Shown piece by piece: positions 1-64,000 of a DNA stretch of 64,000 bases. The translations under genes were made by a program, and so were the position numbers. The stretch is from Ectothiorhodospiraceae bacterium 2226. Lineage in GTDB: Bacteria > Pseudomonadota > Gammaproteobacteria > GCA-013348725. The stretch spans positions 1,352,501 to 1,416,500 of the forward strand of contig CP054689.1 in the NCBI GenBank assembly GCA_013348725.1, read 5' to 3'. The notes beneath the pieces are model-generated. The model was not told where the DNA came from and searched no databases. It worked only from the letters and a program-made list of their open reading frames with translations. Position 1 is the stretch's first letter. Each line of letters opens with the position of its first letter.

Positions 1-1
1 G

Positions 2-1444
2 GTGGGCGACGACGACCAGTCCATCTACGGCTGGCGTGGCGCGCGCATCGAGAACATCCACCGCTTTTCGAAAGATCTGCGCGCGGTGCACACCCTGCGC
101 CTGGAGCAGAACTACCGCTCCACCGGCACCATCCTCTCGGCGGCCAACGCGCTCATCGCGCACAACGCCGACCGCCTCGGCAAGAACCTGTGGACCGCCG
201 GCGGCGAGGGCGAGCCCATCCGCCTGTATGCCGCGTTCAACGACCTCGACGAGGCGCGCTTCGTGGTGCAACGCATCACCCAGTGGGTGGACGAGGGCGG
301 GCGGCGCGACGAGATCGGCATCCTGTACCGCTCCAACGCCCAGTCGCGCGTGATCGAAGAGGCGCTGGTGCAGCACGGCGTGCCCTACCGCGTGTACGGC
401 GGCCTGCGCTTTTTCGAGCGCGCCGAGATCAAGGACGCGCTGGCCTACCTGCGCCTGATCGCCAACCGCCACGACGACGGCGCGCTGGAGCGGGTAATCA
501 ACACGCCCACGCGCGGCATCGGCGAGCGCACCGTGAGCGGGCTGCGCGAGACCGCGCGCGCGCAGCGCGTCTCGATCTGGGACGCGGCGCTGCAGACCTT
601 GGCGGCGGACGCGCTGGCCGCACGGGCCGCCAACGCCCTGCGCGCCTTTCTCGCGCTCATCGACGGCTTGGCGCAGGAGACGGCGGGACTGGCGCTGCAC
701 GAACAGGTCGCGGCGGCCATCGAACGCAGCGGCCTGCGCGAGCACTACGCCAAGGAGAAGGGCGAACGCGGGCAGGCGCGCCTGGAGAACCTAGACGAAC
801 TCGTGAACGCCGCGCGCCAGTACGTCGACACCGGCGAGGAGCCGCCCGAGGGCGCCGGCGGCGGGCCGCTCGCGGAGTTCCTGGCGCACGCCGCGCTGGA
901 GGCCGGCGAGGCGCAGGGCGAGTCCTGGGAGGACTGCGTGCAGCTCATGACGCTGCATTCGGCCAAGGGCCTGGAGTTCCCGCTGGTGTTCCTGGTGGGC
1001 ATGGAGGAGGGGCTGTTCCCGCATCAGATGTCCATGGAGGAGCCGGGTCGCCTGGAGGAGGAGCGCCGCCTCTGCTATGTCGGCATGACGCGGGCCATGC
1101 GCCACCTCTACATCACCTACGCCGAGGTGCGCCGCCTGTATGGGCGCGAGAACTACGGGCGCCCCTCGCGCTTCCTGGCCGAGATGCCGGGGGAGCTGCT
1201 GGAAGAGGTGCGCGTACGCGGGACCGTCAGCCGGCCGGTGGCGGCGGGTGGCGGTTTCGGCGCCGCCGCCCTGGCGGAGGACTTTCCGCTGCGCCTTGGC
1301 CAACGCGTGCATCACGCCAAGTTCGGCGACGGCGTGGTGCTGAACGCCGAGGGCAGCGGCCCGCAGGCGCGCGTGCAGGTCAATTTCGAGGGCGTGGGCA
1401 GCAAGTGGCTGGTGCTGGCCTACGCCAAGCTGGAGCCGGTGTAA
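2..1444 (+). CDS. uvrD: DNA helicase II (UvrD/Rep family), 3' part
   Basis: This is the C-terminal 480 residues of an ATP-dependent 3'-5' SF1A helicase used in nucleotide excision and mismatch repair. The gene starts before the window, and its open frame runs from base 2. Visible motifs are DDQSIYGWRGA at the edge (Walker B region), LEQNYRST, the late motif LHSAKGLEFPLVF near residue 320, and VGMTRAMRHLY near residue 360 with the arginine finger. The last ~60 residues (LGQRVHHAKFGDGVV...) match the Tudor-like tail of UvrD and PcrA, which favours UvrD over Rep. The N-terminal Walker A is outside the window. Confidence 0.93.
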   Translation: MGDDDQSIYGWRGARIENIHRFSKDLRAVHTLRLEQNYRSTGTILSAANALIAHNADRLGKNLWTAGGEGEPIRLYAAFNDLDEARFVVQRITQWVDEGGRRDEIGILYRSNAQSRVIEEALVQHGVPYRVYGGLRFFERAEIKDALAYLRLIANRHDDGALERVINTPTRGIGERTVSGLRETARAQRVSIWDAALQTLAADALAARAANALRAFLALIDGLAQETAGLALHEQVAAAIERSGLREHYAKEKGERGQARLENLDELVNAARQYVDTGEEPPEGAGGGPLAEFLAHAALEAGEAQGESWEDCVQLMTLHSAKGLEFPLVFLVGMEEGLFPHQMSMEEPGRLEEERRLCYVGMTRAMRHLYITYAEVRRLYGRENYGRPSRFLAEMPGELLEEVRVRGTVSRPVAAGGGFGAAALAEDFPLRLGQRVHHAKFGDGVVLNAEGSGPQARVQVNFEGVGSKWLVLAYAKLEPV

Positions 1445-1557
1445 CCCCGCGGCACGGCCCACGCGGCGGACCCGCCAGTACGGGGCACGGAGCCCCCCAC
1501 GAGGGACCACGGAAGGGACTGTTCAGCCAACACGTATCGTATCGAGGAGCACCTTCC

Positions 1558-2643
1558 ATGAAACGTCGCGAATTCATCAAGGGCCTGTCGGCCGGCGGCC
1601 TACTGGCCGGCGGCACGCTGGCCGGTGCCGCCGTCGCCAAGGACAAGGAGGTCAAGCACCGCTGGCGCATGGCCACCGCGTGGCCCGCCAACTTCCCCGG
1701 CATGGGCACCGGCGCCACCGCCCTGGCCAAGCTCATCACCGAGATGAGCGGCGGGCGCATCGAGGTGCGCGTGTTCGGCGCCGGCGAGCTGGTGCCGCCG
1801 TTCGAGATCTTCGACGCCGTGGCGCGCGGCACGGTGGAGATGGGGCACGGCGCGAGCTACTACTGGACCGGCAAGAGCGAAGCGGCGCAGTTCTTCTCGG
1901 CGGTGCCGTTCGGCTTCACCGCACAGGAGATGAACGCCTGGCTGTACCACGGCGGCGGTATGGAGCTGTGGCGCGAGACCTACGCCCCGTTCGGCGTGGT
2001 GCCCACCGCGGCGGCCAACACCGGCGTGCAGATGGGCGGCTGGTTCAACAAGGAGATCAACACGGTCGACGACCTCCGGGGCCTGCGCATGCGCATCCCG
2101 GGCCTGGGCGGGGAGGTACTCAAGGCCGCCGGCGGCACGCCGGTGAACCTGCCGGGCGGCGAGATCTTCACCTCGCTGCGCTCGGGCGCCATCGACGCCG
2201 TGGAGTGGGTCGGCCCCTACAACGACCTGGCCTTCGGCCTGCATCGCGCGGCCAAGTACTACTACTACCCCGGCTGGCACGAGCCCGGCACCACGCTGGA
2301 GTGCATCATCAACCAGAAGGCGCTGGACGCGCTGTCGGCCGACCTGCGCGCCATCGTGCTGAACGCCTGCAAGGTCGCCAACCAGGACGTGCTGGCCGAC
2401 TACACCGCGCGTAACAACAGCGCCCTGCACCAGCTGGTGAACCGCCACAAGGTCAACCTGCGCAAGTTCCCCGACCCGGTGCTCAAGCGCCTGCGCGATT
2501 TGTCGGAGGACGTGATGAACGGCATCGCGCGCCGCGACCGGCAGTCGCGCAAGGTGTGGGACTCCTTCACCCAGTTCCGCGACCAGGTCGTGCCCTGGCA
2601 CGACGTCTCGGAACTGGCCTATCTGCAGGCGCGCAACCTCTGA
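1558..2643 (+). CDS. TRAP transporter substrate-binding protein (DctP family)
   Basis: A 361-residue periplasmic solute receptor for a tripartite ATP-independent transporter. The N-terminus MKRREFIKGLSAGGLLAGG is a twin-arginine-type signal (RREF followed by a hydrophobic stretch). The mature part has the DctP-family fold: an early region rich in TAWP...FPG and a mid region with VEWVGPYND. It resembles the TakP-like subgroup that binds 2-oxoacids or lactate; that ligand is only inferred. The start is fixed by GAGGAG eight bases upstream. No membrane subunits (DctQ/DctM) are adjacent, so its partner must be encoded elsewhere or the receptor is an orphan. Confidence 0.88.
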   Translation: MKRREFIKGLSAGGLLAGGTLAGAAVAKDKEVKHRWRMATAWPANFPGMGTGATALAKLITEMSGGRIEVRVFGAGELVPPFEIFDAVARGTVEMGHGASYYWTGKSEAAQFFSAVPFGFTAQEMNAWLYHGGGMELWRETYAPFGVVPTAAANTGVQMGGWFNKEINTVDDLRGLRMRIPGLGGEVLKAAGGTPVNLPGGEIFTSLRSGAIDAVEWVGPYNDLAFGLHRAAKYYYYPGWHEPGTTLECIINQKALDALSADLRAIVLNACKVANQDVLADYTARNNSALHQLVNRHKVNLRKFPDPVLKRLRDLSEDVMNGIARRDRQSRKVWDSFTQFRDQVVPWHDVSELAYLQARNL

Positions 2644-2688
2644 GGACGCTCCAACCGGGCCCCCTCGTGGAAGGCGCCGAGATCGGAC

Positions 2689-2715
2689 GCGGGGCAGGCA
2701 CGCCGCCTGCCCCGC
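2689..2715. terminator. Hairpin between convergent genes
   Basis: A perfect 11-bp inverted repeat (GCGGGGCAGGC / GCCTGCCCCGC) with a 5-base loop lies between the convergent TRAP receptor gene and hemF. It has no T-tract on either side. It probably protects 3' ends or assists termination of both genes, but is not a canonical intrinsic terminator. Confidence 0.5.
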
Positions 2716-2722
2716 CCCGGCC

Positions 2723-4314
<1,592 letters not shown>

Positions 4315-4317
4315 GCG

Positions 4318-6618
4318 CTAGTCGACCTCGGCCGGCTCGGCGGCCTCCACCGGCTCGGCGTAGCCACACTCCTTGCGCGGGCAGACCTTTTCCGTGCCGC
4401 GGCGCTTGGTGGTCTTGAGCGTGAGGATGGGCCAGCTGCACTTGGGGCAGGCCTCGGCCAGCGGCTCGTTCCACACCGCGTACTTGCAGCTCGGATAGCC
4501 CGAGCAGGAGTAGAAGATCTTGCCCTGGCGCGATTTGCGCTTGAGCAGCGTGCCCTTGTGACACTCGGGGCACTCGACGTGCGTATCCTGCGGCTTCTCC
4601 AGCGGCTCGATGTGGCGGCAGTCGGGGTAGTTGGCGCAGCCGATGAACTTGCCGTAGCGGCCGGACTTGACCACCAGTTGCCCGCTGCACTCGGGGCACT
4701 GGCGCCCCTCCACCACCTCCGGCTCGGCCTCCCCGGCCGACTCGTTAAGGTTGCGGGTGTAATCGCAGTCCGGGAAGCCGGTGCAGCCGATGAAGCGCCC
4801 GCGCCGCCCCAGGCGAATGGACAGCGGCTTGCCGCACTTGGGGCAGGACTCGTCCAGCTTCTCCTGCGTGACGTCCTTGCGCTGCACCGACTGTTCCTTG
4901 TCGATGGTGAGCTGCTTGAACGGCACCCAGAATTCGCGCATCAAGGGCACCCAGTCCTTCTCGCCGCGCGACACCGCGTCGAGTTCGTCCTCCAGGCGCG
5001 CGGTGAAGTCGTAGTCCACGTAGTTGGTGAAGTGCTCGGTGAGGAACTTGTTCACCACCCGGCCCACGTCGGTGGGCACGAAGCGCTTCTTGTCCATCAC
5101 CACGTACTCGCGCTGCTGCAGCGTGGAGATGATGGAGGCGTAGGTCGAGGGGCGGCCGATGCCGTGCTCTTCGAGCGCCTTCACCAGGCTCGCCTCGGAG
5201 TAGCGCGGCGGCGGCTCGGTGAAGTGCTGTTGCGGGCGCACCCCGAGCAGATCGACACGCTCGCCCTCGAGCAGCGGCGGCAGCACGCGGCCCTCGTCAT
5301 CGTCCTTGGCGACCTCGTCCTGGCCCTCCTGGTACACCGCGATGAAGCCCGGGTGCACGATGGTCGAGCCGGTGGTGCGGAAGGTGTTCCCCTCGCCCGC
5401 GGCGAGGTCGATACTCACCGTGTCGATGGTGGCGTGCATCATCTGACTTGCCACGGCGCGTTTCCAGATGAGTTCGTACAAGCGGTGCTGATCGCGCGTC
5501 AGCACGTTGGCGAGGGACTCGGGGACATGCTCGACCGAGGTCGGGCGGATGGCCTCGTGCGCCTCCTGGGCGTTCTTGGCCTTGGTCTTGAACAGGCGCG
5601 GCTGCTCGGGCACGTTGTCGGTGCCGTAGCGCGTGCCGATCAGGGCGCGGATCGCCTCCAGCGCCTCCTGCGCGAGGTTCACCGAGTCGGTACGCATGTA
5701 GGTGATGAGACCGACGGTTTCCCCGCCCACGTCCACGCCCTCGTAGAGCTGCTGCGCGGTGCGCATGGTGCGCTGCGCGGTGAAGCCGAGCTTGCGCGAG
5801 GCCTCCTGCTGCAGGGTGGAGGTGGTGAACGGCGGCGCGGGGTTGCGCTTGCGCTGCTTCTTCTCCACCGCGCTGACCACCAGGCGCCCGCCCGCGGCGG
5901 CGAGCAGCGCCTTCTCGGTGCGCGCCGCCTGCTCCTCGTCGGTGATGCTGAACTGGCTGAGCTTCTCACCCTGGAAGTGGGTGAGCTTGGCGGAGAAGTT
6001 CTGGCCGCGCTTGCTGCTGTCGGCCTCGATGGTCCAGTACTCGCGGGTCTGGAACGCCTCGATCTCCTGCTCGCGCTCGACGATCATGCGCAGCGCCGGG
6101 CTCTGCACGCGCCCGGCGGACAGGCCGCGGCGGATCTTCTTCCACAGCAGCGGCGAGAGGTTGAAGCCCACCAGGTAATCGAGCGCGCGGCGGGCCTGCT
6201 GCGCGTTGACCAGATCCATGGACAACTCGCGCGGGTGGGCCACCGCCTCGTTGACCGCGCGCTTGGTGATCTCGTGGAACACCACGCGCGCGACGGTCTT
6301 GTCCTTCAGCAGCTTGCGCGCCTTGAGCAGCTCGTACAGATGCCAGGAGATGGCCTCGCCCTCGCGATCCGGGTCGGTCGCGAGGTAGAGCGCGTCGGCC
6401 TTGGCCACCGCCTTGGCGATGGCCGCCACGTGGCGCTCGTTCTTGTCGATCACCTGGTACTTCATGGCGAAATCGCTGTCCGGGTCGACCGCACCCTCCT
6501 TGGGCAGCAGATCACGGATATGGCCATAGGAAGCCATCACCTCGAAATCCTTGCCGAGGTACTTTTTGATGGTCTTCGCCTTGGCCGGCGATTCCACGAT
6601 GACGATGTTTTTGCTCAT
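4318..6618 (-). CDS. topA: DNA topoisomerase I
   Basis: A 766-residue type IA topoisomerase that relaxes negative supercoils. The N-terminal TOPRIM domain starts at NIVIVESPAKAKTI, with the acidic DPDREGEAI motif near residue 85. The catalytic tyrosine lies in ITYMRTDS near residue 310. The C-terminus carries four Cys4 zinc-ribbon modules (for example CPKCGKPL, CPECSGQL, CPECHKGTL, CPKC), ending in an acidic tail. Length and layout match proteobacterial TopA. It lies between smg and tsaC on the minus strand and is preceded by a terminator hairpin. Confidence 0.97.
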   Translation of the reverse strand: MSKNIVIVESPAKAKTIKKYLGKDFEVMASYGHIRDLLPKEGAVDPDSDFAMKYQVIDKNERHVAAIAKAVAKADALYLATDPDREGEAISWHLYELLKARKLLKDKTVARVVFHEITKRAVNEAVAHPRELSMDLVNAQQARRALDYLVGFNLSPLLWKKIRRGLSAGRVQSPALRMIVEREQEIEAFQTREYWTIEADSSKRGQNFSAKLTHFQGEKLSQFSITDEEQAARTEKALLAAAGGRLVVSAVEKKQRKRNPAPPFTTSTLQQEASRKLGFTAQRTMRTAQQLYEGVDVGGETVGLITYMRTDSVNLAQEALEAIRALIGTRYGTDNVPEQPRLFKTKAKNAQEAHEAIRPTSVEHVPESLANVLTRDQHRLYELIWKRAVASQMMHATIDTVSIDLAAGEGNTFRTTGSTIVHPGFIAVYQEGQDEVAKDDDEGRVLPPLLEGERVDLLGVRPQQHFTEPPPRYSEASLVKALEEHGIGRPSTYASIISTLQQREYVVMDKKRFVPTDVGRVVNKFLTEHFTNYVDYDFTARLEDELDAVSRGEKDWVPLMREFWVPFKQLTIDKEQSVQRKDVTQEKLDESCPKCGKPLSIRLGRRGRFIGCTGFPDCDYTRNLNESAGEAEPEVVEGRQCPECSGQLVVKSGRYGKFIGCANYPDCRHIEPLEKPQDTHVECPECHKGTLLKRKSRQGKIFYSCSGYPSCKYAVWNEPLAEACPKCSWPILTLKTTKRRGTEKVCPRKECGYAEPVEAAEPAEVD

Positions 6619-6630
6619 AGGCCCACTAAG

Positions 6631-6652
6631 AAAAAGCCCGCTTGACGCGGGC
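6631..6652 (-). terminator. Intrinsic terminator after smg
   Basis: A six-base-pair stem (GCCCGC / GCGGGC, 5-base loop). On the minus strand it is followed by five T residues (A5 on the plus strand at 6631-6635). It lies between the smg stop and the topA start, so it would end or attenuate transcripts from dprA-smg before topA. Confidence 0.7.
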
Positions 6653-6687
6653 GTTTGATACTAGAAGGGCGAGAGGGTCGATGCAAC

Positions 6688-7173
6688 TCAGTGCAAGTTG
6701 CCGGCCATCTCGTCGAATACCAGATCCTCCATCCAGGCGAAGGCGGCCTCCTGGCCGGGCTGGTTGAACAGCACCATCAACACGACCCACTTCAACTGGT
6801 CCAGATCGATGTCGTCCGCCTCCAGCGCCATCACCCGATCGACCACCATCTCACGCGTGGCCGCATCGAGCACGCCCACCTGCTCGAGGAACATCAGAAA
6901 GCCCCGGCAGTCCGCATCCAGCTTCTCGCACTCCTGGCGCGCATACACCCGCGTGGCCGTAGTAGTCGCCGGAGCACGGCCCTCGATGGAGCCGTCGTTG
7001 AGACTGGCCAAACCTTCCAACCACTTGAACGCCTTGGTGATTTCGCCCTGATGGAACCCTGCCTCGAGCAGTTCCACACGCAGCGCGTCCTGATCGGGAT
7101 CGAACTCCACGTCGTCCGACATGTAGTTCTCGAACAGATACATCAAGAGATCCAACACGTTCTCTTTCATCAT
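6688..7173 (-). CDS. smg: Smg family protein (DUF494)
   Basis: A 161-residue protein of the Smg/DUF494 family, almost always found beside dprA and topA in beta- and gammaproteobacteria. Its biochemical role is not established. The sequence begins MMKENVLDLLMYLFENYM and is acidic and mostly helical. The start chosen is the ATG whose ATGA overlaps the dprA stop; the next codon is also ATG (7170). An upstream methionine at 7200 is in frame but lies inside dprA and lacks a better ribosome site. Confidence 0.88.
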   Translation of the reverse strand: MMKENVLDLLMYLFENYMSDDVEFDPDQDALRVELLEAGFHQGEITKAFKWLEGLASLNDGSIEGRAPATTTATRVYARQECEKLDADCRGFLMFLEQVGVLDAATREMVVDRVMALEADDIDLDQLKWVVLMVLFNQPGQEAAFAWMEDLVFDEMAGNLH

Positions 7174-8324
7174 CGGGTGTCCCCTTCGCAGGCCCGGCAA
7201 TAACGGCCGCCCGCGGCGGACGCGACTAAGCCGCGGAGCTCCATGGAAACAAGAATGGAGGAAACCTGTTGCGCCGTCAATCCGCTGCCCACCACCAGTT
7301 CATCCACGGATGACGGATCAAAACCCATACAATTCAGAATCTTATCCTCATGTTCCGACAGCGTTTGGGGGGCCGTTTCGTCGCCCGATGGCGACGCCGC
7401 GGCAGCCGCGCCGCCGATGCCCAGCGGCCCCAACTCCTCAAGCACATCCTGCGCGGTCTCGACCAGTTTCGCCCCTTGCCGGATCAGCGCATGGCAGCCG
7501 CGCGCCAAGGGGTTGTGGATGGAACCGGGGATCGCGAACACCTCGCGCCCCTGCTCCGCCGCCAGGCGGGCGGTGATCAGCGAACCGCTGCGCGGCGCCG
7601 CCTCGACCACCAGGGTACCCAAGGCCATACCGGAGATTAGACGGTTGCGCCGGGGAAAGTTCGCCGGTATCGGCGGCGTGCCGACGGGGAACTCGCTCAC
7701 CAGAGCGCCACGCTCCACCAACGCGTGCGCCAACTCGCGATGGCGCGCCGGGTACACCCGATCCAGGCCGGTGCCGGCCACCGCCACCGTGACGCCCTGC
7801 TCCATGGCCCCTTGATGCGCCGCCGCGTCGATGCCGAGCGCCAGCCCGCTGGTGATCACCAGCCCCGTCGCCGCCAAGTGGCGGGCGAACTCGCGCGCCG
7901 TGTCCGCCCCCGGCCGGGTGGGATTGCGGCTGCCGACGATGGCCAGTTGCGGGCGCGCCAGCAGCTCGGCACGCCCGCACACGTACAGCAAGGGCGGCGG
8001 GCGTGGGATCTCGCGCAGCAAGGGCGGGTAACGCGGGTCCTCGAGCGTAACGATGTGGTTCTCGGCCTGCTCGGCCCAGGCCAGATCCCGATCGACGCCC
8101 GCCCAGTCCGGGGCCGTCAGGTAGTTCAACAACTCGGTGGAGAGCCCCGGCTCGCCGCGCAGCGTACCCGGGGCGGCCTCCAGGACCGTGCGCGGACTGC
8201 CGAAGGCCTCCACCAGCGCGCTGAAGCCGGCCGGACCCAGGCCCGGCGCGCGCCACAAGGCGAGCCAATACTTCAACTCGTTCAGGTCCTTCGCCACCAC
8301 GTCGGCCCCCCTTGCCGGCTTCAT
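7170..8324 (-). CDS. dprA: DNA-processing protein DprA/Smf
   Basis: A 384-residue protein that binds incoming single-stranded DNA and loads RecA during natural transformation. The N-terminal helical domain (residues 1-75) is followed by a Rossmann-like DprA core with AIVGSRNPT near residue 128, SGLALGIDAAAH near 160, and the FPRRNRLISGM / SGSLITA blocks near 220-245. A C-terminal winged-helix-like DML1 domain is present (LSEHEDKILNCMGFDPSSVDELV). The stop overlaps the smg start, so the genes are translationally coupled. Confidence 0.95.
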   Translation of the reverse strand: MKPARGADVVAKDLNELKYWLALWRAPGLGPAGFSALVEAFGSPRTVLEAAPGTLRGEPGLSTELLNYLTAPDWAGVDRDLAWAEQAENHIVTLEDPRYPPLLREIPRPPPLLYVCGRAELLARPQLAIVGSRNPTRPGADTAREFARHLAATGLVITSGLALGIDAAAHQGAMEQGVTVAVAGTGLDRVYPARHRELAHALVERGALVSEFPVGTPPIPANFPRRNRLISGMALGTLVVEAAPRSGSLITARLAAEQGREVFAIPGSIHNPLARGCHALIRQGAKLVETAQDVLEELGPLGIGGAAAAASPSGDETAPQTLSEHEDKILNCMGFDPSSVDELVVGSGLTAQQVSSILVSMELRGLVASAAGGRYCRACEGDTR

Positions 8325-8340
8325 CCAACGCCCCTCACGA

Positions 8341-8364
8341 CGAAGGGCGCCGCAGCGCCCTTCG
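8341..8364. other. Perfect 10-bp hairpin between the LysM gene and dprA
   Basis: CGAAGGGCGC and GCGCCCTTCG flank a 4-base loop in the short gap between the LysM protein stop and the dprA start. There is no T-tract. It may be a processing or mRNA-stability element that sets different levels of the two products. Confidence 0.4.
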
Positions 8365-8390
8365 CCCGACCACCGAACGCGCCACCGCCC

Positions 8391-9479
8391 TCAGGGCATG
8401 CGCACGTTGTCCAGCACCCGCATCGGCCCGCTTGCCCGCATGATGAGGGCATAGCTCACCCGATCGAACACGCGGAACACCATCAGTTCACCCGCCCGCT
8501 CGTCGGGCAGGCGTACGTTCTCCCTGGCGATCTCGTCGCGCATCACCGCGCCGCGCTGATACACGGCCATCACGTGGCCGGGCTCCATGCCCTCGCGCTC
8601 GCCGAGGTCCAGGACCACCACTTGGTGCTGGCCGATCTGCGTGACGCCGTCCATGACCGCGATGATGTGCCCCTCCACCGCCCGCTCAGGCGCGCGCGGC
8701 ACGAAGCGGTGATCCCAGGGATCGGCCTCGGCGGGCAGCAAGCGGTCACCGCGCAATACCTCGCGGCGCGCGCTGTCGATGTGCAGCGTGCCGGGATCGC
8801 CGACCCGCTGCACGTGCGCGTCCCCCACGTGCAGCGCCTCGAGCCCGAGCACCTCGTCGGTGACCGGATGTCGGTACACCTGGCCCTCGCGCAGCACCGT
8901 GTAGCGCCCCACGTCCTCGGCCAGCCCGCGCGCATAGAAGCGCGTGCCGGCCGCGCCCATGAAGCGCCCCTCCTCCATGGACAGTACATAGGGCGCACCG
9001 TCCAATTCACCGGGGTTCAACACCCGCGGCCGGCTCAGGAAGGGGCGGATCGCCTCCAGCGGGATGGCCGCGATGGAGGCATCGCGCGGCATCTCGCGCG
9101 CCTCCGGCGACAGCCGCACTACGGGCCGCCCGCGTTGAACCTCGAGGACCGGTTTGCCGTCTATATACCGGAGCGTGATGACATCGCCCGGATAGATCAG
9201 GTGCGGGTTCTCGACTTGCGGATTGACATGCCAGACCTCCGGCCAGCGCCAGGGATCGCGCAAGAAGCGGCTGGAGATGTCCCACAGCGTGTCCCCGCGC
9301 ACCACGGTGTAGCGATTGGGCGGGTCGGAGCGCAGCTCGGGCGCGGCGGCGGGCGCCATCGCCGTTGCTTCAGCGGGCGGCGGTGCGTCGGCGGCCGACA
9401 CGGAGACGGCCAAAGCGAGCGTGGCGAGAGCCGTCGCGAACAGCGGCAGACGGCGCCGGGTCTTTCTTATAATATGCAT
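8391..9479 (-). CDS. LysM-domain exported protein
   Basis: A 362-residue secreted protein with one LysM peptidoglycan-binding domain directly after its signal peptide. Starting at the MHIIRKTRRR methionine gives a basic, hydrophobic export signal with cleavage near SVSAADA. Using the in-frame methionine 63 bases upstream would spoil this signal. The LysM domain spans about residues 55-105 (YTVVRGDTLWDISSRFL ... NPHLIYPGDVITL). The remaining 250 residues match the uncharacterised C-terminal region of LysM proteins conserved next to dprA. It probably acts at the cell wall; its function is not known. Confidence 0.87.
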   Translation of the reverse strand: MHIIRKTRRRLPLFATALATLALAVSVSAADAPPPAEATAMAPAAAPELRSDPPNRYTVVRGDTLWDISSRFLRDPWRWPEVWHVNPQVENPHLIYPGDVITLRYIDGKPVLEVQRGRPVVRLSPEAREMPRDASIAAIPLEAIRPFLSRPRVLNPGELDGAPYVLSMEEGRFMGAAGTRFYARGLAEDVGRYTVLREGQVYRHPVTDEVLGLEALHVGDAHVQRVGDPGTLHIDSARREVLRGDRLLPAEADPWDHRFVPRAPERAVEGHIIAVMDGVTQIGQHQVVVLDLGEREGMEPGHVMAVYQRGAVMRDEIARENVRLPDERAGELMVFRVFDRVSYALIMRASGPMRVLDNVRMP

Positions 9480-9641
9480 GCGGTGCTGCCCCTGGATGCT
9501 TGGACCGAGTGTACCGCGCAGCGGCGCCGGTTCACAACGCATGCCACGCAGATCGCGGGGCGCGAACTGAGCGGGCGTCGGCGGGCGCGTCTCAGCGTAC
9601 TATAGGCGGCACATGGTCTTGTAAACCCGGACGGATTTCAC

Positions 9642-10145
9642 ATGGCGTTGTTGAACATCTTGCACTTTCCCGATCCTCGTCTGCGCACCCGGGCCGAACC
9701 GGTGCAGCAGGTGGACGAGGCCCTGCGTACGCTGGTCGATGACATGCTCGAGACCATGTACGACGCGCCGGGGATCGGCCTGGCGGCCACCCAGGTGAAC
9801 GTGCACAAGCGGGTGATCGTGATCGACGTCTCGGAGGATCGCTCCCAGCCGCTGTGCCTGATCAATCCGGAGATCCTGGGGCGCGACGGCGTGGAGCAGA
9901 TGGACGAGGGCTGTCTGTCGGTACCCGGCGTGTACGAGACCGTCGAGCGCGCCGAGCGCGTCAAGGTGCGTGCCCTGGGACGCGACGGCGAACCCTTCGA
10001 GATCGACGCCGACGGTCTGCTCGCGGTGTGCATCCAGCACGAGATGGATCACCTGGAAGGCAAGCTGTTCGTCGACTACCTCTCCGAGCTCAAGCGCCAG
10101 CGCATCCGCAAGAAGCTTGAAAAGCTGCGTCGTCAGACGCTCTGA
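9642..10145 (+). CDS. def: Peptide deformylase
   Basis: A 167-residue metallo-enzyme that removes the N-formyl group from nascent proteins. All three active-site motifs are present: GIGLAATQ near residue 45, EGCLSVPG near 88 (metal-binding Cys), and QHEMDHLEG near 132 (two metal-binding His and the catalytic Glu). The length is typical. It is the first gene of the plus-strand block def-fmt-rsmB and is divergent from the LysM-dprA block across a 162-bp gap, which must hold both promoters. TACTAT at 9598-9603 could be a -10 element, but no good -35 is visible. Confidence 0.96.
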
Positions 10146-10166
10146 CGGCCCCCCGTCGCTCTCCCG

Positions 10167-11114
10167 ATGTCATCCCTGCGCCTGATCTTCGCCGGCACGC
10201 CGGCCTTTGCCGCCGTCGCCCTGGACGCGCTGCTCGCCTCGCGCCATGAGGTGTGCGCGGTCTACACCCAGCCCGACCGCCCGGCGGGGCGCGGCCGGCG
10301 CCTGGTCGCCTCGCCGGTCAAGCAGCTCGCCGAGGCGCACGCGGTGCCGGTGCGCCAGCCGCCGACGCTGCGCGAGGCCGAGACCCAGCAGGCGCTGGCG
10401 GCGCTGAACGCCGACGCCATGATCGTGGCCGCCTACGGGCTGCTGCTGCCCGAGCCGGTGCTTGAGGCGCCGCGCCTGGGCTGCCTCAACATCCACGCCT
10501 CGCTGCTGCCCCGCTGGCGCGGCGCCGCGCCCATTCAGCGCGCCATGCTGGCCGGCGATGCCGAGACCGGCATCACCATCATGCAAATGGACGCGGGGCT
10601 CGACACCGGCGCCATGCTCCGGCGCGTGGCCACCCCGATCGACCCGCGGGAGACCGCCGGCGAGTTGCACGACCGGCTCGCGCCCCTGGGGGCGGCAGCG
10701 CTGCTGGAGGTGCTCGAGGCGCTCGCCGCGGGGCCGCTGCACGGCGAGCCGCAGGACGAACGGCTGGCGACCTACGCGCCCAAGCTGGACAAGGGCGAGG
10801 CACGGCTCGACTGGCAGGCGAGCGCCGAACACCTGGCGCGCGCGGTGCGGGCCTATAACCCCTGGCCGATGGCCCATACCACCCTCGACGGCGCGCCGCT
10901 GCGCGTGCTGCGCGCCGAGGCCGTGGGGGGCGGCGCAGAGGGACGCCCGGGCGAGATCCTGCGCACCGGGGAGGCAGGCATCGAGGTCGCCACCGGCGCC
11001 GGGGTGTTGCGCCTGCTGGAGGTGCAACCGGCCGGCAAGCGGCCGATGAGCGCCGCCGCGCTCGCGCACGGCCGGTCGCTCCACGGGCGCCTGCTCGGAC
11101 AGGACGCACGATGA
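10167..11114 (+). CDS. fmt: Methionyl-tRNA formyltransferase
   Basis: A 315-residue enzyme that formylates initiator Met-tRNA using 10-formyl-tetrahydrofolate. It has the N-terminal [15 protein letters not shown], the folate-binding/catalytic [19 protein letters not shown] block near residue 108 (Asn, His), and the D of [10 protein letters not shown]. The C-terminal OB-fold domain is also visible. It follows def by 21 bp, and its ATGA stop overlaps the rsmB start, the standard def-fmt-rsmB order. Confidence 0.96.
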
Positions 11115-12418
11115 GCGGCGACCCGCGCGCCGCGGCCGCCACCTGCCTCGCCGAGGTCCTTGCCCAGGGGCGCTCCCTGAGCGCCGCGCTGCCCCCGCAA
11201 CTGGCCAAGTTGGCACCGGCCCAGCGCGCCCTCGCGCAGGAGCTGGCGTACGGCACGCTGCGTTACCGGCCGCGCCTGGCGCCCGCGCTCGCGCGCCTGC
11301 TGCGCCGCCCGCTCAAGCGCCGCGACGCCGACGTCGAGGCACTGATGCTGGCGGGGCTGTACCAACTCACATACATGCGCGTGCCGGCGCACGCCGCCGT
11401 CGCCGAGACGGTGAGCGCGACCGCGGCGCTGGGCAAGGATTGGGCGCGCGGCGTGGTGAATGCGGTGCTGCGGCGCTACGGGCGCGAGCAGGAGGCGCTG
11501 CTGGCCGAGGTCGATCGCGACCCGGCGGCGCGCTGGGCCCATCCGCGCTGGTTGGTCCAGGCGCTGCGCGAGGCCTGGCCGCAGCAGTGGGAGGCGATCT
11601 GCGCGGCCAACAACGCCCATCCGCCCATGACGCTGCGCGTCAACGCCCGGCGCGGCACGCGCGAGGACTACCTGGCGCGGCTCGCCGCGGCCGGCATCGA
11701 GGCCCGCCCGGGCGCGCACGCGCCGGAAGCCATCGTGCTCGCCGCACCGCTCGGCGTGGAGGCCCTGCCGGGCTTCGCGGCAGGCGACGTCTCCGTGCAG
11801 GACGCCGCCGCCCAGTTGGCGGCCCACGTCTTGGCCCCCGCGCCGGGCGAGCGGGTGCTGGACGCCTGCGCCGCGCCGGGCGGCAAGACCGCGCACCTGC
11901 TCGAGCGCTGCCCCGACATCGCGCTGACGGCGGTGGACGTGGACGCCGAGCGCCTGGCGCGGCTGCGCGAGAACCTCACGCGCCTCGGGCTCGAGGCACA
12001 CCTGGTGGCGGGCGACGCGGCCGACCCGACGTGGTGGGACGGGCGGCCCTACGACCGCATCCTGCTGGACGCCCCCTGCTCGGCCAGCGGCGTGATCCGT
12101 CGCCACCCCGACATCAAGACGCTGCGGCGCCCGGAGGACCTGCCGGCGCTGGCCGCGCAACAGGCTAAGTTATTGGAAGGGTTGTGGCCCTTGCTGCGCC
12201 CCGGCGGTATGCTGGTGTACGCCACCTGTTCGGTGCTGCCGGTCGAGAACGCGGAGCAGGTCGCGCGCTTTCTGGCGCAGCATCCGGAGGCCCGCCCGCT
12301 GCCCCTCGATGCCGCCTGGGGCGCGCCGGCGGGCGCCGGGCGACAGATACTACCGGGGGCAGACTCGATGGACGGCTTTTACTACGCGCGTCTGTGCAAG
12401 GGCGGCGCCACCGCATGA
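11111..12418 (+). CDS. rsmB: 16S rRNA (cytosine-967-C5)-methyltransferase
   Basis: A 435-residue RsmB/Sun enzyme. The N-terminal NusB-like RNA-binding domain covers about residues 1-135. The C-terminal SAM methyltransferase has motif [16 protein letters not shown] near residue 255, the DAPCSASG motif with one catalytic Cys near 320, and YATCSVLP with the second Cys near 375. Stop-start ATGA overlaps occur at both ends, with fmt and with the DUF4390 gene. Confidence 0.95.
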
Positions 12419-12981
12419 GGCACCCGCTGGTCTTGCTCGTGCTGACGCTCGCGGGGCTCGCCCTGCTCACGGCGCCGGCGTTCGCCGAAGAGCCCCCCGG
12501 TTTCGTGGTGGAACGGGCCGAGATGCGCCTGGTCGACCGGGTCTACGTCCTCGACAGCGACATCCGCTACACCTTGTCCCCGGACACCCTCGGCGCGCTC
12601 GACATGGGCGTGCCGCTCACCATCGAGCTGGAGATCCAACTGGTGAACCCGCGCTGGTGGTGGTGGGACGAGATCGTGGCCGAACTCACCCAGTCCTATC
12701 AGCTCCAGCACCACGCCCTCACCGAGCGCTACGTGGTCAAGAACCTCAATAGCGGCGCGCAGCAGACCTTCGCCGAGCTCGGCCCGGCGCTGGAGGCACT
12801 CGGTCGCGTCCGCGACCTGCCGCTGCTGGACGTCAAACTGCTCGGCAGCGGCGAGCATATCGGGCGGGTGCGCGCCGCGCTGAACATCGAGGCCCTGCCG
12901 GCGCCCCTGCGGCCCATGGCCTACCTCTCGCCCCAATGGCGCATGAGCAGCGCCTGGTACGAATGGCGCTTCGTCTCCTGA
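12415..12981 (+). CDS. Exported DUF4390 family protein
   Basis: A 188-residue protein of unknown function, regularly found between rsmB and the ntrYX-like two-component genes. It begins with a clear signal peptide ([24 protein letters not shown]). The mature part is beta-rich ([24 protein letters not shown]), as is typical of the DUF4390 family. It overlaps rsmB by four bases and the downstream kinase gene by 19 bases, so it is tightly coupled to the operon. A periplasmic location is inferred from the signal sequence. Confidence 0.85.
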
Positions 12982-15191
12982 GGCGGTTGTTTTCGGAGGC
13001 CGGCGCCCTCGCGGTGCTCCTCGTCCTGCTGTTGGCGGCGCTGTGGCTGATGAGCGCGGCCACGCAGAATTCCGAGCAGTTCAGTCGGCTGTATTCGCTG
13101 GTGCTGGGCATCAACGTCGCGGCGCTGGCGCTGCTGGTCGGTCTGATTACGACCAACCTGGTGCGCCTGCGCCGACGCTACAAGCGGCGCGAACCGGGCA
13201 GCCGCCTGACGGCGCGCCTGGTGGTGATGTTCGTGATCCTCGCCGGCGCCCCGGCGTCGGTGCTGTACTACTTCTCGCTCGGCTTTCTGCACGACGCCAT
13301 CGATAGTTGGTACGACGTGCGCATCGAGGCCGCGCTGGACGACGCGCTCGAGCTCTCGCGCGCCTCGCTCGGCATCCGCATGCGCGAGCTGCTGCGTCAG
13401 ACCGAACAACTCGGCGACGAACTGAGCGGGCTGTCGGACGGCATGACCGCGCCGGCCCTGCGCGGGCTGCGCGCGCGCAGCGGCGCCTCGGAGCTCTCGC
13501 TGTTCACCGCCCAGGGGCGCGCCATCGCCACCAGCAGCGTGGATCCGCTGCGCATCCTACCCAGCCGCCCGCACGAGACGGTGTTGCTGCAGTTGCGCGC
13601 CGGCTCGAGCTACGTGAGCCTGGATCCGGTGCGCGAGGGCGACCTGCACGTGCGCGTCGCGGTCGCGGTGGCCGATCCCGGCGGTGGGGAGGCGCGGGTG
13701 CTGCAGGCGCTCTATCCCGTCTCGCCGCGCATGAACACCCTCGCAGAGGGGGTGCAGAACGCCTTCGCGCAACACCGCGAGCTGGTGTTCCTGCGCGAGC
13801 CCCTGATCCGCAGCTTCACCCTCACGCTCTCCCTGGTGTTGCTGCTGTCGGTGCTGCTGGCGGTGTGGGCGGCCTTCTTCATGGCGCGGCGCCTGGTCGC
13901 CCCGCTCAGCGACCTCGCCGAAGGCACGCGCGCGGTGGCGGCCGGCAACTACGACAAGCGCCTACCGCTGTCCGGGCGCGACGACATCGGCCAACTGGTG
14001 AAGTCCTTCAACGAGATGACGCGGCGCATCGCGATGGCGCGCGACGAGGCCGCGCGCAGCCAGGAGGAGGCCGAGGCGCAGCGCACCTACCTGGAGGCGG
14101 TGCTCGGTCACCTGTCCTCCGGCGTGCTGACCGTGGACGACAAGGGCCGGCTGCATACCGCCAACGCGGTGGCCGAGCACATCCTGGCCTGCCCGCTGCG
14201 CCAGCATCTGGGCCTGCCGCTGGCGCAACTGGCCGAGCGCTACCCGTACCTCGGCCACTTCGTGGAGGCGCTGGCGCCGCATCTCGCCGCGGCGGCCGAC
14301 GGCTGGCGCGAGGAGGTGACCCTGTTCGGCTCCGGCGGACGCCAGGTATTGATGTGTCGCGGCAAGCGCCTGCCGCACGTGGGCCCGATGGCGGGGGGTC
14401 AGGTGGTCGTGTTCGACGACGTGACCGCGCTCATCCAGGCGCAGCGCGACGCGGCCTGGGCCGAGGTGGCGCGGCGCCTGGCGCACGAGATCAAGAATCC
14501 GCTCACGCCCATCCAGCTCTCGGCCGAGCGGCTGCGCCGCCAGGTCCTCGGTCAGCTCGACGCGCGCGAGGCGGACATCCTGGACCGCGCCACGCACACC
14601 ATCGTGGCCCAGGTCGAGGCCATGAAGGAGATGGTGAAGGCCTTCTCCGAGTACGCCAACACGCCCCACATGCAGTCCGTACCGGTGGATCTCAACGCGC
14701 TGGTGAACGAGGTGCTGGATCTGTACCGCGGCGACGAGCGGCTGCAGATTCTGGTCAACCTGGATCCCAAGGTGCCGCGCGTGGAGGCCGATGTCGGGCG
14801 GTTGCGCCAGGTGTTACACAACCTGGTCAAGAACGCGCTGGAGGCCATGGGTCGCGCCGACAAGGGGCGCCTGTCGGTGAGCACGCGCTGCATGCGCGAT
14901 GCCTCCTGCCGCTTCGTCGAGTTGCGCGTGCAGGACACCGGGCCCGGCATCCCCGAGGCGATGATGGATCGCCTGTTCGAGCCCTATGTGACCAGCAAGC
15001 CCAAGGGCACCGGACTCGGACTTGCTATCGTGAAAAAGATCGTAGAGGAACACGGCGGCATGCTGTGGGCCGAGAACGTGGCGGGCGGGGCGTGCATCGT
15101 GATCCGCCTGCCCGGCCACAGCGTCGAAGCGGGCGAGCCGCCCGCCCCCGACGCGCAGTCCGCCACGGCCGTGGCCAAGGAGAACCGATGA
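12963..15191 (+). CDS. ntrY: NtrY-type membrane sensor histidine kinase
   Basis: A 742-residue kinase that senses a signal thought to relate to nitrogen or redox status and phosphorylates NtrX. Three N-terminal transmembrane segments (residues ~11-30, 42-62, 78-98) precede a periplasmic region. A fourth segment near 280-305 leads into a HAMP domain, a PAS domain (~385-480), HisKA with RRLAHEIKNPLTPIQ near 500, and a catalytic ATPase domain (NLVKNALEAM, DTGPGIP, GTGLGLAIV). The start at 12963 is preferred because it minimises overlap with the upstream gene. An ATG at 12936 is possible. It is coupled to ntrX by ATGA. Confidence 0.88.
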   Translation: MALRLLRRLFSEAGALAVLLVLLLAALWLMSAATQNSEQFSRLYSLVLGINVAALALLVGLITTNLVRLRRRYKRREPGSRLTARLVVMFVILAGAPASVLYYFSLGFLHDAIDSWYDVRIEAALDDALELSRASLGIRMRELLRQTEQLGDELSGLSDGMTAPALRGLRARSGASELSLFTAQGRAIATSSVDPLRILPSRPHETVLLQLRAGSSYVSLDPVREGDLHVRVAVAVADPGGGEARVLQALYPVSPRMNTLAEGVQNAFAQHRELVFLREPLIRSFTLTLSLVLLLSVLLAVWAAFFMARRLVAPLSDLAEGTRAVAAGNYDKRLPLSGRDDIGQLVKSFNEMTRRIAMARDEAARSQEEAEAQRTYLEAVLGHLSSGVLTVDDKGRLHTANAVAEHILACPLRQHLGLPLAQLAERYPYLGHFVEALAPHLAAAADGWREEVTLFGSGGRQVLMCRGKRLPHVGPMAGGQVVVFDDVTALIQAQRDAAWAEVARRLAHEIKNPLTPIQLSAERLRRQVLGQLDAREADILDRATHTIVAQVEAMKEMVKAFSEYANTPHMQSVPVDLNALVNEVLDLYRGDERLQILVNLDPKVPRVEADVGRLRQVLHNLVKNALEAMGRADKGRLSVSTRCMRDASCRFVELRVQDTGPGIPEAMMDRLFEPYVTSKPKGTGLGLAIVKKIVEEHGGMLWAENVAGGACIVIRLPGHSVEAGEPPAPDAQSATAVAKENR

Positions 15192-16561
15192 GTGCACCGT
15201 ACGTGCTCGTGGTGGACGACGAGCCGGACATCCGCAGCCTGCTGCAGGAGATTCTGGAGGACGAGGGCTACGAGGTGCAGACCGCCAAGGATGCCGCCTC
15301 GGCGCGTGAGTTGCGCCGCGCGCGCCGCCCGGATCTGATTCTGCTCGACATCTGGATGCCCGACGTGGACGGGATCACGCTGCTCAAGGAGTGGGTGGAC
15401 GAGCGCGGCCCCAGCTCGCCGGTGATCATGATGTCGGGGCACGGCACGGTGGAGACCGCGGTGGAGGCGACGCGCCTCGGCGCCTACGACTTCATCGAAA
15501 AGCCGCTGTCGCTGGCCAAGCTGCTGGTGACCATGGAGCGCGCGCTCGAGGCCGACCGGCTGACGCGCGAAAACGTGGGTCTCAAGCGCCGGGTCCAGCC
15601 GGCGCAGGAGCCGCTCGGGCGCAGTGCGACCATGCAGCGCCTGCGCGAACAGGTGCGCCGCGTCGCCCAACACGACGCGCCGGTGCTGATCGTGGGCGAA
15701 CCCGGCACCGGCAAGGAGGTGGTCGCGCGCTACCTGCACGCCAACAGCACGCGCGCCGACGGGCCGTTCGTGGACGTCGGCGTCGGCGCCGTCACCGCCG
15801 ACAACGCCGCGCTGGAGCTATTCGGCCGCGAGGACGGCGAGCGCGTGCACTTCGGCCTGCTCGAACAGGCCAGCGGCGGCACGCTGTACCTGAACGACAT
15901 CGCCGACATGGAACTCGCCATGCAGGCCAAGCTGGTGGGGGCCTTGCAGGCGCGGGCCTTTCACCGCGCCGGCGGCACCGAGGCGGTGCCGCTCAACGTG
16001 CGCGTGGTGGCCGCCACCCGCCACGACCTCGCCCAGGCCGTGCAGGCCGGCACCTTTCGCCCCGACCTCTACTACCATCTCAACGTGGTGCCGATCGCGG
16101 TGCCGCCGCTGCGCGCGCATTGCGAGGACGTGCCCGAACTCCTCAACTATTACGCGGGTCTGTACGCCGCGCGTGACCACCTGCACTATCGCAACTTCAG
16201 CGTCGGCGCGCAGAACCGCCTGCGCAACCACGCCTGGCCGGGCAACGAGCGGGAGCTGCAGAATCTGGTGCAGCGCCTGCTGATCACCGGCGGCGACGAG
16301 GAAATCGCGCAGGCCGAGGTGGAGGCGGTGCTCGGCGAAGCGCCGCGCCCCGTCGCCGGACAGCTTGGGGTAGACTTCCGCCTGCCGCTGCGCGAAGCGC
16401 GCGAGCAGTTCGAGCGCGCCTACCTCGAGTACCAGTTGCGCGAGGCCGGCGGCAGCGTGGGCAAGCTGGCGCAGGCGGTAAAGATCGAGCGCACGCATCT
16501 CTACCGTAAGCTGCGCGCGCTGGGCATCGATCCGCGCGAAGGCAAGGACGGCGACAAGTAA
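15188..16561 (+). CDS. ntrX: NtrX-type response regulator with degenerate AAA+ domain
   Basis: A 457-residue partner of the preceding kinase. The receiver domain (residues 1-120) has acidic DDE at 10-12, phospho-acceptor D54 and K105. A central AAA+ domain has Walker A GEPGTGKE (170-177). The surface loop that carries GAFTGA in sigma-54 activators is missing (LFG...HFG, residues 211-223), and Walker B reads LYLNDI instead of the usual LFLDEI. A Fis-type helix-turn-helix forms the C-terminus (KLAQAVKIERTHLYRKL). It therefore probably binds DNA without activating sigma-54 polymerase. Confidence 0.88.
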   Translation: MSAPYVLVVDDEPDIRSLLQEILEDEGYEVQTAKDAASARELRRARRPDLILLDIWMPDVDGITLLKEWVDERGPSSPVIMMSGHGTVETAVEATRLGAYDFIEKPLSLAKLLVTMERALEADRLTRENVGLKRRVQPAQEPLGRSATMQRLREQVRRVAQHDAPVLIVGEPGTGKEVVARYLHANSTRADGPFVDVGVGAVTADNAALELFGREDGERVHFGLLEQASGGTLYLNDIADMELAMQAKLVGALQARAFHRAGGTEAVPLNVRVVAATRHDLAQAVQAGTFRPDLYYHLNVVPIAVPPLRAHCEDVPELLNYYAGLYAARDHLHYRNFSVGAQNRLRNHAWPGNERELQNLVQRLLITGGDEEIAQAEVEAVLGEAPRPVAGQLGVDFRLPLREAREQFERAYLEYQLREAGGSVGKLAQAVKIERTHLYRKLRALGIDPREGKDGDK

Positions 16562-16612
16562 ACAACCCGCCGCGGGGACGGCGCCGCCGCGCCACTTAAG
16601 GAAAACGCACGC

Positions 16613-17986
16613 ATGAAGATCGTCATCCTGGGGGCAGGACAGGTCGGCTCCTCACTCGCCGCCCACCTGTCCAGCGAAGCGAACGACATCACCGTGGTGG
16701 ACCTGGACGCCCGCGCGCTGCAGGCCCTCCAGGACCGGCTCGACATCCGCACCCTGGTCGGACGCGCCTCGCACCCGGACGTGCTGCGCCGCGCCGGCGC
16801 GGACGACGCCGACATGGTGATCGCGGTGACCTCCAGCGACGAGACCAACATGGTCGCCTGCCAGGTCGCCTACACCATTTTCCGCACGCCGACCAAGATC
16901 GCGCGCGTGCGCGCCGCCGACTACACGCGCCACCCCGAACTCTTCGCCGCCGAGGCGCTGCCGGTGGACGTGTTGATCAGCCCCGAGCAACTCGTCACCG
17001 ACTACATCCAGCGCCTGATCCAGCACCCCGGTGCGCTGCAGGTGCTGGATTTCGCCGGCGGCAAGGCGCAGCTGGTCGCGGTGCGCGCCTATTACGGCGG
17101 ACCGCTGGTGGGCCACGAACTGCGCACCTTGCGCGACCACATGCCCGGCGTGCAGACGCGCGTGGCGGCCATCTATCGGCGCGGACGCGCGATCATCCCC
17201 CAGGGCAGCACCGTCATCGAGGCCGACGACGAGGTGTTCTTCATCGCCGCGCGCAAGCACATCCGCGCGGTGATGAGCGAACTGCGCCGCCTCGACAAAC
17301 CCAACAAGCGCATCATCATCGCCGGCGGCGGCAACATCGGCAAACGCCTCGCGCAGGCGCTGGAGAACGACTACCAGGTCAAGATCATCGACCACAACAC
17401 CACGCGCACGCTGGCCATCGCCGAGGAGTTGGAGAAGACCATCGTGCTGCTCGGCGAGGCGGCCGATGCCGACTTGTTGGTGGAGGAGAACATCGAGAAC
17501 ACTGACGTGTTCTGCGCCCTGACCAACGACGACGAGAACAATATTCTGTCGGCCATGCTCGCCAAGCGCCTCGGCGCGCGCAAGGTGATGGCGCTGATCA
17601 ATCGCGGCGCCTACGTGGACCTCGTGGAGAGCGGCGACATCGACATCGCCATTTCGCCGCAGCAGGCCACCATCGGCACCCTGCTCGCCCACGTACGCCG
17701 GGGCGACGTGGTGATGGTGCACTCGCTGCGCCGCGGCGCCGCCGAGGCCATCGAGGCGGTGGCGCACGGCGATCCACGCTCTTCGAAGGTGGTGGGGCGC
17801 GCCATCGACGAACTGAAGCTGCCCTACGGCACCACCATCGGCGCCATCGTGCGCGACAACGAGGTGGTGATCGCGCACCACGACACGCTGATCCAGGCCG
17901 ACGACCACGTCATCCTGTTCGTGGTGGACAAGAAACAGATCCGCGAAGTCGAGCGCCTGTTCCAGGTCGGCGTGACCTTCATCTGA
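16613..17986 (+). CDS. trkA: Trk potassium uptake system regulator TrkA
   Basis: A 457-residue cytoplasmic, NAD-binding gating subunit of the Trk K+ channel. It contains two RCK units: the first Rossmann motif [12 protein letters not shown] at residues 4-15 and the second [13 protein letters not shown] near 235, each followed by a TrkA-C domain. The length is that of gammaproteobacterial TrkA. TAAGGAAAA provides a ribosome site before the ATG. Its stop overlaps the trkH start (TGATG), so regulator and channel are made together. Confidence 0.95.
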
Positions 17987-19443
17987 TGCGCCGCTTCGCT
18001 CCCGTTCAACGCATCCTCGGTCTGCTGCTGATGCTGTTCAGCATCAGCATGCTGCCGCCAGCGCTGGTCGGGCTGTATTACGGTGACGGCGCGGTAGCGG
18101 CCTTCCTGATCGGCTTCGCGATCACCGCCGGGGCGGGCCTCGTGATCTGGCTGCCGGTGATGCGCAACCGCGCCGAGCTGCGCCTGCGCGACGGCTTTCT
18201 GGTGGTGGTGCTGTTCTGGACGGTGCTGGGACTGTTCGGCGCGGTGCCGTTCCTGATGTCCGAGCGCCCCGACATGAGCGTGCACGACGCGGTGTTCGAG
18301 TCCGTGTCGGGCCTCACCACCACGGGCTCCACGGTGCTCAGCGGGATCGAGAACCTACCCCACGCGATCCGCTGGTACCGCCAGCAGCTGCAGTGGCTGG
18401 GCGGCATGGGCATCATCGTGCTGGCGGTCGCCATCCTGCCCATGCTGGGCATCGGCGGCATGCAGCTCTACCGGGCCGAGACGCCCGGCCCCATGAAAGA
18501 CACCAAGCTCACGCCGCGCATCACCGAGACCGCGAAGGCGCTGTGGTACCTCTACCTCGGCCTCACCATCGCCTGCGCGTTGGGTTATTGGGCGGCGGGC
18601 ATGGAAGCCTTCGACGCCATCGGACACGCCTTCTCCACCGTGGCCATCGGCGGCTTCTCCACCTACGACGCGAGCATGGGCCACTTCTTCGACCGCCCCA
18701 TGATCGAGGTGGTGGCGATCATCTTCATGCTGCTCTCGGGCATGAACTTCGCGCTGCACTTCCTCGCCTGGCGCTCGCGCAGCGTACGCCCCTACACGGG
18801 CGATGCCGAGTGGCGCACCTACCTGCTGGTGCTCGGCGTCTCGGCCACGGTCACCGTGCTCTATCTGTGGTGGGCCGGCGTGTTCGCCGACCCGACCACC
18901 GCCGCGCTGCATGGCGTGTTCCAGGCGGTCTCCATCGGCACCACCACCGGCTTCACCACCGAGGCCTTCTACATCTGGCCGGGCTTCCTGCCGGTGATGC
19001 TGATCTTCACCAGCTTCATCGGCGGCTGTGCGCTGTCGACCGGCGGCGGCATGAAGGTCATCCGCTTCCTGCTGCTGGTCAAGCAGGGCGCGCGCGAACT
19101 CAAGCGCATCATCCACCCCAACGCCGTGATCCCCATCAAGATCGGCAACAAGGCGCTGCCCTACCGGGTGGTGGACGCGGTGTGGGGCTTCTTCTCGGTG
19201 TACATCGCGGTGTTCGTGGTGCTCATGCTTATACTGTTGTTCATGGGGCTCGACCAGGTGACGGCCTTCTCGGCCGTCGCCGCGACCCTGAACAATCTGG
19301 GCCCCGGCCTCGGCGAGGTGGGGGCGCATTTCGCCGACATCCCCGATGCCGCCAAGTGGTTCCTCTCGCTGGCCATGGTCCTCGGGCGGCTGGAGATCTT
19401 CACCCTGTTGGTGCTGTTCACCGCGACGTACTGGAGAAAATGA
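17986..19443 (+). CDS. trkH: Trk potassium channel subunit TrkH
   Basis: A 485-residue integral membrane protein that forms the K+ pathway of the Trk system. It has multiple hydrophobic segments arranged as four membrane-pore-membrane repeats. Selectivity-filter-like stretches are SGLTTTGSTV, FSTVAIGGFST, SIGTTTGFTT and LNNLGPGLGEVG. It follows trkA with a one-base overlap and is followed by a methyltransferase gene through ATGA. Confidence 0.95.
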   Translation: MRRFAPVQRILGLLLMLFSISMLPPALVGLYYGDGAVAAFLIGFAITAGAGLVIWLPVMRNRAELRLRDGFLVVVLFWTVLGLFGAVPFLMSERPDMSVHDAVFESVSGLTTTGSTVLSGIENLPHAIRWYRQQLQWLGGMGIIVLAVAILPMLGIGGMQLYRAETPGPMKDTKLTPRITETAKALWYLYLGLTIACALGYWAAGMEAFDAIGHAFSTVAIGGFSTYDASMGHFFDRPMIEVVAIIFMLLSGMNFALHFLAWRSRSVRPYTGDAEWRTYLLVLGVSATVTVLYLWWAGVFADPTTAALHGVFQAVSIGTTTGFTTEAFYIWPGFLPVMLIFTSFIGGCALSTGGGMKVIRFLLLVKQGARELKRIIHPNAVIPIKIGNKALPYRVVDAVWGFFSVYIAVFVVLMLILLFMGLDQVTAFSAVAATLNNLGPGLGEVGAHFADIPDAAKWFLSLAMVLGRLEIFTLLVLFTATYWRK

Positions 19444-20057
19444 ACCACGAGGGCGACCACATCCGCGAGAAGTGGGACGAGCGCTACCGGCGCAAGGGCG
19501 GCGAGCTCGGCAGCCCGGCGCGCGTGCTGCGCGACCACGCGCACCTATTACCCGAACACGGCCTCGCCCTGGATCTCGCCTGCGGCCTGGCGGCCAACGC
19601 GTTTTTCTTGGCCGAACACGGGCTGACCACCCACGCCTGGGACATCTCCGAGGTGGCGGTGGAACGGGTGCGCGAACTCGCTGCCCAGCGCGGCGTCACA
19701 GTGCACGCCAACATCCGCGACGTCACCGTGGCCCCGCCCGCTCCGGCCTCCTTCGACGTCATCGTGGTGAGCCGCTTTCTCGAGCGCGACCTCGCGCCCG
19801 CGCTGGTCGCGGCCTTGCGCCCGGGCGGGCTGTTGTTCTACCAGACCTACACCCGCACGCGCGCCAGCGACCCGGAGGTCGAGGAAGGCCCCACGAACCC
19901 GCAATTTCGCCTCGGCGACAACGAGCTGCTGCGCCTGTTCGCGCCGCTGCGCGTGCTGGCCTACCGGGAGGAAGGCGCGGTCGCGGGCGCCGCCGAGGGG
20001 TTGCGTGACGAGGCGCTGCTGGTCGCGCAGCGCCCGCCCGAGGCACCAAGCGCCTGA
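19440..20057 (+). CDS. SAM-dependent methyltransferase (TehB-like)
   Basis: A 205-residue class I methyltransferase. The SAM-binding motif LDLACGLAANAFFLAEHG (residues 43-60), the acidic WDIS at the end of strand 2, and FDVIVVSRFLER are visible. It resembles small TehB/UbiE-like enzymes; the substrate cannot be told. It overlaps trkH by four bases and the following TPR gene by one, so it belongs to the trkAH transcript. Confidence 0.8.
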   Translation: MNHEGDHIREKWDERYRRKGGELGSPARVLRDHAHLLPEHGLALDLACGLAANAFFLAEHGLTTHAWDISEVAVERVRELAAQRGVTVHANIRDVTVAPPAPASFDVIVVSRFLERDLAPALVAALRPGGLLFYQTYTRTRASDPEVEEGPTNPQFRLGDNELLRLFAPLRVLAYREEGAVAGAAEGLRDEALLVAQRPPEAPSA

Positions 20058-20383
20058 TGGGCATGATCGAGAACCTCGAGGGGCTGCTCGCCCAGGGCCA
20101 GGACAACGCCCTGCTGCGTTATGGGCTGGGTAACGCCTACCTGCAGCAGGAGCAGCACGCCAAAGCCGCCGAGCACCTCGCCAAGGCGGTGGAACACGAC
20201 CCGCAGTACTCGGCCGCCTGGAAGCTCTACGGTAAGGCGCTGGTCGGCGCCGGCCGCGCCCAGGAGGCCGCCGAGGCCTTCGAGCGCGGCATCGCCGTGG
20301 CACAGGCGCGCGGCGACGTGCAGGCCAGCAAAGAGATGACGGTGTTCCTCAAGCGCCTGCGCAAGGGTTCACCCCAGGGCTGA
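20057..20383 (+). CDS. Tetratricopeptide repeat protein
   Basis: A 108-residue protein made mostly of two to three TPR helices (residues ~15-85: LLRYGLGNAYLQQEQHAKA, AWKLYGKALVGAGRAQEA). It is a small protein-protein interaction module without signal sequence or enzyme domain. It is the last gene of the trkAH transcript. Its partner is unknown; the preceding methyltransferase is a candidate by context only. Confidence 0.78.
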   Translation: MGMIENLEGLLAQGQDNALLRYGLGNAYLQQEQHAKAAEHLAKAVEHDPQYSAAWKLYGKALVGAGRAQEAAEAFERGIAVAQARGDVQASKEMTVFLKRLRKGSPQG

Positions 20384-20461
20384 GAGGGACGCGGTCGCGC
20401 CGTTCGCTTGCTCCTCACGGTCGCGGCTGACATCGGCGGCCCCGGCCGGCTGCAAGCGCCG

Positions 20462-20896
20462 CTACGGCCGCCAGTAGCGGTAGCCGATCATCTGCAGGCG
20501 TACCACCTCGGGCGCACCGGCATCGATGAACTCGACCTCCAGCGGGAAGTCGTCCTCGCTGAGCTGCCACGCCCGCATGCTGATGCGGCACGCCTTGAAC
20601 ACCACGCCGCGGTGCGCGAGCTTGGTCACCAATTGCGCGGTCTGCTCGTTGTCGGCCAGGAGGGCGTGAATACCCTCTTCGTAGGCCACCACGGTGAAGT
20701 TCACCGCGTGGTCACCCAGGTCGTCCAGCACCTTGTCCAGTTGCAGCATGACGCGGCGGTGGCCGAAGTCGCTCGTGGTGCGCGTGAGCTGCACGACGAA
20801 CGGCAGCGCCGGCTCCTGCGGGGGCTGCGCCGCGCCGAGCTCGGCCGCCGCGAGACTCAGAACGAGCAAAACAAGCCAGGCATGCAAGGTCTTCAA
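20462..20896 (-). CDS. Exported DsrE-like protein
   Basis: A 144-residue protein with an N-terminal signal peptide (MKTLHAWLVLLVLSLAAAELGA) and a DsrE/F-like fold. Recognisable features are QLDKVLDDLGDHAVNFTVVAY, HRGVVFKACRISM with a single conserved cysteine, and GYRYWRP at the end. Cytoplasmic DsrE proteins relay sulfane sulfur through this cysteine. Exported relatives are common in sulfur-oxidising gammaproteobacteria, but their function is not known. It is convergent with the trkAH transcript. Confidence 0.72.
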   Translation of the reverse strand: MKTLHAWLVLLVLSLAAAELGAAQPPQEPALPFVVQLTRTTSDFGHRRVMLQLDKVLDDLGDHAVNFTVVAYEEGIHALLADNEQTAQLVTKLAHRGVVFKACRISMRAWQLSEDDFPLEVEFIDAGAPEVVRLQMIGYRYWRP

Positions 20897-20982
20897 ATCG
20901 CCCTCCTGCGGCTGAACGGTGCGTTGGGCTATCGATGGTACTCCGGCACGTTCAGCCGCGGGAGGGGCGTCCCGCCCGGCTC

Positions 20983-21090
20983 TCAGCTCACCAGGCGCGC
21001 AACCAGGGCGAACACCGCCACGACCACGGCCAGCAGGCTGAGGGCCTTGGCCACGAGCAGCGCGGTGCGCCGATCATCGGGATGCAGCAT
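20983..21090 (-). CDS. Small single-span membrane protein
   Basis: A 35-codon frame: a charged N-terminus (MLHPDDRR) followed by one strongly hydrophobic segment (about residues 10-33, ALLVAKALSLLAVVVAVFAL) ending RLVS. GAGGTG six bases before the ATG is a reasonable ribosome site. It lies between the terminator of the Spy-like gene and the DsrE-like gene on the same strand. I do not recognise a family. Small membrane proteins of this form often modulate larger membrane complexes, but nothing specific can be said. Confidence 0.55.
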   Translation of the reverse strand: MLHPDDRRTALLVAKALSLLAVVVAVFALVARLVS

Positions 21091-21168
21091 GGTGCACCTC
21101 GAGGCGAGGAAGAAGGTTTATCGCTTCAACTATGGCCCGCACCACGCCAAACGCGAGCCGCGGCGCGC

Positions 21169-21197
21169 AAAAAAAAGGCGGCGCTTCATGCGCCGCC
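21169..21197 (-). terminator. Intrinsic terminator of the Spy-like gene
   Basis: On the minus strand, GGCGGCGC and GCGCCGCC form an 8-bp stem with a 5-base loop and are followed by eight T residues (A8 on the plus strand at 21169-21176). It lies 34 bases past the stop of the Spy/CpxP-like gene. This is the clearest rho-independent terminator in the window. Confidence 0.9.
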
Positions 21198-21230
21198 CAA
21201 ACCGGGCAACCCGGGTCAGTCTCGTTCCTG

Positions 21231-21782
21231 TCAGCCGCGCGGGCGCTCGCCTCGCGGCTTGCCGTGCTCACCCCACTGCTCCAGACGCTCGGCCACCTGC
21301 GCCTGCTGTTCCGGCGTCAGTACGGCGTGGATCTTGTGCATCATCTGCGCGCGCCGCACCATCATCTCCTGCATGCGCTCGGACTGCGCCTTGGCCAGTT
21401 CGCGCGCCTGCACCTCGTCGAAGCGGTCGGCGGTGATCACCTCGCGCATGGCCTGCTGGTGCTCGCGCATCTGCTGGCGCATCTCGCCGGTGCCGCCCTT
21501 GTGCTCGCGCACGATCTCCTGGATCTGCGCCCGCTGTTCGTCGCTCAGGTCCAGGCCCTGCAGCAGGTGGCGCATGCCGCCGCCATGCTGCATGCCGCGC
21601 TTGCCCTGCATGGCGCCGCGCGGATGCTCGCCGCGTTCGTGGGCGTGTGCGTGCTGGGCCATGGCAAGCTCTTGGTAAATCGCGCCATGACGCTCGTGCG
21701 GCGCCGCCAGGGCGGCGCCGCTGGTGACGGTCAGCAGGCCCGCGCTCAACAGCGCACCCATTAGAGCGTTTCGTTTGGTCAT
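21231..21782 (-). CDS. Spy/CpxP family periplasmic chaperone
   Basis: A 183-residue exported protein. The signal peptide (MTKRNALMGALLSAGLLTV...AALAA) is followed by a His/Met/Gln-rich helical region and two LTxxQ-type motifs (LSDEQ near residue 78 and LTPEQ near 154) that define the Spy/CpxP family. Family members bind unfolded periplasmic proteins or inhibit the CpxA sensor. The gene is divergent from a cpxRA-like pair, with tandem CpxR-type boxes between them. Many histidines suggest metal binding (inference). Confidence 0.85.
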   Translation of the reverse strand: MTKRNALMGALLSAGLLTVTSGAALAAPHERHGAIYQELAMAQHAHAHERGEHPRGAMQGKRGMQHGGGMRHLLQGLDLSDEQRAQIQEIVREHKGGTGEMRQQMREHQQAMREVITADRFDEVQARELAKAQSERMQEMMVRRAQMMHKIHAVLTPEQQAQVAERLEQWGEHGKPRGERPRG

Positions 21783-21917
21783 CGCATCATCCTTTGTCCG
21801 TGGCGGGCGCGAGGCCCGATCAGTCTTGTCTCGCGGGGCGCTGCCGCCTCACCCCGCGGCGTCACCCCTTGCGAAACGATTGTGCGGCCCCGCTGCGCCA
21901 AGGTGGGTATAGCGCGC

Positions 21918-21942
21918 GTAAAGCTGTGTAAAGAACTGTAAA
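21918..21942. promoter_or_regulatory. Three phased CpxR-type boxes
   Basis: GTAAA occurs at 21918-21922, 21928-21932 and 21938-21942, each separated by exactly five bases. This is the established CpxR target GTAAA-N5-GTAAA extended by a third half-site, so every box lies on the same DNA face. It sits in the 251-bp gap between the Spy/CpxP-like gene and cpxR and could control both. Confidence 0.85.
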
Positions 21943-22033
21943 GGGACGCGCGCAGCGGCCGCCGATCGGGAAGAATTTCTGTGCCCCTGCCGCTCGTGGC
22001 ACCATGCGGACAGAGAGATACGCGGGACGATGC

Positions 22034-22717
22034 ATGAGCAAGCTGTTGCTGGTAGATGACGACGTGGAGCTGTGCGCCATGCTGGCCGAGTACCTGCCGG
22101 CGGAGGGCTTCGTGGTCGAGACCGCGCACGACGGCGCCGAGGGCGCTCGCCGCGCGGTGGAGGGCCACCACGACGTCGTGGTGCTCGACGTCATGCTGCC
22201 CGGACTGAACGGCATCGACGCGCTGCGCGCCATTCGCCGCACCAGCCAGGTGCCGGTGCTGATGCTTACCGCCAAGGGCGACGAGGTGGACCGCATCGTC
22301 GGCCTGGAACTCGGCGCCGACGACTACCTGCCCAAGCCCTGCAACCCGCGCGAGCTGGTGGCCCGCCTGCGCGCCATCCTGCGCCGCGCGGCACCGCACA
22401 CCGCCCCCGAGGGCGAAGTGCTGCACGTGGGGCCGCTGCTGCTGCGCGCGCGCGAGCGCCGCGCCGAATGGGGCGGCACGCCGCTGGAGCTGACCAGTAC
22501 CGAGTTCAACGTGCTGGAGGTGCTGGCGCGCCACGCCGGGCGGGTGGTGAGCAAGGCCGAGCTGTCGGAGCAGGGCCTCGGCCGCCCGCTGGAGCGCTAC
22601 GACCGCGGCATCGACATGCACGTCAGCAACCTGCGGCGCAAGCTCGGCAGCCTCGCCGACGGGCGCTCGCCCATCCAGACCGTGCGCGGCCTGGGCTACC
22701 AACTGTTGGGCGACTGA
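22034..22717 (+). CDS. cpxR: CpxR-like response regulator
   Basis: A 227-residue OmpR-family regulator. The receiver domain starts MSKLLLVDDDVELC, with phospho-acceptor Asp in VVLDVMLPG near residue 51 and Lys in LPKPCNPRE near 101. A C-terminal winged helix (LTSTEFNVLEVLARHAGRVVS; IDMHVSNLRRKLG) binds DNA. The start MSKLLL is chosen over an in-frame ATG 30 bases upstream because it matches family N-termini. The CpxR boxes upstream, the divergent CpxP/Spy gene and the adjacent kinase support the CpxR assignment. Confidence 0.88.
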   Translation: MSKLLLVDDDVELCAMLAEYLPAEGFVVETAHDGAEGARRAVEGHHDVVVLDVMLPGLNGIDALRAIRRTSQVPVLMLTAKGDEVDRIVGLELGADDYLPKPCNPRELVARLRAILRRAAPHTAPEGEVLHVGPLLLRARERRAEWGGTPLELTSTEFNVLEVLARHAGRVVSKAELSEQGLGRPLERYDRGIDMHVSNLRRKLGSLADGRSPIQTVRGLGYQLLGD

Positions 22718-22721
22718 GCGG

Positions 22722-24098
22722 GTGGGCCGCCTGTTCTGGAAGATCTTCTTCGCCTTCTGGCTGACCCTGGTCGGCTTGAGCCTGGCGGTCGGCCTCGCGG
22801 TGCATCTCTATCAGCAGGCACGCCTGGACGCCCTGCCGGACCTGGCCGGCAGTCCGCGCACCGAGTTCATGGTGGCCTCGGCCGCCGCGGCGCTCGGCCA
22901 CGGCGGGCCGCCCGGGCTGCGGGCGCTGTTCGAGCAGTGGCCGGGCCCGCATGCGCCGCCGGTGCTGGTGGTGGACGAGCGCGGCCAGGATGTGCTGGGG
23001 CGGCGGGTGCCGGCGGCGGCGCTGGCCCAGGCGCAAGCCGAGCTCGCACAGCACGGTGCGACCCGTGCGGTGCGCTCCGTGCGGGCACCGGACGGCGCGC
23101 GCTACACGCTGTTCGTACCCGCTGCGGAGACCCGCCAGGGGCGGCGCCTCGCCGCGCCCGATCCGGTGCACACCTTCTCCATCCAGCTCGCGGTGGCGCT
23201 GCTGGCCAGCCTGCTGTTCAGCGGGGGGCTCGCCTGGTATCTGAGCCGTCCGGTGCGCCACCTGCGCCGCGCCACGCGCCGGCTCTCCGAGGGTCGGCTC
23301 GACACCCGCGTCGGCGCCGACATCGGTCGGCGACGGGACGAGATCGCCGACCTGGGGCGCGACTTCGACCACATGGCGGGGCGCCTTGAAAGTGTGGTCG
23401 GCGCGCAGCAGCGCCTGCTGCACGACGTCTCGCACGAGCTGCGCTCGCCGCTCGCGCGCCTGCAGGTGGCGGTCGGCCTCGCACGCCAGAACCCGGCCAA
23501 GACCGGCGCCAGCCTGGACCGCATCGAACAAGAGGCCGAACGGCTGAACACCCTGGTGGGCGAGGTGCTTACCCTGTCGCGCCTGGAGGCCGGGGTGCAG
23601 GGCTCGCCCGAGGCGCCGGTGGACCTCGGCGACTTGCTGGAGGCGGTGGTCGCCGACGCCCGCTTCGAGGCCGAGGCGGCGCAGCGGCGGGTCACGCTGT
23701 CACCCCACGGGAAGGCCGAGAGCCGCGGGCGTGCCGAGCTGTTGCACCGCGCCTTCGAGAACGTCATCCGCAACGCCCTGCAGCACACCCCGCCCGGCAC
23801 CGCGGTGGAGGTCGGCCTCGCCTCCGACGGGCACGCGCACACGGTGACGGTCTGCGACCACGGCCCGGGTGTGCCCGCCGCGGAGCTCACCGCCCTGTTC
23901 GAGCCGTTTTACCGGGCCGCCTCCGCCGGGCACCGCGGCGGCTTCGGGCTGGGGCTGGCCATCGCGCGGCGCGCGGTGGAGGCCCACGGCGGGCGCATCA
24001 CGGCGCGTAACCGCGCGGACGGCGGGCTGTGCGTCGAGATCGTACTGCCCCGGCGGCTGCCCGGCGGCGCCCGCTCGGCGCCGGCAGCCGCCGGCTAA
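22722..24098 (+). CDS. cpxA: CpxA-like envelope-stress sensor kinase
   Basis: A 458-residue histidine kinase beginning with GTG four bases after cpxR. Transmembrane segment 1 (residues ~5-27), a short periplasmic sensor domain, transmembrane segment 2 (~147-170), HAMP, HisKA with LLHDVSHELRSPLARLQ near residue 232, and the ATPase domain (FENVIRNALQHTPPG, DHGPGVP, GGFGLGLAIAR) are present in order. The periplasmic domain is about 115 residues. The Spy/CpxP-like protein encoded across the gap is the likely inhibitor of this domain. Confidence 0.87.
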   Translation: MGRLFWKIFFAFWLTLVGLSLAVGLAVHLYQQARLDALPDLAGSPRTEFMVASAAAALGHGGPPGLRALFEQWPGPHAPPVLVVDERGQDVLGRRVPAAALAQAQAELAQHGATRAVRSVRAPDGARYTLFVPAAETRQGRRLAAPDPVHTFSIQLAVALLASLLFSGGLAWYLSRPVRHLRRATRRLSEGRLDTRVGADIGRRRDEIADLGRDFDHMAGRLESVVGAQQRLLHDVSHELRSPLARLQVAVGLARQNPAKTGASLDRIEQEAERLNTLVGEVLTLSRLEAGVQGSPEAPVDLGDLLEAVVADARFEAEAAQRRVTLSPHGKAESRGRAELLHRAFENVIRNALQHTPPGTAVEVGLASDGHAHTVTVCDHGPGVPAAELTALFEPFYRAASAGHRGGFGLGLAIARRAVEAHGGRITARNRADGGLCVEIVLPRRLPGGARSAPAAAG

Positions 24099-24248
24099 CC
24101 CGCCCGCAGACGCCGTCTAACCTGTTAGAGAACTCTGGTCATTCAGGATGGATTGGTTCGGTCCCTTCTGAGCAAGAACCCAGGGCAAAACCCAGCGCCG
24201 CCGGCCGCTCGCGTCGGATCCGGCGGCGCACCGCGCGCGCAGGAGCCT

Positions 24249-25775
24249 ATGCAGACGGAGCCCTACGAGGCGGCGATCCTCGACATGGACGGTGTCATCA
24301 CCCAGACCGCCACGCTGCACGCGCGGGCCTGGAAACGCCTGTTCGATGCCTTCCTCGCCGAGCGCACTCCGCGCGCGGGCGAGGACTTGCGCCCGTTCGA
24401 CAGCGACCACGATTACCGGCGCTACGTGGACGGCAAGCCGCGCTACGACGGCGTGCGCAGCTTTCTCGAGGCACGCGGCATCGCCTTACCGGAGGGGCAC
24501 ACGGACGACCCGCCCGAGGCGCAGAGCGTGCGCGGCCTGGGCAACCGCAAGGACGCGTTGTTCCATGCCCTGCTGCGCGAGCAGGGCGCCCAGGCCTACC
24601 CCGACGCCGTGGCGCAGGTGCGCGCCTGGAAGGCGCGCGGGCTCAAGGTGGCGGTGATCTCCTCCAGCCGTAACTGCAGCGAGGTGCTGGAGTCGGCCGG
24701 CGTACGCGACCTGTTCGACGCCCAGGTGGACGGGCGCGACCTCGACCGCCTCGGGCTCCCCGGCAAGCCCGCGCCCGACATGTTCCTGCATGCCGCCGCG
24801 AAGCTCGGCGTGACGCCGGCGCGCGCGCTGATCGTCGAGGACGCCCTGTCCGGCGTGGAGGCGGGGCGCGCGGGAGGCTTCGCGCTGGTGGTCGGCGTGG
24901 CGCGCAACGGCCACGGCGAGGAGTTGCGCGCGCACGGCGCCGACCGGGTAGTGCGCGACCTGCGCGAACTCGACGCGCCGCCGGACGCCCTGGCGCAGTT
25001 CGACGCGCTGGCGGCCGACCTCGGCGGGCGACCGCTCGCCCTGTTCCTCGATTACGACGGCACCCTCACCCCCATCGTGGCGCGCCCGGAACTGGCCACC
25101 CTGGCACCCGAGATGCGCGCGCTGCTCGCGCGGCTCGCCGGCCACGTCAGTTGTACGGTCGCCATCGTGAGCGGGCGCGACCTCGCCGACGTGCGCGCGA
25201 TGGTCGACCTCGACGCGTTGGTGTACGCCGGCAGCCATGGCTTCGACATCGCCGGCCCCGACGGCCTGCGCGAGGAACACCCCGAGGCGCAGCACCGCCT
25301 GTCGGCACTGGATGCGGCGGAAGCGGCGCTGCGCGCGGCGCTGGCCGACGTGGCGGACGTGCTGGTGGAGCGCAAGCGTTATGCCATCGCGGTGCACTAC
25401 CGCGCGGCGCAGACGAGCGACGTGCCGTTAATCGAGCGCCGCGTGCGCGCACTGCAGAACGAGTTCGGCGGGCTGCGCCTGATGGCGGGTAAGAAAATCT
25501 TCGAGCTGCAGCCCGACGTCGGCTGGGACAAGGGGCGCGCGGTGCTGTGGCTGCGCGCGGCGCTGGACCTGGAGGCGGCGCTCACCCTCTACCTCGGCGA
25601 CGATGTGACCGACGAGGACGCGTTTCGCGCGCTGGACGAGGCCGACGCCGGGTTCGGCATCCGGGTGGGCGAGGCACCCGACGGCACCCGCGCCCACTAC
25701 AGCCTGCGCGACACCGACGCGGTGCAGGCCTTTCTAACTCGCCTCGCCGAGCGCCTCGACGGGGGCGCGCCGTGA
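24249..25775 (+). CDS. otsB: Fused HAD phosphomutase-like / trehalose-6-phosphate phosphatase
   Basis: A 508-residue two-domain protein. Residues 1-240 form a HAD hydrolase of the beta-phosphoglucomutase type (nucleophile motif ILDMDGVIT with D12/D14; VISSSRN; GKPAPDMF; VEDALSGVEAG). Residues ~260-500 are a trehalose-phosphatase (LFLDYDGTLTPIV with D268/D270; VSGRDL; GSHGFDI; YLGDDVTDEDAF). AGGAG lies just before the ATG. The stop overlaps the start of the GH65 gene (GTGA). Together they suggest trehalose formation from trehalose-6-P and recycling of beta-glucose-1-P. No trehalose-6-phosphate synthase gene lies nearby. Confidence 0.88.
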   Translation: MQTEPYEAAILDMDGVITQTATLHARAWKRLFDAFLAERTPRAGEDLRPFDSDHDYRRYVDGKPRYDGVRSFLEARGIALPEGHTDDPPEAQSVRGLGNRKDALFHALLREQGAQAYPDAVAQVRAWKARGLKVAVISSSRNCSEVLESAGVRDLFDAQVDGRDLDRLGLPGKPAPDMFLHAAAKLGVTPARALIVEDALSGVEAGRAGGFALVVGVARNGHGEELRAHGADRVVRDLRELDAPPDALAQFDALAADLGGRPLALFLDYDGTLTPIVARPELATLAPEMRALLARLAGHVSCTVAIVSGRDLADVRAMVDLDALVYAGSHGFDIAGPDGLREEHPEAQHRLSALDAAEAALRAALADVADVLVERKRYAIAVHYRAAQTSDVPLIERRVRALQNEFGGLRLMAGKKIFELQPDVGWDKGRAVLWLRAALDLEAALTLYLGDDVTDEDAFRALDEADAGFGIRVGEAPDGTRAHYSLRDTDAVQAFLTRLAERLDGGAP

Positions 25776-28204
25776 GCGCCTTCGAGACCGACAGCTGGAG
25801 CCTGGTCTACCGGGGCTGGGATCCGGCACAGCAGCCGCTGCGCGAGGCGCTGTGCGCCTTGGGCAACGCGCACTTCATGACCCGGGGTGCGGCGGAAGAG
25901 GCCCGCGCCGGCGGCGCGCACTACCCGGGCACCTACCTCGCCGGCGGCTACAACCGCCTCACCTCGGAGATCGCCGGACGCCGCGTCGAGAACGAGGACC
26001 TGGTCAACTGGCCCAACTGGTTGGTGCTGCGCTTTCGACACCCCGACGCAGCGTGGTTCGATCTCGACGAGGTGGAGGTGCTGGACTACTGCCAGGCGCT
26101 CGACGTGCGCCGCGGCGTGCTCACCCGCGAGCTGCGCTTTCGCGACGCGGACGGGCGCGAGGCGACGCTGCTCAGCCGGCGCATCGTGCACATGGGCGAT
26201 CCCCACCTGGCCGCCATCGAGTGGACCCTGACGCCGCACAACTGGTCCGGCGAGATCGAGATCGACAGTGCGCTCGACGGCGCGGTCAGCAACGACGGCG
26301 TCGCGCGCTACCGGGCGCTGAACGGCCGGCACGTGGAGGTCCTCGAGGCGGGCGAGCTCGACGAGGAGGTGGTCGAGTTGTTCGCGCGCACCGTGCAGTC
26401 GCGTGTGGAGATGGCCCAGGTGGCGCGCACCCGCGTCTTCCATGGCGAGGACGAGCGCCCGGCGCCCGCCACGCGCAGCACGTACACCGAGGCGGCGCGG
26501 GTCGGCCAGCGCCTGCGCGTGCGCTGCAGCGAGGGGCGCGCGCTGCGCGTGGAGAAGGTGGTGGCGCTGTACACCTCGCGCGACTGGGCGATGAGCGAGC
26601 CGCGCCTGCAGGCCCGTAAACTCATCGCGCGCGCCGGCGACTTCGCGCGCCTGCTCGCCGGCCACACCCTGGCGTGGTCGCACCTGTGGCGGTGGTGCGA
26701 CGTCGCGATGGAGGACAATGCGCGCACCCAGTTCGTGCTGCGCTTTCACATCTTTCACCTGCTGCAGACGGTGTCGGTCAACACCGTGGACCGCGACGTC
26801 GGCGTGCCGGCCCGCGGGTGGCACGGCGAGGCCTACCGCGGCCACATCTTCTGGGACGAGCTGTTCATCTTTCCGTTTTTGAATCTGCGCATCCCCGAGC
26901 TCACGCGCGAGCTGCTGCTGTACCGGTTTCGCCGCCTGCCGGAGGCCCGCCACGCGGCACGGGCGGCGGGGCTGCGCGGCGCGCTGTACCCCTGGCAAAG
27001 CGGCAGCGACGGGCGCGACGAGAGTCAGGTGATCCACCTCAATCCGCGCGCGGGGGAGTGGGTGCCGGACGACACGCACCTGCAGCGCCACGTCAACGCC
27101 GCCATCGCCTACAACGTGTGGCACTACTTCGAGAGCACCGGCGACTGCCAGTTCATGGAGTACTACGGCGCCGAGATGCTGGTGGAGATCGCGCGCCTGT
27201 GGGCCAGCCTCGCGCACTACGACGCGCGGCGCGACCGCTACGAGATCCACGGCGTGGTCGGCCCCGATGAGTTCCACACCCGCTACCCCGACGCCGAGCG
27301 CGCCGGCATCGACAACAACGCCTACACCAACGTCATGGCCTCCTGGGTGCTGGAGTGCGCGGCACGCGCCTTGGAGGTGATCGGCGCCGACCGGCGCGAG
27401 GAACTGCTGGAGGCTCTGCACGTCGAGCCGGAGGAGCTGGCGAGCTGGGACGCGATCAGCCGCCGCCTGTACGTGCCGTTCCACGACGGCGACATCATCA
27501 GCCAATTCGAGGGCTACGAGCGGCTCGAGGAGCTCGACTGGGACGGCTACCGCGCGAAGTACGGCGACATCCACCGGCTGGACCGGCTGCTCGGCGCCGA
27601 GGGCGACGCGCCCGACCGCTACAAGGCGAGTAAGCAGGCCGACGTGCTGATGCTGTATTTCCTGTTTTCCACCGAGCAACTCGCGCACCGCTTCGCGCAC
27701 CTGGGCTACGCCTTCGATCCGCAGAGCATCCCGCGCAACATCGAGTACTACCTCAAGCGCACCTCGCACGGCTCCACGCTGAGCCGCGTGGTGCACGCCT
27801 GGGTGCTCTCGCGCGCCGACCGCGAGCACTCCTGGCGCCTGTTTCGCGAGGCGCTGGAGAGCGACGTGGCCGACATCCAAGGCTCCACCACCCCGGAAGG
27901 CATCCACCTCGGCGCCATGGCGGGCACCGTCGACCTCGCCCAGCGCTGCTATACCGGCCTGGAGGTACGCGAGGACGTGCTGTGGCTCACCCCGCGCCTG
28001 CCCAAGGAGATGCGCCGCCTGCGGGTGCGCATGCGCTACCACACCCACTGGCTCACCATCGAGATGAACCACCGCCGGCTGCGCGTGGCTTGCGAGCGCG
28101 GCTATGCCGGGCCGGCGCGCATCGGCTTCGACGGCGCGGTGTACGAGGTCGCACACGGCACCCAGCGCGAGTTCCGGATCAAGGAGCCACGCCGGCGGGG
28201 GTAA
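25772..28204 (+). CDS. Glycoside hydrolase family 65 phosphorylase
   Basis: An 810-residue GH65 enzyme, the trehalose/maltose/kojibiose phosphorylase family. The N-terminal beta-sandwich (about 1-270) contains RRIVHMGDPHLAAIEW. The (alpha/alpha)6 barrel has FWDELFIFPFL, the general-acid motif GVVGPDEFHT near residue 498, YKASKQADVLML near 620, and KRTSHGSTLS with the phosphate-binding region near 665. The GTG start overlaps the stop of the preceding HAD/TPP gene. The neighbour makes trehalose phosphorylase (trehalose plus Pi to beta-glucose-1-P plus glucose) the likeliest activity; specificity within GH65 cannot be read from sequence alone. Confidence 0.85.
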   Translation: MSAFETDSWSLVYRGWDPAQQPLREALCALGNAHFMTRGAAEEARAGGAHYPGTYLAGGYNRLTSEIAGRRVENEDLVNWPNWLVLRFRHPDAAWFDLDEVEVLDYCQALDVRRGVLTRELRFRDADGREATLLSRRIVHMGDPHLAAIEWTLTPHNWSGEIEIDSALDGAVSNDGVARYRALNGRHVEVLEAGELDEEVVELFARTVQSRVEMAQVARTRVFHGEDERPAPATRSTYTEAARVGQRLRVRCSEGRALRVEKVVALYTSRDWAMSEPRLQARKLIARAGDFARLLAGHTLAWSHLWRWCDVAMEDNARTQFVLRFHIFHLLQTVSVNTVDRDVGVPARGWHGEAYRGHIFWDELFIFPFLNLRIPELTRELLLYRFRRLPEARHAARAAGLRGALYPWQSGSDGRDESQVIHLNPRAGEWVPDDTHLQRHVNAAIAYNVWHYFESTGDCQFMEYYGAEMLVEIARLWASLAHYDARRDRYEIHGVVGPDEFHTRYPDAERAGIDNNAYTNVMASWVLECAARALEVIGADRREELLEALHVEPEELASWDAISRRLYVPFHDGDIISQFEGYERLEELDWDGYRAKYGDIHRLDRLLGAEGDAPDRYKASKQADVLMLYFLFSTEQLAHRFAHLGYAFDPQSIPRNIEYYLKRTSHGSTLSRVVHAWVLSRADREHSWRLFREALESDVADIQGSTTPEGIHLGAMAGTVDLAQRCYTGLEVREDVLWLTPRLPKEMRRLRVRMRYHTHWLTIEMNHRRLRVACERGYAGPARIGFDGAVYEVAHGTQREFRIKEPRRRG

Positions 28205-28275
28205 CGGGGCGGCGTGGCAAGGCCGCGGGGAGCGACGTAGGATGAAGGCACGTCCCGACGAGGTAGCCAAGCAGA

Positions 28276-28626
28276 ATGACCGAGACCTATGACGTGGCGC
28301 ACTACCGCCGCCTACTGGGGCAGGCGCGCGCCGAGCTGCTGTCCGTGCAGGAGGCACGCGAGGCCTCCACCGCCACCGTGCACCTGGACCAGCAGAGCGT
28401 CGGGCGCCTGTCGCGCATGGACGCACTGCAGATGCAGGCCGTGGCGCAGGACACCCGCCGCCGCGCCGAGCTGGCGCTGCGGCGCATCGAGGCGGCGCTG
28501 CGCCGGTGCGACGAGGGCAGCTACGGCTATTGCGTGAGCTGCGAGGAGCCCATCGACCCACGGCGCTTGGCCCTGGACCCGGCCGCCCCGCTGTGCATCG
28601 CCTGCGCCGAGGCGCGCGACGCATGA
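28276..28626 (+). CDS. TraR/DksA family zinc-finger protein
   Basis: A 116-residue protein with a helical coiled-coil N-terminus and a C-terminal C4 zinc finger (CVSCEEPIDPRRL ... CIAC, residues ~87-111). The fold is that of DksA/TraR proteins, which bind the RNA polymerase secondary channel. It is shorter than DksA (~150 residues), and the coiled-coil tip lacks an obvious DxxDxA motif, so it is more like the YbiI/TraR subgroup. Its stop overlaps the macrodomain gene (ATGA). Confidence 0.82.
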   Translation: MTETYDVAHYRRLLGQARAELLSVQEAREASTATVHLDQQSVGRLSRMDALQMQAVAQDTRRRAELALRRIEAALRRCDEGSYGYCVSCEEPIDPRRLALDPAAPLCIACAEARDA

Positions 28627-29165
28627 GCACGCGCACCATCGGCGGCACGACGCTCGAGTGTCGCGAGGGCGATATCGCGCAGCAGGGCGACGTGGACGCC
28701 GTGGTCAACGCCGCCAATGCCCAGCTGCGCAGCGGCGGCGGCGTGGCCGGCGCGCTGCACCGCGCCGCCGGGCCGGGCCTGGCGCAGGAGTGCCGGCCGC
28801 TGGCGCCCATCCGGCCCGGCGAGGCGGTGATCACCGGCGCCCACGGGCTACCCAATCGGCATGTGATCCACTGTCTCGGGCCGGTGTACGGGCAGGACGA
28901 GCCGGCCGCCGAGTTGCTCGCCGACTGTTACCGCAATGCGTTGCGCCTCGCCGGCGCGCACGGCATCGCCTCGATCGCGTTTCCGGCCATCTCCGCCGGC
29001 GCGTTCGACTATCCGGCGCAGGAAGCGGCGCGCATCGCGCTGCAGACCGTGATCGACGAACTGCGCGCGGGCACGGCGCTCCAGCGGGTGCGCTTCGTCC
29101 TGCACGGCGGCGCCGGCGCTCGGCTGTACGCGCAGACCCTGGAGCAACTCACCGCGCCCACCTGA
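28623..29165 (+). CDS. Macrodomain protein (O-acetyl-ADP-ribose deacetylase type)
   Basis: A 180-residue stand-alone macrodomain. The ADP-ribose-binding motifs are visible: DAVVNAANAQL and SGGGVAGALHRAAG (residues ~26-50), VIHCLGPVYG near 80, and AFPAISAGAFDYP near 121. It resembles YmdB-type enzymes that hydrolyse O-acetyl-ADP-ribose or remove ADP-ribose from proteins. It overlaps the DksA-like gene and lies 26 bases before a nicotinate phosphoribosyltransferase gene, suggesting a shared role in NAD turnover (inference). Confidence 0.87.
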   Translation: MSTRTIGGTTLECREGDIAQQGDVDAVVNAANAQLRSGGGVAGALHRAAGPGLAQECRPLAPIRPGEAVITGAHGLPNRHVIHCLGPVYGQDEPAAELLADCYRNALRLAGAHGIASIAFPAISAGAFDYPAQEAARIALQTVIDELRAGTALQRVRFVLHGGAGARLYAQTLEQLTAPT

Positions 29166-29191
29166 ACGCCACCCCGCGAGGAGCCCTCGGC

Positions 29192-30562
29192 ATGGACGCT
29201 GAGCAGAACCCAACGCACCCGAGCAACGGCAACGCGCACGACCTGGCGCTGTTCACCGACCTGTACGAACTCACCATGCTGCAGGCCTACTTCGAGGAGG
29301 GCCTGACCCAACCGGCGGCCTTCAGCCTCGCGGTGCGCACCCTGCCCCCCGGGCGCAACTTCCTGCTCGCCTGCGGGATCGACGAGCTGCTCGGCCAACT
29401 GGAGCGGCTACGGTTCGAGGCGCGCCACCTCGACTACCTCGCCTCGCTCGGCCTGTTCCGCGAGGCTTTTCTGGACCGCCTCGCCCGCCTGCGCTTCACC
29501 GGCGAGGTTTATGCCGTGGCGGAAGGGACGCCGGTGTTCGCCGACGAACCGATCCTGGAGGTGGTGGCGCCGCTGCCGGAGGCGCAACTCATCGAGACGC
29601 TGGTCATCAACCAAGTCCATCTCGCCACCGTGCTCGCCTCCAAGGCCGTGCGCGTGGTGCGCGCCGCGGCGGGACGGCCGGTGATGGACTTCGGCGCGCG
29701 GCGCATGCACGGCATCGACGCCGCCGTGCAGGGCGCACGCGCGCAATACATCGCCGGGGTGGCCGCCACCTCCAACCTGCTCGCCGGACGGCGCTACGGC
29801 ATCCCGGTGGCGGGCACCATGGCGCACAGCTACATCCAGGCGCACGGCGATGAGCGCGGCGCCTTCGCGGCCTTCGCGCGCCTGTATCCGGAGACCGTGC
29901 TGTTGGTCGACACCTACGACACCCTGGCCGGCATCGACCGGGTGATCGCGCTCGCCCAGCGCCTGGGCGCGGCGTTTCGGGTGCGCGCGGTGCGGCTCGA
30001 CTCCGGCGATCTGGTCGCGCTGGCCAAGGCGGCGCGCACACGCCTGGACGCGGCGGGCCTCGAGCGCGTGCAGATCATCGCGAGCGGCGGGCTGGACGAG
30101 GACTCGGTCGCCGCGACGCTGGCGGCGGGTGCGCCGGTGGACCGGTTCGGGGTGGGCACGCGCATGGGCGTGGCGCGCGACGCGCCCGACCTCGACATGG
30201 CCTACAAGCTGTGCGAGTACGCCGGCGAGGGACGCTTGAAGCTCTCCACCGGCAAACCGGTGCTGCCCGGGCGCAAACAGGTGTTTCGCGTCGAGGAAGA
30301 CGGCCGCGACGTGCGCGACGTCATCGCCCGCGCCGACGAGCCCCTGCCCGGCCGCCCGCTGCTCGAACCGGTGATGCGGGGCGGGCGGCGCACGCAGGCC
30401 GCGGCGCCGCTCACCGCGCTGCGCGAGCGGGCCCGGCAGCGCATCGCGCGCCTGCCCGACGCGGTGCAGGCCAATGCGCCGGCCGAACCGCCCTATCCGG
30501 TAGCGGTCAGCGCGGCGCTGCGCGCCTACCAGGACGCGGTGCGCAAGGCGATCGCCGGCTGA
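29192..30562 (+). CDS. pncB: Nicotinate phosphoribosyltransferase
   Basis: A 456-residue enzyme of NAD salvage that joins nicotinate to phosphoribosyl pyrophosphate with ATP. Typical features are FTDLYELTMLQAY near residue 22, MDFGARRMHG near 165, GTMAHSYIQAH near 206, and the phosphate-binding VRLDSGDLVAL and FGVGTRMGV regions. Length and sequence fit the long bacterial NAPRTase type. GAGGAG lies eight bases before the ATG. It directly follows the macrodomain gene. Confidence 0.9.
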   Translation: MDAEQNPTHPSNGNAHDLALFTDLYELTMLQAYFEEGLTQPAAFSLAVRTLPPGRNFLLACGIDELLGQLERLRFEARHLDYLASLGLFREAFLDRLARLRFTGEVYAVAEGTPVFADEPILEVVAPLPEAQLIETLVINQVHLATVLASKAVRVVRAAAGRPVMDFGARRMHGIDAAVQGARAQYIAGVAATSNLLAGRRYGIPVAGTMAHSYIQAHGDERGAFAAFARLYPETVLLVDTYDTLAGIDRVIALAQRLGAAFRVRAVRLDSGDLVALAKAARTRLDAAGLERVQIIASGGLDEDSVAATLAAGAPVDRFGVGTRMGVARDAPDLDMAYKLCEYAGEGRLKLSTGKPVLPGRKQVFRVEEDGRDVRDVIARADEPLPGRPLLEPVMRGGRRTQAAAPLTALRERARQRIARLPDAVQANAPAEPPYPVAVSAALRAYQDAVRKAIAG

Positions 30563-30578
30563 GGAGGGAGCGAGGGGC

Positions 30579-31721
30579 ATGGCATCCATCGAGCACGCCA
30601 GCGCCCGGGCCGGGGCCGAACTCACCGTGTTTCTGAGCGGCGACGTGATGACCGGGCGCGCCATCGACCAGATCCTGCCCCATCCCAGCGCGCCGCAGTT
30701 GTACGAGACCTATATCGGCGATGCGCGCGACTACCTGCGTCTGGCCGAAGAGGTGCACGGCCGGATTCCGCGGCCGGTCCCGTTCGCCTACCCCTGGGGC
30801 GACGCGCTGGCGCTGCTCGACGCCGCCGCCCCGGACCTGCGCATCATCAACCTCGAGACCAGCGTCACGCGCCACGAGGTGCCCGCCGCCAAGGGCATCA
30901 ACTACCGCATGCACCCGGCCAACGTGCCGGTGCTCACGGCGGCGCACATCGACTGCTGCGTCCTCGCCAACAACCATGTGCTGGACTGGGGCGAGGCGGG
31001 CCTGCTCGAGACCCTCGACACGCTGGCCGCGGCGGGGATCAACGTGGCCGGCGCGGGGCGCAATGCCGTGGCCACCGCGCAGCCCGGGGCCTTGGCCGTC
31101 CCCGGTAAGGGCCGCGTGCTGGTGTTCGCCTACGGCGTGCGCACCAGCGGCGTGCCGCTCGAGTGGGCGGCGGGCGCCCAGCGCCCGGGCGTGCAGTACC
31201 TGGAAGACCTGTCGGGCGACGCGGTGGAGGCGATCGCGGCGCAGGTGCGCGCCGCCGCGCAGCCGGGCGACGTGGTGATCGCCTCCCTCCATTGGGGCGG
31301 CAATTGGGGCTACCGCATCCCGCCGGCACACCGGCGCTTCGCCCACGCCCTGATCGACGCGGCCGGCGTGCACCTGGTACACGGCCACTCCTCGCACCAC
31401 CCGCTGGGGATCGAGCATTACCGCGGCCACCTGATCCTGTACGGCTGCGGCGACCTGTTGAACGATTACGAGGGCATCGGCGGCTACCAGGCGTTTCGCG
31501 GCGAACTCGGCCTGCTGTATCTCGCCACCCTCGACCCCGCCGACGGGCGCCTGCGGCGCCTGGTCCTGCTGCCCACCTGCACGCGGCGTTTTCGCCTGCA
31601 TCGCGCCGCACCGGCGGAGCGCGAGTGGCTGCAGCGCGTGCTGGCGCGCGAGAGCGCGCCCTTGGGCACGTGCATCACGCTGCAAGCCGACGGACGGCTG
31701 CTCGCGACGGCGGCGCGCTAA
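30579..31721 (+). CDS. CapA-like metallophosphatase family protein
   Basis: A 380-residue protein of the PGA_cap family, related to CapA of poly-gamma-glutamate capsule synthesis. The calcineurin-like motifs are SGDVMTGRAID near residue 20, NLETSVT near 89, LANNHVLDWG near 128, and HWGGNWGYRIPP plus HGHSSHHPLG near 240-275. There is no signal peptide, unlike CapA proper, and no capB/capC genes are nearby, so a capsule role is unlikely. It may be a soluble metallo-hydrolase; the substrate is unknown. It follows pncB by 16 bases. Confidence 0.82.
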   Translation: MASIEHASARAGAELTVFLSGDVMTGRAIDQILPHPSAPQLYETYIGDARDYLRLAEEVHGRIPRPVPFAYPWGDALALLDAAAPDLRIINLETSVTRHEVPAAKGINYRMHPANVPVLTAAHIDCCVLANNHVLDWGEAGLLETLDTLAAAGINVAGAGRNAVATAQPGALAVPGKGRVLVFAYGVRTSGVPLEWAAGAQRPGVQYLEDLSGDAVEAIAAQVRAAAQPGDVVIASLHWGGNWGYRIPPAHRRFAHALIDAAGVHLVHGHSSHHPLGIEHYRGHLILYGCGDLLNDYEGIGGYQAFRGELGLLYLATLDPADGRLRRLVLLPTCTRRFRLHRAAPAEREWLQRVLARESAPLGTCITLQADGRLLATAAR

Positions 31722-31778
31722 CGCGCGTTACACGGTGCGCGGTCTGAGCAAGCCTAGAGCGCGTCATTCAGCCCTGTC

Positions 31779-33038
31779 CTAGCGCGCTCCCCAGGCGGGA
31801 AACGGAAACACCACCGGCTCGAGCGCGAGCGCGTGGGGCCAGACGACCGCGTAACCGTCCTCGAACATCTGCACCACGATGCCGTCGCCCAGGGTGTTCT
31901 GGCCGGAGCTATCGAAACGGACGCCCTGCCACGGGACGATGAGCTGCTCGGCGGGGATGTGGGTCTCCGTCAGCGCCGCGCGTATGGCGTCGGGCTCGGT
32001 GGAGGCGGCGCGGTCGATGGCTTCGGCCAAGGTGAGCAGGCCGATGAAGGCGCGCGCCGAGTTGCCGTTCAAGTCGGTCCCGTAGCGCGCCCGGTAGAGG
32101 TCGTTCACCTCGGCGGCGAGCGGATTGGTCTGGGTGAGCGCCGCCGACCACACCTCGCGCGAGGTGACGTAGGCGGCATCGGCGCCGAGCCGTTCCTGAA
32201 ACGCCGGCGAGACGAAGCCGGCGTCGTTGGCCCAGATCAGCGGCGGCGCATAGTCCTGACGCTTGAACTCCTGCATGTAGCGCACCGCGTCCTCTTCGTA
32301 CACCGCGAACAGCACCACGTCGGGCTCCGCCGCCCGCACCGCGGCCACCCCGGCCGGTACGTTGTCCGGCAGACCGTCGGCGACCACTTCGCCGACCAGT
32401 TCCAGTCCGTATTGCGGCGCCCCCTCCTCCACCAGGTTCATGAAGCCGCGGCCGAAGCCGGTGCCCTCGTGCACCACGGCGAGGCGCGCAAGGCCCGCGT
32501 CGCGCTCGGCGTTCAGATCGGTGATGAACGCGAACGCATTGGTCACGAACGTCCGATCGTCGGGCGTGGTACGGAAGAACCACGCGTACCCCCGCTCGGT
32601 CAGGCTTGGATCGGTGGACTCCGGATTCAGGAACGGCAGCCCGGCCGTTTCGGCCACCTCGGAGGCGGAGGCGGTGGCAACGCTCTGATAGGCGCCGAGC
32701 AGCGCCACGGTGCTGCCGATCACGCTACGCGCGGCCTCCCGCGCGCCGCCCGGCGTGCCGCCGGTGTCGGCGTACAGGACCTGCAGGGGTGCCCCGTCGA
32801 GACCGGGCAGGCCCCGTCCCGGGGCCAGCGGCAGGTCCAGTTCGGGGTGCTCGCCGTTGATGATGTCGCGGGCGAGTTCGAGCCCCTGCTGGATCTCCGC
32901 GCCCACATCGGCACTGTCGCCCGAGAAGGGGTACACGGCGCCGACCTGCACCGTCTCGCTGGTAAAGCCGTCGCCACCGCAGCCGGTAACCAGGAGCAAG
33001 AGCAGTGCAGGCGTCAGAGAAAGTGTGCGGCGATTCAT
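31779..33038 (-). CDS. Periplasmic binding lipoprotein, branched-chain amino acid ABC type
   Basis: A 419-residue type I periplasmic binding protein. The N-terminus has a lipoprotein signal with lipobox VTGC near residue 20. The mature domain begins VQVGAVYPFSGDSADVG and contains the LivJ-like LLGAYQSVATASASEVAE and ESTDPSLTERG blocks. The start MNRRTL is chosen; MPTNHA six codons upstream is also possible. No permease or ATPase genes are adjacent, so this receptor is an orphan. It is convergent with the CapA-like gene and divergent from a methyltransferase gene. Confidence 0.82.
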   Translation of the reverse strand: MNRRTLSLTPALLLLLVTGCGGDGFTSETVQVGAVYPFSGDSADVGAEIQQGLELARDIINGEHPELDLPLAPGRGLPGLDGAPLQVLYADTGGTPGGAREAARSVIGSTVALLGAYQSVATASASEVAETAGLPFLNPESTDPSLTERGYAWFFRTTPDDRTFVTNAFAFITDLNAERDAGLARLAVVHEGTGFGRGFMNLVEEGAPQYGLELVGEVVADGLPDNVPAGVAAVRAAEPDVVLFAVYEEDAVRYMQEFKRQDYAPPLIWANDAGFVSPAFQERLGADAAYVTSREVWSAALTQTNPLAAEVNDLYRARYGTDLNGNSARAFIGLLTLAEAIDRAASTEPDAIRAALTETHIPAEQLIVPWQGVRFDSSGQNTLGDGIVVQMFEDGYAVVWPHALALEPVVFPFPAWGAR

Positions 33039-33183
33039 GGCGTGATTGGTCGGCAATTAGGGTCTTCAATGAAGATAGCCGACGCACCTGCGGCGCGGGC
33101 GCCGCGCGGTTGAACATGGTGCAGGACGGGCCCTGCTAGACTTCGAACAGCCCGCTCGTTTCGCCCTATGTCAGGGGGTCTCC

Positions 33184-33837
33184 ATGCCCTGCTGCTGCCC
33201 CCATGCCCAGTCCGCGAGCCGCGTCTTCTCGCTGTTCGCGCACCGCTACCGCAAGCGCTTCGAGCGCCGCGGCTTCGAGCCTTCCCAACGCCAGTTGCTG
33301 GAGGGCCTGGCACAGGCCGGCTACCAGGGCGCCCACGTGCTGGAGATCGGCAGCGGCGTCGGCCACCTGCACCAGACGCTGCTCGAGCGCGGCGCGGGCC
33401 GCGCGACCGGCATCGACCTCGCGCCGCGCATGATCGAAGAGGCCGAACAATGGGCGCGCGAGCGCGGCCTCGCCGACCGCACGCGCTACGTGGTCGGCGA
33501 CTTCATGCAGGAGACGCTAGGCGCGGCCGATGTGACCGTGCTCGACAAGGTGGTGTGCTGCTACCCGGACGCGCACGGCATGGTGCACCGCGCGCTGGCC
33601 GGCACGCGCCGCGTGATCGCCCTCACCTACCCGCGCGACCGCTGGTACGTGCGCGCCGGCATCGCCCTCGGCGCCCTGGGAATGAAGCTGCTGCGCTCGG
33701 ACTTTCGCCCCTATGCGCACAGCCCGGCCGCCATCGAGGGCTGGATCCGCGCGGCCGGTTTCAGCAAACGCTACCAGGCCACCACCTTCATCTGGCTCAC
33801 GCAGGTCTATGAGCGCGAGGCCGTGGCCGTCGCCTGA
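33184..33837 (+). CDS. SAM-dependent methyltransferase
   Basis: A 217-residue class I methyltransferase. Motif I reads VLEIGSGVGHLHQ (residues ~52-64), followed by GIDLAPRMIEEA and a TVLDKVVCCYPD motif. The region after motif III is similar to Mg-protoporphyrin methyltransferase-like proteins, but no bacteriochlorophyll genes are present, so the substrate stays unknown. Its last 31 bases overlap, in the opposite direction, the 3' end of the allophanate hydrolase gene. Confidence 0.75.
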   Translation: MPCCCPHAQSASRVFSLFAHRYRKRFERRGFEPSQRQLLEGLAQAGYQGAHVLEIGSGVGHLHQTLLERGAGRATGIDLAPRMIEEAEQWARERGLADRTRYVVGDFMQETLGAADVTVLDKVVCCYPDAHGMVHRALAGTRRVIALTYPRDRWYVRAGIALGALGMKLLRSDFRPYAHSPAAIEGWIRAAGFSKRYQATTFIWLTQVYEREAVAVA

Positions 33838-35642
33838 GGCGGAAGACACGCGCCCTTATCAAGAAAGGTTCGCCAGCTGCCGAGCGCGGTGATCTCCTCG
33901 GCACCTTCAGCCGCATAGGCCTCGCAGATGAAGCCTGGCACCCAGCTGCCGTCGCCGAGTTCGATCTTGCCGATACCGAGCGGCGCGGGGATGGCGGCGA
34001 CGAAACTGCCGAAATGCTCCACCGCCAGCTCCCACACCTCGACCTCGACCGCCTCGCCGCCGTGGCCTGCCCGCACCAGGCCCGGCCGCAAGGGCGGCCC
34101 GCCCGGCAGCGCGTACAAGCGGTAGGCGGGCGCGGTGCGCGTGCGGCAGAGCAGGCGAGCCCCGCGCTCGCTGAGTTGGTGGTTCAGCGGTAGACCTTCC
34201 ATGTGCGCGCCACACACCGCGACCTGCACCCGGCCTCGTCCGCTCGGCGGCGCCGGGGCCTGCGCAGGGTGAGCCGCGTCGCCCGCGCCCAGGGCCAGCC
34301 CGGCGCTGCGGTGGAGGCGGTCGCCGAGTTGCAGCAGATCGTCGTCATAGAAGGCGGGCGCGAACAGCGTGACCCCGAATGGCAGACCGTCCGACTGAAA
34401 CCCGGCGGGCACCGCAATCGCGGCGAGGTCGAGCAGGTTCATGAAGTTGGTGTAGTAGCCGAGGTTGCTGTTCAGGCGCATCGGCTCGGCCGCGACCTCG
34501 TCGAGCCGATAGATGGTGCCGGCGGTGGGCGTCACCACCACGTCGACCTGCTGCCAGCTCGCCTCGGCCGCACGGCGCAGCGCCTCCAGCCGGTAAAGGC
34601 CGTCGAAGCCGTCCACGGCGGAGAACTCGGCAGCGCCGGCGATGATGGCGCGCGTGACCGGGTGAAGGATCTCGGGGCGCGTCTCGATCACGTCCTTGAT
34701 CGCGTGGTAGCGCTCCGCCACCCAAGGGCCTTCATAGAGCAGCCGGGCGGCGGCGAGAAACGGCTCGAAGTCGAGCTCGACCCGTTCGCCCCCGAGCGAC
34801 TGCAAGCGCTCCACGCTCTGCCGGTACAAGGCCTCGGCGTCGGCATTGCCGAAAAAGCTCAGCTGCGCCGCGCGCGGCACCCCGAATCGAAAACCGGCCT
34901 CGGCGAACGCACCGCGCCCGCGGCGCGGCGCCTGCACGGGACGCGCGTAGGCGTCGGCCGGGTCGTAGCACTGCGCCACGCGCAGCACGGCCTGCGCATC
35001 GGCACCGTTCAACGCAAAGATCGACACGCAATCCAGGCTGCGGCAGGCGGGCACCACGCCGCGCGTGCTGAGCAATCCCTTGCTCGGCTTGAGCCCCACC
35101 AGATTGTTGAACGCCGCCGGCACGCGCCCCGAACCGGCCGTGTCGGTGCCGAGCGAGAAGCTGACCTGCCCCAAGGCGACCGCGGTCGCCGAGCCGGCAC
35201 TCGAGCCGCCCGCGATGTAGTCGGGATCGAAGGCGTTGCGCCCGGGGCCATAGGGCGAGCGCGTACCCACCAGGCCGGTGGCGAACTGGTCGAGGTTGGT
35301 CTTGCCGATGGGCACCGCCCCCGCGTCGAGCAGGCGCTGGACGACGAAGGCCGATTCGCTCGGCGTGTAGGCATAGTCCGGACACCCCGCCGTGGTGGGC
35401 ACCCCGGCCAGGTCGATGTTGTCCTTGATGGCGAAGGGAATGCCGTAGAGCGGCAGGCGGCTCGGGTCGGCCGCGGTCAGGCGCTCGATGTAGGGGCGCA
35501 GTTGGGCGTCGCTGAGGACGGTGATCCAGCCGTTGCGGGTGTCGGCGCGGGCCGCGGCGGCGGCGCGCGCGACCACCTCGGCCGGCGTGGCGACACCGGC
35601 GCGGTAGGCGGCCTTGAGCGTGCTGAGGGTCATATCGGGCAT
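33807..35642 (-). CDS. atzF: Allophanate hydrolase (AtzF type)
   Basis: A 611-residue amidase-signature enzyme that hydrolyses allophanate to CO2 and ammonia, the last step of urea/guanidine carboxylation pathways. The catalytic triad is visible: Lys in AIKDN (73), cis-Ser in GGSSAGSA (147) and nucleophile Ser in GTDTAGSGR (171). The C-terminal ~150 residues form the extra domain of AtzF, which decarboxylates the intermediate. The gene follows the carboxylase by ten bases. The operon contains deiminase subunits, so the allophanate probably derives from guanidine. Confidence 0.93.
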   Translation of the reverse strand: MPDMTLSTLKAAYRAGVATPAEVVARAAAAARADTRNGWITVLSDAQLRPYIERLTAADPSRLPLYGIPFAIKDNIDLAGVPTTAGCPDYAYTPSESAFVVQRLLDAGAVPIGKTNLDQFATGLVGTRSPYGPGRNAFDPDYIAGGSSAGSATAVALGQVSFSLGTDTAGSGRVPAAFNNLVGLKPSKGLLSTRGVVPACRSLDCVSIFALNGADAQAVLRVAQCYDPADAYARPVQAPRRGRGAFAEAGFRFGVPRAAQLSFFGNADAEALYRQSVERLQSLGGERVELDFEPFLAAARLLYEGPWVAERYHAIKDVIETRPEILHPVTRAIIAGAAEFSAVDGFDGLYRLEALRRAAEASWQQVDVVVTPTAGTIYRLDEVAAEPMRLNSNLGYYTNFMNLLDLAAIAVPAGFQSDGLPFGVTLFAPAFYDDDLLQLGDRLHRSAGLALGAGDAAHPAQAPAPPSGRGRVQVAVCGAHMEGLPLNHQLSERGARLLCRTRTAPAYRLYALPGGPPLRPGLVRAGHGGEAVEVEVWELAVEHFGSFVAAIPAPLGIGKIELGDGSWVPGFICEAYAAEGAEEITALGSWRTFLDKGACLPPQATATASRS

Positions 35643-35652
35643 GGGTCGCTTC

Positions 35653-38600
35653 CTAGGCAGTACGGGCTACAGAGCGTGAGGTATCGATCACCAACAGCGG
35701 CTGACCCGGCGTCACCTGGCCGGCCTCGGCGCACAACACGCGCGTGACCACGCCGTCGCTGTCGGCGACGACGGTGACCTCCATCTTCATCGACTCGATG
35801 ACGATCACCGGCTGGCCCGCGCGCACCCGTTCGCCCTCCTTCACGGGGATCTGCCAGACGCTGCCGTGGACATGGCTCTCCACCGCCGACTCATCGGGCG
35901 CCAGCGCGAGCGCGTCGGCTTCCTCGGCCACGGCCTCGCTCTCGGAGGCGTAGTTGGCCTGGCCGGTGGCGATCCAGTGCCGGCGCTCGGCCTCGAACGC
36001 GGCCTGCTGTGTCTGTTGGAAGGCGTCGATGCTGGCGTGGTTTTCGCGCAGGAACTGGTTGTAGCGGCGCAGCGAGAAGGTGGTCTCCTCGATGTCGATG
36101 TGCACGCGCCCGCGCGGGAAATCCTCGCGCATGGCGAGCAGTTCCTGCTCGGAGACCTCGTAGTAACGAATCTGATCGAAGAAGCGCAGCAGCCAGGGCT
36201 TTTCGAATTCCCGGGTCTGGTGGTAGCGGCTCCACACCTGCAGGGTGCGGCCGACGAACTGGTAACCGCCCGGCCCCTCCATGCCGTAGATGCACATATA
36301 GGAGCCGCCGATGCCCACCGCGTTCTCCGGCGTCCAGGTGCGCGCCGGGTTGTACTTGGTCGTCACCAGGCGGTGGCGCGGGTCGACGGGGGTGGCCAGC
36401 GGCGCGGAGAGGTACACATCGCCCAGGCCCATCACCAGGTACGAGGCGTCGTACACGATGCGCTTGACCGCCTCCTCGCTGTCGAGCCCGTTGATGCGCC
36501 GGATGAACTCGATGTTGCGCGGACACCACGGCGCGTCCTTGCGCACCGACTGCATGTACTTCTCGGTGGCGAGCCGGGTCTGGCTGTCGTCCCAGGCCAG
36601 CGGCAGGTGGACGATGCGCGAGGGCATCTCGGCGTCGGAGAGGTCCTTGAGCTCGGCCTCGGCCTGTTCGAGGAGGTCGAGCAGGCGCGCCAGCGGCAAC
36701 TGCTTGGACTCGTAATGGATCTGCAACGAGCGCACCCCGGGCGTCATGTCGACGATGCCCGTGATGCGCTGCTCCGCCAGCCACTCGAGCAGGGCCTGCA
36801 CGCGGAAGCGCAGGTTCAGATCGAGTACCAGGGGCCCGTACTCCACCAGCAAGTACTTGTCACCCGACGGCCGGTAGCTCACGCCGACCGGATGTTCGGC
36901 GGCGCTCTTCTCCTTCAGCACCGGCGTGACGAGGGCGATCGGCGCGGCTGCGTCGCGGACCGGGCTCAGCTCGGCGACGGCCCGGTCGAGGTCGCGCTCC
37001 AGGCGGTTGGCGTCGGCCATGCTCACCGGCACAAAACGCACGCGGTCCCCGGGACGCAGCTGACCGAGTTTCCACAGGTCCGCCGTCACCACCGTGGCCG
37101 GACACACGAAGCCGCCCAGGCTCGGTCCGTCCGGCCCGAGTATCACCGGCATGTCGCCGGTGAAGTCGATGGTGCCGATGGCGTAGGCGTTGTCGTGGAT
37201 GTTGGACGGGTGCAGGCCGGCCTCGCCGCCGGTCTCGCGCGCCCAGGTCGGTTTGGGGCCGATCAGGCGCACGCCGGTGCGACTGGAGTTGTAGTGAATC
37301 TCCCAATCGGTGGCGAAGAAGGTGTCGATATCCGCGTCGGTGAAAAAATCCGGGGCGCCGTGCGGCCCGTAGATGGTGCGAATCTCCCAACGGTCGGTGT
37401 ACGCCGGCACCAGCCCCGGCTTCAGCGACCGCTCGCCGCCGCGCGTTTGCTCGCTGATGTGCAGCACGTCGCCCGGCCGCAGCGTGCGGCCGCCGTGACC
37501 GCCGAACTGGCCCAGGCTGAAGGTCGCGCGGCTTCCGAGGTACATCGGCGCCTCGATCCCCCCCTTCACCAGCAGGTAGGCGCGCACACCGGCGCCCTCG
37601 ACCGCAGCGATCTTGAGGGTCTGGCCACGCCGCACCGGCACCGCCTGCCAATAGGGCACGGGCTTCTGGTCCAGGCTCGCCGACATGGTCGCGCCGGTCA
37701 GCGCGATCACCGTGTCGCAGTTGAACTTCAGGGTCGGGCCGTTGACCGTGAGTTCCAGCCCCGCCGTCCCTTCCGCATTGCCCAGCAAGCGGTTGCCGAT
37801 CCGAAACGCCAGGCTGTCCATGGGGCCCGAGGGCGGGACGCCGATGTCCCAGTAGCCCACCCGGCCCGGCCAGTCCTGCACGCTGGTCTGCGTGCCGGCG
37901 CTCACCACCTCGATGGTCGCGGCGCGGTAGGCGAAGCCATTGAGGTAGCGCGTGGTCTGGCGGCCCTCGGCAAACACCGGGTCGCGCACCACCTGGCCGA
38001 GGTAGGCGAGATTGGTCTCCAGCCCCGCCAAGCGCGTCGCGTCCAGCGCCTCGATGAGCCGATCTCGGGCCGCCGCGCGATCCGCTCCGTGCACGATCAG
38101 TTTGGCGATCATCGGGTCATAGAAGGGCGAGATCTCGGTGCCCCGCTCGACCCAGGTGTCGACCCGCACCTCGGGCGGAAAGGCCGCCTCGGTGAGGATG
38201 CCGGTCGAGGGTTGGAAATTCTTGCCGGGGTCCTCGGCATACAGGCGCACCTGTATCGCGTGGCCGCGCGGCGGCGCCGGTCGCAGGCTTTCCAGATCGG
38301 GCAGGTCGGCGGCCGCGCCGCGCACCATCCACTCCACCAGATCGACGCCGGTCACCGCTTCGGTCACACCGTGTTCGACCTGCAGCCGGGTGTTCACCTC
38401 GAGAAAATAGAACGCGCCGCTGCGCGCATCGACGATGAACTCCACGGTGCCCGCCGAGCGATAGTTCACGCTCCGCCCCAAGCGCTCGGCGGTGGCCAAC
38501 AGTTCCTCGCGCACGGCCTCCGGCAGGTTGGGCGCCGGGGTCTCCTCGACCACCTTTTGGTTGCGCCGCTGCAGCGAACAGTCCCGCTCGCCGAGCGCGA

Positions 38601-39261
38601 TCACCTGCCCGCGCCCGTCGCCGAACAGCTGCACCTCGATGTGCCGCGCCTGCTCGACGTACTTCTCCAAAAAGATGCCGCTGTTGGCGAAGTTGTTCTG
38701 CGACAGCCGCTTCACCGACGCGTAGGCATCGCTGAGCGCGGCGGCGTCGTAACACAACTGCATGCCGATCCCGCCGCCGCCGGCCGTGCTCTTGAGCATG
38801 AGCGGATAGCCGATGCGCTCGGCGGCCTCCAGCGCCTCGTCCACCGAGGGCAGCAAACCCGTGCCCGGCAACATCGGTACGCCGCACTGTTCGGCGAGAT
38901 CCCGGGCGGTGTGCTTGAGACCGAAGTCGCGCATCTGTTGCGGGGTCGGCCCGATAAAGGCGATGCCGGCGGCCTCACACGCAGCCGCGAAGTCGGCATT
39001 CTCGGACAAGAAACCGTAGCCGGGGTGCACGGCCTCGGCGCCGGTCTGCTTCGCCACCTCCAGGATGCGCTCGGCCACCAGATACGATTCGGCGGCCGCC
39101 GCCTCGCCGATGCACACCGCTTCGTCAGCTTGCGCCACGTGCAGCGAATGGGCGTCGGCCTTGGAGTACACGGCCACCGCGTGCACGCCGAGGCGTTTCA
39201 GCGTACGGATGATGCGACAGGCGATGGCACCGCGGTTGGCGATCAGGACCTTTTTGAACAT
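35653..39261 (-). CDS. Biotin-dependent urea/guanidine carboxylase
   Basis: A 1202-residue enzyme. Residues 1-450 are biotin carboxylase (MFKKVLIANRGAIACRII, ATP-grasp, MLKSTAGGGGIGMQ). The middle is the carboxyltransferase made of KipA- and KipI-like halves (GYWDIGVPPSGPMDS near 520; VVEYGP near 825). The C-terminus is a biotinyl domain with ESMKME, biotin-lysine about residue 1159. It is normally annotated urea carboxylase. In operons with DUF1989 genes and a guanidine-I riboswitch this family carboxylates guanidine (established for relatives), which is the preferred role here. The start MFKKV is chosen over an upstream methionine. Confidence 0.92.
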   Translation of the reverse strand: MFKKVLIANRGAIACRIIRTLKRLGVHAVAVYSKADAHSLHVAQADEAVCIGEAAAAESYLVAERILEVAKQTGAEAVHPGYGFLSENADFAAACEAAGIAFIGPTPQQMRDFGLKHTARDLAEQCGVPMLPGTGLLPSVDEALEAAERIGYPLMLKSTAGGGGIGMQLCYDAAALSDAYASVKRLSQNNFANSGIFLEKYVEQARHIEVQLFGDGRGQVIALGERDCSLQRRNQKVVEETPAPNLPEAVREELLATAERLGRSVNYRSAGTVEFIVDARSGAFYFLEVNTRLQVEHGVTEAVTGVDLVEWMVRGAAADLPDLESLRPAPPRGHAIQVRLYAEDPGKNFQPSTGILTEAAFPPEVRVDTWVERGTEISPFYDPMIAKLIVHGADRAAARDRLIEALDATRLAGLETNLAYLGQVVRDPVFAEGRQTTRYLNGFAYRAATIEVVSAGTQTSVQDWPGRVGYWDIGVPPSGPMDSLAFRIGNRLLGNAEGTAGLELTVNGPTLKFNCDTVIALTGATMSASLDQKPVPYWQAVPVRRGQTLKIAAVEGAGVRAYLLVKGGIEAPMYLGSRATFSLGQFGGHGGRTLRPGDVLHISEQTRGGERSLKPGLVPAYTDRWEIRTIYGPHGAPDFFTDADIDTFFATDWEIHYNSSRTGVRLIGPKPTWARETGGEAGLHPSNIHDNAYAIGTIDFTGDMPVILGPDGPSLGGFVCPATVVTADLWKLGQLRPGDRVRFVPVSMADANRLERDLDRAVAELSPVRDAAAPIALVTPVLKEKSAAEHPVGVSYRPSGDKYLLVEYGPLVLDLNLRFRVQALLEWLAEQRITGIVDMTPGVRSLQIHYESKQLPLARLLDLLEQAEAELKDLSDAEMPSRIVHLPLAWDDSQTRLATEKYMQSVRKDAPWCPRNIEFIRRINGLDSEEAVKRIVYDASYLVMGLGDVYLSAPLATPVDPRHRLVTTKYNPARTWTPENAVGIGGSYMCIYGMEGPGGYQFVGRTLQVWSRYHQTREFEKPWLLRFFDQIRYYEVSEQELLAMREDFPRGRVHIDIEETTFSLRRYNQFLRENHASIDAFQQTQQAAFEAERRHWIATGQANYASESEAVAEEADALALAPDESAVESHVHGSVWQIPVKEGERVRAGQPVIVIESMKMEVTVVADSDGVVTRVLCAEAGQVTPGQPLLVIDTSRSVARTA

Positions 39262-39389
39262 GCGGGTGTCTCGGATGTCGGCGGGGCGTCCCGCCTGCTT
39301 GGCATTCCGCTCGAGGTCGTCCTCGAGGGGCCGGGATCGGCGCCCGGCGGCGTCACGCGCGGTGGAGACCGCGGCGAGGCGTGTGGGCC

Positions 39390-40040
39390 TCAATCCCAGA
39401 TGATCATCTCCACCGGCGTCGGGTTATAGGCGTTGCAGGGGTTGTTCAATTGCGGGCAGTTGGACACCAACACCTGCACGTCCATCTCGGCGCGCATCTC
39501 CACGTACTTGCCGGCCCCGGAGATGCCGTCCTCGAAGCTCAGGCCGCCGTCCGGCGTCACCGGTACGTTCATGAAGAAATTGATGTTGCTGCTCAGGTCG
39601 CGTTTGGTGATGCCACAGTCGTCGTGCTCGGCGATGATGCTGAGGAAATTGTCCCGGCAGCTGTGCATGAATTTCTTGTCGAGGCCGTAGCGCACCTGAT
39701 TCGACTCGGCGGCGCAGGCGCCGCCCAGGGTGTCGTGGCGACCGCAGGTATCGGCGGTGATGGTCAGCATCACGCGCCCTTCGTTCGACATCAACCGCGT
39801 GCCGGTGCTCAGGTAGACGTTGCCCTGGGCGTTGATCGTGTCGATGGCGCTGTAGCGTTCCTTCGGATCGGCCAGATTGAAGAACAGGGTATCGACCGCT
39901 TGGTTACCCTCCAGATCGAGGATGCGCAGGGTCTGGCCCTTCTTCAACGCCTTCATCCACGGGTCGCCGCCGGGCACCACCTCCCGATACACCGCATCCT
40001 CGATATTGCGTCGGCTCTTGATGATGTTCGGTCCGCTCAT
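39390..40040 (-). CDS. Carboxyguanidine deiminase subunit (DUF1989)
   Basis: A 216-residue DUF1989 protein, formerly 'urea carboxylase-associated protein'. Relatives form a heteromer (CgdAB) that deiminates carboxyguanidine to allophanate and ammonia. Features are [25 protein letters not shown] at the start, [19 protein letters not shown] with candidate metal/catalytic Cys and His near residue 105, and the C-terminal [17 protein letters not shown] typical of one subunit. It starts five bases after the stop of its paralogue. Which subunit is A or B is not decided here. Confidence 0.88.
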
Positions 40041-40045
40041 GGCGC

Positions 40046-40777
40046 TCACCCTTGGCAGTGGTAAATGGCGGTGTTCTGGAAGGCCCGTTCGTTCTCCGGG
40101 CGCAGGCGACGGCAGTAGTCGTCTTCGGCCACCGGCGCCGCGCGGGCGATCTCCAGGCGCACCGGGCGGGGCAGGTAATCCGGCGCGGGGTCGCGCGGGT
40201 GCTGGGCGGTGTTCAGCACGACCAGGGTGTCCATCTCCGCGCGCAAGGTCACCGCGGCGCCGGGGCGCGAATTGTTCGGATCGAACTGCAGGTTGCCCAA
40301 CGCGTCGACGAACACCTTGCTGAACCAATTGAGATTCGGCACGAGATCCTGTTTGCCGAGCCCCCATTTGGCGAGCTCGATCAGGAACAGGTCGCGACCG
40401 TTGCGGTAGAACGCGTTGCGCGCCTGCTGGTAGTCGGCCTCGCCCCATTTCTGTTGCACCAGCGCCGCGTCGGATACGCCCCCCACGCTCTCGTGCCAAC
40501 CGCAGCTGTCTTCGATGATCGAGAGCATGACGCGCCCCATGTCCGAGTACAGCATGTGGCCGCGCGTCAGCTTGAAGGTGTGCTGCGCCTTGAGCACGTC
40601 GGCCATGTTGTAGCGCTCGATCAGGTTGTGCGGATTGAACAGCAGCATGCTGACGTTGGCGCCGCCTTCGGCGTCGACGAGGCGCAAGCTGTAGCCGCGC
40701 TTGATGACCATCGACCAGGCACGGCCGCCGGGCACGAGTTCGCTGTAGAGCGCCTCTCCTGTAGTCTGCGAGTTCAT
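40046..40777 (-). CDS. Carboxyguanidine deiminase subunit (DUF1989), paralogue
   Basis: A 243-residue second DUF1989 protein, the partner of the downstream paralogue in the carboxyguanidine deiminase complex. It shares the [19 protein letters not shown] opening and an [12 protein letters not shown] site corresponding to the paralogue's [11 protein letters not shown], and ends in [19 protein letters not shown]. Its ATGA start overlaps the stop of the ABC ATPase gene. Co-occurrence of both subunits with the carboxylase and AtzF is the hallmark of guanidine assimilation. Confidence 0.88.
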
Positions 40778-41604
40778 TTCTTGCTCCTTGGTATGACGCA
40801 GGCGGCCAGGCCGCCGGGATGATCGGCATCGGGCTCCGGCGGCAGGCCCACGGCAGTGCGGATGTTCCGGTACAGCGCGTGCTCGGTGTGCCCGAGCGGA
40901 ATGTCGTGGGTGATCTGCGCGCCGTAGGCCCCCGGCGCGTGGGGATCGTCACGCAGCTTGTCGAACACCAGCAACCGGGTGCCGAGGTAAAAGCCTTCCT
41001 TCAGATCGTGGGTGATCATGAAGATGGTGAGGCCGGTGCGCTGCCATAGCTCCAGGATCAGCGCGTGCATGTCTTTGCGAATCCCGGGGTCGAGCGCGCC
41101 GAACGGCTCATCGAGCAGCAACACCTTCGGGTTTTTCATCAGCGCCTGCGCGATCGCCAGGCGCTGCTGCATACCGCCGGACAGCTCGGCCGGATACTTG
41201 TCCGCGGCCTGCGCCAGCCCCACCGCCTCCAGCATCTCCATGGCCCGCGCGCGCGCCTCGCGGCGGCGGCGGCCGAACAAGCGGCCGAACAGCGGCGAGC
41301 CCTCCAGCTCGGCGCCCAGCATGACGTTGCCGAGTGCCGTCAGGTGCGGCATGACCGAATACTTCTGAAACACCACGCCGCGGTCCGGGCCGGGCTCGGC
41401 CGGCAGCGGCGCACCGTCGAGCAGCATCTCCCCGCGGGTGGGCTGTTCCTCGCCGAGCAGCATGCGCAGGAAGGTGGTTTTGCCGCAGCCCGAGGCGCCG
41501 ACGATAGTGACGAACTCGCCCTTCTTGACGTTCAGGTTGATGTTCTCCAGCACCACCTGATCGCCGTACTCCTTCCACACGTGCTTGAGGGTGATCGCGC
41601 TCAT
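40774..41604 (-). CDS. ABC transporter ATP-binding protein (nitrate/taurine type)
   Basis: A 276-residue ATPase. Walker [10 protein letters not shown] (residues ~36-44), Q-loop in [11 protein letters not shown], signature [16 protein letters not shown] near residue 142, Walker [12 protein letters not shown] near 165 and the H-loop ITHD near 198 are all present. It belongs to the NrtD/TauB/SsuB group that works with single-permease importers. It overlaps the permease gene at TGATG and the deiminase gene at ATGA. The substrate is most likely guanidine or a related nitrogen compound (inference from operon). Confidence 0.92.
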
Positions 41605-42422
41605 CAGGACCGCCCCCCGCGATACCAGGGAAAGAGCATGCGCGTGGCGAGCCGCAGGGTGAGGTCGAGCAGGACGGCCAGCAGGCTGATCCACATCACG
41701 TAGGGCAGGATCGTCTCCATGTCGAGGTAGCGGCGCACCAGGAAGATGCGGTAACCGAGCCCCTCGGTCGCGGCGATGGCCTCGGCGGCGATCAGGAACA
41801 GCCACGCCGCCCCCAGCGACAGCCGAACCGCGTCGAGCAGCCGCGGCAGCACCTGGGGCAGCACCACGCGCAAACCGATCTGCCAAGTCGACGCGCCGAG
41901 CGTCTGCGCCTTGGTGAGCTGTTCCCGGGGCAGCTCCTCCACCCGCTGCTGAATGTCACGCATGATGAAGGGCGCGATGCCGAGCACGATCAGCACCACC
42001 TTCGACAGCTCCCCCACCCCGAAGGCGATGAACACGATGGGCAGCACCGCGAGCGGAGGGATCATGGAGACCACCGCCACGAAGGGAGAGAAGGTCCGCC
42101 GAACGAACGGAATCAGCCCGGTCGCGACGCCGACCGCCAGGCCGAGCAGCGCGCTGATCAGCACCCCGAGGCCCAGGCGGGACAGGCTCGCCTGCGTGTC
42201 GACCCACAGCACGATGTCACCCGTGCGTCGGTTCTCCACCGTTGCCAGGCGATGAAAGGACTCCCCCATCGCGCTCAGCGAGGGCAGCAGGCGATCGTCG
42301 GGGTTCTCGGCCAGGCGCGCCGTCGAGGCACTCAGGTAGACCAGCAGCACCAGCACGAAGGGCAACAGACCGAGAGCGAGGCTCAGCGGCCGCGTCGGGT
42401 GGCGATTGATCAAGCGCTTCAT
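41604..42422 (-). CDS. ABC transporter permease (BPD type)
   Basis: A 272-residue inner-membrane permease with about six transmembrane helices. The EAA motif region is visible as EELPREQLTKAQTLGASTWQIGLRVVLP near residues 160-190. It belongs to the TauC/SsuC/NrtB family. It lies between the substrate-binding protein (54-base gap) and the ATPase (overlapping), forming the importer of the guanidine operon. Confidence 0.92.
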   Translation of the reverse strand: MKRLINRHPTRPLSLALGLLPFVLVLLVYLSASTARLAENPDDRLLPSLSAMGESFHRLATVENRRTGDIVLWVDTQASLSRLGLGVLISALLGLAVGVATGLIPFVRRTFSPFVAVVSMIPPLAVLPIVFIAFGVGELSKVVLIVLGIAPFIMRDIQQRVEELPREQLTKAQTLGASTWQIGLRVVLPQVLPRLLDAVRLSLGAAWLFLIAAEAIAATEGLGYRIFLVRRYLDMETILPYVMWISLLAVLLDLTLRLATRMLFPWYRGGRS

Positions 42423-42475
42423 GGGAGCGTTCCGGTGGCGTAGGCGGCAGGTGAGCGGGGCACGGGGCCGGCCCG

Positions 42476-43558
42476 TCAGAGCTTGCCTTCGGCGGCGAGG
42501 CGCATGTACTCGGAGGTAAAGCGCAAGCGCACGTTGTCCGGGCTGCCCAGAATCGAGCCGTCGGCAAACTCGATGCCGACGAAGTCCGGGTTGCGTGCGC
42601 CCTCGCCCAGCAGGCCATGCGTGAAGGCGAACTGGCGCACGCGGTCCATCGTGATGCGCGGCTGATCACCCTCGGTGAAGGCCGCGGCCTCCTCGGCGCT
42701 GTAGAACATGCGCGTCGACGCCAGCTGGGCCTCGTAACCGGCCAGATCGGTACCCGACGCCTCGGCCATCTCGGTGCGTGCCGCGCGTCCCTCGGCGCCC
42801 TCCTCGCGCATGATGCCCATGATTTCGTACCAGGCACCGGCGAGCGCCTTGCCGAGCTTCGGATTGGCCTTGAGCGTCTCGGTGTTGACCACCAAAAGAT
42901 CGACGATCTCGCCCGGGATCTGCGCCGAGTCGAACACCACGTTGGCATCGGGCGTCCGGCGCATCTCGTTGAGCTGCGGGTTCCAGGTCACCGCCGCCTG
43001 CACGCCGGACGAGGAGAAGGCGCCGACGATATCGGCGTCCGAGGTGTTGACCACGCGGATGTCGCGCTCGCGCAGCCCGACGCTCTCCAGCCCACGGGCC
43101 AGCAGATAGTGCGAGACCGACAGCTCGACCAGGTGCACGCGCTTGCCCTCGATGGCCGCGAGGCTGTCCGCGCCCTTGAGCACCACGCCGTCGTTGCCGT
43201 CGGAGAAGTCACCGACGATGAGCGCCGTGGTATCCACCCCGCCGACAGCGGGAATCGTCAGCGCGTCCATGTTGGTGGCGGTGACGCCGTCGAAGCGCCC
43301 GCCCGTGTATAGGTTGATCGACTCGATGTAGTCGTTGATCTGCACGACCTCGATCTCGATGCCGTACTTCTCGGCCCACTTGTCGACGATGCCCGAGACG
43401 TCGCCGTAGCCCCAGGGCATCCAGCCGACGTAGATACTCCATGCGATGCGGAAGCTGTCGCGCTCGTTCGCGTGGGCCGCGCCGCCCAGACCGAGGGTAA
43501 GGGCGAGTAGTCCGGCGGTAAGCAGACGCACGGGGTTGTAGCGGTGACGCTGGCTCAT
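42476..43558 (-). CDS. ABC transporter substrate-binding protein of guanidine operon
   Basis: A 360-residue periplasmic receptor, first gene of the operon. A signal peptide (RLLTAGLLALTLGLGGAAHA) precedes a NrtA/TauA-like type II binding fold (FRIAWSIYVGWMPWGYGD; NLYTGGRFDGVTATNMDALTIP). GAGGAGGG lies just before the ATG, and the riboswitch is 52 bases upstream. A GC-rich inverted repeat follows the stop and may reduce read-through into the permease. The ligand is inferred from the operon to be guanidine or a related compound. Confidence 0.88.
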   Translation of the reverse strand: MSQRHRYNPVRLLTAGLLALTLGLGGAAHANERDSFRIAWSIYVGWMPWGYGDVSGIVDKWAEKYGIEIEVVQINDYIESINLYTGGRFDGVTATNMDALTIPAVGGVDTTALIVGDFSDGNDGVVLKGADSLAAIEGKRVHLVELSVSHYLLARGLESVGLRERDIRVVNTSDADIVGAFSSSGVQAAVTWNPQLNEMRRTPDANVVFDSAQIPGEIVDLLVVNTETLKANPKLGKALAGAWYEIMGIMREEGAEGRAARTEMAEASGTDLAGYEAQLASTRMFYSAEEAAAFTEGDQPRITMDRVRQFAFTHGLLGEGARNPDFVGIEFADGSILGSPDNVRLRFTSEYMRLAAEGKL

Positions 43559-43610
43559 GGTCCCTCCTCAGGGTTGTCGGGCGTCGAAGCGCAAGGAGAA
43601 TCACTATCGA

Positions 43611-43703
43611 TCTCCCGGGCTTTTATCCCTCCGTGTAACCTCCTGCGAGGTCGGCAGCTCTCGGACCAGCCATCCGCGCCGCGGACCGGAACCCTAGCCA
43701 CCC
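43611..43703 (-). ncRNA. Guanidine-I (ykkC) riboswitch aptamer
   Basis: The leader of the operon, read on the minus strand, contains the conserved ykkC blocks in the correct order: CTAGGGTTCCGG (43697 down), TGGTCCGAGAG, ACACGGAGGGA and AAAAGCCCGGGAGA (ending at 43611). A variable stem ACCTC-GCAG-GAGGT lies between the second and third blocks. These are the signature segments of the class that binds guanidinium. The aptamer ends 52 bases before the start codon, with no T-run after it, so control is probably at translation or by Rho. Confidence 0.93.
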
Positions 43704-43762
43704 ATTGCCAAGCTGTTATGAAGCAAGCGACGCACAGTGATTCTCTTGCTCAGTCGAAGCGG

Positions 43763-43779
43763 AGCAAGATCGGGGCCAA
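43763..43779 (-). promoter_or_regulatory. Candidate sigma-54 promoter (-24/-12)
   Basis: Minus strand TTGGCCCCGATCTTGCT: GG and GC are separated by exactly ten bases, and TTGCT fits the -12 box. It departs from TGGCACG at two positions. Transcription would start near 43752 and run into the guanidine riboswitch about 50 bases later. Confidence 0.6.
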
Positions 43780-43843
43780 CCGGCACCGGCACGCCGTCGC
43801 GGTACCTTGGCGCCACATGCGGGGATCAATACCGGATGCGCGC

Positions 43844-43859
43844 GCACCGTGTCGGTGCA
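43844..43859. promoter_or_regulatory. Candidate NtrC binding site
   Basis: GCACCGTGTCGGTGCA contains the palindrome GCACC-N5-GGTGC, matching the NtrC consensus TGCACC-N5-GGTGCA at all but one end base. It is centred about 100 bases upstream of the predicted sigma-54 start, the usual enhancer distance. Confidence 0.6.
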
Positions 43860-43966
43860 GCGCCGATTGGCGTGCGCCCCGCCCTGGTGCGCCGCGCCTG
43901 ATCCGGCGCCGATCGCAGCGCCTATAGTGAAAACGCCGGTCAATGCACGACACCCGGGAGGACATC

Positions 43967-44347
43967 ATGCGAACCGCCAATCCGGTTATCTGGTTCGAGA
44001 TCTACGTGGACGACATGGCGCGCGCCAAGACGTTCTACCAGCACATGCTCGGGGTCGAACTCGAGAAGCTCGACAGCCCCGACGCCGACATGGAGATGTG
44101 GGCCTTCCCCATGCAGGAGAACGGGACAGGCGCCGCGGGCGCCCTGTCCAAGATGGACGGCGTCCGTCCGGGCGGCGGCGGCACGCTGATCTATTTCTCC
44201 TGCGAGGACTGCGCGGTCGAGGCCCGGCGCGCGGCAGAACACGGCGGGCGCATCGTGCAGGACAAGTTCGCGATCGGCCCCTACGGTCACATCGCCATCG
44301 TGAACGACACCGAAGGCAACATCATCGGGCTGCACTCGATGCAGTGA
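43967..44347 (+). CDS. VOC (glyoxalase-like) superfamily protein
   Basis: A 126-residue single VOC unit: NPVIWFEIYVDDMARAKTFYQHMLG at the start, then EMWAFPMQ, GGTLIYFSCEDC and NDTEGNIIGLHSM. Such small proteins are metal-dependent dioxygenase, isomerase or resistance folds; no specific activity can be assigned. The start with GGGAGGA before it (MRTANPV) is preferred over an ATG 24 bases upstream. It is divergent from the guanidine operon and convergent with an MFS gene. Confidence 0.8.
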   Translation: MRTANPVIWFEIYVDDMARAKTFYQHMLGVELEKLDSPDADMEMWAFPMQENGTGAAGALSKMDGVRPGGGGTLIYFSCEDCAVEARRAAEHGGRIVQDKFAIGPYGHIAIVNDTEGNIIGLHSMQ

Positions 44348-44369
44348 TCAGACGCGGGCAGCGCGGCGC

Positions 44370-45554
44370 TCAGCCCGGTGCACGCGCGGCGCGGCGCGCG
44401 AAGATGAGCAGCAACAGCGCGGAGAGGCCGGTCAGCCCGGCCGAGGTGAGGAACGCGACCTCCATGCTCACCCACTCCCACAGCACCCCGAACAGCACCG
44501 CGCCCGGCAGCGCGGCGAGGCCGCTCAGCATGTGGTACACGCCGAATGCGGTGCCGCGCTGGCCTTCCGGGGTGTAGTCGCCAATCAGGGCGCGCTCGGC
44601 GCCCTCGGTGGCGGCGAGTGTGGCCGCGTATAGCAGGAACAGCCCCCAGGTCCACGCCGCGCCCGGCGGCGCGAGCGCCAGCGCCACCAGCACCAGCAGG
44701 CGCGCGCTCCAGCCGCCCAGCACCACTGGCAGGCGCCCGAGCGTGTCGGACAGGCCGCCCAGCGGGTAGGCCACCAGCGCCTTGACCGCATGCGCCGCGG
44801 CCCACAGCAGCGGCACCCACACCAGCTCCAGCCCGCGCGCGCTGGCCCAAAGCACCAGGAAGGCCTCGGGCGCGGTGGCGAGCGCGAGCCCCCCGGCCGC
44901 CACCACCATGCCGCGCACGCGCGCATCCAGCACCCGCCAGCGCAGCGGCGCGTAGGCGCTGGGCGGCGGCGCCGGCGGCGAGGCGGTGCCGAACATTAGC
45001 AGCAGGATCACCAGCAGGCCCGGCACGGCCGAGGCGAGGAACACCTCGCGCATCTCCAGGCCGAGGCCGAGCAGCGCAAAGGCGAGCAGCGGGCCCAGCA
45101 TCGCGCCGGTATGGTCCAGCGCCCGGTGGAAGCCGAACGCCTGGCCGCGGTGCGCCTGGGCGACCGAGGCAGCCAGCCAGGCGTCGCGCGGCGCGGTGCG
45201 CAGCCCCTTGCCGATGCGGTCCATGAAGCGCAGCCCCAGCACCCAGCCCCAGTTCAAGGCCAGCGCGATCAGCGGGCGCACCGCGTTGGACAAGCCGTAG
45301 CCGCCCACCACCAGCGGCTTGATGCGCCAGCCACGGTCGGCCAGGCGCCCGGCGATGAGCTTCATCAGGCTGGAGGTGGCCTCGGCGACGCCCTCGACCA
45401 GCCCCACCACCGCCGGCCCGGCGCCCAGCACCAGGGTGAGGAACACCGGCAACAGCGGCGCGATCATCTCGCTGGCCGCGTCGTTCAGCAGCGAGGCCAG
45501 CCCCAGCACCACCACCACGCGCGGCAGCGCGAACACGGCCCACGGGTGCCTCAT
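44370..45554 (-). CDS. Major facilitator superfamily transporter
   Basis: A 394-residue membrane protein with about twelve hydrophobic segments. The opening LGLASLLNDAASEMIAPLLPVF and the loop GRLADRGWRIKPLVVGGY match an MFS subfamily of unknown substrate. RIGKGLRTAPRDAWLAAS fits the conserved loop between helices 4 and 5. MRHPWAVF with GAGGAC upstream is the likely start. A 26-residue upstream extension is Gly/Glu-rich and unlikely to be translated. Confidence 0.85.
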   Translation of the reverse strand: MRHPWAVFALPRVVVVLGLASLLNDAASEMIAPLLPVFLTLVLGAGPAVVGLVEGVAEATSSLMKLIAGRLADRGWRIKPLVVGGYGLSNAVRPLIALALNWGWVLGLRFMDRIGKGLRTAPRDAWLAASVAQAHRGQAFGFHRALDHTGAMLGPLLAFALLGLGLEMREVFLASAVPGLLVILLLMFGTASPPAPPPSAYAPLRWRVLDARVRGMVVAAGGLALATAPEAFLVLWASARGLELVWVPLLWAAAHAVKALVAYPLGGLSDTLGRLPVVLGGWSARLLVLVALALAPPGAAWTWGLFLLYAATLAATEGAERALIGDYTPEGQRGTAFGVYHMLSGLAALPGAVLFGVLWEWVSMEVAFLTSAGLTGLSALLLLIFARRAARAPG

Positions 45555-45724
45555 CGGCCCGTCCTCGCCTTGCCGCTCGCCCCCGTCGGCCGCTTCGCAT
45601 CCATGCCCGCGCTCCCCTTGGCGATCCCTCAAACTGTCGTCCGCCGGGTGCTCACTGTCGAGGCGCGGTACGGGGCTCTGCTATCACTGAAGGCAAGCTC
45701 TGATCAATGCGGAGCTTCCCGCAG

Positions 45725-45762
45725 CACAGAGGCACAGAGGCACAGAGGCACACAGGCACAGG
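45725..45762. repeat. Eight-base microsatellite
   Basis: CACAGAGG is repeated three times exactly, followed by CACACAGG and CACAGG. It lies just upstream of the 114-bp tandem repeat array and has no visible coding role. Confidence 0.85.
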
Positions 45763-45764
45763 AT

Positions 45765-46214
45765 GTGCCGCCGTGATCGACGGCTGGAAGCCGTTGGTCA
45801 CGAAGCAGAGCGAAAACCGCGCTTTTCGCTCCGCGTGGTCTGAGCCATCCAGGATGGATGGATTCAGACCTACAAACGGTGCCGCCGTGATCGACGGCTG
45901 CAAGCCGTTGCTCACGAAGCAGAGCGAAAACCACGCTTTTCGCTCTGCGTGGTCTGAGCCATCCAGGATGGATGGATTCAGACCTACAAACGGTGCCGCC
46001 GTGATCGACGGCTGCAAGCCGTTGCTCACGAAGCAGAGCGAAAACCGCGCTTTTCGCTCCGCGTGGTCTGAGCCATCCAGGATGGATGGATTCAGACCTA
46101 CAAACGGTGCCGCCGTGATCGACGGCTAAAAGCCGTTGATCACGAAGCGAAGCGGAAACCGCGCTTTTCGCTGCGCGTGGTCTGAGATATCCAGGATGGA
46201 TTTACTCAGACCTT
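45765..46214. repeat. Four tandem copies of a 114-bp structured repeat
   Basis: Units begin at 45765, 45879, 45993 and 46107, a period of exactly 114 bases; the fourth unit is divergent. Each contains three inverted repeats: ACGGCT..AGCCGT (near base 15), a 12-bp arm GCAGAGCGAAAA..TTTTCGCTCTGC (near base 40; perfect in unit 2), and CCATC-CAG-GATGG (near base 82). The period keeps a reading frame open through the first three units, but the composition looks structural rather than protein-coding. A single inverted copy lies at 50552-50656. The rest of the 686-bp gap between MFS and primase genes shows nothing else. Confidence 0.88.
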
Positions 46215-46240
46215 CCGAGGGAGCGGCAGGCGAGGCGACC

Positions 46241-47023
46241 ATGGACACACGCATCGAACAGGCGGCACTCGGCTATCTCGCACGCGGTTGGTCCGTCGTT
46301 CCGCTGCGCCCGCGGGACAAGCGCCCGATCCTGCGCTGGCAGGACTTCCAGCACCGGCACCCCGACCCGGACGAGGTGCGCGGCTGGTACCGCCACTGGC
46401 CGGAGGCCAACGTCGGCGTGGTCACCGGCGCGATCTCCGGGCTGGTGGTGGTGGACGTCGACCCGCGCCACGGCGGCGAGGACAGCCTGGCCGAGCTGGT
46501 GCACACCTACGGCCCGTTGCCGCAGACCGCGGAGGCGGTCACCGGCGGCGGCGGGCGGCACCTCTACTTCGCGCACGCGGGGCGCCCGGTACATAACCGC
46601 GCGGGCGTCGCGCCCGGCATCGACCTGCGCGGCGACGGCGGCTACATCGTGGCGCCGCCCTCGCGCCACCCCGCGGGCGGCTGGTATGCGTGGGTGCCGG
46701 GCAGCGCGCCGGAGGCGGTGGCGCTGGCGCCGCTGCCGCGCTGGCTGCCGGCGCGGGAGGCGGGCCGCGGCGGGCGCCTGGGTCACCCCGTGAGCTACTG
46801 GCGCGACCTGGCGCGCGAGGGCGTGGCCGAAGGCGCGCGCAACAGCACCCTCGCCTCCTTCGCGGGGCATTTGCTGTGGCACGGGGTGGACCCCGACGTC
46901 GCGCTGGAGCTGCTGCTGTGCTGGAACCGCGTGCGCTGTCGCCCGCCGCTGGCGGACGAGGAGGTGATCGGCGTGCTCGAGAGCATCACGCGCCTGCACC
47001 GCAACGGGGGCGACGCGCGGTAG
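46241..47023 (+). CDS. PrimPol-type DNA primase/polymerase with PriCT-like domain
   Basis: A 260-residue protein. Residues 1-175 are a bifunctional primase-polymerase N-terminal domain: GWSVVPLRPRDKRPI, the catalytic VVVDVDPRHGG (two Asp) near residue 70 and GGGGRHLYFAH near 103. Residues ~185-258 match a primase C-terminal 1 domain (ARNSTLASFAGHLLWHGVD ... VLESITRLHR). Such proteins usually come from plasmids, phages or integrated elements. Here it stands alone, with no helicase or integrase, just downstream of the tandem repeat array. GAGG nine bases upstream supports the start. Confidence 0.83.
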   Translation: MDTRIEQAALGYLARGWSVVPLRPRDKRPILRWQDFQHRHPDPDEVRGWYRHWPEANVGVVTGAISGLVVVDVDPRHGGEDSLAELVHTYGPLPQTAEAVTGGGGRHLYFAHAGRPVHNRAGVAPGIDLRGDGGYIVAPPSRHPAGGWYAWVPGSAPEAVALAPLPRWLPAREAGRGGRLGHPVSYWRDLAREGVAEGARNSTLASFAGHLLWHGVDPDVALELLLCWNRVRCRPPLADEEVIGVLESITRLHRNGGDAR

Positions 47024-47109
47024 GCCCGCGCGGGCGTGATAGGCTTTTTCGGCACACGTTACCCGCGCGCGCCGCGTGCGCGCCGAGCAGAACCGATCAA
47101 GGAGATCCC

Positions 47110-47646
47110 ATGGGCTTCGACACCGAACGCCAGCCGGGCGTGCAGCCCGCACGCGCGCCGGAAACGCAGGGCTTTCGCCTCAACCACAGCATGCTGCGCG
47201 TGAAGGACCCCGAGCGCGCGCTCGCGTTCTACACCCGCGTGTTCGGCATGCGCCTGCTGCGCAAGCTCGATTTTCCCGAGCTCGAGTTCTCGCTGTACTT
47301 CCTCGCGCGTCTGGAGGAGGACGAGCAGCCGCCCGAGGACCCCGGCGCGCGCACCCGCTGGACCTTCGAACAGCGTGGCATCCTGGAACTCACCCACAAC
47401 TGGGGCACCGAGACGCAGGCGGACTTCCGCTACCACGACGGCAACGCCGAACCGCAAGGCTTCGGCCACATCTGCTTCTCGGTGCCCGACCTCGACGCCG
47501 CCGTGCGCTGGCTCGACCAAAACGAGGTGCCGTTCGTGAAGCGCCCCGACGAGGGCGCGCTCAAGGACGTCGCCTTCGTCACCGACCCCGACGGCTACTG
47601 GATCGAGATCATCGAGCCCGCGCGGCTGGAGAAGCTCGGCCGCTGA
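47110..47646 (+). CDS. gloA: Lactoylglutathione lyase (glyoxalase I)
   Basis: A 178-residue glyoxalase I that converts the hemithioacetal of methylglyoxal and glutathione to lactoylglutathione. The four metal ligands can be placed: His in RLNHSMLRVKD, Glu in RGILELTHN, His in FGHICFSVPD, and Glu in YWIEIIEP. The length and the N-terminal arm resemble the longer, zinc-type GloA. AAGGAGATC directly before the ATG is a strong ribosome site. Confidence 0.92.
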   Translation: MGFDTERQPGVQPARAPETQGFRLNHSMLRVKDPERALAFYTRVFGMRLLRKLDFPELEFSLYFLARLEEDEQPPEDPGARTRWTFEQRGILELTHNWGTETQADFRYHDGNAEPQGFGHICFSVPDLDAAVRWLDQNEVPFVKRPDEGALKDVAFVTDPDGYWIEIIEPARLEKLGR

Positions 47647-47680
47647 ATCTGTCGGAAGCGCGGCGCCCCGCACGCGATTT

Positions 47681-48036
47681 TTATCCCCCCTCGCACAGCA
47701 GGTGGGAGGGGCTAGGGGGAGGGCCGCCTGCGCCAGCAGGCGGGGGGGCGTCGAGCCTAGCGTTGAACCCCCCGCGCCTGACGGCGCGGCCGCTTGCAGC
47801 CGTCCGCCGCTGACGCAACAGAAGATGGGCACGGCGCCGCCATCGCCGCCGCGTGAGCACGCCGCAGGCACCGCGCAGTTGTTATCCCCCCTCCCACAGC
47901 AGGTGGGAGGGGGCTAGGGGGAGGGCCGCCTGCGCCAGCAGGCGGGGGGCGTCGAAGCCGGCGTTGAACCATCCATCCCGCGCCTGACGGCGCGGCCCCC
48001 TCCCCGACCCTCCCCCGCTGGCGCAAGGGAGGGAGA
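47681..48036. repeat. Cluster of GC-rich hairpin repeats
   Basis: A ~117-bp segment starting TTATCCCCCCTC at 47681 is repeated at 47882 (offset 201 bases, close to identical), and a related element in the opposite direction covers about 48001-48036. Each core is C-rich, then a short hairpin, then GGGAGGGG and a second G-rich run, followed by CGCCTGCGCCAGCAGGCG. Related copies occur at 50818 and inside hsdM at 53025. The 561-bp gap between gloA and the next gene is otherwise without recognised genes. Confidence 0.8.
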
Positions 48037-48207
48037 CAAACGGCGCGGCGGTTTGCGGGCGTCCCCCTTCTGACCCGAGCGAGGGAGCGGAGCTACGCGA
48101 CGGCGAACGCAAACCATCGCGCCAGGGCAAGCTTGAAGGCGCACGCTGTGCTAGCATCCCCCTCCGCGCGCGCATTCGGGCGCCGCACTGCACACGGCCA
48201 TCGCACC

Positions 48208-48510
48208 ATGAAACCGAAGACCTATTCCGGCATCTACAACGACAAGCACGGCGGCATGACGTCGCTGGGCGCGATCATCAAGGACGGGTGGATACTCGGC
48301 CTGATTCCCGAGACGGAGACCGGCGAAGGCTGGAGCCTGCATCAACTCGACGCGCTGCAGGACAAGTGTCACGCGGCGTGGGCGGAGTACGGCTTTCGCG
48401 TCGCGAACCTGCCCGAGGAGATGCGCGAGCGCCACGAGCGCGTCCACCGCGAGGCGATCGAGCGCGCCCGCGCGGCAGGCTGGGACCCGGAACTCGGCGA
48501 AGACGAGTGA
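48208..48510 (+). CDS. Hypothetical protein
   Basis: A 100-residue acidic protein I do not recognise. It starts MKPKTYSGIYNDKHGGMTSLGAI, has a hydrophobic centre (KDGWILGLIPETE) and a helical, charged C-terminus (LPEEMRERHERVHREAIERARAAGW). There is no signal peptide or known motif. Codon usage is like its neighbours, and a strong hairpin terminator follows, which supports a real gene. Confidence 0.65.
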   Translation: MKPKTYSGIYNDKHGGMTSLGAIIKDGWILGLIPETETGEGWSLHQLDALQDKCHAAWAEYGFRVANLPEEMRERHERVHREAIERARAAGWDPELGEDE

Positions 48511-48515
48511 TGCCC

Positions 48516-48541
48516 GGCGGCCCCGCATCCGGGGCCGCCTT
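48516..48541 (+). terminator. Hairpin terminator after hypothetical gene
   Basis: GGCGGCCCCG and CGGGGCCGCC form a perfect 10-bp stem with a CATC loop, six bases past the stop codon and followed by TTCCCCCCTTC. The T-tract is weak, so termination may be partial. Confidence 0.55.
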
Positions 48542-48696
48542 CCCCCCTTCAGCACGGCGCCCCGCCGCACACTTCATCCGCACGACACCAACAGCGCCTC
48601 CGTCACCCGCGCGAGGAAGCTGACAAGCTGATTGCTAACCCCGCCCCTAATGCCGTGCGCGATACACGCCCGTTATCCCGGCGCGGGGCACGCGCA

Positions 48697-49383
48697 TCAC
48701 GCGTCGGCGTCGGGCTCGATCGGGCGGATAAGGTCCGCCCCTTCGTTGCGCGGGCTGTTCACCGCGAGGCTCACCGGCTCGGCCACCAGCCCCGCGGGGT
48801 CGATGGGCCGCAACAGCGGCGCGAGGCGCGCCGGGTCGGTGCAGTCGGGGTCCAGCCAGAGGCCGTACTGCTCGGGCGGCACGATCACCGGCATGCGGTC
48901 GTGCAGCGGCGCCACCAGCGCGTTGGCGTCGGTGGTCACGATGGTGCAGGAGTCGATCACCTCGCCTGCCGGGTTGCGCCAGCGCGCCCACAGCCCCGCC
49001 AGCGCCAGCAGGCCGCCGTCGCGGCGGTGGATGTAGTAGGGCTGCTTGCGCCCCGTGCCCGTGCCGCGCCACTCGTAGAAGCCGTTGGCCGGGATCAGGC
49101 AGCGGCGGCGCCGGAAGGCATCGCGGTAGGCCGGCCGCTCGGTGAGGGTCTCCGCCTTGGCGTTGATCATGCGGTAGCCGGCCTTGGCGTCCTTGGCCCA
49201 GTGCGGGATCAGCCCCCAGTGCAACTGCACCAGCCGCCGTCCGGCCTCGCCTTCGCGCACCGCCGCCACCGGCTGGGACGGGCACACGTTGTAGCGCGGC
49301 GGCAGGTCCTCCGGCACCACCACCAGATCGAACTGCGCCGCCAGCTCGCGCGCCGAGGGCGCCTGGGAGAATCGTCCGCACAT
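48697..49383 (-). CDS. SRAP/HMCES family abasic-site protein (YedK-like)
   Basis: A 228-residue SRAP protein that forms a thiazolidine link with abasic sites in single-stranded DNA. The catalytic Cys2 follows the initiator Met (MCGRF). Other invariant features are RYNVCPSQPV near residue 29, WGLIPHWAKD near 56, INAKAET near 73, RRCLIPANGFYEW with the active-site Glu near 104, and APLHDRMPVI with His near 161. The length matches E. coli YedK. It lies downstream of the HPP gene on the same strand, 268 bases away; I see no clear LexA box in that gap. Confidence 0.93.
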   Translation of the reverse strand: MCGRFSQAPSARELAAQFDLVVVPEDLPPRYNVCPSQPVAAVREGEAGRRLVQLHWGLIPHWAKDAKAGYRMINAKAETLTERPAYRDAFRRRRCLIPANGFYEWRGTGTGRKQPYYIHRRDGGLLALAGLWARWRNPAGEVIDSCTIVTTDANALVAPLHDRMPVIVPPEQYGLWLDPDCTDPARLAPLLRPIDPAGLVAEPVSLAVNSPRNEGADLIRPIEPDADA

Positions 49384-49651
49384 AGCAGCAGCCTATGCAC
49401 CGAGACGTGCCGGCGCCAGGGGCGCAGGGGTTGGTTGGGGATACAAAAGGCGCTGCTAGTGGAGCGTGTCGGCGGGCAGACCGCCTAGCCGTCGCGCGAC
49501 CTAGACCGCGTTACCCGACGAACGTTGCGTATGGCGCAGTGTGAGCCCCTTGCGCAACTTTAAGTCGATAACGTTGCACACGCCTGCTCCCACCGCCGCC
49601 ACCAGCGGCGACGGGCACCGGTAGAAGCCGGCCCCGCCCCAGGGGCGCGGC

Positions 49652-50530
49652 TCAGCCGCGCTCGGCCGACTGCGGGTCGTCCGCGGCCGGCGCCTTGTCG
49701 GGGTCCACCTGGTATTTGCTCCACACCAGCATCGGCTTGCCGTTCCGGCGCGCCAGCGACATCACCTTGAAGAACACCGGCCCCTCGGCGCACTGCTCCA
49801 GGCCGCGCGCGAGGCCGATCGCCCCCGTGCCCCGCTCCACGCAGCACACGCTCCCTTCGGGGCTATCCTGGTCGAGCTTGGCGTGCTCGCGCGCCAGGCG
49901 GTAGAGGTCCGCCATGTCCTCGGGGGTCACGTCCACGAACGAGCCGACGTGCTCCAGCGCGTAGGTAATGTCCTCCTCGCTCACTCCCGCGCGCGCGGTG
50001 GCCCGATGGCGCGCGAGGTAGGCGGGGTAGCGGCGCCAGGGGAAGGGGTAGTTGAACAGCAGGGCCACGCCGAGCAGCACCAGCGCGCTCGCCAGCACCG
50101 GATCGAACACGAAGCCGATGCCCTGCCCCGACGCCCCGGCGGCCACCGCCGCCAGCGCGGTCGCACCGCCCGGCGGGTGCATGCAGCGCAGGTAGTACAT
50201 GCACGCGATGGCAAAGCCCACCGCCAGCGGCGCGGCCAGCACCGGGTCGCCCAGCAGCGCGACGCTGCCGATGCCGCCCAGGGCCGACAGCGTGTGCCCG
50301 CCGACCAGCGGCCAGGGCTGGGACAAGGCGCCGTGCGGCACCGCAAACAGCAGCACGGTCGAGGCCCCCATGGAGCTCAGCAGCAGGGCCGAGGCCGCCG
50401 AACCGTTCCAGGCACCGTGGAACACCGCCAGCAGACTCAGCGCGAGCAGCCCGCCCACGGCCGACACCAGCTTTTCCGTGTGCCCCGCGGGCACATGCTC
50501 GACGCCCAAGACCTCGAACAGACGCTTCAA
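49652..50530 (-). CDS. HPP family membrane protein
   Basis: A 292-residue protein with four to five transmembrane helices and the defining motif MHPPGGATAL near residue 138, followed by a soluble C-terminal ~115 residues. HPP proteins include nitrite transporters of plastids and cyanobacteria; the role here is unknown. I choose a TTG start because AAGGGGG lies five bases upstream and LKRLFEVLGVEH resembles a natural N-terminus. The longer in-frame ATG at 50629 lies inside an inverted copy of the 114-bp repeat. Confidence 0.8.
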   Translation of the reverse strand: MKRLFEVLGVEHVPAGHTEKLVSAVGGLLALSLLAVFHGAWNGSAASALLLSSMGASTVLLFAVPHGALSQPWPLVGGHTLSALGGIGSVALLGDPVLAAPLAVGFAIACMYYLRCMHPPGGATALAAVAAGASGQGIGFVFDPVLASALVLLGVALLFNYPFPWRRYPAYLARHRATARAGVSEEDITYALEHVGSFVDVTPEDMADLYRLAREHAKLDQDSPEGSVCCVERGTGAIGLARGLEQCAEGPVFFKVMSLARRNGKPMLVWSKYQVDPDKAPAADDPQSAERG

Positions 50531-50551
50531 CGCGACCCCCTTACGGGTGCT

Positions 50552-50656
50552 GGTCCGAATCAGTCCATCCCGGACGTCTCCGACCATGCAAAGAGAACAG
50601 CGTGGTTTTCGCTTTGCTTCGTGATCCACGGCTTGCGGCGTCGATCACGGCGGTAC
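50552..50656 (-). repeat. Solitary inverted copy of the 114-bp repeat
   Basis: Read on the minus strand this is a divergent copy of the array unit at 45765-46214: ACCGCCGTGATCGACG, then ATCACGAAGCAAAGCGAAAA, then TCCGGGATGGACTGATTC. It lies directly upstream of the HPP gene and supplies an in-frame ATG to it. Confidence 0.82.
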
Positions 50657-50817
50657 ATCGCTATGCCACGGGAAGCATCCGAACGACTCAGAGCTTCCTA
50701 TGCACTTGTCGCGGGCAAGCCCGCCCAAGCAATGCCCCAAAATGGGGCAACAGTAGGCGCAAGAAGATGCTTCGTCAATACACCTTTTTGGATCTTCCCC
50801 CGCCCCCACGCGAACAT

Positions 50818-50861
50818 CCCCCTCCCCCACGCCACCCGTGGGGGAGGGCTGGGGAGGGGGC
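50818..50861. repeat. GC-rich hairpin repeat copy
   Basis: CCCCCTCCCCCAC and GTGGGGGAGGG form a hairpin followed by CTGGGGAGGGGG, the same layout as the copies at 47.7-48.0 kb and 53.03 kb. It lies in the 433-bp gap between the HPP gene and the MazG-like gene, whose only other visible content is the 114-bp repeat copy. Confidence 0.72.
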
Positions 50862-50963
50862 CGCACCCAAAGGGTGCGGAAGGCTCGACCCGACCAAGCC
50901 ACCGCCCAAACATCCCCCACCCCGCGCTACCATCTCCCCCCAACAAGCGACCGGAGCCCCCCC

Positions 50964-51314
50964 ATGCCCACCGACCTCGACGCCCTCACCCGCCGCATCC
51001 GCGCCTTCGCCACCGAACGCGACTGGGAGCGCTACCACTCCCCCAAGAACCTCGCCATGGCCCTCAGCGGCGAGGCCGGCGAACTCATCGAGCAATTCCA
51101 GTGGCTCACCGAGGAGCAAAGCGCCGCCCTGCCCCCCGACAAGCACGAAGCCGTGCGCCAGGAGATGGCCGACGTGTTCATCTACCTCCTGCGCCTCGCC
51201 GACCGCCTGGGCATCGACCTGATGCAGGCCGCCGAAGACAAGATCGACCTGAACGAACAGAAGTACCCGGTGGAGCAGGTGCGGGGGAGTGCGAAGAAGT
51301 ACGACGAGGACTAA
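50964..51314 (+). CDS. MazG-like nucleotide pyrophosphohydrolase
   Basis: A 116-residue all-alpha NTP pyrophosphohydrolase. The metal-binding ExxE motif (GEAGELIEQFQW, residues ~36-47) and the ExxD motif (EMADVFIYLLRLAD, ~66-79) are in the expected positions. It resembles the single-domain MazG-like family that removes non-canonical or excess dNTPs (dCTPase/RS21-C6 group). The substrate is not certain. It immediately precedes the regulatory gap of the restriction locus on the same strand. Confidence 0.87.
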   Translation: MPTDLDALTRRIRAFATERDWERYHSPKNLAMALSGEAGELIEQFQWLTEEQSAALPPDKHEAVRQEMADVFIYLLRLADRLGIDLMQAAEDKIDLNEQKYPVEQVRGSAKKYDED

Positions 51315-51341
51315 GGACCCGCCGCGGCCAGGGGCAACTGG

Positions 51342-51354
51342 TAAGGATTCCTTA
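51342..51354. promoter_or_regulatory. TAAGGA palindrome upstream of hsd locus
   Basis: TAAGGA-T-TCCTTA is a perfect 6-bp inverted repeat around one base in the 377-bp gap before hsdM. It could be an operator. No regulator gene adjoins it. Confidence 0.35.
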
Positions 51355-51399
51355 GCAGTTCGCATTATCGGCCGCTTGCAAACGGCGCCCGATCGGGAC

Positions 51400-51433
51400 G
51401 TTATTATCAGTTGGGGCTCCAAATGTTAATAAC
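51400..51433. promoter_or_regulatory. GTTATTA/TAATAAC inverted repeat upstream of hsd locus
   Basis: GTTATTA at 51400-51406 and TAATAAC at 51427-51433 form inverted arms, with TTGG and CCAA pairing inside. This is an AT-rich spot in a GC-rich genome and a likely promoter or operator region for the downstream genes. Confidence 0.4.
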
Positions 51434-51521
51434 GGCCGCGCCTATTATCGCTAGTGACACTAGGCCCCGGCGGCCTCGCCGTCCCCCTGTGGTAGGATTC
51501 CCGACAGAGGGGGGCGCAGGC

Positions 51522-51665
51522 ATGAGCACAACAGAAGACCTCAGCAGAGGTCCTTTCAATCAAGGCCTTGCGCGTGCCGCCGCGCACAAGCGCCGCTCGC
51601 GATCATCTTCCGCCCTGCTCCCCCTCGCTGCACAGCGCCGCGCGCGCAGCCGTCCGATTACTTAA
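51522..51665 (+). CDS. Possible 47-residue leader peptide
   Basis: A short frame ([20 protein letters not shown]...) preceded by GAGGGGGG at a good distance and ending 26 bases before the hsdM start. It is rich in Arg, Ala and Ser, and contains an inverted repeat (GACCT-CAGCAG-AGGTC). No homologue is recognised. It may be an untranslated leader rather than a gene. Confidence 0.25.
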
Positions 51666-51691
51666 AGAATGAAGCAGGAGTAACCCGCATC

Positions 51692-53285
<1,594 letters not shown>

Positions 53286-53296
<11 letters not shown>

Positions 53297-54533
53297 CTGG
53301 AGAGAGGTCACGATTACTGAGATAGCCGCTCCAGTTCGAAATGCTCTTGTCGGAGGTCCATTCGGGTCAAACCTCGTCTCTGCCGATTACGTTGCCGAAG
53401 GTGTTCCTGTCATTCGTGGCCAAAACATGGGCGGGCGCTGGGTTTCTGGCGACTTCGCTTATGTGTCTGATGGAAAGGCAGACTCCCTCAACGGGAACCT
53501 AGCTCGCCCTGGCGACATCGTGTTCACACAGCGCGGCACACTAGGCCAAGTCAGCTTGGTTCCTGAGGCACAGTTCGATCGTTATCTTGTGTCACAGAGT
53601 CAGATGAAGCTGACTGTGAACAGGGGGATTGCTGATCCTATTTTTTGCTACTACCAGTTTTGTTCAGAAGATCAGCAAGACTACATCCGAAAGAATGCAA
53701 TTCAAACGGGCGTGCCTCACACGAATCTCGGAATACTTCGAGGTACGCCCTTTTTGCTACCACCCCTCCCCGAACAACGCGCCATCGCCCACATCCTCGG
53801 CACGCTGGACGACAAGATCGAACTCAACCGCCGCCGCAACCAGACCCTGGAGGCCATGGCCCGCGCCCTGTTCAAGGACTGGTTCGTCGACTTCGGCCCC
53901 GTCCGCGCCAAGATGGAGGGCCGCGCACCCTACCTGACCGCCGAGATCTGGGAGCTTTTCCCCGATCGGCTTGATGTTGAGGGGAAGCCGGAGGGGTGGG
54001 AGACGAAGCGTGTTTCCGACTACCTGAGTCTTGCGTACGGGAAATCATTGCCGGCAGGAAAGCGCCACCAAGGAGGCGTACCAGTATACGGTTCCGGCGG
54101 AATCACCGGATTTCACAACGAATCTCTAGTCAACGGACCTGCGGTTATTGTCGGACGCAAGGGCACTGTTGGAAGTTTGTACTGGGAAGATCGCCCCTGC
54201 TTTCCCATCGACACTGTTTTCTATGTACAGCCCAAGGCCCCGTTATCTTTCTGCTATTACCTGCTCGAAAGGTTGCCACTTCGGGACATGAACACTGACG
54301 CCGCAGTGCCTGGACTGAATCGTGAAAATGTCTATCGACTCGAGGTTTCCGCGTCACCGACCGCGCTAATCGCCGCTTTCGCCGCGACTGCCGCGCGCTT
54401 CCGCGAGACCATCGCGGCGGTGTCTGGAGAGAGCGAAACCCTAGCCCAACTCCGAGATACCCTGCTGCCGAAACTGATCTCCGGCGAGCTGCGCGTCAAG
54501 GACGCTGGTAGATTACTGGAGCGCGTCGCATGA
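53286..54533 (+). CDS. hsdS: Type I restriction specificity subunit S
   Basis: A 415-residue DNA-recognition subunit with two target recognition domains (residues ~1-160 and ~235-355). Two conserved helical spacers separate them: [20 protein letters not shown] at 159-178 with its coiled coil, and [20 protein letters not shown] at 361-380. The end is [26 protein letters not shown] eight bases before the ATG supports the start. Both recognition domains are encoded by DNA clearly poorer in GC than hsdM, as expected for swapped domains. Its ATGA stop overlaps the next gene. Confidence 0.92.
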
Positions 54534-56242
54534 AATTGACGCACATTTCGATACACAATTTTCGTGGCATCATCGATGCCGCGATGGCGTTCCATCCCTA
54601 TGCGCTTGTCGTTGGCGCGAACAATGCCGGCAAGAGCACCATCATTGATTGCATCCGGGCTTTCTACGAGAAGGACGGGTTCAAGTTCAAGAAGGAAGCG
54701 GATTTTCCGCTTAAGGGCGCGGCAGACCAGGAATCGTGGGTGGAGTTGACGTTCTCGCTGAACGACGAAGAGCACGACTCTCTGAAGGATGAGTACAAGA
54801 CAGGCGCGAAAACACTTCGGGTCAGGAAGTACTTTCAGACCGACCAGAAGCTGCACGACGGCAAGAGCGCCGCAGGATGGATCCTTGGATATAAGGCTGA
54901 CGGCCTTTTGTCGAACGAACCATTCTACGGCGCGAAGAATGTCCAGAGCGGTAAGTTCGGCGATCTGATCTACATCCCGGCCATCAGCAAGGTCGATGAG
55001 CACACCAAGCTCAGCGGGCCCTCGGCGCTCCGTGATTTGATCACCAACATTATGTCGGACGTCGTTGAAGCGAGCGACGCCTATAAGCAATTGGCGGACA
55101 GTGTCACCACCTTCGCGGGGGTTGTCCGGGAAGTCGAAACCGAGGACAAACGCTCGTTATCGAATTTCGAGAATGACCTGAACGCACTACTTGCCCCGTG
55201 GCAGACGAACTTCAATCTCAAGTTCACGGTGCCATCCACGGCGGAGATCATCAAGTCCATGCTCGGGTGGGACATCCGGGACAATCATCACGAGAAGCCG
55301 CAAGGTGTCGAGTACTTCGGCTCCGGATTCCAGCGACACTTCATCTATTCACTGATTCAACTTGGCGCTAAGTACGTGCCACAGAAGGTTTCAAAGAAGG
55401 CGAAAGACTTTGCACCCTCATTGAACCTGGTGCTTTTCGAAGAGCCGGAGGCATTTCTACACCCGCCGCAACAGGAGGACCTGGCCCGTAACCTGACCAC
55501 GATCAGCGAAACCGCCGACTGGCAAATTGTCTGCTCCACCCACTCCGCTCACTTCGTGAGCAAGAATGCCATGCGAATTCCTGCCATTATCCGGGCGCGA
55601 CGGGTAGACGGGGTCGTATCCACCTTCCAGATCGACGAGGCTCAATGGAATGACATCGTTGATGCCAACCACGTCATTCAGCAGGTTGCCGCCAAGTACC
55701 CAAGGGTACAGAAAACCATGCAGGCTGATGACCTCAAGCCTGAAATGGAGTCGGTGAAGTACTTCTTGTGGCTCAATCCAGATCGCGCCGGAATGCTGTT
55801 TGCACAACATGTATTGCTCGTCGAAGGCCCCACCGAGACTGCATTGATCAACCGATTGTTGGACGATGGCAGAATCGCCTTACCTCAAGGGACCTATGTC
55901 CTCGACTGTCTCGGTAAGTACAACATACACCGCTTCATGAATCTGCTGAGTAGTCTTGGCGTGGTACATGCGGTGCTGCACGATGACGACAACAATGCGA
56001 ACGAGCACCAGGAACTCAATCAGCTGTTGGTGGATTCGAAGAACGCAGATTTTACGCATTCGGTCATCACGATACCGAAGGATCTAGAAGGTTACCTCGG
56101 TGTGCCGCCGCCAGGCTCCAGGCACCGAAAGCCCCAGCATCTGCTGTATTGCTACGCTACCAATCAAATCGACAATGCAAATCTGACTGGATTCTGCGAG
56201 CTGGTGCAATCCTGCTTCACAATGAAGGAAGACAAGACATGA
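54530..56242 (+). CDS. OLD-family ATPase/TOPRIM nuclease
   Basis: A 570-residue protein. The N-terminal ABC-type ATPase has Walker A GANNAGKST with K35, and VLFEEPEAFLHPPQQ (signature-adjacent Walker B) near residue 305. Residues ~420-560 are a TOPRIM domain with LLVEGPTE (E432, E436) and HDDDNN (D485-D487), the metal-binding acidic residues of OLD nucleases. Related proteins (GajA of Gabija, P2 OLD) act in phage defence. It is coupled to hsdS by ATGA and to a 21-codon frame by ATGA. GC content is lower than in the surrounding genome. Confidence 0.87.
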   Translation: MKLTHISIHNFRGIIDAAMAFHPYALVVGANNAGKSTIIDCIRAFYEKDGFKFKKEADFPLKGAADQESWVELTFSLNDEEHDSLKDEYKTGAKTLRVRKYFQTDQKLHDGKSAAGWILGYKADGLLSNEPFYGAKNVQSGKFGDLIYIPAISKVDEHTKLSGPSALRDLITNIMSDVVEASDAYKQLADSVTTFAGVVREVETEDKRSLSNFENDLNALLAPWQTNFNLKFTVPSTAEIIKSMLGWDIRDNHHEKPQGVEYFGSGFQRHFIYSLIQLGAKYVPQKVSKKAKDFAPSLNLVLFEEPEAFLHPPQQEDLARNLTTISETADWQIVCSTHSAHFVSKNAMRIPAIIRARRVDGVVSTFQIDEAQWNDIVDANHVIQQVAAKYPRVQKTMQADDLKPEMESVKYFLWLNPDRAGMLFAQHVLLVEGPTETALINRLLDDGRIALPQGTYVLDCLGKYNIHRFMNLLSSLGVVHAVLHDDDNNANEHQELNQLLVDSKNADFTHSVITIPKDLEGYLGVPPPGSRHRKPQHLLYCYATNQIDNANLTGFCELVQSCFTMKEDKT

Positions 56243-56304
56243 CCCACCGCTCCGCCAATCCAGAGCTGCTGACCTGGACGCGCGAGCCGGGGGTGTCAGC
56301 GTGA
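56239..56304 (+). pseudogene. 21-codon remnant resembling the start of an XRE/ImmA-IrrE gene
   Basis: ATG overlaps the OLD gene stop (ATGA), and the frame reads MTHRSANPELLTWTREPGVS then stops, overlapping the GTG start of the DUF3800 gene (GTGA). NPELLxWxREx(A/P)G is typical of the first residues of helix-turn-helix/ImmA-IrrE proteins that often accompany restriction loci. The rest of such a gene is missing. It may now serve only to couple translation of its two neighbours. Confidence 0.5.
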
Positions 56305-57044
56305 CCGACGGGTTTTCCGAATACCTGGTATTCGTCGACGAGAGCGGCGATCACGGCCTGGATAGCATTGATCCCGGTTATCCGATCTTCGTACTCGCGT
56401 TCTGCGTCATGCGTAAGGCGGACTATATCTCGCACATCGCCCCGGCGGTTCAGGCTTTCAAGTTCAAGCACTTTGGCCACGACAACGTCATCCTGCACGA
56501 ACGTGACGTCCGCAAGGACATAGGTGCGTTCGCTTTTCTGAAGTCGAAGGAGAGAAAATCGGCCTTTCTTGACGAGCTGACCCGGATCGTCGCCGCCGCG
56601 CCGTTCACGCTGGTCTGCTCGGTGATCCGGAAAGAAGCTCTGAAGCAGCGCTATGCGAACCCGGATAATCCTTACCATGTCGCCTTGGGCTTCGGACTGG
56701 AGCGGGTGCATTACTTCCTTCAGGCACAGGGAACAGGCACGGCAAAATCCCACGTCATGGTTGAGCGTCGAGGCAAGAAGGAGGACGCGGAGCTGGAGCT
56801 CGAATTTCGCCGAATCTGCGACGGCGGGAACTACAACGGGGAACAGTTACCGCTGGAGATCGTTTTCGTCGACAAGAAGGCCAACCTGCCCGGCCTGCAA
56901 CTGGCCGATCTAGTTGCCAGACCGGTGGGCATGAGCATTTTACGACCTGAACAACCCAACCGCGCTTTCGAGGTCTTGGATGGCAAGTTCTACACAAGCC
57001 CCGGCGGCAAACGGATGGGTTGGGGATTGAAATGCTTTCCATGA
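56301..57044 (+). CDS. DUF3800 domain protein
   Basis: A 247-residue protein of the DUF3800 family, predicted to have an RNase H-like fold. The defining N-terminal motif FVDESGDHG (D13, E14) is followed by ERDVRKD near residue 73, VMVERRGKKEDAELE near 152, and IVFVDKKANLPGLQLADLVARPVG near 193. The conserved LQLADL and acidic residues suggest a metal-dependent nuclease, but no activity is established. GTG start overlapping the preceding mini-frame. It forms a coupled pair with the OLD-family gene. Confidence 0.83.
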   Translation: MTDGFSEYLVFVDESGDHGLDSIDPGYPIFVLAFCVMRKADYISHIAPAVQAFKFKHFGHDNVILHERDVRKDIGAFAFLKSKERKSAFLDELTRIVAAAPFTLVCSVIRKEALKQRYANPDNPYHVALGFGLERVHYFLQAQGTGTAKSHVMVERRGKKEDAELELEFRRICDGGNYNGEQLPLEIVFVDKKANLPGLQLADLVARPVGMSILRPEQPNRAFEVLDGKFYTSPGGKRMGWGLKCFP

Positions 57045-57193
57045 AAAGCAAAAGGCCCCGACGCATCCGCCGAGGCCAGTTGCCGACCGGGAGTCCCCAG
57101 TCCTTGATCAGTCGAACAAAGTATATCGGCTTGTCATACCAACGGCAACCGGCCCTTTCTCGCCGTCTGCGCCGAGCGTTGTCGCACGTCCAA

Positions 57194-57306
57194 CGCCGCC
57201 CGACTCAGTCCGAATTGCTCAACCTGCTGGAAGAGCACCGCCGTATCCACAGGCTGCTGACCGATGGCGCAGTTGTCCTGGAGCTGCTGCGGCACTGCAC
57301 TGTGCC
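57194..57306 (+). pseudogene. Decayed fragment of an hsdR gene
   Basis: Bases 57194-57276 align with 58821-58903 of the intact hsdR (protein [20 protein letters not shown]). The next ~23 bases (57278-57300) align with 59343-59365 (LELLRH), so about 440 bases are missing in between. Flanking bases do not match. The 559-bp gap 57045-57603 otherwise holds an AT-rich stretch at 57418-57470 and a GCTTATTTA direct repeat (57379 and 57446) that may include the promoter for the next two genes. Confidence 0.8.
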
Positions 57307-57603
57307 GGTGGATCAAGCCGGACGAGTCGGTCGGCAGGTCGCGCAAGTACGCGCGGTACTTGCCTTTTTGGGCCTGAGGCTTATTTAATGCGCGAGGATG
57401 CCCTACGTCTTCACGCGATCTAAAAACCAATAAATTCAAATGGATGCTTATTTAAGCCTTTCCTGGAGAAGAGGCTAGGAAACCGGCCGGAACACGACTG
57501 GGGGCGCTTCTGCTAGGGGTTCAGCAGGGCACAGCGACCGGTGCCTGGGGATGTTGGCGAATGTTGGGGATCGCGGACTCACCCAACCAGCGGGATTTAT
57601 CAC

Positions 57604-58607
57604 ATGAGCGACATCGTGATCTTCGAAACGGGTGACCGGCAGGTGGAGGTACGGCTGGAGGGGGAGACGGTCTGGTTGAGCCTTCAGCAACTGACCGAGG
57701 TGTTCGGGCGGGACAAGTCGGTGATCTCGCGTCATCTTAAAAACATCTTTGAAACCGGCGAGTTGGAGCGCTCCCGAACTGTTGCAAAAAATGCAACAGT
57801 TCAACAGGAGGGTGAGCGAGAGGTTGTACGGCAGGTCGAGTTCTACAACCTCGACGCCATTATCTCCGTCGGCTACAGGGTCAACTCCACCCGTGCCACC
57901 CGCTTCCGCCAGTGGGCAACCGGCGTGCTGCGCCAGCATCTGGTGGAAGGCTACAGCCTGAACCAGCAGCGGCTGAAGGAACGCGGCATCGAGTTCGAGC
58001 AAGCGCTGGACCTGCTCTCGCGCACTCTGGCCAACCAGCAACTGGTTAGCCCCGAGGGTGAGGCGGTGCTGGGCGTGATCGCGGATTACGCCCGCAGCTG
58101 GAGTCTGCTGCAGAGCTACGATGAACAGAGCCTGACCGGCCAGATCGGCAAGCAGGGCGACATGCGTTCGCTGAATCTGGGCGAAGTACTGGCGGCGATT
58201 GACCAGCTCAAGGCAGAGCTGATCGCCAAGGGCGAGGCCACCGAGCTGTTCGGCCAGTTGCGCGGCGACGGGCTGGCCTCGGCCATCGCCACCATCGAGC
58301 AGGGCTTTGGTGATGAACTGTTCTACCCCAATGTCGCTAGCCGGGCGGCCCACCTGCTGTACTTCGTGATCAAGAACCACCCGCTGGCGGACGGCAACAA
58401 ACGCACTGGCTCCTTCCTGTTTCTGTGGTATCTGCGCCTGAACCAGCACCTACTGGCCCGGCCGGTGGAGCGCCTGATCAACGACAACACCCTGGTCGCA
58501 CTGGCGCTGCTGGTGGCGGAGAGCAAGCCGGACCAGAAGGAGCTGATGGTGCGGCTCACCGAGCATTTCATCCTGCTAAAAGAAGGCGACGCGGGAGCGC
58601 GCGACTG

Positions 58608-58608
<1 letters not shown>
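57604..58608 (+). CDS. RhuM/Fic fusion protein
   Basis: A 334-residue protein. Residues ~1-180 match the RhuM 'virulence protein' domain ([51 protein letters not shown]). The C-terminal part is a Fic/Doc domain with [15 protein letters not shown] (259-273). The catalytic loop has GNKR rather than GNGR, closer to Doc-type kinases than to AMPylating Fic enzymes. Such proteins often lie inside type I restriction loci. The stop overlaps the hsdR start (TGATG), so the two are coupled; the role is unknown. Confidence 0.87.
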
Positions 58609-61805
<3,197 letters not shown>

Positions 61806-61884
61806 CAGCGGGTGGCCGCGGCGCCGCGTCGCACGGGTCGGCGGCATTTCCTCGCCCATCATCACTACAACAACAAGCGGGTGA

Positions 61885-64000
61885 ATGGACTTGAGCAACG
61901 GGTTCCGCAACCTCGATCTTTTCGCCGATGACGCGCCGTCGGTTGCTGGAGGCGGAGCGGAGGACTGGCCAGCCAGCAGCCGCTTCCCCCTCAACGTCAA
62001 TCGCCAGCACGTCGGGGACCAAGTGCTAGCCGATCTGCGCGGCTCGCGTGAGCCCCTCATCGTCGCCGGCTATGCCTCTCTGGACAAGCTCATCGACTTC
62101 ATCGCCGACTGCCCCGAGGACACGCAGGTACGCCTCCTGCTCGGCTTCGAGCCGTTCCCGTCTCGGCGGGAGAGCTTTCACGTGCGCGGCTACAGCTTTC
62201 CCAAAGAGGTGGAGACTTACTGGCTCGGCCGCAACATCTCCCTGCTGCTGAGCGCGAAGATTATTCAGTGCATTGACCGGCTGGAGCGCGGGCCGGTGCA
62301 GGCGCGACACTTGTCCAGTGTCAGCCGCCGACTGCATGCGAAGATCTACGTGGGCGACCGGGCGGCCACTGTCGGCTCCAGCAATTTCACCTCGCCGGGC
62401 CTGAACAACCAATGGGAAGCCAACGCCCGATTTGAGGCGGCCACAGAGCGCAAGCGCTACGGGGAGCTGAAGGGCATCGCGGAGAACTACTGGTCCATGG
62501 GCGTGGACTATAGTGCCAACCTTATCGCCCTGCTACGTGAGCTGTTGCGCGAGGTGTCTTGGCAGGAGGCGCTTGCACGTGCCTGCGCGGAACTGCTGGA
62601 GGGCGACTGGGCGGAGGGCTTCTTGAGGGATGACGTGCTCCCAGGGGAGACCAGCTTGTGGCCCTCCCAACGCCAGGGCATCGCTCAGGCGTTGTATGTG
62701 TTGTCCCGCCAGGGCAGCGTGCTGGTGGCCGATGCCACCGGCTCAGGCAAAACGCTCATGGGCACACACTTGGTTCGCGCCATCGGCGAGCAGATCGTCC
62801 ATTCGGGGCGGCTGCGCCGTGGTAAGGCGCTGATGGTCTGCCCGCCCGCCGTGGAGGAGAACTGGCGCCGGGATGCGACGTTTGCGGGTGCGCAGCTGGA
62901 GACCTTCTCCCACGGCATGTTGAGCCACGCGGGCAGCGGGCGGCATGAACTAGTCATCGAGTCATTGCGGCGCGCGCAGATCCTGTGCGTGGACGAGGGC
63001 CACAACTTCCTCAACGTCAAGTCCAATCGCACTCAGAACCTGCTTCGCAACATGGCGGACCATGTGTTGCTGTTCACCGCCACGCCTATCAACCGCAGCG
63101 TGGTGGACCTGCTGCGGATTGTCGACATGCTGGGGGCGGACAACTTGCAGCCCTCCACACTCAAAGCCTTCCAGAAGATGCTGGGCGTGCGGGACATCAA
63201 CCGCTCGCTGGAAGAGGAGGAGATCGACCTGTTGCGCGCGGAGATCCAGAAGTTCACGGTGCGGCGCACCAAGCGTATGCTCAATGACCTGATCGACCGG
63301 GATCCGGAGGCCTATCGGGACAAGAACGGCAAACCCTGCCGTTTTCCCAAGCATCAGCCCCAGATCTACACGCTCGACGAGCCGGACGAGGATCGCGAGT
63401 TGGCGGCCGAGATTCGCGCCCACGCGGACCAGCTTTTCGCCGTGTCCCATTTCCGCCGCCCGGTGGAGATGCCCGATTTCCTCGCTCGCTTGGGACGCAG
63501 CGAGGAGAGCTACCTCCAGGGGCGCCTGCATTCGGCCAAGAAGATCGCGCGCTACCTCATCATGGCCACCCTGCGTTCCTCGCGGCTGGCCCTGGCCGAG
63601 CATATCGCGGGAACGGAGCAGGCCACCCGGGACTTCGACCTAGCGGGTTTCCAGAAGCACACGGAGACCGGCAACATGCTCGCCGGCCTGGAGGCGCTTG
63701 CCGGCAAACCGCCCAAGAACAAACTCAGCATCGCCCTTCCCGACTGGCTCTCCGATCCGGCGGCCCATGCCGAGGCCTGCGCGCACGACCGGGAGATCTA
63801 TGTACGCATCTATCAACTTCTGACCCGCATGACCGACGCCCGGGAACGCGGCAAGGCCTTGCGGCTCCTGGATCTGGCCACGCGCCATTCCCTGCTGCTG
63901 GCCTTCGACCGCAGCCCCATTACTCTGGCGGAGATCCGCCGGCACATCGCCCTGCTCGCGCCCGAGCAGAAGACCCTGACCGGCACCGGTGACAGTGGCT
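61885..64000 (+). CDS. PLD-nuclease/SF2 helicase fusion, 5' part
   Basis: The frame is open from 61885 to the window edge (705 codons, no stop). TGA precedes the ATG in frame, so this is the earliest possible ATG. Residues ~45-180 form a phospholipase D-like nuclease domain with H151-x-K153 and GSSN167. Residues ~260 onward are an SF2/SNF2-type helicase with Walker A DATGSGKT (K289), DEGH (370-373) and FTATPINRS near 400. The PLD domain has a single HxK motif, so it probably dimerises. It lies 80 bases after hsdR and is likely a defence effector. Confidence 0.85.
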   Translation, partial: MDLSNGFRNLDLFADDAPSVAGGGAEDWPASSRFPLNVNRQHVGDQVLADLRGSREPLIVAGYASLDKLIDFIADCPEDTQVRLLLGFEPFPSRRESFHVRGYSFPKEVETYWLGRNISLLLSAKIIQCIDRLERGPVQARHLSSVSRRLHAKIYVGDRAATVGSSNFTSPGLNNQWEANARFEAATERKRYGELKGIAENYWSMGVDYSANLIALLRELLREVSWQEALARACAELLEGDWAEGFLRDDVLPGETSLWPSQRQGIAQALYVLSRQGSVLVADATGSGKTLMGTHLVRAIGEQIVHSGRLRRGKALMVCPPAVEENWRRDATFAGAQLETFSHGMLSHAGSGRHELVIESLRRAQILCVDEGHNFLNVKSNRTQNLLRNMADHVLLFTATPINRSVVDLLRIVDMLGADNLQPSTLKAFQKMLGVRDINRSLEEEEIDLLRAEIQKFTVRRTKRMLNDLIDRDPEAYRDKNGKPCRFPKHQPQIYTLDEPDEDRELAAEIRAHADQLFAVSHFRRPVEMPDFLARLGRSEESYLQGRLHSAKKIARYLIMATLRSSRLALAEHIAGTEQATRDFDLAGFQKHTETGNMLAGLEALAGKPPKNKLSIALPDWLSDPAAHAEACAHDREIYVRIYQLLTRMTDARERGKALRLLDLATRHSLLLAFDRSPITLAEIRRHIALLAPEQKTLTGTGDSG

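Follow-up and report, generated by a model that had tools for sequence, protein, structure and literature searches.

The array in the window and its relatives in the same genome

The window, a stretch of 64,000 nucleotides from the genome of Ectothiorhodospiraceae bacterium 2226 (positions 1352501-1416500 of contig CP054689.1), contains a tandem array of a 114-bp unit that lies between a divergent gene for an MFS transporter and a gene with Prim-Pol and PriCT domains, the start of which is ~25 bp downstream of the array (Table 1). A preliminary description of this DNA had proposed four units with an exact 114-bp period, and this is confirmed by a repeat search (spacings of 114, 114 and 114 between units) and by TRF (45765-46213, 3.9 copies, 94% matches, 0% indels). 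The array is nonetheless longer than the interval first assigned to it (45765-46214), with a left-end hairpin and an 8-bp run before it and a right end at ~46216. In the same way, the three hairpins ascribed to each unit are present as three strong ones (H1, H2 and H3), and the 12-bp arms that had been reported are those of H2, but the complete element found elsewhere has five hairpins.

Table 1. The array, a second copy of the repeat and neighboring genes (positions within the window)
Feature	Position	Strand	Basis or details
Divergent MFS transporter gene	44370..45632	-	Pfam PF07690 1.2e-33
Degenerate left terminal inverted-repeat hairpin GGCAAGCTCTGATCAATGCGGAGCTTCC	45692..45719	+	Read from sequence
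8-bp tandem run (GCACAGAG)n	45724..45761	+	TRF period 8, 4.8 copies
Hairpin H0 of unit 1, GGCACAGGATGTGCC	45755..45769	+	Sequence and folding
Unit 1 (H1-H2-H3)	45765..45878	+	Repeat search, TRF
Unit 2	45879..45992	+	H1 45886-45916, H2 45919-45948, H3 45949-45987; TRF, folding
Unit 3	45993..46106	+	Repeat search, TRF
Unit 4, diverged; right terminal repeat TCAGACCTTCC at its end	46107..46216	+	
Prim-Pol + PriCT gene	46241..47023	+	Pfam PF09250 4.4e-46, PF08708 1.8e-8
Second copy of the repeat	50547..50698	-	Left-end hairpin 50671-50698, core 50547-50671, right end degenerate

The left-end hairpin of the array resembles intact left ends found in the same genome (locus L024, GGAAGCGCCGATCAATTCAGGGCTTCC) and in another, G124. 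The 8-bp run is apparently a slippage product of the 5' arm of H0, and the H0 loop of unit 1 is CAGGATG, one N shorter than the CANGGANG loop found in other copies. A target duplication was looked for at the window array, and no clear one is visible there. The second copy in the window lies directly upstream of a gene of the HPP family, and a weak profile match at 31677-31776 (E = 4.8e-7), which is absent from the covariance-model list, is possibly a very old copy. The small Prim-Pol/PriCT gene encodes a function usually found on plasmids or phages, and sits here among MFS and glyoxalase-like genes.

A genome-wide covariance-model search, a check that the preliminary description had suggested, shows that the array belongs to a dispersed family, of which this genome of 2.96 Mb has ~86 to 117 units spread over more than 40 places. 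The counts vary with the method, from 49 BLAST matches with the array as query and 67 units at E <= 1e-8 (41 sites) in a profile search of fetched regions, to 117 matches at E <= 0.01 with a covariance model built from 45 units, some of which duplicate a place already matched on the opposite strand; a second covariance model, built from several genomes, gave 86 units at E <= 1e-6 among the matches listed. Tandem arrays are also present at other loci in this genome, with six units (L009), four (L010 and L011) or three (L014, L015 and L017), so the core has been multiplied in tandem there.

These copies also bear on whether the array encodes a repetitive peptide. The length of 114 bp is divisible by three, and a frame is open across three units, as had been reported (45707-46129), but the opposite strand is open as well (45652-46029), and neither frame matches a protein family beyond one sub-threshold chance match. 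Among 45 units of this genome, stops occur in 42, 35 and 15 of them in the three frames, that is, in most copies in two frames and in a third of copies in the remaining one, and unit length varies from 111 to 137. A protein-coding repeat was rejected on these grounds, and we regard a peptide product as hardly credible.

The complete element, its ends and its distribution

In its complete form the element measures ~150-163 bp between its ends, lacks a transposase gene and occurs in many copies. It consists of five hairpins in the order HL, H0, H1, H2 and H3, where HL is the terminal repeat folded on itself and H3 is formed by the right terminal repeat, into which a GGA-loop hairpin is inserted. 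The element is bounded by terminal inverted repeats of the GGAAGCTCTGAATAAG type and by 4-bp YTAR target duplications. Near-identical copies with exact ends lie at unrelated sites in genomes G124, G090 and G212; for example, copies in the complete genome G124 read YTAR, GGAAGCTCTGAATAAGTTCAGAGCTTCC (HL), H0 to H3, TTCAGACCTTCC and the same YTAR. Paired terminal repeats (at least 10 of 13 end positions matching) were found in 73 copies, most of which share the same end positions. Identical 4-mers flank 45 of the 73, and 37 of these 45 are YTAR (TTAA 14, CTAG 9, TTAG 8, CTAA 6), counts for which the search favored matching flanks.

YTAR is the target motif of IS5 (PMC10359306), and autonomous IS5-type elements with similar ends and YTAR duplications are present in G261 (GGAAACGCTGAT), G090 (GGAAGCTCTGCA) and G124 (GGAACTTCTGCA). 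The transposase of the G261 element matches the NCBIfam IS5 model (2.4e-97), and both this insertion sequence and the mobile repeat of the same genome carry the local variant CGCTGA instead of CTCTGA, which ties one to the other. The ends, the duplications and these partners support movement by IS5-type transposases, and we propose that the element moves as DNA, in trans, by DDE enzymes of this type. In the window's genome, many copies have ends that adjoin gene ends (as called by a simple gene caller), and this fits a YTAR target because YTAR holds a stop codon on both strands, which the duplication restores. The copies there have diverged, and searches of that genome for a DUF772 transposase and for relatives of the G261 transposase found none, so the family looks extinct in it.

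The same core is also found within other ends, namely GAGGGTGTCGCAAAA ends with apparent 3-bp duplications in G009, and CAGGCTGTTGAAAA ends with YTAR duplications in G021, part of G015, Sedimenticola and others. All end types share a layout in which the terminal repeat forms a hairpin on the left and, on the right, has a GGA-loop hairpin inserted into it; at least three kinds of transposon ends enclose the same hairpin core. Partner transposons were searched for the GAGGGTGTCG and CAGGCTGTTG end types, and none was identified. Two small elements of G021 (G021:C27:14522-14661 and G021:C35:159629-159768) have CAGGCTGTTGAAAA ends and different content, one long hairpin of unrelated sequence replacing the core.

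REP/BIME sequences, which are moved by RAYT (Y1) transposases, are likewise palindromic, intergenic and high in copy number (PMC2817692). The inverted hairpins of the element with outward tetranucleotides, and three Y1 transposase matches in the genome, would fit a family of this kind, but the copies have IS5-type ends, their target duplications and long terminal repeats are features of DDE transposition, and none of the three Y1 genes is adjacent to a copy (nearest ~5 kb), so that membership in a RAYT-moved family is very improbable.

The family is widespread: of 369 genomes sampled from the class, 66 gave a covariance-model match at E <= 1e-6, and six genomes searched more fully have 26 to 136 units each at E <= 1e-6 among the matches listed. 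A scan of named genomes with the H0 pattern returned 120 stretches, mostly in metagenome assemblies; the carriers are labelled Gammaproteobacteria, Pseudomonadales, Thiotrichales, Thioalkalivibrio, Sedimenticola, Marinobacter, Porticoccaceae and Pseudohongiella, and one carrier of the H0 pattern is labelled Deltaproteobacteria. Plasmid and phage records were also searched, and no match to the family was found in them.

Some assemblies contain irregular copies. Genomes G090 and G212 (L264-L266, L268-L274) have many near-identical copies without the 5' arm of the left-end palindrome, nearly all on the minus strand of their contigs. The missing arm is probably an artefact of short-read assembly at a perfect palindrome, because copies in complete genomes are whole; a replication-strand bias behind the one-sided G090 copies was rejected, as there is no GC skew signal. 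Runs of N inside the element in G021 copies also suggest assembly trouble at hairpins.

The reading that we favor is that the window array is a decayed, internally multiplied IS5-type MITE with a structurally constrained core, which we hold to be very probable when the CsrA step discussed below is left aside. The preliminary description was thus borne out in its view that structure is under selection, but it missed both the MITE nature of the repeat and its spread across the class.

Conservation of the folded core

Selection on structure and not on protein, as had been proposed for the array, is supported by stems that covary across copies and genomes while the reading frame is not conserved. 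In a sequence-only alignment of units from the window's genome, both-sided changes occur in 22 of 46 pairs, and 87.8% of cells pair, compared with 32-39% for slid partners. Across genomes, both-sided changes occur in 43 of 46 pairs and the covariation score is 0.498 versus 0.05-0.09 for slid partners, although this alignment was fitted to a plus-strand model and its pair counts lean towards the modelled structure. The predicted stability is in keeping with this, as the G124 element folds into five consecutive hairpins (-95 kcal/mol, z = -14.7), and unit 2 of the window array, as RNA, has a folding energy of -63 kcal/mol on the plus strand (z = -7.7, 0 of 200 shuffles as low) and -59.5 kcal/mol on the minus strand (z = -6.0).

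Covariation of this kind could also be mutational in origin. Perfect palindromes are hot spots for template-switch repair of one arm from the other, and the element has a near-perfect palindrome at either end, so switching at imperfect palindromes might produce compensatory changes in the absence of selection for structure. However, the GGA of H0 and H3 is kept while the stems turn over, an excess of G-U pairs is left unexplained, and the old copies in the window's genome drift towards equal numbers of G-U and A-C and are not kept repaired, which makes a purely mutational origin quite unlikely.

The balance of mismatched pairs also informs the question of which molecule folds. Representatives from other genomes have 72 G-U and 31 A-C cells with H0 left out (p = 6.6e-5), compared with 46 and 44 in representatives from the window's genome, counts in which plus-strand alignment models favor G-U somewhat and the cells are not independent. 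We infer that the structure acts as plus-strand RNA, because G-U is tolerated more than A-C; an RNA folded in active lineages, with constraint relaxed in fossil copies, would give this result. The hairpins might instead matter as DNA, in single-stranded or cruciform form, by aiding the transposase, replication slippage or excision, with the loops as DNA contacts. The terminal repeat makes up a palindrome at the left and at the right end of the element, and folding is strong on both strands, as this proposal would have it, but the plus-strand excess of G-U over A-C is unexpected for DNA on both strands, and the variation of the loops, including two free N positions, fits an RNA-protein consensus. 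A need for internal hairpins is not known for DDE transposases of the IS5 kind, and a role as DNA is on balance unlikely.

Copies with stems broken and not compensated, which had been named as evidence against structural selection, do occur among the old copies of the window's genome but not among young copies elsewhere. Decay of the copies in this genome implies that the constraint does not act on the four units of the array themselves but on the lineage that is moving. Because moving lineages show the constraint and settled copies are losing it, a benefit to the element is more likely than one to the host. Bacterial MITEs are usually regarded as remnants of insertion sequences, and their hairpins as incidental. 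Here, compensatory change has kept a four-hairpin core in many families and within at least three kinds of ends, so that the folded core itself appears to be under some form of selection.

A separate observation is that H2 has a conserved loop (YCRCRY) able to pair with GYG after the stem, making a pseudoknot with the following bases possible; a helix between this loop and the following GCGTGGT is 91% paired, with no covariation beyond that of shuffles.

GGA loops, CsrA and relation to known systems

Two of the hairpins have loops of a distinctive type. Among 51 units from other genomes, found with a model trained on the window's genome, 43 have CANGGANG as the loop of H0, where each N can be any of the four bases, and the H3 loop has GGA in all 51 and CNGGANG in 40, whereas GGA is in the loop of H1 in one unit and of H2 in none. 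These loops have decayed in the window's genome (H0 21 of 45, H3 29 of 45). The consensus for RsmE is (A/U)CANGGANG(U/A) and that for E. coli CsrA is RUACARGGAUGU (PMC6692469). In our assessment, no other single reading accounts for these loops as well as binding of CsrA/RsmA does, and we tentatively propose, at somewhat less than even odds, that the H0 and H3 loops are bound by these proteins.

Under this proposal, the element would probably be transcribed from neighboring genes, its plus-strand RNA would fold, and CsrA/RsmA would bind the H0 and H3 loops (CANGGANG or CNGGANG), so that copies may act as small CsrA decoys or put their neighbors under Csr control. Tandem arrays would multiply the sites; when transcripts of the window array are folded, the sense strand displays five CAGGATG loops and the antisense strand none with GGA. 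More broadly, a structured RNA core displaying two CsrA/RsmA docking hairpins may have spread among gammaproteobacteria by way of several unrelated or distantly related transposon ends, its copies and arrays serving as mobile selfish CsrA decoys or bringing Csr control to new genes, a scenario that we consider conceivable but doubtful.

The window's genome has one csrA. Of the 66 genomes with the element, 57 have a csrA match, as do 256 of the 303 others, so the gene shows no association with the element. Both sampled genomes of family f123 (G122, which is 95% complete, and G237) carry the element and have no detectable csrA.

No known repeat family had been recognised in the preliminary description, and no Rfam family reaches threshold. 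A known RNA family was considered and rejected because all Rfam matches are sub-threshold (best RsmW, 28.4 bits versus a cut-off of 52, E = 0.026). The sponging RNAs CsrB, RsmX-Y-Z and RsmW likewise form hairpins whose GGA loops are of the CANGGANG kind, but they are single genes with their own promoters, whereas the element is a mobile repeat without a recognised promoter.

Among mobile repeats, IS5-type MITEs with internal repeats have already been described (PMC4596501), as have MITEs with stable RNA structure (PMC2229807). BrickBuilt has IS5-like terminal repeats, is gene-less and moved in trans, and contains internal tandem repeats that form long stem-loops, but its repeats are a 23-nt minisatellite and it was described in one species, Porphyromonas gingivalis (PMC4596501), while the element reported here has a 114-125-bp core with three to four hairpins and several kinds of ends, and is present in many families of a class. 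Correia/NEMIS and ERIC elements are also 100-200 bp long and intergenic, with terminal repeats, target duplications and stable RNA hairpins, but most form one long stem joining the ends (PMC2229807), in place of the five separate hairpins with GGA loops seen here. A conserved multi-hairpin core with several end types and CsrA-type loops was not found in Rfam or in the literature searched, nor was anything relevant on the H0 sequence or on a MITE with CsrA. If the GGA loops do bind CsrA, a gene-less transposon would interfere with a global regulator, and each genome would hold dozens of dispersed sites that are absent from its annotation.

The six-unit array at L009:2313-3148 immediately follows a tRNA-Ser (tga) gene in the same orientation, and may be transcribed as a trailer of that tRNA.
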